Positions 1 to 23,700 of a stretch of 23,700 nucleotides of DNA are shown here, piece by piece; the first letter of the stretch is position 1; each line of letters begins with the position of its first letter. Location: positions 1-23,700 of the IMG/VR virus record IMGVR_UViG_3300011114_000454; one strand, 5' to 3'. The DNA comes from a virus. The notes below the pieces were generated by a model. The model worked only from the letters and a program-made list of their open reading frames with translations. It searched no databases and was not told where the DNA came from. Both the position numbers and the translations under genes were made by a program.

Positions 1-465
1 GTCGTGTACGGCCATAGCATCAGCAGTAGAGAATGATACGTTAGCCATAATGGCTCTGGCTTCCACATAGATCATAGTTGTAATGACGCACAAATAGATC
101 GTCAGGCCAGGACGCACAATGCCGCGCAGGAAGTCCAGCAGCACCAGCAAGAACCCGGTTACAGGTCCAAGCTTAACTTTGGCGCTATATTGCTTTGGTT
201 CGCTGTTAAACGACGCGGCAAAAGACGTTTCTGCGGCTACCGTTTCTCTAGCCGTGGCTTCAATCGTTGCTACCTGAGTACGCGCAGCCCATTCCTGGGC
301 CATAAGTTCGCCGTCGATCTTACGCATATTGGCTTCGTGTTCATGGTCGAGCTTCTTCATTTCAATTTCCTGCTTTACCTTCAGGAAGTCGAAGAAGCGT
401 TGAAACGCTACGCCAAGCAGACCCGTCAAACCGCCGCTAAATATTGATCCCAGAAGCCCTAGCAT
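1..465 (-). CDS. Holin-like membrane protein, partial (C-terminus beyond window)
   Basis: This open frame starts at ATG 463-465, with GGAG 7 bases upstream, and runs off the left edge without a stop, giving 155 codons here. The N-terminus (MLGLLGSIFSGGLTGLLG) is glycine-rich and hydrophobic. A charged helical stretch (about residues 25-90, rich in K, E, H, R, A) follows, and then a hydrophobic part near residues 105-140 (GPVTGFLLVLLDFLRGIV, then a second segment around LTIYLCVITTMIYV). That layout, and its place next to an XhlA-like gene and a DUF5675 gene, fits a holin-like or other lysis-associated phage membrane protein. The RGxVRPGLT motif occurs in phage proteins of this general sort as I remember them. 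The start overlaps the end of the upstream gene by 29 bases. It could instead be a virion membrane protein; the function is inferred. Confidence 0.7.
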   Translation of the reverse strand, partial: MLGLLGSIFSGGLTGLLGVAFQRFFDFLKVKQEIEMKKLDHEHEANMRKIDGELMAQEWAARTQVATIEATARETVAAETSFAASFNSEPKQYSAKVKLGPVTGFLLVLLDFLRGIVRPGLTIYLCVITTMIYVEARAIMANVSFSTADAMAVHD

Positions 466-871
466 CGACTATCTCCAATTCAAATGGCTGCTGGTTCATG
501 GCTGATTCGAGCTTTCTGACGGCTGGAGCAGACAAAAGAACTGCTTTCTGACCGTCCATAATGCCCAAGCGTTCGCCTAAAGCTATGCAGCCGTGTAATT
601 GTTTCTTGTATGGCGGGTTATCGCCCATGAAGTTTGCGCTGTGGATGCGTATACCGGCGCGATTAGGTACGTTATCTACCAAATACATTGTGCGTTTAAA
701 CGCATTTGAAAATGTCCAGCGGCAAGTATATTTGCCAGCCGGTATGCAAGATGTGTTTGAAGCATTGTCGCGTTCTGGAAGCTCGCCGGTAAACAGCGTG
801 GTATTGCCAAAGGTGATGCGCCCAAACGTGCCTTGGTCGGAACTCTCAAGGCGTTCAAGGACAGCCTTCAT
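437..871 (-). CDS. DUF5675 family protein, possible lysis-associated enzyme
   Basis: The protein has 144 residues from ATG 869-871. A TTG two codons earlier is possible, but the ATG forms an ATGA overlap with the upstream stop, typical of coupled phage genes. The sequence fits the DUF5675 pattern: an N-terminal LxR strand, ETPERD-like 'GELPERDN', SCIPAGKY near residue 40, a NRAGIRIHSANF strand near residue 70, and LHGCIALG near residue 92. The conserved His (IRIH) and Cys (HGCI) recall the HxxxxxxxxGC arrangement of L,D-transpeptidase-type enzymes, but no activity is established for DUF5675 and this link is my inference. Its place between two putative lysis membrane proteins suggests a role in cell-wall release. 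No signal peptide is visible. It ends in TAG. Confidence 0.85.
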   Translation of the reverse strand: MKAVLERLESSDQGTFGRITFGNTTLFTGELPERDNASNTSCIPAGKYTCRWTFSNAFKRTMYLVDNVPNRAGIRIHSANFMGDNPPYKKQLHGCIALGERLGIMDGQKAVLLSAPAVRKLESAMNQQPFELEIVDARASGINI

Positions 872-1056
872 TTCCAAGGTACGCCATTAACCAAAAGCCA
901 AGCCACCATTGCTATTAGCAAGCCAATGATACCGTAAACGACATTATCCAGCCGTTCATTAACAGCCTTAAATGCTTCTTTAATATCAGCATAGCGTTCA
1001 GCGCATACTTGTTCGTGGACGCTCAGGCGTGTTTCTGTAACGGCTGGATCGGTCAT
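868..1056 (-). CDS. XhlA/hemolysin-like small membrane protein, putative holin
   Basis: This is a 62-residue protein. The first 35 residues are polar and helical (ETRLSVHEQ, then KEAFKAVNERLDN), and one transmembrane segment follows at about residues 38-57 (VVYGIIGLLIAMVAWLLVNG) with a very short tail. An N-terminal 'ETRLSVHE' amphipathic region followed by one C-terminal membrane helix is the layout of XhlA-type phage proteins, which assist host lysis. The length suits the family (roughly 60-90 residues). The Shine-Dalgarno match is weak (GGAC about 10 bases before ATG), so translation may depend on ribosomes arriving from upstream. The stop TGA overlaps the next ATG. A function in membrane permeabilisation at lysis is likely from family and context, but not proven. 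Confidence 0.75.
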   Translation of the reverse strand: MTDPAVTETRLSVHEQVCAERYADIKEAFKAVNERLDNVVYGIIGLLIAMVAWLLVNGVPWK

Positions 1057-1059
1057 TTG

Positions 1060-1158
1060 TTATGTCCAGTTCAAAGTCTGCTCGTTCCAATCGTGGGCTT
1101 TCCCGTCATCAGGCATTGGGACGGGCGCTTGCCACCGGCACGTTTCTTCGTTGTTAAT
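1060..1158 (-). other. In-frame open stretch downstream of an amber stop (possible readthrough C-terminus or tiny gene)
   Basis: Directly after the TAG that ends the 1159-1422 gene, the same frame stays open for 32 codons until TAA 1060-1062. It begins INNEETCRWQAPV, continues PMPDDGKAHDW and ends NEQTLNWT. The pattern W-x-A-P-x-P-x-P-x-D-G-K, then W-N/D-E, then W resembles short modules I know from phage structural proteins (W..P.P.P.DGK.Y.WDE.T..W). The only ATG in the stretch (codon 15) would split that motif, and no ribosome binding site precedes any usable start. It may therefore be a C-terminus severed by a nonsense change, a readthrough extension, or a sequencing error. Nothing else fills the space between 1057 and 1158. 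Confidence 0.45.
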
Positions 1159-1422
1159 CTAGCTCAAGATTTCGTCGGCGCGGGCCTGGGTGATGAGGCC
1201 CTCCGTGACCATGCTCTGCACTGTCAGGGCGAGCGTGGTCTTTGGCGTACCGTCGGGATTAACGGAATTTTTTTCCAGCCAATCAACATTTTGCCAAACA
1301 ACAGCGTTTGGAGTGTCGCAAGCAAAAAACGCCATTTTTTCGTTAGGCGTCAGCTTTGATTGAAGGCAAGGATATCCAATCCTCACTTCAACGAGTTTGT
1401 CGGCTTCATAAACGAGTTCCAT
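1159..1422 (-). CDS. Hypothetical protein in tail/lysis region
   Basis: The protein has 87 residues from ATG 1420-1422, three bases after the stop of the tail-tip-like gene. I do not recognise a family. It has an N-terminal beta-like part (MELVYEADKLVEVRIGY), a middle containing VVWQNVDWLEKNSVNPDG, and a helical C-terminus (ALTVQSMVTEGLITQARADEIL). Its place after two tail genes suggests a minor tail or fibre-associated role. It stops at TAG, and the same frame continues with a protein-like 32-codon stretch to 1060, so the functional product may be 119 or 120 residues long. See the separate entry for that stretch. Confidence 0.7.
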   Translation of the reverse strand: MELVYEADKLVEVRIGYPCLQSKLTPNEKMAFFACDTPNAVVWQNVDWLEKNSVNPDGTPKTTLALTVQSMVTEGLITQARADEILS

Positions 1423-1425
1423 AAC

Positions 1426-2091
1426 TTAACCTTTCAGCCAGAAGCACGGGCCAGCCAGGAAACTCCCTGTGGCACTGGGCGGATAAAGCAATGAAGATGT
1501 GGGAGCTACAGCACTTGCGGGAGCCGCCCCGTAGGTGGTGTCTACATACATTGTTGTGGCCATTGTTGAGTTTCCGTTGATGAGCCCAGTGCTGAGTGAT
1601 CCGGTGAAATTGTCAATTTGCGGGCCAGAAAGTGTTCCAACGGCGCTCAAATAATTCCAAGGCAGCATTGCATACATGGCTGAATCTTGTTCGGCCCAAA
1701 CAGCGCCCCAATACATGCCAGCTGTTGCCGCCCAGGATGATGAAAGGGTACGCAGCGCCGCCGCGCCGGTAAGAGTGATTTCGCCAAAGTCTTTCGCCAA
1801 GGTTCCTGGGCCTCCACCGGATGCCTCATTGAAAACCATCAGACGATATTTTTTGCCGTTGTCGGATGTGCCTGAGTTGTAAACCGACGCACCAGAAAAC
1901 GTGTGATTCTCCCAGATCGCAAGCGGGAAGTAATAGACCCTGGTGGCCGTCATGTTTGTGCCGGTCGCCCCACCCATCACCCCATAGCCAATCGGACGGT
2001 AATAAGCATTGGTGATGTAGTGAGGCGGGTTCAGGTTCGCAAAGAGGCCGCTGGCCCCGGTAGGCGGATATAGGGTGCTGAAATTCGTCAT
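1426..2091 (-). CDS. Putative tail-tip / receptor-binding accessory protein
   Basis: This 221-residue protein starts at ATG 2089-2091 and overlaps the tail-fibre stop as ATGA. AGGAC lies 7 bases upstream of the start. The composition is rich in G, S, T, A, Y and W and looks like an all-beta fold. The middle (about residues 45-130) reads like a beta-sandwich domain: TATRVYYFPLAIWENHTFSG, then KKYRLMVFNE, then AATAGMYWGAVW. The two ends carry similar motifs, LYPPTGASGLFA at residues 7-18 and LYPPSATGSFLAG near residues 202-214. The C-terminus is FWLKG. Position directly after the fibre and this composition suggest a distal tail, fibre-tip or carbohydrate-contact role. I do not recognise a named family. 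Confidence 0.75.
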   Translation of the reverse strand: MTNFSTLYPPTGASGLFANLNPPHYITNAYYRPIGYGVMGGATGTNMTATRVYYFPLAIWENHTFSGASVYNSGTSDNGKKYRLMVFNEASGGGPGTLAKDFGEITLTGAAALRTLSSSWAATAGMYWGAVWAEQDSAMYAMLPWNYLSAVGTLSGPQIDNFTGSLSTGLINGNSTMATTMYVDTTYGAAPASAVAPTSSLLYPPSATGSFLAGPCFWLKG

Positions 2092-4160
2092 GGCAGTTGT
2101 CCTATTAAACGAGTTACCACTGTTCCGCTGCCGGTGCAGATGAACAGGACGATCACTTTGTCTACATCAATCACAAAATTTTCCGCAGCGCCGTCAATGG
2201 TTTGGCTATTGCGGCCAATCGTAGTGTTACCTGCGGTTTGATCTCGGCCAACCACAACCCAATCGTTTGTTGCCATCGTCGGAAGCGTGACGGTGTACGC
2301 AGCCGTTGTTGCTCTATACGCAGTACTCACAGCCGCATTTGTAGCGCCTGTGATTGTAGTCGTCGTGTAAAGCGCGGCAGGAGTAGCAGGAGTTTGCCAG
2401 GTTGGCGCACTACCAGTTGTGGCAGTCAGAACTTGGCCGGTCGTACCGTTTGCAGTTGAGGACGGAGCAGCGCCAGCGCCCCCACCATAAACAACACCAT
2501 ATTGAGTAAGCGCGGCTGACGAAGCCCAAGCCGACGCGCTGCTAAAATAGGGTATCCCGCCGCTGGTCCCGGCAACAGTCAATGCCAGCGTTCCAGAAGT
2601 CGTAATTGGCGATCCAGAAACAGAAATAAGACCGCCAGTAAAGCTCTGAGCAACACTCGTTACACTTCCGCCGCCAGCCGTTGAGGCGATGGTGATAGTG
2701 CCGCTTCCATTGGTGATGGTAATGCCAGAGCCAGCCGTAAGAGTAGCTTTAGCTAGCGTATTGCCAGTGCTTTTGCCAATAAGAAGCTGACCATCAGTAT
2801 AAGAAGTTTGACCCGTACCCCCATTGGCTACAGCAAGAGTTCCAGCCAACGTAATGGTGCCGCTAGAAGTTACAGGTCCACCGGAAGTAGTTAATCCGGT
2901 CGTGCCACCAGACACATCAATACTAGTTACGGTTCCGCTAGAAGTATCAGTAGCCCAAGATGGCAAACCGCCGGATACTTTTAAAATCTGGCCTGAAGTT
3001 CCAATACCAAGCTTTGAAAGCGTATTTGATGCACTTGCATAAAGAAGATCGCCCGTAGTCCAAGTGCTTTGCGCTGTGCCGCCATTAGTAGCCGCAAGCG
3101 TCCCAGTGACACCGGTCGATAGCGGCAAACTGGTACAATTTGTCAAAGTACCGCTAGACGGAGTACCAAGAGCGCCGCCTGGTGCAATGTAATCTGTACC
3201 GGCAGTAGCAGCACTAAACGCACTAGTGCCGTTGCCTTTAACAAGGCCGGTAAGCGTAGTTACGCCAGTACCGCCATTTCCGACCACCAAAGTACCAGCA
3301 AGCGTAATTGTTCCGCTTGTGGTAACGGGGCCACCAGAGCTAGTTAGACCAGTAGTGCCGCCGGAAACATCAACACTTGTAACCGTCCCAAGGCTAGGTT
3401 CTGCCGCCCATTCAACGTCAGTTGCACCAGAATTAACGCGCAGGAATTTAAGCGCGTTGGTGGAGTATGACGGCAAAATGGCAGACCTGGCTCCAGCCGC
3501 CGTTGTTGCGCCAGTGCCGCCTTCGCTGACTTGCACCTGATCGCCAGTAAGACTAAAAGCCCCAGAAGCGGAAAGCGTAGTAAACGCGCCGCTTGATGCA
3601 GTTGTGGCCCCAATGCTGGTGCTATTAATTGTTCCGCCAGTAATTGTTACTGACGATGACGTAACAGCGCCGTTTACACCACCTGTCGCCGTAATAAGTC
3701 CTGTTACTCCAAGCGTTCCGGCAATCGTGGTGTTGCCGGATGCCGCCGTAACTACAAACTTATCTGTATTAACTTCAAAGTTTCCAAGTACGTCAAACGT
3801 ACCCTGGAAGTCTACGTTGCCTTCTACAGTAAGATCGACGCCAGCAGGAATTAAAACGCCCGTATCCGAGAATTGGACAACTTCTGTACCAAGAACAGTT
3901 GCCCAAAATTCACCAGCGCCAGACCTATAAAAACCGCTGCTGGTTTCATCAAGCCAACCAATGCCAGGGACACCAGCCGTACCGGCATAAAAACGCAAAG
4001 GCGCAAGCATACCGCCTTCGCCTGTACGCGATAGCGAATCCGTAATCTCATTGCCAATATCATCGAGCGTTGTATTAGCCCATTCAGCTTCGATAACGGT
4101 ATTTGGCTCAACTGGATTGCCAACGGGAAGCGTATAAGTCCCTGATCCATTGCGCGGCAT
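2088..4160 (-). CDS. Tail fibre protein with Gly/Thr/Ser-rich repeats
   Basis: A 690-residue protein with a good ribosome binding site (TAGGAGTAATAATTA before ATG). The N-terminus MPRNGSGTYTLPVGNPVEP, followed by EAEWANTTLDDI and then SLSRTGEGGM, is the virion-attachment start found in many phage tail fibres. The middle is built of low-complexity beta repeats: TSVDVSGGTTGL, SGTITLAGTL and NGGTG occur in at least two near-identical modules (3261-3389 and 2811-2937 on the DNA) plus a degenerate third (GSVTSVAQSFTGG). The last 95 residues (from about TTTTITGATNAAV) lose the repeat pattern and probably form the trimeric tip that contacts the host receptor. No intramolecular chaperone domain is apparent. 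The gene overlaps the downstream tail-tip gene by 4 bases. Confidence 0.92.
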   Translation of the reverse strand: MPRNGSGTYTLPVGNPVEPNTVIEAEWANTTLDDIGNEITDSLSRTGEGGMLAPLRFYAGTAGVPGIGWLDETSSGFYRSGAGEFWATVLGTEVVQFSDTGVLIPAGVDLTVEGNVDFQGTFDVLGNFEVNTDKFVVTAASGNTTIAGTLGVTGLITATGGVNGAVTSSSVTITGGTINSTSIGATTASSGAFTTLSASGAFSLTGDQVQVSEGGTGATTAAGARSAILPSYSTNALKFLRVNSGATDVEWAAEPSLGTVTSVDVSGGTTGLTSSGGPVTTSGTITLAGTLVVGNGGTGVTTLTGLVKGNGTSAFSAATAGTDYIAPGGALGTPSSGTLTNCTSLPLSTGVTGTLAATNGGTAQSTWTTGDLLYASASNTLSKLGIGTSGQILKVSGGLPSWATDTSSGTVTSIDVSGGTTGLTTSGGPVTSSGTITLAGTLAVANGGTGQTSYTDGQLLIGKSTGNTLAKATLTAGSGITITNGSGTITIASTAGGGSVTSVAQSFTGGLISVSGSPITTSGTLALTVAGTSGGIPYFSSASAWASSAALTQYGVVYGGGAGAAPSSTANGTTGQVLTATTGSAPTWQTPATPAALYTTTTITGATNAAVSTAYRATTAAYTVTLPTMATNDWVVVGRDQTAGNTTIGRNSQTIDGAAENFVIDVDKVIVLFICTGSGTVVTRLIGQLP
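2811..2937 (-). repeat. Tail-fibre repeat module, copy 2
   Basis: This segment encodes TSIDVSGGTTGLTTSGGPVT, then SSGTITLAGTLAVANGGTG. It is nearly the same in protein as the module at 3261-3389 (TSVDVSGGTTGLTSSGGPVT). At DNA level the copies share long runs but differ at many third codon positions, so the duplication is not recent or the copies are under selection at protein level. Confidence 0.85.
3261..3389 (-). repeat. Tail-fibre repeat module, copy 1
   Basis: This segment encodes GTVTSVDVSGGTTGL, SSGGPVTTSGTITL and AGTLVVGNGGTG, the first full copy of the shaft repeat. Shorter NGGT(G/A) units lie between and around the copies (SEGGTGATT upstream, ATNGGTAQST downstream). Such repeats typically build the fibre shaft and are sites of length change by recombination. 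Confidence 0.85.
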
Positions 4161-4172
4161 TAATTATTACTC

Positions 4173-5888
4173 CTATTTAGAATATTTATATCCAAGAAAG
4201 CCGCCGCCTACTCCTGCATACGGAGCGATATTTTGCCGCAAAGCATCTTGTAAAGCCTTTTGATAACCATATCCGCCTAATAGAAATCTTTGACCAGGCG
4301 CACTAGTGGCCGCAGCCAATCCCGCACCAATGCCAAAATCAGCACCCAAAATACTTGGAGTCATTAACATACCAGGAAACAATAATTTTTCAGCCGTCCC
4401 AGGTCCGACATTTGGCAATTCACTACCTAATACTTTAGCTGCCGAAACAACATCGGGCTGGTTACGCGCAGCGCCTCTTGCAAAAGCAGATTTACCGGGA
4501 GTTATATCGGTTGATCTAATTGCTGAAAGCATCCTGTCGGGCGTAATTATCCCTTCACGCTGAACTACAGGAGATTGAGCAGCTTTTTGAAGCTGTTTAA
4601 AGTTTGCATAAGCCGCGTTGATTGGCTTTGCCATGCTTGCGACTTCAGGCGGCAAACCCCTGACACGCAAATCAGTTAAAGAGTCCCTTACGCCGCTTAA
4701 AGATTCAGCTAAATTAGCCTCACCTCTATTCCAGGCTTCGGTAATTCTCTTATTTAGAGAATCAATAGAAACTTTAATTGCTTCAGGAGAAACGCCTTCG
4801 CGCCCTTTTCTAATTTGTCCAGTAATAGGATCACGGAACGGGCGCGTTCCTTCTCTGAGCAAATCATCAGCTTGAGTAACAGCAGCATTAAATTCTTCAG
4901 AAACTCTTGGATAATATTTTTTAACGTCTTTTGTGGTAGAAAGAATTTCTTGTTTATAAGCATCATCAACAGGAATTACGCGCCCTTTGTATAAGGCTTT
5001 GTAAGCATCATCAAATTTATCAGTTAATTCCTGTAATCCTTCTGAACCAATACTTGTTACAGGCTTATCAGTTTCCCAACGCAATACGCCTCCAGCTTCA
5101 TCAAGAACAGGAGATGGAGGGGTTGCTTTAGCAAACCAGTTCTTGTTTACGTTTTCGAGCGCGGCGCGCTCTTGTCCAGAAACAAACGATTTTGTTATTG
5201 GAAGTGCTTTGGCTCTTTCTACCGCACCCCGCAGCAATCTGTTTGCTGTTGCTTTCCATACAGGAACATTTACCCCTTGCTCCATAAGCTGCTTTGCTTC
5301 TTCAGTCGGGGTTATAACACCACCAGCAACTTCACCCAAAGCCCTAGTCAACCCATATCCAGCCGCACCACCAGCGCCGCCAAACATTGCAGCTTGTCCA
5401 CGATCTTCAGGCGAATAAGCAGCAGACAAACCAGCACCAAGCGCCGTTTCTCCAGCTAAAGGCGCAAGAATTGGAGCCGCCTTTGCCAACTTCATAGCGG
5501 CAGGAAGCATCCGAGCGCCTTTTACGGCCAAACCGCCAGGTGCGGCAAATGAAGCAACATCAGCAGCAAGAGAACCAAGATTTTCAGCCCTGATACCTTC
5601 GCCCTTTACGCCTTCAAGAAAAGCCTTGTTTACGGCAACATCACGCCGCTGTTCTGGCGTAAGATCGGAAACCAGTCCTTTTAGGCCATAGCCAATGTTT
5701 TCAACATTAGCCAATGCACCCTGTCCAAAACGCTCAATGGAGCTACCCTGACGCATTTTTTCAACGTCCTGAGTAACGCTTTCTTTTTGCTTCTTATGTT
5801 CAATGTTGGCCCACGCCCAAGCAGTGCGCTCATCTGGCGCATCTACTTCATACGTCGATCCTTCAACATCTACATCAAATGTAGGCAT
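4173..5888 (-). CDS. Putative internal virion / DNA-ejection protein (Gly/Ala-rich)
   Basis: A 571-residue protein with AGGAAG before ATG 5886-5888, two bases after the upstream stop. The first 30 residues (DVDVEGSTYEVDAPDERTAWAWA) look like a short conserved N-terminal domain with a helix. Residues about 105-190 are long Ala/Gly-rich hydrophobic helices (SLAADVASFAAPGGLAV, LAPLAGETALGAGLSAAY, FGGAGGAAGYGL). The middle (about 260-440) is charged and helical, and the last 80 residues are again Gly-rich and hydrophobic (ADFGIGAGLAAA, GVGGGFLGYKY). Two glycine-rich membrane-active ends around a helical core are typical of podovirus proteins ejected with DNA to form a channel across the envelope. 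A family assignment needs a profile search. It ends in TAG, just before the fibre gene's ribosome binding site. Confidence 0.75.
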   Translation of the reverse strand: MPTFDVDVEGSTYEVDAPDERTAWAWANIEHKKQKESVTQDVEKMRQGSSIERFGQGALANVENIGYGLKGLVSDLTPEQRRDVAVNKAFLEGVKGEGIRAENLGSLAADVASFAAPGGLAVKGARMLPAAMKLAKAAPILAPLAGETALGAGLSAAYSPEDRGQAAMFGGAGGAAGYGLTRALGEVAGGVITPTEEAKQLMEQGVNVPVWKATANRLLRGAVERAKALPITKSFVSGQERAALENVNKNWFAKATPPSPVLDEAGGVLRWETDKPVTSIGSEGLQELTDKFDDAYKALYKGRVIPVDDAYKQEILSTTKDVKKYYPRVSEEFNAAVTQADDLLREGTRPFRDPITGQIRKGREGVSPEAIKVSIDSLNKRITEAWNRGEANLAESLSGVRDSLTDLRVRGLPPEVASMAKPINAAYANFKQLQKAAQSPVVQREGIITPDRMLSAIRSTDITPGKSAFARGAARNQPDVVSAAKVLGSELPNVGPGTAEKLLFPGMLMTPSILGADFGIGAGLAAATSAPGQRFLLGGYGYQKALQDALRQNIAPYAGVGGGFLGYKYSK

Positions 5889-5890
5889 GT

Positions 5891-7006
5891 TTACTTCCTA
5901 CGCACAGCGCCAGCAGGAGGAGCGCCGTAATCCATATTTTGTGTCGGCGTTACCGAAGCATTTATGTTTTCATATTTATTTTTAAGATATTCATCAAGAG
6001 TTAGTCCTTCTTCATTAGGTCTTAAAACACTTTTGTTCTTAACTGACCATCTTTGCGCTTCGTTGAACGCATCAATACCTCTATCAGCAGCTTGTTTTAA
6101 TACCTTCAATAGTTCTTTATTAACTTCTTTTAAGTTTTGTCCATTGTAAGTAGTCGAAATTGCAGTAATAAGTTCTCGATCTGTGTCGTTCCCGCCAATG
6201 TCAGACAATTTTGCAATACCAAATTGTTTAGAAATTGCATCTGCTAATTGATCGGCAGCAGTTAACTTATCTGCTTTTGATATGCCAAGACCTGAAGCTA
6301 TGCTTGCAGTCTTAGCAATTAATGGCCCAAAATATCCTTGTGGAGCATCTTGCAATGCTCTTTCCATAGTAGGAATTAAAGAAATAGTTTGTCTGGCGGA
6401 ATCAGCCTTTTCCCCATATTGCATCACTCTCCTGGCGCTTTGCTGCCTCTCGCCTGGTGTTAGTCGTTCAGGGCTATACATCATTTCAAGACGCTTATCT
6501 GCTGCTTCAGCTTTTGCAGCTTCAGATTCAGCCCTGAATAATTCTTTTCCAGTTTCAGCAAGAATATTGGCCTGTTCTTTTTTGCCAGCATAAGGATCGC
6601 TGATATACTTCCCGCCGTAAGCCATGCCAGGACCGATTTGTTCAGGTTCTTGAGCAGCCATAGCGCGGCGCAGATAACTTTGCTGCAATCCTTGATACTG
6701 AGGACCAGCAATTCCAGCAGCTAACGCATTAAGCATTGACTGTTGACCTTGCGCTTGGCGATTGCGAGCGTATTCCTGCAAAGACGCCATATCCGGCTGT
6801 TCTTGCGTCAGAGCCAAAGCGCGTTGCAAATAAGACAAACCAGACGGCAATGCACTACGGCTTACAACAGGCGCGTTCTGTTGCGGCATAGGGGTATTTT
6901 GTGCAGCAGTAGGAACGGTCTGATTAGTGGGATTACGAGCAAGATACTTTTGAATTTCATCAAGTAAACTGCTTTCATTTCCCATAGGAAAATTAATCAT
7001 CGCCAT
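5891..7006 (-). CDS. Putative internal virion / DNA-ejection protein
   Basis: A 371-residue protein starting MAMINFPMGN, with GGGGA before the ATG. The N-terminal 90 residues are Pro/Gln/Asn-rich and probably disordered. Residues about 90-200 are helical with many Ala, Gln and Glu (AGKKEQANILAETGKEL, ESEAAKAEAADKRLEMM). Residues about 215-300 (YFGPLIAKTASIASGLGI, LADAISKQFGIAKL, GGNDTDRELITAISTT) resemble a helical domain seen in phage ejection or internal proteins in which a GG-x-(S/N)D-x-(D/E)R-E turn follows helices. It lies between other putative ejection proteins, fitting a pre-ejectosome component. No catalytic motif (for example a lytic transglycosylase) is seen. Confidence 0.72.
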   Translation of the reverse strand: MAMINFPMGNESSLLDEIQKYLARNPTNQTVPTAAQNTPMPQQNAPVVSRSALPSGLSYLQRALALTQEQPDMASLQEYARNRQAQGQQSMLNALAAGIAGPQYQGLQQSYLRRAMAAQEPEQIGPGMAYGGKYISDPYAGKKEQANILAETGKELFRAESEAAKAEAADKRLEMMYSPERLTPGERQQSARRVMQYGEKADSARQTISLIPTMERALQDAPQGYFGPLIAKTASIASGLGISKADKLTAADQLADAISKQFGIAKLSDIGGNDTDRELITAISTTYNGQNLKEVNKELLKVLKQAADRGIDAFNEAQRWSVKNKSVLRPNEEGLTLDEYLKNKYENINASVTPTQNMDYGAPPAGAVRRK

Positions 7007-7017
7007 AACAAAATCCC

Positions 7018-7467
7018 CTAAATCTGACCGCCGCCAGACATGCCAAGAGCAGCCTTTTCTTCTTCAGTCAAAGGCATACCCATCTGCATTTTATAACGCG
7101 CCCGCATGCTTGGAGTGCCTCCAGAAACATTGTCTTGAGTACCGCCAAGACTAGATTGAGCTTTTTTCAAAATATCGCTTTTGCGTCCATAAATGTCTTG
7201 CGCGGCTGCCCCGGCTTTTTCAAAGCCTTTTCTAGCCATATACGCCTGTCCCAGTTTTGACAGATGTTCAGCCCATGACGGAGCAACAGCAATATCTCCA
7301 TACATTTGAGTCTTGCTAGGTTCCATAGAAGATTGACGCAGTTGTTCAATCATCGCCTGTTTCCGCATCAACTGTTCTTCCTGCGGACTAAGCGCACCTA
7401 AATCTAGAAGCGTATTAAACTGAGATTGGTCAAAACCCATACCAGGATAAAAGAAACCATTTGCCAT
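7018..7467 (-). CDS. Hypothetical virion-region protein
   Basis: This 149-residue protein has GGAGAAG placed well before ATG 7465-7467. It is mainly helical: LLDLGALSPQEEQLMRKQAM near residues 20-40, then WAEHLSKLGQAYMARKGFE near 65-85, then a glycine-rich tail with MPLTEEEKAALGMSGGG. I recognise no family. Small Gln/Met-rich helical proteins are common among podovirus ejection modules, and its place between two larger ones suggests a minor internal virion protein or assembly factor. It stops at TAG, and the frame closes seven codons further on. Confidence 0.7.
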   Translation of the reverse strand: MANGFFYPGMGFDQSQFNTLLDLGALSPQEEQLMRKQAMIEQLRQSSMEPSKTQMYGDIAVAPSWAEHLSKLGQAYMARKGFEKAGAAAQDIYGRKSDILKKAQSSLGGTQDNVSGGTPSMRARYKMQMGMPLTEEEKAALGMSGGGQI

Positions 7468-7485
7468 GTTACTTCTCCAGAATCA

Positions 7486-8607
7486 CTAAAATGCAAATGG
7501 GTTGCCCAAATAGGCTGACCCAAGGCTTGTTAGGCCGCCAAACAATCCACCCATAGCCCCTTGTTTTGCATTATACGCATCAAGAGCAGCTTTGTATTGA
7601 GATTGCGCTGCGCCCAAAAGATCGGGCGTCTGAGCTTGGCTAGACAAAGCGAACGAAGGGAATTGAGGCATTTGAACTTGCTGACCAGACAAAAGCGCGT
7701 TCATTTCGTTAAGGCTCATTCCGCGCTGCTGCGCCTGTTCTGCAATAGCCTGTTGACGCAACTGGTTTTGCATATTGGCATATTGCTGATTAAGCGCGTA
7801 TTCCTGCGCTTGCGCCTGGTTCATTGCGCCCATGCGAGAAAGATCAAGTCCAGCAGCCTGACCCAAAGCTTGATTTTGCAAGTTGCCTTGAGCCATAGCT
7901 TCAGAAACACCCTGCTGCCTACCCTGCAAAGCACTTCCAAACTGCCTGGACGCTTCTTGTCCAGCCACATCAAAAGCATTGTATCTTTCGGCAGACTGCC
8001 TTTGGGCAAGTTGGTCTAGAGCGCGTTTATACGCTTCGGAGCCTTGTTTGAAGCCTTGATTGGAAAGCTGCGTTTCCAACTGTGACTGCTGGTATTGCTG
8101 CATTGGAGCCATGCGCTCGACAAGAGACTGAGCGATTTTGTCTCTATATCCAGTGTCATAAGTTGGAAGTGCGGTAGCTCCACCAAAATTATATGACGTA
8201 GTAAGGCCAGGCGCATAATCGGCGGTCTGCGTTTGCAGTTGCCCAGGCGTCCCGGCTGAAGTCATTGCAGGAAGGTTTTGCCAATCAAACGGCTGCTTAT
8301 AGGCTTCCCCTACCCTACCGGCAAAACCAGAAGCAAGATCGCTGCGAGCAAGCTGCGTATCAATCTGAGACTGCAACGCTGACTGCAAATCAGGCGTCAG
8401 ACCAATATTTTGAGTCCATTGGGTTACTTGCTGACTAGTGGACGGATCAGTTCCAGCAGAAGTCTGCCACGATTGAGTTCCAAACGGCGTATTAACATTT
8501 GGACGATTGGCATAGTTCTGCGTCATTACATTTTGAGCAGACGCAGCAGCTTGCGCTTGTGCAGCGCCAGTGTAATCAGGCGGCGCAGGAGTAGCTTTGC
8601 TTCCCAT
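7486..8607 (-). CDS. Gln/Ala-rich virion protein, putative internal or tail-associated
   Basis: A 373-residue protein with GGAGAAG before the ATG. It begins MGSKATPAPPDYTGAAQAQA, then ASAQNVMTQNYANRPNVNTPFG, a start I recognise from unnamed phage structural proteins (PPPDY..AA..QA..N......NRPNQ.TPFG). About residues 85-330 are long Gln-rich helices (SQLETQLSNQGFKQGSEAY, RALDQLAQRQSAERYNAF, LNQQYANMQNQLRQQAIAEQ), likely coiled coil. The C-terminus is glycine-rich and hydrophobic (GGLFGGLTSLGSAYLGNPF). This resembles DNA-transfer or internal head proteins. It begins inside the last 32 bases of the GNAT gene and ends in TAG directly followed by TGA. Confidence 0.75.
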   Translation of the reverse strand: MGSKATPAPPDYTGAAQAQAAASAQNVMTQNYANRPNVNTPFGTQSWQTSAGTDPSTSQQVTQWTQNIGLTPDLQSALQSQIDTQLARSDLASGFAGRVGEAYKQPFDWQNLPAMTSAGTPGQLQTQTADYAPGLTTSYNFGGATALPTYDTGYRDKIAQSLVERMAPMQQYQQSQLETQLSNQGFKQGSEAYKRALDQLAQRQSAERYNAFDVAGQEASRQFGSALQGRQQGVSEAMAQGNLQNQALGQAAGLDLSRMGAMNQAQAQEYALNQQYANMQNQLRQQAIAEQAQQRGMSLNEMNALLSGQQVQMPQFPSFALSSQAQTPDLLGAAQSQYKAALDAYNAKQGAMGGLFGGLTSLGSAYLGNPFAF

Positions 8608-9013
8608 CTTTCTTCTCCAAATAACGGCAATTTTCTCGCCGCAACTCTAAAACAAATAATGACCCGTCAGGATGACCGTCTTTAATGTTTGCAATCTCTA
8701 CAAATCCAACATGCTTGCTAAATCTAAGTGATTGTTTATTTCCAGAAGGAATTACGACAATCACCATATTTAGCTTTGCTACATTAAAAGCATAATCAAA
8801 TGTGCATCTTAACAATTCTCTTGTTAGCCAGTTTCCCTCACCGGCAACGTGCATTTGACACGAAGCCCCATTCCACGCATCAAACCCGACAACACCAAGT
8901 ATTTTTCCTTCAGGAGTTATGTTTCCTAAAGAACGAAAATGCTTAGTCGGAGCGTAATCAATTTTTTGACAAAGCCATTCGCCCAAAATGTTGTGTGGTC
9001 CGAAAACAATCAT
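8576..9013 (-). CDS. GNAT-type N-acetyltransferase-like protein
   Basis: A 145-residue protein whose ATG overlaps the previous stop (TAATG). The fold pattern fits GNAT: strands GKILGVVGFDAWNG and SCQMHVAGEG, a helix TRELLRCTFDYAFNVAK, the strand MVIVVIPSGNKQSLRFSKH and then VGFVEIA. The Asn in SGNKQSLRF and the GF at residues 103-104 are the usual motif B end of the family. The acetyl-CoA pyrophosphate loop (Q/R-x-x-G-x-G/A) is not canonical; GEGNWLTRELL stands there. This matches a phage-encoded GNAT subgroup found among structural genes. The substrate is unknown; modification of a virion or host protein is possible. The 3' end overlaps the next gene by 32 bases. Confidence 0.8.
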   Translation of the reverse strand: MIVFGPHNILGEWLCQKIDYAPTKHFRSLGNITPEGKILGVVGFDAWNGASCQMHVAGEGNWLTRELLRCTFDYAFNVAKLNMVIVVIPSGNKQSLRFSKHVGFVEIANIKDGHPDGSLFVLELRRENCRYLEKKDGKQSYSCAA

Positions 9014-9567
9014 TATTCAAAATAATCGTAATTCTGAGGATAAAGTTGATTTAATTTTTGCTGTTCTGCCGAAAGCAAAGTTTGGTACCAATCGCCATAA
9101 ACGGGATCGTTAATGTTGCTTGATAGCCAATTTATATCACCAGTTAGTTTTGTAGGATCGCTTGTCTTTTCTACACCTGACAAAACTGTTTTTTGCCAAT
9201 TTCCAAAAACAGGGGTTTGCGACCATTGTTCCGGCGAAAGACCCTGTTGCATTGCCTGATTGTAAGCTGAAGCATAATCAGCATTTAGCTTATCCCAATC
9301 AGTCTGCTGCATAGGCTTAGTTTCTACGCCATAGTTGCCCACAGACGTATCTGTAGGAGGCGTGTAAACAGGCTCGACTGGTTGGACCGGAGAAGGCGTA
9401 ACCGGAGTAACCGGAGTTGGTTTTGCAGACTTTCTTGTTGGCAATACCAATGGGCCTTCTGTCCTTGCCATCCAAGGGAAAGACAAGGTTTGAGGACCAG
9501 ACGCTTGCTTTAGATCGACCGGCGTTGCGCTTCTTAGGGCGGCAATAAGAGCACTTCCATCAGCCAT
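9013..9567 (-). CDS. Pro-rich hypothetical virion-region protein
   Basis: This 184-residue protein starts in a TAATG overlap with the tail hub gene and ends in a TAATG overlap with the GNAT gene, so it is coupled on both sides. Residues about 45-80 are a proline/threonine linker (KPTPVTPVTPSPVQPVEPV) that is probably extended. The C-terminal half is helical and aromatic-rich, with two similar short phrases: LSPEQWSQTPVFGNWQKTVL and INDPVYGDWYQTLLSAEQQ. These look like a loose internal repeat of P-V-(F/Y)-G-(N/D)-W-x-x-T-(V/L)-L. No family is recognised. Context suggests a minor tail or internal protein. Confidence 0.72.
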   Translation of the reverse strand: MADGSALIAALRSATPVDLKQASGPQTLSFPWMARTEGPLVLPTRKSAKPTPVTPVTPSPVQPVEPVYTPPTDTSVGNYGVETKPMQQTDWDKLNADYASAYNQAMQQGLSPEQWSQTPVFGNWQKTVLSGVEKTSDPTKLTGDINWLSSNINDPVYGDWYQTLLSAEQQKLNQLYPQNYDYFE

Positions 9568-11153
9568 TACATTACCCCGCCAATCTGATTCATTATGTGG
9601 TAGCTATAAAAATTTGTGGTTCCACCAAAACCACGCAGCCTCATGCTTAGAGCGCCATAATATCCAAGCGCCCTAACCCCATACCAAAATTCATAAGTGT
9701 TTGTTGCAGACGACCAGTTAGCCAAATTCCATTTGGCCTCATCCCAATATGAACTTTGATCTTTAACAAAAGACGGCGATCCGGCCACCGGCTGAAAACT
9801 ATATTGAGTGTTTACACGGAGCTTTACGCTTGGAGCTTGAGATGCAGTAAAAATAGGCTTTACCATCACAAACTGCTTTAATTGCCCAGGTGAAGTAAAA
9901 TCGTTAAATGCCGTTTGCACTTCGCCTTCTATGGGCTGACCGCCTTCAGAGTCAGTCTCTACTTGGTCAAATTCACCATAAAGACCTTTTACAATTCGAT
10001 ATGAGTCCGTTGCAAAATAGAGTTTGCCGCCAAGCAACGCAGTGCAAACCATTGGCAAACCACTAAACGTACACCAGGAAGCTGTGTTTATATTCATCAC
10101 ATATTGAATATAAACATTCTTCTGAGGCGGAAGTTTTAGAATAAGAACTTCGCTATCAGCAACAATCTGAACATCAAAAGATGGTTCATTTAGATACTGT
10201 TTAATGATTGGGCCAAGCACAGTTTCTATTTTTGCAGATGGTCCCTGCTGAGTATTTACAAATTGCCCATTAACCAGTTTTGACATTTCAACCAGGCCAA
10301 GCGTTGAAATTATCAAAACATCGCCGCCATAAGCGGTAAAGAATCTTCCGTATTTCGGAACAGGACCAACATACCAAACGCCTTTTAGCGCAAACTTAGT
10401 TGCGTCTGAGGGGTCGGTTCCTTGCCAAACTCCAAGATCGCCTTCACTTCCCACTACAACAAGGAAGTCGTCAAACGACACACCGGCGTCAACCGTCCAG
10501 TTGATTAGACCGCGAATATAGCCGCCATTCCGCAACAAAGAACCCATCACAAATTCTTGTGCGGTTCCTGTAATTGCGTCGATGGTGTCCAAGTACCAAA
10601 CGCTTGAACTGTCTTTAATTGTAAACCAAACGCGGTTTTTAAAGACAGCAACGCTAGTTGGATTGGCCGGAAGATTGGTTACGCTCTGGTGCGTCCAAGA
10701 TGTTCCGTCATAAGTCCAATAACCAGCACCAGGAGAAACGGCCAGCAAAAAGTTTCCAGCGCCATTTGCAAACTGTGTTGTATTCCACTGATCTTCGTCA
10801 GAGCCAGTGCTGGCTTGGGATACGGCTGGAGTTTCCGTAGTTACGTCCCAAATGTCTCCACCAGAAGCAGCAAACAGTTTGTTCGTTGTTCCATCTGCGC
10901 TGTTATAGGAAAACAAAGAGACTACAGGATCATCCAATTCAGTCGTGTGATACTGATAGCCTTTTCTAAGAGTACATCCAGTTTTGTTGGGGATAAAATT
11001 ACGCAATACCATTGCATCAGTAATTGGCATTGCATTGATTGGATCACGAAAATTTAAGCCGCCAACAGGCGGCGGCGCAACACTAAGCTGCGACGTTTGC
11101 GTAGCTGCCGATAACCTTGGCGCTTTGAATGAACGAAGTGGCTGTAATGGCAT
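9567..11153 (-). CDS. Tail hub / nozzle-like protein (P22 gp10-like position and fold)
   Basis: A 528-residue, strongly beta-rich protein encoded right after the adaptor gene, the usual order in short-tailed phages. After a polar N-terminus, PVGGLNFRDPINAMPITDAM and VLRNFIPNKTGCTLRKGY form the conserved start seen in many podovirus hub proteins. Repeated blade-like phrases follow (TNKLFAASGGDIWDVTT, NFLLAVSPGAGYWTYDG, SVAVFKNRVWFTIKD, DFLVVVGSEGDLGVW, GGDVLIISTLGLVEMS, GKLYFATDSYRIVKG), suggesting a beta-propeller. Such proteins form the short tail tube that closes the portal channel and carries the fibres. P22 gp10 is the model; equivalence is inferred from fold pattern and order, not from an alignment. 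Confidence 0.82.
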   Translation of the reverse strand: MPLQPLRSFKAPRLSAATQTSQLSVAPPPVGGLNFRDPINAMPITDAMVLRNFIPNKTGCTLRKGYQYHTTELDDPVVSLFSYNSADGTTNKLFAASGGDIWDVTTETPAVSQASTGSDEDQWNTTQFANGAGNFLLAVSPGAGYWTYDGTSWTHQSVTNLPANPTSVAVFKNRVWFTIKDSSSVWYLDTIDAITGTAQEFVMGSLLRNGGYIRGLINWTVDAGVSFDDFLVVVGSEGDLGVWQGTDPSDATKFALKGVWYVGPVPKYGRFFTAYGGDVLIISTLGLVEMSKLVNGQFVNTQQGPSAKIETVLGPIIKQYLNEPSFDVQIVADSEVLILKLPPQKNVYIQYVMNINTASWCTFSGLPMVCTALLGGKLYFATDSYRIVKGLYGEFDQVETDSEGGQPIEGEVQTAFNDFTSPGQLKQFVMVKPIFTASQAPSVKLRVNTQYSFQPVAGSPSFVKDQSSYWDEAKWNLANWSSATNTYEFWYGVRALGYYGALSMRLRGFGGTTNFYSYHIMNQIGGVM

Positions 11154-11155
11154 TT

Positions 11156-11905
11156 CTAACCACCAAATCCAGTATCCGGTGTATTAGACAAAGGCTGAAT
11201 GTACGGAAACCTATATTCACGCGCCATTGTGAGAACAGGAGCGCCTTTTTCTTGGCCGCGTCTGTTTTCAAAATTAACGTGAAAATCTCTAAACGCTGCA
11301 CTTGAATCCAAGCCTTTCATTTCAAGCCACTTTGCGCGGGTGTACAAAGTAACAAGAAACGAATCCAGCAAAATTACATCGCCGTTTTTAGTGGCGCGGT
11401 TTTTATACAAATCAGGATTATCTTGATCGCGTACCCAAGCCTGAGACTGATAAAAGAACGTCAGCGTTTGAGCAGACGTAGGCGGTGCCATGATATACAA
11501 CTTGTTATCACGCACTTGCCAATAGAATGAAAGCGTCGGCAAAACCTGGCGAACAATTAGCTGTTGCCACATTTGCGGACTAATCGGGCCAATCGCGGGC
11601 CATTGATTAGTGCTGTTCCATTGCGTCTGGTCTACCCACTCATAAAAATCTTCGGGCAAATTAAACGCTTTTTGAATTTGACCGCTTGTGTCTGCTTCAA
11701 TGGAAATTTCATAAGTCTTTGTAAGTTCTTGCCAATCGTAAAGAGCCATCAAATCCAAGCCAGAAAGATTAACGGCTTGAACCATCTGCTCAATGGATGG
11801 GTCGGAACTTCCAGCCGGATCAGAAGGAACCGGATAGCTTACCATCTGCGCTACGTTCTGAACGATGGCAGAAAGCGTAGTGTCGTTAATAATCTGGTAA
11901 GCCAT
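11156..11905 (-). CDS. Head-tail adaptor (P22 gp4 / T7 gp11-like)
   Basis: A 249-residue protein with AGGA before ATG 11903-11905. The N-terminal helix region (LSAIVQNVAQMVSYP, then EQMVQAVNLSGLDLMALYDW) is followed by QELTKTYEISIEADTSGQIQ, LPEDFYEWVDQTQWN, and later LTFFYQSQAWVRDQDN. The LPEDF loop, the YDWQ helix end and a C-terminal helix (SFLVTLYTRAKWLEMKGLD) are the usual features of podovirus adaptors that attach to the portal and receive the tail hub. Length and order (before the hub) agree. It ends in TAG two bases before the hub ATG. Confidence 0.82.
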   Translation of the reverse strand: MAYQIINDTTLSAIVQNVAQMVSYPVPSDPAGSSDPSIEQMVQAVNLSGLDLMALYDWQELTKTYEISIEADTSGQIQKAFNLPEDFYEWVDQTQWNSTNQWPAIGPISPQMWQQLIVRQVLPTLSFYWQVRDNKLYIMAPPTSAQTLTFFYQSQAWVRDQDNPDLYKNRATKNGDVILLDSFLVTLYTRAKWLEMKGLDSSAAFRDFHVNFENRRGQEKGAPVLTMAREYRFPYIQPLSNTPDTGFGG

Positions 11906-11930
11906 CCGTTAATTCCTATTTTTCAGAAGG

Positions 11931-12524
11931 CTACGACTTTTTACCGTTTACCATCTTCGTCAGAGCTTCGATCTGCGCTTGCATTTCTTCAATCTTAACG
12001 TCGCGCTCTTTTAGTTCTTCATTCATCTTTTCAATCGGAGCGTTGCCTTTGGCAATTTCAAGGAACGCAATAGCGCCGCGTTTATCTTCCTGAAAGCCAA
12101 AGAACTTTTGACCAACATTGTCAGATGCAGAAGCAAGCTGCTCTACAGTATGGATATTAAAATATTTGTATTCCTCAACCTTTACCGGCGTCATGCGCGG
12201 CAAAGACGACAACGGAGTGCCTTCAATTACATTTCCAGCGCCAGACTTAAATTTTTCGTATTTCGGTCCAAAACGCTGAATATCAATTTCATTTACCGGA
12301 CGTTCAACAATGCTGAGTTTGTCGCCGGGAACAATAATGCGAATGTAATCGACTTCTGTGTAAATGGCGCGACCAGCTTTCCTGCTTTCGCCAGGCATCA
12401 TTTTAGGCTTGCGGAAAAACTGGATAAAAAGCTTGTCATCAACGGCAAATCGAGAATCATCAAGACCGGGAGCGTCAGCAATGGTTGACCAATCGGTTTG
12501 AACTGTGGCGGCGTTTGCGTTCAT
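11931..12524 (-). CDS. Virion-region protein with C-terminal coiled coil
   Basis: I chose ATG 12522-12524 (197 residues, MNANAATVQTDWSTI). AAGGAA lies 7 bases upstream, whereas an upstream ATG at 12575 would place 17 extra codons over a terminator hairpin and has no binding site. Residues about 30-110 are beta-rich with basic turns (KLFIQFFRKPKMMPGESRKA, YTEVDYIRIIVPGDKLSIVE, VNEIDIQRFGPKYEKFKSG). The last 40 residues (EKMNEELKERDVKIEEMQAQ, then IEALTKMV) form a clear heptad coiled coil. Proteins of this layout occur between coat and adaptor genes in related podoviruses as far as I recall, but their role is unclear; head-completion or assembly function is a guess. It ends in TAG. Confidence 0.75.
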   Translation of the reverse strand: MNANAATVQTDWSTIADAPGLDDSRFAVDDKLFIQFFRKPKMMPGESRKAGRAIYTEVDYIRIIVPGDKLSIVERPVNEIDIQRFGPKYEKFKSGAGNVIEGTPLSSLPRMTPVKVEEYKYFNIHTVEQLASASDNVGQKFFGFQEDKRGAIAFLEIAKGNAPIEKMNEELKERDVKIEEMQAQIEALTKMVNGKKS

Positions 12525-12545
12525 TTTTATTTCCTTTTTTAAGAA

Positions 12546-12580
12546 AATGGATGGCGCAGGAATATCCCACGCCATCCATT
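12546..12580 (-). terminator. Rho-independent-type terminator after decoration gene
   Basis: A perfect 11-bp stem (AATGGATGGCG, 12546-12556, with CGCCATCCATT, 12570-12580) closes a 13-base loop. Read on the minus strand it follows the decoration gene stop by 4 bases and is followed by TTTTCTTAAAA. The tract is short of an ideal U-run, so termination is probably partial, and downstream virion genes would be read at lower level. On the other strand the stem is followed by ATTTTTA. Confidence 0.65.
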
Positions 12581-12584
12581 ATTT

Positions 12585-13091
12585 TTAGAGGGTAGCGCCA
12601 ACCGTAGGATACGAGAAAACCGCATCCGTATTGGTAGCAGCAGCGCCACCCGTGGCAGTGCCAAGAACAATGCCATTAATGGCTTTAGAACTGGCGGTAC
12701 CATCGTCATCAACAGCGCCAGCAGTCGCAGTGCTGTTTAGACGAGTTCCCTTAGCAGCAGAAGCCAACGTGCGAAGGCTGCCTTTGCCGTAAATCTGGAA
12801 CCAGCCATATTCATTGTCAGCCATAGTTGCCTGAGCAGCCCCACAACGGCTACCGAAGCCAGACGCACCAGCAGCGGTATTAGTAGTGGTAGCCATAACA
12901 AAATCAAAGCCAGTTTCTTCTACGCAAAGATAACCAGCCGCAGTAATCGCGCCATCAGCGCGACCATAAACAAATTCCTGATAACCATTGGTCGGATCAT
13001 CGTATCCGCCAACAGTCCCCAGTCGGAACGCAGCGGTAGAAGTGGAAACCGTAACCTGCGTGGGATTAATACCAATAATGTCTTGAGCCAT
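12585..13091 (-). CDS. Putative capsid decoration / head-associated protein
   Basis: A 168-residue protein with GAAAGGAATGAATT before the ATG. It is rich in G, A, T and S with beta-strand phrases (QVTVSTSTAAFRLGTVGGY, QEFVYGRADGAITAAGYL, NEYGWFQIYGKGSLRTLA, ATAGAVDDDGTASSKA). The phrase EYGWFQIYGKGSLRTLASA resembles capsid-stabilising or DUF2190-like phage proteins, in which a strand after W-x-Q-x-x-G is conserved. It lies directly downstream of the coat gene, the standard place for a decoration protein, and its own flanking hairpins suggest separate dosage control. The function is inferred from position and composition. Confidence 0.72.
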   Translation of the reverse strand: MAQDIIGINPTQVTVSTSTAAFRLGTVGGYDDPTNGYQEFVYGRADGAITAAGYLCVEETGFDFVMATTTNTAAGASGFGSRCGAAQATMADNEYGWFQIYGKGSLRTLASAAKGTRLNSTATAGAVDDDGTASSKAINGIVLGTATGGAAATNTDAVFSYPTVGATL

Positions 13092-13111
13092 AATTCATTC
13101 CTTTCAAAAAG

Positions 13112-13145
13112 ACCTTGGTAGGAAAGTTACCTTACCTACCAAGGT
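13112..13145 (-). terminator. Rho-independent-type terminator after major capsid gene
   Basis: A perfect 11-bp stem (ACCTTGGTAGG, 13112-13122, with CCTACCAAGGT, 13135-13145) has a 12-base loop. On the minus strand it lies about 20 bases past the coat protein stop and is followed at once by CTTTTTG, a fair U-tract, and then by the ribosome binding site of the next gene. It is probably a partial terminator or a 3'-end stabiliser for the coat message. Confidence 0.75.
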
Positions 13146-13165
13146 AAGTTGACCCCACCACAGGG

Positions 13166-14143
13166 TTAATTCTGGATACGACCCTGGAACTGAGCGCCCG
13201 AAGAAGTCAGATTGCCAGCCCAAGCCAGAATCTGAACTTCCGCGTCCTGGTTGATCGCATAGCGCCGCGTCGGGCTAAGAGCAACCATGTTACGATCCTT
13301 GTGAGGACGCAGGAAAATGTACTTCGTGTTGAGCATGAAGCCAGTATTGGCCGGGCAATAGCCACCAATACCGCCATCAAGCACAACGTCAGCATCCATA
13401 AACTTGATCGTCGGGAAACCAAGATCGCCAGTCTTGGGGTCGGTAAACCGCTGCTGCGCCTGGAGCGAAGTCATGTAATAGGTCCAGTAGGAATTGCTCA
13501 GAACGACCAAATCAGGACGATCAGAGCCACGAACCAACGAGGACCAAAGAGTGTTCATCGCCGCCTGGATCGTGGTCGAGGACGGAGTGACACTCTGAGA
13601 GCTAAAGTCATAAAGCTGCGAACGCCAGAAAGACCAAGTAGCGCGGTCAATGCCGCCGTAAGTGCCAGTGGTCGGGTCAGAAGGAACCGCCGCATCAAGG
13701 CCGGTCACTTCCTTACCGCCAGAACCAGTACCATCGCTATAAACCGACTGCGCCAGCTTATTAGCCATCGTGCTTTCGGCAACGTTCATGCGGGCTTCGA
13801 GCAAGTCAATAAACTGCTCACGGCCAGCGTTCTGCAACATTTCCAGGCCGCTCATAACGACCGGGCAAGCAAGCTGCTTAATGTTAAATTCAGCCGCGCT
13901 GATAACGTCAGCCGCCGCAACCGGCAGAAGATCGTAACCGCTATAGAAACCGGCATTGCCGTTCTGCTGGAACGAAAGTTCCTGGAAGATCACGTTACCG
14001 CCGCCAAACGGCTTTACGTTGCCACGGTTATTAAGACGGGCAAGCAAAGCATTGTTTTTGGTGACGTTATCCGCAATCTGGCGAGTACGCGACTGAATCG
14101 TAGTAGCAATAATGTCCGTAACGGACGTATTCGCAAAAGCCAT
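13166..14143 (-). CDS. Major capsid protein
   Basis: A 325-residue protein following the scaffold gene, with GGAG placed 8 bases before ATG. It begins MAFANTSVTDIIATTIQSRT, then RQIADNVTKNNALLARLNNRGNV as two phrases, and continues with GGGNVIFQELSFQQNGNA. The helix and strand order fits an HK97-fold coat protein: an N-terminal arm, an extended loop with GFYSGYDLLPV, a long spine-like helix (REQFIDLLEARMNVAEST) and a P-domain with LDAAVPSDPTTGTYGGIDR followed by a helical SFWRSQLYDF. The middle (PDLVVLSNSYWTYYMTSLQA) is common in phage coat proteins of this type. A long, structured leader upstream and a terminator downstream suggest high and separate expression. Confidence 0.9.
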   Translation of the reverse strand: MAFANTSVTDIIATTIQSRTRQIADNVTKNNALLARLNNRGNVKPFGGGNVIFQELSFQQNGNAGFYSGYDLLPVAAADVISAAEFNIKQLACPVVMSGLEMLQNAGREQFIDLLEARMNVAESTMANKLAQSVYSDGTGSGGKEVTGLDAAVPSDPTTGTYGGIDRATWSFWRSQLYDFSSQSVTPSSTTIQAAMNTLWSSLVRGSDRPDLVVLSNSYWTYYMTSLQAQQRFTDPKTGDLGFPTIKFMDADVVLDGGIGGYCPANTGFMLNTKYIFLRPHKDRNMVALSPTRRYAINQDAEVQILAWAGNLTSSGAQFQGRIQN

Positions 14144-14476
14144 CTGATTTCTCCATGATCTATTGCCCGCTCAATCGGGCGGTTAAAAACACACATCGTC
14201 CATGCAGCAGAACGAGTGGTCCGATCATGTTCTGCACCATAGGCGCAGATGGCATAACGTCCCCGACGACAAACAAATGGGATTGTTAATCTTTTGTTTG
14301 GTGTCGCTGCACGTTGTTGAAATTGTTATGTATTTTACATAAGCAGATTGCGATGATTTGTTAACTATAAGTGTTCTTGCGATGGCACTTAATTGTTAAC
14401 AAGTTCGCAAAAGCAGTAAAAACATAACAATAACAATTACTTAGCAAAACATTGTTTTGCTTTATAAACCATACGC
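14144..14476 (-). promoter_or_regulatory. Structured leader between scaffold and capsid genes
   Basis: These 333 bases hold no convincing gene and form the only large gap inside the late unit. They contain a series of inverted repeats: GCCCG/CGGGC (14165-14180), GCAGAAC/GTTCTGC (14207-14235), CAAACAAA/TTTGTTTG (14270-14300) with an inner GATT/AATC stem, TTATGTA-TTT-TACATAA (14326-14342), the palindrome TTGTTAACAA (14393-14402), and AGCAAAAC/GTTTTGCT (14443-14461) just after the scaffold stop. A composite element, TTGCGATG followed by TTGTTAAC, occurs twice (14348-14365 and 14377-14400). I see no strong sigma70 promoter on the minus strand; the best -10-like box is TATAGT. The region may carry a phage promoter with operators, or an RNA leader that controls coat protein synthesis. 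Confidence 0.6.
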
Positions 14477-15580
14477 TTATCTAGAATGTGAGGCAATAGC
14501 CGCCTCAATAGCCGATCTAACGTCCACAGCCGCTCGCTGCGGCGCTGAAATAGCTGGCGCTCCAGATACGCTTACAGCCGCAGCCCTGGCCTTCTGCGCT
14601 GCGCCAGTAAGCTTATTGGCGTCAGCCGTTTTACCGCGCTGCTGCAAAATGGTTCTAATCTTGGGGTTGGCAATGCAAGCCTGTTGATAAGCTTCCTGCA
14701 AGCTAAGCTCGCGTCCACGGCGTTGCGCGACTTCCATCAGGTCGGCCATATCATCGCGTACATCTTCAGAAAACTCGGCGTTTTCCAGAAAGTTTTGAAC
14801 TTCTCCAGCAGCTTCCTGCGTTAACTTTTCCTGCTGCATATATTGAGCCTGTTGAAACTGGTTCATAAATTGCTGAACTGGTGCCAACTGCTGTTGCAGC
14901 ATATCCCTCATTTGAGAGGACTGAGCATCCTCTTGAGGAATTTCGCCAATCAATGCCGAATCAAGCTGTTCAATAAACGTCTTTCCAAATCTTCCAACGC
15001 CAAACTGCTTAACAATATGGGCAACCATTTGAGCTACGTCGCCAGACGTACCAGTTCGCAACCTGGCTGCTGTAGCCATCAAATTATCAACAGCCTGAAG
15101 CGGATTGCTGTTTTCTGCCTTAATGAACATTTCATAAGGCTGAATAACCCGGTTGAACTGCTCAACCATCTTGCGGGCTTCAGTGCTTTCTTTGAGCGTA
15201 TTCTGAATTTCACGCTCGCGGCGCAAAACTTCGTTCTTTATTTCTGTCGGCAACGCAGCCCAATGTTCTCTTGTCTCTGGACGCCATGAGACAGGAGCTT
15301 TTTCAACCGGCTTAGGTTCAGCTTTAGGGCCAGGTTTGATTCCAGCCTGTTCAGCAACAACAGGTGCTTCTTTTTGATCGTTTCCCTGTTCTGATTTTGC
15401 AAACTTTCCCTGGTTGTCTCGCTGCTTTTCGGGTGCTTCATTTTTTACAGGCACCTCTACTTCAGGTTCAGAACCAATAGGCTGTTGTACGATGGCATCA
15501 GGCTGTGCGCTCTGCGTTTCTTCTTCTTTCGGAATAGCAGATTCAAGTACATCCCTGATTGTGGTGGGTTCAGTAGACAT
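14477..15580 (-). CDS. Capsid scaffolding protein (putative)
   Basis: A 367-residue protein between the small genes after the portal and the coat protein, where scaffolds lie. It is highly charged and Gln/Glu-rich. The first 95 residues are disordered and Pro/Glu-rich (EVEVPVKNEAPEKQRDNQGK, then AEPKPVEKAPVSWRPETREH). About residues 105-145 form an acidic helix (EIKNEVLRREREIQNTLKES), and 225-300 a Gln-rich coiled coil (MRDMLQQQLAPVQQFMNQF, then QAQYMQQEKL). The phrase P-x-S-W-R-P-E-x-R-x-x-W-x-x-L is frequent in phage scaffolds. The C-terminus is basic and Ala-rich, as scaffold domains that bind coat protein often are. GGAGAATAAATAAAA precedes the ATG. No protease motif is present. Confidence 0.82.
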   Translation of the reverse strand: MSTEPTTIRDVLESAIPKEEETQSAQPDAIVQQPIGSEPEVEVPVKNEAPEKQRDNQGKFAKSEQGNDQKEAPVVAEQAGIKPGPKAEPKPVEKAPVSWRPETREHWAALPTEIKNEVLRREREIQNTLKESTEARKMVEQFNRVIQPYEMFIKAENSNPLQAVDNLMATAARLRTGTSGDVAQMVAHIVKQFGVGRFGKTFIEQLDSALIGEIPQEDAQSSQMRDMLQQQLAPVQQFMNQFQQAQYMQQEKLTQEAAGEVQNFLENAEFSEDVRDDMADLMEVAQRRGRELSLQEAYQQACIANPKIRTILQQRGKTADANKLTGAAQKARAAAVSVSGAPAISAPQRAAVDVRSAIEAAIASHSR

Positions 15581-15582
15581 TT

Positions 15583-15894
15583 TTATTTATTCTCCAGTTG
15601 GTGAATTATGCGGCGGATATGATCCCGCGTAATTGTTCCGCCTTTTTGATAATAATTTTCTCGTTCTGTTTTTTTCTTAGCCCATGAATCTTTATAATCA
15701 TCAACAGTCGTCAATCCATGTTGCTTCATATAATCGCGATGCTTCTTTCGCGTACCAATGTCAGTGCCATCAGTAGCGCGTAATCCTTCATAATGGCCGT
15801 CAGATACCATTATGTTATCTTTGCTTGCTTGCTTATGTGGTGTTACTTCGACAACTTTTTTAAGCTGTTTGTCGTAAATATAAACGCGGCGCAT
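15583..15894 (-). CDS. Small phage protein of the portal-scaffold interval
   Basis: A 103-residue basic protein whose ATG overlaps the previous stop as TAATG, with AAGGAAG upstream. It starts MRRVYIYDKQLKKVVEVTPH. The phrase GTDIGTRKKHRDYMKQHGLT near residues 45-64 matches a motif (G-x-x-I-x-S/T-R-x-x-H-R-x-(F/Y)-x-(R/K)-x-H-G-L) found in short phage proteins encoded close to portal and terminase genes. The C-terminal half is lysine-rich and helical. Its role is not known. The gene ends two bases before the scaffold ATG. Confidence 0.75.
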   Translation of the reverse strand: MRRVYIYDKQLKKVVEVTPHKQASKDNIMVSDGHYEGLRATDGTDIGTRKKHRDYMKQHGLTTVDDYKDSWAKKKTERENYYQKGGTITRDHIRRIIHQLENK

Positions 15895-16067
15895 TACTTC
15901 TTCCTTAGCGCCTTGGCTTGCATAGCCTGTTTCAACATCTTTGTGCCGGTGTCGGCTTTATTAAAGTCTTTGGCTACAGACTGAGGAACGCCTACCTTTT
16001 TGGCAAACGCAGGATCATGCGCTGCCGCAGCCATCATCCTGGCTTGCGTTGGCGATTTACTCGGCAT
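15894..16067 (-). CDS. Small phage protein with FAKKVGVPQSVAKDF motif
   Basis: A 57-residue gene starting at ATG 16065-16067 with AAGGAA 8 bases upstream. The protein begins MPSKSPTQARMMAAAAHDP and continues with AFAKKVGVPQSVAKDFNKAD. This is a very common small phage family (P-S-K-S-x-x-Q-x-x-x-M-A-A-x-A-x-N/H-P-x-F-A-K-K-V-G-x-P-x-x-V-x-x-x-F), usually found near portal and head genes and of unknown function. It ends in a TAATG overlap with the next gene and begins inside the end of the previous one in another frame, so it sits in a chain of coupled small genes. Confidence 0.85.
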   Translation of the reverse strand: MPSKSPTQARMMAAAAHDPAFAKKVGVPQSVAKDFNKADTGTKMLKQAMQAKALRKK

Positions 16068-16221
16068 CTTTGTATTCCTTTTTATCTTCTTCAGTATCTC
16101 CTTTGCTCATTTCATCTTCAGACTCGGAATCCATAGCACTCATATCCGGTTCTTCGTACTTATCCGGCATACGCGCAAGCTGGCGAAGAATCTCAGCATA
16201 AATCTGCATTTTACCCTTCAT
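16057..16221 (-). CDS. Small acidic protein of the portal-scaffold interval
   Basis: A 54-residue gene with an excellent binding site (AGGAGG, 5 bases before ATG 16219-16221). The protein has a short N-terminal helix (KMQIYAEILRQLARMPDKY) and a strongly acidic C-terminal half (MDSESEDEMSKGDTEEDKKE). I recognise no family. The gene overlaps the start of the next gene by 11 bases. It lies in the same frame as the gene before it, separated by that gene's TAG and three codons, so amber readthrough would join the two. Confidence 0.78.
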   Translation of the reverse strand: MKGKMQIYAEILRQLARMPDKYEEPDMSAMDSESEDEMSKGDTEEDKKEYKDAE

Positions 16222-16230
16222 AACAACCTC

Positions 16231-16521
16231 CTACCATTTGACCTTGTTTGCCCAATAAGCCGCAGACATTGGACCTTTTGCAATGTTGCTGGCATGACGC
16301 GCCTTAAAAGCTTCGCGCCGGTTCCTATATGCTTCTGACTCGCCTTCTTTCTTTGGCGATCCGCTTACGCCCTGCTGCCCAAATCTAATTAGCTTTATAT
16401 GTTCTCCCTGCTTGGCAAGAACAGCATGAGATTTTGTAGGGTGCGATGGAGTGCGCTTGGGATTGTTAAAACCGCCAAATTCACTGCGAAGCGCATTAAT
16501 GCGGGCTGAATATTTGTCCAT
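16231..16521 (-). CDS. Conserved small phage protein (RFGQQGVSGSP motif)
   Basis: A 96-residue basic protein. The C-terminal two thirds contain KLIRFGQQGVSGSPKKEGES, EAYRNRREAFKARHASNIAK and GPMSAAYWANKVKW. I recognise this as a phage family conserved near portal and head genes (RFGQQGV-x-GSP, then R-x-x-x-F-x-A-R-H, then SAAYWA-x-x-VKW) with no known function. The basic, aromatic C-terminus could bind nucleic acid, but that is a guess. The start has a poor Shine-Dalgarno match and lies two bases after the preceding stop, suggesting translational coupling. It ends in TAG. Confidence 0.82.
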   Translation of the reverse strand: MDKYSARINALRSEFGGFNNPKRTPSHPTKSHAVLAKQGEHIKLIRFGQQGVSGSPKKEGESEAYRNRREAFKARHASNIAKGPMSAAYWANKVKW

Positions 16522-16523
16522 GA

Positions 16524-16829
16524 CTAATTCGTAAATACGCCTACGGCCAACACTTCAGCCGCAGAACTGGTTGTAACTTTCCAGCCGCTTTCCTGAGAAA
16601 TCATGTTCATATCTATAACGTAAACGCCTTTGCTTACGCCGCTCGGCACAAGCAAATGCTCCATCGTTCCATCAATTATTGAAATGTTTGCAGTATTATT
16701 TGCAGTAAGCGTAACAATCAAACGATGCAAATAATCCCCAATCTGTCCATGAATCCCAAGCGCATAGCTGGTTTGTGCGCCGGATACATGAACATAATTG
16801 TACCTATATGGCTCTGGAACCCCAGACAT
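16524..16829 (-). CDS. Hypothetical beta-rich virion-region protein
   Basis: A 101-residue protein with GAGGT just before the ATG, two bases after the portal stop. The sequence alternates short strands (YRYNYVHVSGAQTSYALG, DYLHRLIVTLTANNTANIS, GVYVIDMNMISQESGWKVTT, AAEVLAVGVF), consistent with a small beta-sandwich. Proteins like this next to portal genes may be head or neck components. I recognise no named family. It ends in TAG two bases before the next ATG. Confidence 0.75.
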   Translation of the reverse strand: MSGVPEPYRYNYVHVSGAQTSYALGIHGQIGDYLHRLIVTLTANNTANISIIDGTMEHLLVPSGVSKGVYVIDMNMISQESGWKVTTSSAAEVLAVGVFTN

Positions 16830-16831
16830 GG

Positions 16832-18745
16832 CTACCTCACAATCGGCGGCAAGTTTTGATTAGGCTGCATCGCAGCGCGTACAGCCGCGTTCATCTGCAA
16901 TACTTTGGCCTGAGTATCCACTTGCGTTTCTTGCGCGTTGGCTTCGCGCTCTTTGGCTTTAGCTATGTCTGCCGCTGTTTTGGCTTGCTGCTCTGGGCTT
17001 GGCTGCGGCGGTCCTGGCGGATTTGCCTGAAGCTGTCCAACAGCCTGGTCAATAACGCCTTCAATTTCACTAGATACCCTGAACTTGGCAACAGCCCACT
17101 GCATAAGTTTAAGGAAGTACGGAGCAGCCCCAGGAACCGCTTGAGCCATTGGAGAAACCTGGCTGATAAACGCGCCAAGACCCTGCATAAACTGTACAGC
17201 ACTATCGCGCTCTGCTGCCCAATCAAGCGCAGCCATTGAATCAGCTTCGACATTGATTCTGTACTCCGCTAGGCGTTCGTCCTTGATAAGCTGAATAGCA
17301 GGACCGGCATATTGCGCGTCTGGCGTTCGCATAATGTTGGAGCGTTCGGCAATCGTTTCAGGCTGCCAATGCTTGCTGATAATTTCAGCCTTAATACGCA
17401 ACAGATTGGTAATCCATTCCGCAATGTAAAACTGATTCAATTGTATGCGCGTGGAACCAAACTGCGCTTTAATCTGCTGCGCGGTAGCAGTCTCAGTGGC
17501 GCGAGTAGTGCCGCGCATAATGTCGGAAATGCCCAAGACTTCATAAATCTGAACAGTCTTGTCCTGACGATATTGGCGCAAATGGTCAATGGCATTAACA
17601 ACCTGGTCAATCGGAACCCAATCAACCTTGCCTTTTACACCACCCGCTTCGGCAAACATTGCCCAGTTATCAACCGGAATAAGCTGGTTTTCAGCCGCCT
17701 GATTAAACATGCGCTGAATACCGTCATGGTTCTTGTCATATACGCCGACAACCTTAGCCGCCCGCGTCAGCCAGGTAATGCGCGTGTTTATCTCATCAAG
17801 TTCATTGAACTGATCTTGTGCAAAAATATAATCAGCGCGACCAATAAAGTTGCTGCTGGTTACATTGGCAACAAGCGGTTTGGGACACGGAAAAAACCCA
17901 TCAAGCTGCAACGGATCATCTTTAATATCCAGAATAATGTCGCAGCCCTTGGCGTACCAATAAACCTTCTTATCCTCTTTAGACCAAATCTCAAATACTT
18001 GAGCCTTTGACCAAGGATCATATTTAGGCGTCTGCGCGTTTGTTTCCGTAGTCTCCCTTGAAAACAACGGAACCATCTTGCCAATCTGTTCGCCAAACCG
18101 CTGGATCAACTGATCCCGCGTCATGTAAACGCGCCGCGCTACCCACCGCACCTCACCCCAAACGCGGGCTGGCGAATAGAAAAAGTCCTTCCAGTAAATA
18201 TAATCAATCGGCGCATCTTCCTTAACAATGCGCTCATATGTACTAGACGGCACAAGCTCTACTCCCGTAATCGGGTCGATCTGCGCCGGTATTTCTTCAA
18301 TCTGTGTCTCTACTTCATAACGCATCCAAGACTGACCCATGCCAACAATGAGCCAATCCTCAATGCCTTGCCTGATAGACGCATCCCAGGCGGATACATT
18401 GTCATCAAACGAACGATTCAAAAGACGCTGCACAATCTGACCGGCAACACGCGCCACATCATCGTCAGCATCCAAAAAAGAACGCGCCACCGAAGCCTTC
18501 GGAGGACGCGCATAAAGCAAACTCAACAATACTTTCGTAGACGACCAAAACAGATTTACGCGGCTTTCTTCCTTATGCCATTCATCACGGCGATCCAGAT
18601 ACCGGCGCGTAATGCGGTCGGCATCTTCCTGAAACTTCATCATCTCTTTCTTTGAAGCTTCAATTTCAGCGCCCCACCGCTGCGCTTGTCCAGCAGGAGT
18701 GTCAGCAAAGTCCGTATTGGACTCAATCTTGTTCTGAACTTCCAT
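16832..18745 (-). CDS. Portal protein (head-tail connector), podovirus type
   Basis: A 637-residue protein whose ATG overlaps the large-terminase stop (TAATG). The N-terminal helix (MMKFQEDADRITRRYLDRRD), the phrase VNLFWSSTKVLLSLLYARPP, EDWLIVGMGQSWMRYEVE and DYIYWKDFFYSPARVW define the wing and stem of P22-like portals. The motif YEVLGISDIMRG near residue 435, followed by TATAQQIKAQFGSTRI, is the typical portal signature near the channel. The C-terminus (PGPPQPSPEQQAKTAADIAK, then AKEREANAQETQVDTQ) is a Gln/Ala-rich helix that may form a barrel. It makes the ring through which DNA enters and leaves the head. Length is within the range of P22-type portals (about 600-750). Confidence 0.93.
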   Translation of the reverse strand: MEVQNKIESNTDFADTPAGQAQRWGAEIEASKKEMMKFQEDADRITRRYLDRRDEWHKEESRVNLFWSSTKVLLSLLYARPPKASVARSFLDADDDVARVAGQIVQRLLNRSFDDNVSAWDASIRQGIEDWLIVGMGQSWMRYEVETQIEEIPAQIDPITGVELVPSSTYERIVKEDAPIDYIYWKDFFYSPARVWGEVRWVARRVYMTRDQLIQRFGEQIGKMVPLFSRETTETNAQTPKYDPWSKAQVFEIWSKEDKKVYWYAKGCDIILDIKDDPLQLDGFFPCPKPLVANVTSSNFIGRADYIFAQDQFNELDEINTRITWLTRAAKVVGVYDKNHDGIQRMFNQAAENQLIPVDNWAMFAEAGGVKGKVDWVPIDQVVNAIDHLRQYRQDKTVQIYEVLGISDIMRGTTRATETATAQQIKAQFGSTRIQLNQFYIAEWITNLLRIKAEIISKHWQPETIAERSNIMRTPDAQYAGPAIQLIKDERLAEYRINVEADSMAALDWAAERDSAVQFMQGLGAFISQVSPMAQAVPGAAPYFLKLMQWAVAKFRVSSEIEGVIDQAVGQLQANPPGPPQPSPEQQAKTAADIAKAKEREANAQETQVDTQAKVLQMNAAVRAAMQPNQNLPPIVR

Positions 18746-20079
18746 TAGCCCAACCTTCCGCTTGTTTTAGGCTGACATTCCCAAATATCTTCTAAATTAA
18801 ATTCATACATACTTCTGGCCGTGTAAACGCTGCTTGCAGTGCTGCTCCGTTTTGCGCTCGATACCGGCTTGCAACTCAGCGCAAAATACCTAAACGCATC
18901 AGACGCATGGCTATGCTGGTCATGCCGTGGCCTGTTGCGATACGTCTGGGTGCGCTCGTCCCACTCCCGCTTATACGCCCTTAAGTGTTCCAGCCCATCA
19001 TAAACCGTTTTTTCGTCAAACCAACACTTCGGCAAAGTAAGCCTGGCCGCCTCAATCCCATCCTGCAAAGACAGTTCAGGAACCAGCTTCGGGTGTATGC
19101 CGTTTGCTAAAAACTGCTCAATAATGCTCTTGCCGGTCTGAAGGCTCTTGGCCTTCGCATCATGCGGCAAATATATATCCCTAACCTTATACGGTCTGGT
19201 TTTAACCCATTCAATATAATGAGCAATCGGCTGATTATCGGCTTCGTAAAAATCTACAATCTTGTAGCCATCAGGCTGCGTCTGCCAACCCCACCAACTG
19301 CAACTGTCCGTGTACCCAAGGTCAGCCACAAGATCGACCGGAAATTCAGAACTGGCCGGAAATACACCAACCCGCCCCTCGTCATACGCCTCCCCAATCA
19401 ATTTGGAGTAATACGCCCCAGGCATAGCCGCATCAAAACTAATTTCATATTCAGTCGCATACGTTTCTTCAGTCATCTGCGCCCGCGCATCCCGCAACTC
19501 ATCAGGATGCAAAATATTCGTCTTGGACGCCGGTAATTCCAAAAGCATGTGCGTCCCAGGATTCAACCGAGCTTCCTCGCGCATCTGCCAAAAGAAGTTC
19601 TTACCAGCCGGGGTGCCAGCAAATATCGCCCACCCGCGCCGATCCGATAATGCCGGGCGCAAAACCGAATACCACGCACTCGGCCTAATCTGCCCAACCT
19701 CATCCAACACAACACCGTCAAAATACATCCCGCGCCAAGCATCAGGATGATCCGCACCACCTACATAAATCCGGCTAACCCCATTGTTTCCGTTAAATAA
19801 ACTTACATGCAATTCCGTTTCATTAGGCTGCGCCGCCCATAACGGTTTGCTCAAATCCTTAATATAACTCCACGCCACCTTCTTCGCCTGATCCCGAAAC
19901 GGCGCTAAATACGCAAACTGCGGCTTTGGATGCCGACACTGCAATGCGCTAATCAATATATCCGCGCACATCGCAACAGTCTTGCCAGCGCGGCGGTGCG
20001 CTATAACAACTGCCCAACGTTTGTCCCGCTGGTGCAGCGGCAAAAATATGTCTCGCGGGACGTATTCATTAATGTCCAT
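18745..20079 (-). CDS. terL: Terminase large subunit
   Basis: A 444-residue packaging motor. Near the N-terminus PLHQRDKRWAVVIAHRRAGKT contains the Walker A loop (AHRRAGKT, residues 27-34). Walker B follows as YFDGVVLDEVGQI near residues 118-130, with the coupling segment IFAGTPAGKNFF near 153-164. The C-terminal RNase H-like nuclease has VDLVADLGYTDSCSWWGWQ, then DIYLPHDAKAKS and finally HDQHSHASDAFRYFALS, giving the acidic residues expected for metal binding. It cleaves concatemers and drives DNA into the head through the portal. AGGAG lies 12 bases before ATG, slightly far. The short N-terminus before Walker A is normal for this group. The gene ends in a TAATG overlap with the portal. Confidence 0.95.
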   Translation of the reverse strand: MDINEYVPRDIFLPLHQRDKRWAVVIAHRRAGKTVAMCADILISALQCRHPKPQFAYLAPFRDQAKKVAWSYIKDLSKPLWAAQPNETELHVSLFNGNNGVSRIYVGGADHPDAWRGMYFDGVVLDEVGQIRPSAWYSVLRPALSDRRGWAIFAGTPAGKNFFWQMREEARLNPGTHMLLELPASKTNILHPDELRDARAQMTEETYATEYEISFDAAMPGAYYSKLIGEAYDEGRVGVFPASSEFPVDLVADLGYTDSCSWWGWQTQPDGYKIVDFYEADNQPIAHYIEWVKTRPYKVRDIYLPHDAKAKSLQTGKSIIEQFLANGIHPKLVPELSLQDGIEAARLTLPKCWFDEKTVYDGLEHLRAYKREWDERTQTYRNRPRHDQHSHASDAFRYFALSCKPVSSAKRSSTASSVYTARSMYEFNLEDIWECQPKTSGRLG

Positions 20080-20197
20080 AAAACGGCAACACTCCTATGG
20101 GGGTACCAGAGCGGAGGGGGTATGGTACCTAGTATAGACCACCCCCCACCCCCCGGCTGACATGGGGGTAGGGGTCAAATTTTCCCCCGCCCCGCCC
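20080..20197 (-). promoter_or_regulatory. G/C-tract spacer between small and large terminase genes
   Basis: These 118 bases are the only sizeable gap in the terminase-portal run. The minus strand carries G-runs of four, four and five separated by single C, later two runs of six G separated by T, and more short runs. GGTACC occurs twice (20102-20107 and 20124-20129). No gene fits; the frame after the small-terminase TAG is open for 22 codons but of low-complexity composition. The tract could form a G-quadruplex or be part of a packaging (cos or pac) site, which often lies near the terminase genes. This is inference. Confidence 0.4.
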
Positions 20198-20650
20198 CTA
20201 AGCCGTTGATTTATCTACGTTTTCCGCCTGTCCCGTGTAAACGTCCTGGCCTTCCGCGCTTGGCGTGGCCTCGATGACGGGCGGCATGATGGGTGGCATG
20301 GTGCCGGGTGCTGCTGCATCAATCGGGCGAGCTGCAAGCCATCCTAGATTGATCTGGATCGACTGGACCGTGGCATCGACCTTGAGCGGGAGAGCAGCTT
20401 TGACTAGGCCAACAAACAGGGCGCGGTCTTGTATTCCGCCACGCGCTCTTTCGAGCATCCATTCAGTTAGGCCACGTTTCCCGTCTCGCGTAGTGACTTC
20501 CCTGGCGGCTCTTTCAACGGCGGCTCTAATACTTGCCGTGACTTTGTTAGGCGCTCCCTTGGGTCTGCCCTTTGATCCTGTAGGCGGAAGATTGAGCCTC
20601 CTCCGGTCTATTTTCTCTCCGTCTTTTTTGATTTCTTTACTCATTTGCAT
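20198..20650 (-). CDS. Terminase small subunit (putative)
   Basis: A 150-residue protein from ATG 20648-20650; ATG 20642-20644 (two codons on) and TTG 20654-20656 are possible alternatives, all with weak binding sites. The N-terminal third is basic: KEIKKDGEKIDRRRLNLPPT, then GSKGRPKGAPNKVTASIRAA. G-R-P-K-G-A-x-N-K followed by helices is common at the N-terminus of small phage DNA-binding proteins at the terS position. Residues 60-90 are helical (LTEWMLERARGGIQDRALFV). The C-terminus is Pro/Ala-rich (PGTMPPIMPPVIEATPSAEG). Position as first gene of the late unit, upstream of terL, supports recognition of packaging DNA. Sequence alone does not prove it. It ends in TAG. Confidence 0.7.
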   Translation of the reverse strand: MQMSKEIKKDGEKIDRRRLNLPPTGSKGRPKGAPNKVTASIRAAVERAAREVTTRDGKRGLTEWMLERARGGIQDRALFVGLVKAALPLKVDATVQSIQINLGWLAARPIDAAAPGTMPPIMPPVIEATPSAEGQDVYTGQAENVDKSTA

Positions 20651-20770
20651 TCTCAATCTTTTGCACCCCTCGAATTCTTACGCAAGCACAAAAACGCGCA
20701 CATCAGTTTTCACGCCTGGGCCGCTCTATCATCCAGCCGTTTTTATCAAAAAAATAACATCAGCCGAAAG

Positions 20771-20806
20771 CAGCAATCCCCCCCTTAGGGGGGGGGGATT
20801 TTGCTG
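20771..20806. repeat. Strong C/G hairpin upstream of the small-terminase gene
   Basis: Seven C (20778-20784) and ten G (20788-20797) are flanked by AAT and ATT, giving a 10-bp stem with loop TTAGGG when the last seven G pair. Beyond a two-base bulge, CAGC pairs with GCTG. Read on the plus strand it is followed by TTTCCATT; on the minus strand a run of seven T follows about 20 bases later. It may be a terminator insulating the divergent units or a DNA structure used in packaging. Homopolymer length is uncertain in many sequencing methods. Confidence 0.6.
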
Positions 20807-21101
20807 TTTCCATTGGCCCGCCCAAAGTTATTCAAATGTAATGCCTTGTTACTAAACAGTTATTCCGCGTTTCCATTTCAGTTTACGCAAGCGGCTTAAA
20901 ATGTTATTGCTTGTTTCCACCAGTTATATTGCACCACAGCAAATCAACTTATCCTTATTTTATAGGCATAACTCGCGCTCGAAATAAAATTGCGTATAGT
21001 TACCAACGATGTTAACGCGTATTTATCGGCATATCTGAATTTTTACGCACTTGCAGCATAAAATATTTTCCCACCTTACAACCATGTAATAAACAACCCG
21101 C

Positions 21102-21130
21102 TTGTGTTATACATTAGGGCTATATATAAA
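21102..21130 (+). promoter_or_regulatory. Sigma70-like promoter for the plus-strand unit
   Basis: TTGTGT (21102-21107) as -35 is followed after 17 bases by TATAAA (21125-21130) as -10, within an extended TATATATAAA stretch. It lies 37 bases upstream of the first plus-strand ATG. Four of six bases match the consensus -35 and five of six the -10, with optimal spacing. Confidence 0.65.
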
Positions 21131-21167
21131 CAAGCCGTTAGCACAACCCACAAAAGGAATACGCAAC

Positions 21168-21350
21168 ATGACCCTCCAAATTCAATTCCGCAGCGTTTAC
21201 GGCAATGACCTGGTTTACCCGGTCTGCGATCAGGCAAAACTGTTTGCCAAGCTGCTCGGCGTAAAAACCTTTAACCACCATCAGATCGAAACAATCAAAC
21301 AGCTTGGCTATGGCTTTGAAGCCGTAACCAATCAGCCGCGCAATATCTAA
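21168..21350 (+). CDS. Small hypothetical protein, first gene of plus-strand unit
   Basis: I chose ATG 21168-21170 (60 residues, MTLQIQFRSVYGNDLVYPV), with AAGGAA 8 bases upstream. A longer frame from TTG at 21102 would start inside the promoter and is unlikely. The protein has a short beta start followed by helix (CDQAKLFAKLLGVKTFNHHQ, then IETIKQLGYGFEAVTN). The helical part could be a small helix-turn-helix-like unit, but it is too short to be sure. I recognise no family. A TACGCAA box lies directly before the start codon, so the gene may be controlled by a factor binding there. Confidence 0.72.
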   Translation: MTLQIQFRSVYGNDLVYPVCDQAKLFAKLLGVKTFNHHQIETIKQLGYGFEAVTNQPRNI

Positions 21351-21630
21351 GAGCAATGACAATGACCACCAAACACACCCCCGGCCCGTGGACCATACAC
21401 AAAGATTACAGCCGCGCAAATTATACGGTTTTTGATGCAGACGGAAATTATGGCGATACGTCTGTGGAAACAATCGACGCCAACGCCGCCCTAATCGCCG
21501 CCGCGCCTTTCATGCTTCAAATTTTGGAAACAATTGCACTTCACGCGCCTTCTCTTGATGCGAATGGGATTAGGGAATTGTGCGATGAAGCCATCGCCAA
21601 AGCCACCGGCATCAAGGAGCAATGACAATG
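21351..21630 (+). repeat. 14-base direct repeat at two successive gene starts
   Basis: GAGCAATGACAATG occurs at 21351-21364 and 21617-21630, 266 bases apart. Each copy holds two in-frame ATG codons and covers the start of a gene. The repeat therefore brackets one whole gene (21356-21625). It may reflect a module exchange point or a duplicated initiation region. Confidence 0.75.
21356..21625 (+). CDS. HTPGPW-type small phage protein
   Basis: An 89-residue protein (83-87 if a later start is used; two ATGs lie 6 bases apart at 21356 and 21362). It carries KHTPGPWTIHKDYSRANYTV near the N-terminus and ETIDANAALIAAAPFMLQIL in the middle. The pair H-T-P-G-P-W and D-A-x-x-A-L-I-A-A-A-P marks a family spread widely in phages and prophages of proteobacteria; the function is not known. 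The end overlaps the next gene (ATGA). The sequence around the start is repeated at the start of the next gene. Confidence 0.85.
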   Translation: MTMTTKHTPGPWTIHKDYSRANYTVFDADGNYGDTSVETIDANAALIAAAPFMLQILETIALHAPSLDANGIRELCDEAIAKATGIKEQ

Positions 21631-21987
21631 GACCTCTGGAACACAGAAACCGCGATTGAAGACATTCCTGGCCTAGACCTCAATCTGCCGATCTGGATTG
21701 ACCAAAACATTACCCCCAGTGATGTCGCCGCCATTGTCCAAGGCGGCTGCGCTTCAGGCGCATATATGCCGGCCGTGACGTATCACAAGGCGCTTGCTGT
21801 CATGTCCGAGGATGGCGATGAAGTCTTACAGTTTATTGAGGATCAGCTGGGCGAACTACCGCAACCAAAGCGAGGCGAAAGCTGGTCCGGCCTAGCCTGT
21901 TTCTACCTTTCAACTGCGGTTGAATTATGGGCGTCTAGTGTTGAAAGCGAATTAGAACAATTTGAACTTGAAACAGAGGAGGCTTAA
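21622..21987 (+). CDS. Conserved phage hypothetical protein (QGGCASGAYMPAVTY)
   Basis: A 121-residue acidic protein. ATG 21622 overlaps the previous stop and ATG 21628 lies 6 bases on; AAGGAG (21615-21620) is 1 base before the first but a better 7 bases before the second, so the product may start MDLWNTE. The middle VAAIVQGGCASGAYMPAVTY, HKALAVMSEDGDEVLQFIED and SWSGLACFYLSTAVELWASS is a pattern I recognise from uncharacterised phage and plasmid proteins. It is mostly helical with an acidic tail. No catalytic motif is evident. It ends two bases before the next ATG, which has its own AGGAGG. Confidence 0.8.
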   Translation: MTMDLWNTETAIEDIPGLDLNLPIWIDQNITPSDVAAIVQGGCASGAYMPAVTYHKALAVMSEDGDEVLQFIEDQLGELPQPKRGESWSGLACFYLSTAVELWASSVESELEQFELETEEA

Positions 21988-21989
21988 CC

Positions 21990-22172
21990 ATGAAGTCACT
22001 TTACGTCTGCATTATCAAAGATAATTGGCCCCAATGCCCTGGCGAAATTATTAAATACTTTGCCACGCGCAAAAAGGCGAAATTTTGGGGCGAAAGGGAA
22101 ATAGATGCTGCGAAAGAACTTAAAATGGAACCATTACCAACGTTTGAAGTAGTTTATAAACAACCCGATTGA
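21990..22172 (+). CDS. Small hypothetical protein
   Basis: A 60-residue basic protein with a strong AGGAGG site 7 bases before ATG. It reads MKSLYVCIIKDNWPQCPGEI, then IKYFATRKKAKFWGEREIDA and a tail ending FEVVYKQPD. The pattern strand-helix-strand (YVCII, KKAKFWGEREIDAAKEL, FEVVY) suggests a tiny alpha/beta fold. I recognise no family. It lies two bases after the previous gene and is likely co-transcribed. Confidence 0.7.
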   Translation: MKSLYVCIIKDNWPQCPGEIIKYFATRKKAKFWGEREIDAAKELKMEPLPTFEVVYKQPD

Positions 22173-22178
22173 CAATAA

Positions 22179-22207
22179 AACGGGGAGGGCATAACGTCCT
22201 TTCCGTT
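22179..22207 (+). other. Imperfect hairpin between small gene and SprT-like gene
   Basis: AACGGGGAGG (22179-22188) pairs with CCTTTCCGTT (22198-22207) over ten positions including two G-U pairs, with a 9-base loop. No U-run follows, so it is a weak terminator candidate or a message structure ahead of the next ribosome binding site (AAAGGAATACAGCCC). Confidence 0.35.
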
Positions 22208-22237
22208 ACGCTTTAACCCTGCAAAGGAATACAGCCC

Positions 22238-22801
22238 ATGACCCGCGAAGAATACCTTAACGCTGCTACCGCTCTTATGTCCCCCTGGTTCAATGCCCAG
22301 GGTTACCCGCTCCCTCCCGTCCGCGTATCTGTCGGTATCCCTGCTGGCGGCAAGGGCGGAAAGCTCAAGCGCATTGGCGAGTGCTGGTCCCCTGCCGCAA
22401 GCGCCGATGCAACCACCGAAGTCTTTATTTGTCCCTCACAGTCCAACGCAACCAACGTCCTGGCTATCCTTGTGCATGAGTTGGTTCATGCCGCTGTTGG
22501 CCTAGAGCATGGGCACAAAGGCGCGTTTAAACGCCTTGCGCTTGCCCTTGGCCTGGAGGGCAAAATGACTAGCACAACTGCCGGTGCCGATCTTACAGCC
22601 CGCCTAACGGCCATTATCTCTCAGCTTGGCGCATATCCTCATGCGGCGCTCAATACCGCACTCTCCGGGCGCAAAAAGCAAAATACCCGCATGATTAAGT
22701 TGGCTTGCGACGATTGCGGCTGGACCTGCCGCACAGCGCAAAAGAATGTGGACGCTGGCCTTCCGACTTGCCATTGCGGCGGGTCAATCAACGTTGCGTA
22801 A
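22238..22801 (+). CDS. SprT-like zinc metalloprotease-like protein
   Basis: A 187-residue protein with AAAGGA placed 8 bases before ATG. The active-site motif HELVH (residues 80-84) lies in ATNVLAILVHELVHAAVGLE, followed by HGHKG at 91-95, which supplies the third zinc ligand as in SprT/Spartan proteins. The N-terminal half contains GECWSPAASADATTEVFI, matching the G-x-C/A-x-x...I-x-(I/L) strand ahead of the helix. The C-terminus has a zinc-ribbon-like set: C157-x2-C160, C164 and C178-x-C180. The family acts on DNA-bound or DNA-crosslinked proteins in cells; in phages its role is not known. Catalytic residues are intact by eye. It is followed by a terminator-like stem. Confidence 0.87.
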   Translation: MTREEYLNAATALMSPWFNAQGYPLPPVRVSVGIPAGGKGGKLKRIGECWSPAASADATTEVFICPSQSNATNVLAILVHELVHAAVGLEHGHKGAFKRLALALGLEGKMTSTTAGADLTARLTAIISQLGAYPHAALNTALSGRKKQNTRMIKLACDDCGWTCRTAQKNVDAGLPTCHCGGSINVA

Positions 22802-22808
22802 CGCAACC

Positions 22809-22831
22809 GGGCGGGGCCTAGCGCCCCGCCC
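22809..22831 (+). terminator. GC-rich hairpin after SprT-like gene
   Basis: A perfect 9-bp stem (GGGCGGGGC, 22809-22817, with GCCCCGCCC, 22823-22831) and a 5-base loop starts 8 bases after the SprT-like stop. It is followed by ATATTTCTT, a poor U-tract, so it may slow or partly end transcription. Confidence 0.6.
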
Positions 22832-22849
22832 ATATTTCTTGAGGATTAC

Positions 22850-23083
22850 ATGCTCGCCATTTTAACCAAGTACCACCCGCCCACAGGCACAAAAACCGGA
22901 CGCATAAGCGCCTGGAGCCATGATGCCAAAATGCTCTTTTCGCCGGCACAAAACACAAAGGCCGATCATTTGAAAGCCGCGCAATCGTTCATGCGGGTGC
23001 ATGGAATGACTGGCAAGTATCTACAGGTGCAGTTGCCCGAAGGTGGGGCTGAGTTCGTAGTCATTACAGGGTGGGAACAATGA
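22850..23083 (+). CDS. Small hypothetical protein
   Basis: A 77-residue protein with GAGGA before ATG. It reads MLAILTKYHPPTGTKTGRIS, then AWSHDAKMLFSPAQNTKADH and a final strand EFVVITGWEQ. The start ILTKYHPPT-x-T-K-x-x-R-I-x-A resembles short phage or plasmid proteins of unknown function that begin with T-K-Y and a P-T-N/G-x-x-G-x-R-I turn. A beta-helix-beta fold is likely. Its stop overlaps the ATG of the next gene (ATGA). Confidence 0.75.
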   Translation: MLAILTKYHPPTGTKTGRISAWSHDAKMLFSPAQNTKADHLKAAQSFMRVHGMTGKYLQVQLPEGGAEFVVITGWEQ

Positions 23084-23169
23084 AACAGCTATTTATCGCA
23101 ATCGCAGAAGGTGCGGCGCTGCTCGCGCTGTTAGGTGTAATTTATCTTTGGCTTATGGTGATCGCATGA
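23080..23169 (+). CDS. 29-residue single-span membrane peptide
   Basis: A very short gene that overlaps both neighbours by ATGA junctions (23080-23083 and 23166-23169), which strongly supports that it is translated. The peptide starts MKQLFIAIAEGAALLALLG and ends VIYLWLMVIA. It is one hydrophobic helix with a single Lys near the start and one Glu. It could be a membrane-inserted regulator or small inhibitor. I recognise no family. Confidence 0.6.
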   Translation: MKQLFIAIAEGAALLALLGVIYLWLMVIA

Positions 23170-23700
23170 CCCTGCTCGCATATCACAATGACCCGGCCAT
23201 CAAGGCCAAGCTACTGGCTGATCTACAGGCTCACGCCGACGTCGACCGGCTGGTGAAGGGCCAGTATTGGGAGGACGGCAAAGGGTGCGCGGTGGGCTGT
23301 ACTTTGCACAGTCTCGGCGCGATTGAAACAAACAAACATGCCGAATACGAACGGCTGCTCGGTATCCCGCAGATGCTGGCGCGGCTAGAAGATGCAATAT
23401 TTGAGGGGCTTGCCAATGCCGACGCGATGAAGTGGCCTGTGCGGTTTAGCGCCGCCATCATCCCTGGCGCGGATTTATCGCGGGTGGGGTGGAAGTTCTT
23501 GCACTGGCTGTTGACCGACGAATTGCCGAAAACAAACGACAAGCGTGTAAACGCTGCTATTGCGAAATGCGCTGATGTGTTGCTGCCGCTGACTTGCGGC
23601 GAGCCGGTTGACCGTGAGGCGGCGGCGCGGGGGGCGGCGGAGGCGGCGCGGGCGGAGGCGTGGGTGGCGGATGCGGCGAAAGCGGCGGCGAGGTGGGCGG
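23166..23700 (+). CDS. Conserved phage protein with Ala-rich C-terminus, partial
   Basis: The frame starts at ATG 23166-23168 and runs off the right edge (178 full codons here). The N-terminus MTLLAYHNDPAIKAKLLADL, then QYWEDGKGCAVGCTLHSLG and LLGIPQMLARLEDAIFEGL belong to a family I recognise from phages and proteobacteria (Y-W-E-x-G-K-G-C-A-V-G-C-T-x-H, then L-G-I-P-x-x-L-A-R-L-E-D). Its usual C-terminus is a long Ala-rich repeat, which begins here near residue 150 as A-A-A-R, A-A-E-A-A-R and A-E-A-W units. Function is unknown. The conserved GCAVGC cysteines might bind metal. The Ala-rich part uses almost only GCG codons, unlike the rest of the window. Confidence 0.85.
   Translation, partial: MTLLAYHNDPAIKAKLLADLQAHADVDRLVKGQYWEDGKGCAVGCTLHSLGAIETNKHAEYERLLGIPQMLARLEDAIFEGLANADAMKWPVRFSAAIIPGADLSRVGWKFLHWLLTDELPKTNDKRVNAAIAKCADVLLPLTCGEPVDREAAARGAAEAARAEAWVADAAKAAARWA

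Follow-up and report, generated by a model that had tools for sequence, protein, structure and literature searches.

Why does a phage leave one large gap in its structural gene unit, directly ahead of the gene for its major capsid protein? The window analyzed here is a 23,700-nt stretch of viral DNA (positions 1 to 23,700 of IMG/VR record IMGVR_UViG_3300011114_000454). Its minus-strand structural unit includes genes for the terminase, the portal, a scaffold-like protein, the major capsid protein, and tail proteins, as well as some small genes, and the phage is a tailed one, probably of the short-tailed type, similar to Mx8 and BUCT555. The gap (14144–14476, read on the minus strand) is non-coding and lies between the scaffold-like gene and the capsid gene. 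A first-pass annotation of this DNA had called it the only large gap in the unit, and this held up: the other apparent large gap (15895–16230) is occupied by two overlapping genes of 57 and 54 amino acids. Every frame of the gap itself contains stops and there is no reading frame of note, which rules out a small coding gene within it, and tblastn found no HNH match in the window. As the annotation had also said, the gap contains many inverted repeats (16 pairs of at least 8 nt) and a twofold element, TTGCGATG plus TTGTTAAC, at 14348–14365 and 14376–14400.

Two other minus-strand genes of the window caught our eye. One, within the structural unit (8576–9013), encodes a protein that we judged by eye to be a GNAT-like acetyltransferase type. 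The other (2088–4160) encodes a long, repetitive tail-fibre-like protein that is rich in glycine and threonine, with repeated units of the type GTVTSVDVSGGTTGLTxSGGP.

Conserved RNA structure in the leader

On the minus strand, the gap folds with a predicted energy of −108.5 kcal/mol, as compared to −75.5 ± 5.6 for shuffled sequences (z = −5.95); the signal from the plus strand is weaker (z = −4.8). The closest informative relatives are L183 and L189, whose leaders are 89% identical to the window's. We mapped the window's predicted fold onto these leaders and compared the outcome to what would be expected if the same substitutions were scattered. Relative to L183, five pairs had compensatory changes on both sides (0.6 expected, P = 0.0002) and six changed pairs were broken (14 expected, P = 0.0006). 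Another seven pairs were kept through one-sided changes, all of which involve G-U pairs on the minus strand. As G-U pairs are tolerated on the minus strand only, the constraint acts on an RNA transcribed in the same direction as the capsid gene.

Among 16 leaders of type A (the type found in the window; see below), hairpin P2, the closing helix Pc, and a putative pseudoknot helix (GCAGC/GCUGC) are paired in 97% of cells, but in 27–50% of cells if the alignment is slid by 1–3 columns, and these elements together have 40 two-sided cells, versus 13 in shuffles. (The GCAGC/GCUGC helix is nearly invariant and adds no covariation of its own.) The elements of the leader are listed in Table 1. The 3′ end of the A leader is a helix of the form CAUGAnn/nnUCAUG whose base touches the Shine-Dalgarno GGAG, and the Shine-Dalgarno itself is predicted to be partly paired (the probability of being unpaired is about 0.01, 0.39, 0.42, and 0.97 for G, G, A, and G).

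In the RNA, the two TTGTTAAC/GTTAAC parts of the twofold element are the arms of one hairpin. In L183, the letters of this element change and the pairing stays (C-G to U-A, on both sides). It is the pairing that is kept while the sequence changes, which makes the element a stem, and we reject its reading as a conserved operator. The first-pass annotation had suggested a search for stems conserved among relatives by covariation; such stems exist and have compensatory changes. The gap thus has the conserved, covarying secondary structure of a structured cis-regulatory mRNA leader, and that this structure is formed by RNA is well supported.

The A leader is an RNA that is new to Rfam (release 15). 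At the gathering threshold, there were no matches to Rfam in the window or in 14 loci, and at a permissive threshold (E up to 10), the A, B, and HNH alleles had chance-level matches only. A group I intron or a known riboswitch can be rejected because covariance-model matches to Rfam are absent.

Table 1. Features of the capsid leader and its surroundings, from 5′ to 3′ on the minus strand
Feature	Position	Strand	Remarks
Scaffold-like gene (367 aa)	14477–15580	−	Named by position; no family match
−35-like TTGCCT	14491–14496	−	Within the end of the scaffold-like gene
−10-like TATGGT	14468–14473	−	TATGAT or TATGTT in the nearest relatives
Predicted transcription start (+1)	14461	−	7th base after the −10; base 16 of the gap
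5′-terminal hairpin, AGCAAAAC-AAU-GUUUUGCU	14443–14461	−	Starts at the predicted transcription start
Long AU-rich domain	14318–14436	−	3 two-sided compensatory changes relative to L183
Twofold-element hairpin	arms at about 14395–14402 and 14358–14365	−	Lies in the AU-rich domain
GUGCAGC strand	14306–14312	−	Can pair with the loop GCUGCA at 14203–14208 (pseudoknot); pairing nearly invariant
Domain with long hairpin CAAACAAA/UUUGUUUG	14258–14312	−	2 two-sided compensatory changes relative to L183
Stretch homologous to the 3′ end of capsid-locus HNH genes	14151–14262	−	Covariance model R1 and nhmmer profiles
Hairpin P2	14231–14249	−	Flanked by conserved GCCA and GAACAUGA; two-sided changes in 5 of 6 pairs among 16 A leaders
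Closing helix Pc, 5′ strand CAUGAUC	14223–14229	−	Paired in 100% of cells; two-sided changes at 2 positions
Hairpin P3, loop GCUGCA	14196–14215	−	DNA homologous to the DHIVPL-coding HNH core
Hairpin P4	14167–14182	−	Matches NARKGNR codons of the HNH gene
Closing helix Pc, 3′ strand GAUCAUG	14154–14160	−	Pairs with CAUGAUC
Shine-Dalgarno GGAG	14151–14154	−	Adjoins the base of the closing helix; layout common to A leaders and HNH alleles
Major capsid protein gene	13166–14143	−	phrog_9953 major head protein, E = 2e-112

A predicted promoter over the scaffold stop codon

We collected 90 distinct scaffold-capsid gaps from viral contigs. In a fixed place across these loci, a sigma-70-type promoter sequence overlies the stop codon of the scaffold gene. 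A −10-like hexamer is found at bases 4–9 of the gap in nearly all of the relatives, usually in an extended form (TGnTATAAT), and most of the 90 have TTGC 17 bp upstream of it, which is partly forced by the conserved C-terminus of the scaffold-like protein. The window's own promoter is weak: TTGCCT-17-TATGGT is an 8/12 match, it lacks the extended −10, and a generic promoter scan of the window did not list it. In the outgroup, Stenotrophomonas phage BUCT555, the slot contains TTGACA-17-TAGAAT and about 100 nt more.

Other features of these loci coincide with the predicted start site. In all 11 of the alleles that encode an HNH endonuclease, a GTG or ATG start codon begins at the predicted transcription start. 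Among the A1, A2, and A3 leaders, the first paired base is at offset 0 from the predicted start in every member (inverted repeats overlap the −10 in A2 and A3, so the start site is unsure in those groups). In B and A4 leaders, the first base of the first hairpin is within 2 nt of the predicted start about 90% of the time, as compared to 42–49% in shuffles. Counted from the predicted start, then, the transcript would open with a stem-loop that has few or no unpaired 5′ bases, as in ompA-type leaders. The fixed place of the −10, the agreement with start codons and hairpins, and the layout in BUCT555 all support a promoter that would start the capsid transcript.

With a start codon right at the predicted +1, the endonuclease may be translated from a leaderless mRNA. 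No ribosome site is evident for the HNH genes at the capsid loci of L034/L259, L014, and L094. In B leaders, an inverted repeat (CACACC/GGTGTG, at bases 10–15 of the gap plus the partner) reaches upstream of the predicted start, which implies either read-through transcripts from upstream or an earlier start in some members.

Alternative cassettes in one slot

Across the 90 relatives, this slot contains alternative cassettes: an A leader, an unrelated B leader, or a gene for an HNH endonuclease. The A leaders form four groups (A1–A4, 255–336 nt) with detectable kinship to the window's leader. The B leaders are a large group, of about 180–210 nt, with a conserved and covarying fold of their own (165 two-sided cells, versus an average of 57 and a maximum of 74 in shuffles). 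They have no profile similarity to A leaders or to HNH genes, and what resemblance there is covers a short stretch close to the 5′ end. A rule that the whole family has structured capsid leaders would hence rest on the slot, the promoter, and the layout, and not on one conserved RNA. Most of the more distant loci that we found in bacterial genome assemblies, with 44–52% capsid identity, do not have such a gap.

The B leaders (L199, L195, and others) are a separate structured RNA of ~180 nt, absent from Rfam, in which CAGCCACCG, CCCACCT, and CGGACUG...AGGUUCG are strongly conserved. A B leader is also found on a contig that was binned as Brevundimonas (L243).

An open HNH gene of 194–203 amino acids fills the gap at 11 loci. 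These genes match the endonuclease VII family phrog_1035 (E = 3e-10 to 2e-5) or, for one of them, the HNH family phrog_6050; their matches to Pfam's HNH model are all below the cut-off (13–19 bits versus 21.4). Their open reading frames are under purifying selection (dN/dS of 0.15–0.5). In two of the three HNH alleles of type H2, the stop codon overlaps the capsid start codon (ATGA).

In a tree of the capsid proteins, the HNH alleles are scattered among the B alleles, the A4 alleles form one clade, and A1, A2, and A3 group together with moderate support. In particular, the capsid protein of L259, which has an HNH allele, is identical to those of L214 and L216, which both have B leaders; the nucleotide identities are 98% and 93%, respectively, and the first 18 bases of the gap are identical. 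Homing fits this patchy distribution of HNH genes among near-identical capsids.

The slot has been struck repeatedly: in L068, a second HNH-like gene, in the antisense orientation, is inserted between the scaffold stop codon and an intact B leader. Also, a 71-kb contig (3300047554_000338) contains two capsid loci (L035/L214 and L096/L285), of which one has a B leader and the other the HNH gene; these could be two phages that were joined or a real double locus. We rejected the idea that the leader is a multi-copy mobile element: a pattern for the leader core matches 33 stretches in the viral collection, and those that we examined are on capsid-locus contigs of the same phage family.

The A leader is related to the HNH gene of the same locus

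Two of the slot's cassettes, A leaders and HNH genes, are homologous. In loose Smith-Waterman alignments, the window's leader scores 307 against the HNH gene of L014 (208 ± 19 if shuffled), and an A4 leader (L071) scores 371 against the HNH gene (223 ± 18 if shuffled). With nhmmer, a profile of the window's group matches A4 (E = 3e-9), and a profile of A4 matches HNH genes (E = 2e-9). Blastn found no match between the leader and HNH genes, probably because of many small indels.

We also built a covariance model, R1, from non-coding A leaders only. R1 matches the HNH genes of capsid loci, with E-values, which are rough, of 7e-6 to 1e-4 for H1 and 0.009 to 0.025 for H2; the next match is at 0.11, and the best match among 58 HNH loci in other contexts has E = 0.71. 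The matched stretch includes the HNH core codons (DHIVPL), and in 6 of the 11 matches it extends through NARKGNR and the final codons of the HNH gene into the Shine-Dalgarno. A helix similar to the leader's closing helix could form in the HNH mRNA, between the codons for MTV and NRFM. Across the HNH gene, a scan for synonymous constraint was not significant overall, and an excess of conserved synonymous codons is clear only in the P2 region (P = 0.005, uncorrected).

From these sequence comparisons, the homology of the A leader with the capsid-locus HNH gene is well supported. As HNH genes are widespread outside the capsid locus, the coding gene is likely the ancestor and the leader the derivative. 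The window's leader has no open frame with an HNH motif, and the R1 and nhmmer matches to genes at the same locus point to descent of its DNA from such a gene. Thus, the downstream half of the leader seems to be the non-coding remains of an HNH gene, that is, a parasite's gene that became a control element for the capsid. The first-pass annotation had counted an open gene at this slot in close relatives against its view of the gap. Some relatives do carry an HNH endonuclease there, but the leader itself appears to descend from such a gene.

Proposed role of the leader and alternatives

We propose that the gap is a promoter plus the structured 5′ leader of a dedicated capsid mRNA, with the downstream half of the leader derived from an HNH gene (we would put the probability of this at roughly 0.6). 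Short-tailed phages share the problem of making much more capsid than scaffold from adjacent genes. In our proposal, the sigma-70-type promoter where the scaffold gene ends would give a minus-strand transcript from about 14461. This transcript would begin with the terminal hairpin, continue into about 310 nt of compactly folded RNA, and end with the closing helix at the Shine-Dalgarno GGAG. The leader would protect the mRNA from being degraded at its 5′ end and would present the capsid's ribosome site independently of the translation of the scaffold; the most likely result would be the production of far more capsid than scaffold. The sequences show the gap, the RNA fold with its covariation, and the homology to the HNH gene; from these, we infer the activity of the promoter, the start site, how the leader affects the stability and translation of the mRNA, and the order in which the locus evolved. 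The earlier view of the gap as a control region for coat synthesis therefore survives in part: the stems and their compensatory changes favor a promoter with a structured RNA leader, while the suggested operators are not favored because the repeat is kept as a stem.

The leader could instead sense a protein: a phage or host protein, such as coat or scaffold, might bind it and tune capsid translation up or down, as feedback. In favor of this, several motifs next to the ribosome site (GCAGCGA, GCCAYC, GAACAUGA, and GUUC-GCUGC) are strongly conserved, in part invariant, beyond what pairing needs, but the invariant motifs also coincide with conserved HNH codons. Moreover, capsid proteins that are very much alike occur with A leaders, with B leaders (unrelated to A), and with HNH mRNAs, and the capsid protein that is shared by one HNH allele and two B alleles argues against a capsid-specific site in the RNA. 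So, judging from the sequences, we consider protein sensing to be unlikely. That the inverted repeats act as DNA, as the target of the HNH protein or of a repressor, is quite unlikely. The twofold repeat did resemble an operator, and HNH and B cassettes swap between L259 and L214, with 98% identical capsid DNA and an identical promoter, as in homing. However, changes of the G-U type are kept on one strand only, the sequence of the repeat is not conserved, and a near-identical relative of the window (contig L001, 33.9 kb) lacks such an HNH gene that could act in trans.

A trans-acting small RNA or a transcription attenuator would also account for a compact fold, and there is one terminator-like hairpin in the gap (14196–14215, minus strand). 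But we found 4 terminator-like sites where 3.7 are expected by chance, and the structure continues unbroken into the capsid's Shine-Dalgarno. The U-run after P3 is missing in A3 and A4, so the G+C-rich hairpin with a conserved U-run of an intrinsic terminator is not present, and we reject an attenuator at P3. A product of either kind from this gap seems very unlikely. Finally, the leader's homology to an intact HNH gene and its loss of frame are what would be expected of a plain, decaying pseudogene whose fold is a by-product. We give this little credence because there are more compensatory changes than expected by chance, both in the window's leader and among A1–A4, and because each group keeps its length and structure, where a dead gene should drift.

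If the gap does provide a promoter and a structured capsid leader, how did an HNH gene come to supply half of it? One scenario is that a selfish HNH gene, inserted ahead of the capsid gene, had within its own reading frame an RNA fold of use to the capsid's ribosome site; in some lineages, the HNH coding frame would later have been lost, and the fold beside that site would have been retained as a non-coding regulatory leader. We see the odds of this scenario as about even. Homing genes are usually assumed to end in decay or deletion. This locus provides sequence evidence for a third fate, in which the coding function is lost and the mRNA fold is kept as the leader of an essential gene. If this is correct, then there is a direct route from a homing gene to a cis-regulatory RNA, at a locus where the intact gene, the leader without the gene, and unrelated leaders all occur as alleles. 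As the endonuclease, ex-endonuclease, and unrelated-leader alleles are found in phages with very similar capsids, natural comparisons among them are possible.

Comparison to known systems

Our search of open-access papers found no direct precedent for a structured RNA ahead of phage capsid genes or for domesticated homing genes. The T7 gene 10 leader sits between the scaffold and capsid genes of T7. Our locus resembles it in having a predicted promoter between those genes, along with a stem-loop at the 5′ end and a strong ribosome site. It differs in that the predicted promoter resembles those of host sigma-70, and in that its leader is complex, several times as long, and apparently derived from an HNH gene. 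The leader of T7 gene 10 (capsid) is in use as an mRNA stem-loop enhancer; in Cupriavidus, the stem-loop increased expression by a factor of 1.5 to 3 (PMC6146998). Similarly, 5′-terminal stem-loops such as that of ompA can stabilize mRNA (Emory 1992 and Arnold 1998, as cited in PMC2777011). Our predicted transcript also starts with a stem-loop.

Free-standing homing endonuclease genes of T4-type phages contain expression signals of an essential neighbor, which hinders their deletion; for example, segG contains promoters of gene 32 (PMC2988022). This offers a reason for the fold to outlive the protein at our locus. As with segG, an endonuclease gene lies between phage genes and contains signals of the essential gene downstream. 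The differences are that the embedded signal at our locus is an RNA leader with a fold, which persists in the A lineages although they have lost the coding part, that the endonuclease is of the HNH family, and that the downstream gene encodes the capsid. In seg43 of Aeromonas phage 25, a hairpin is found directly upstream of the ribosome site and does not cover it (PMC2988022). The base of a stable helix likewise abuts the Shine-Dalgarno in our leader, but the seg43 hairpin serves the endonuclease itself and the helix described here would serve the capsid gene.
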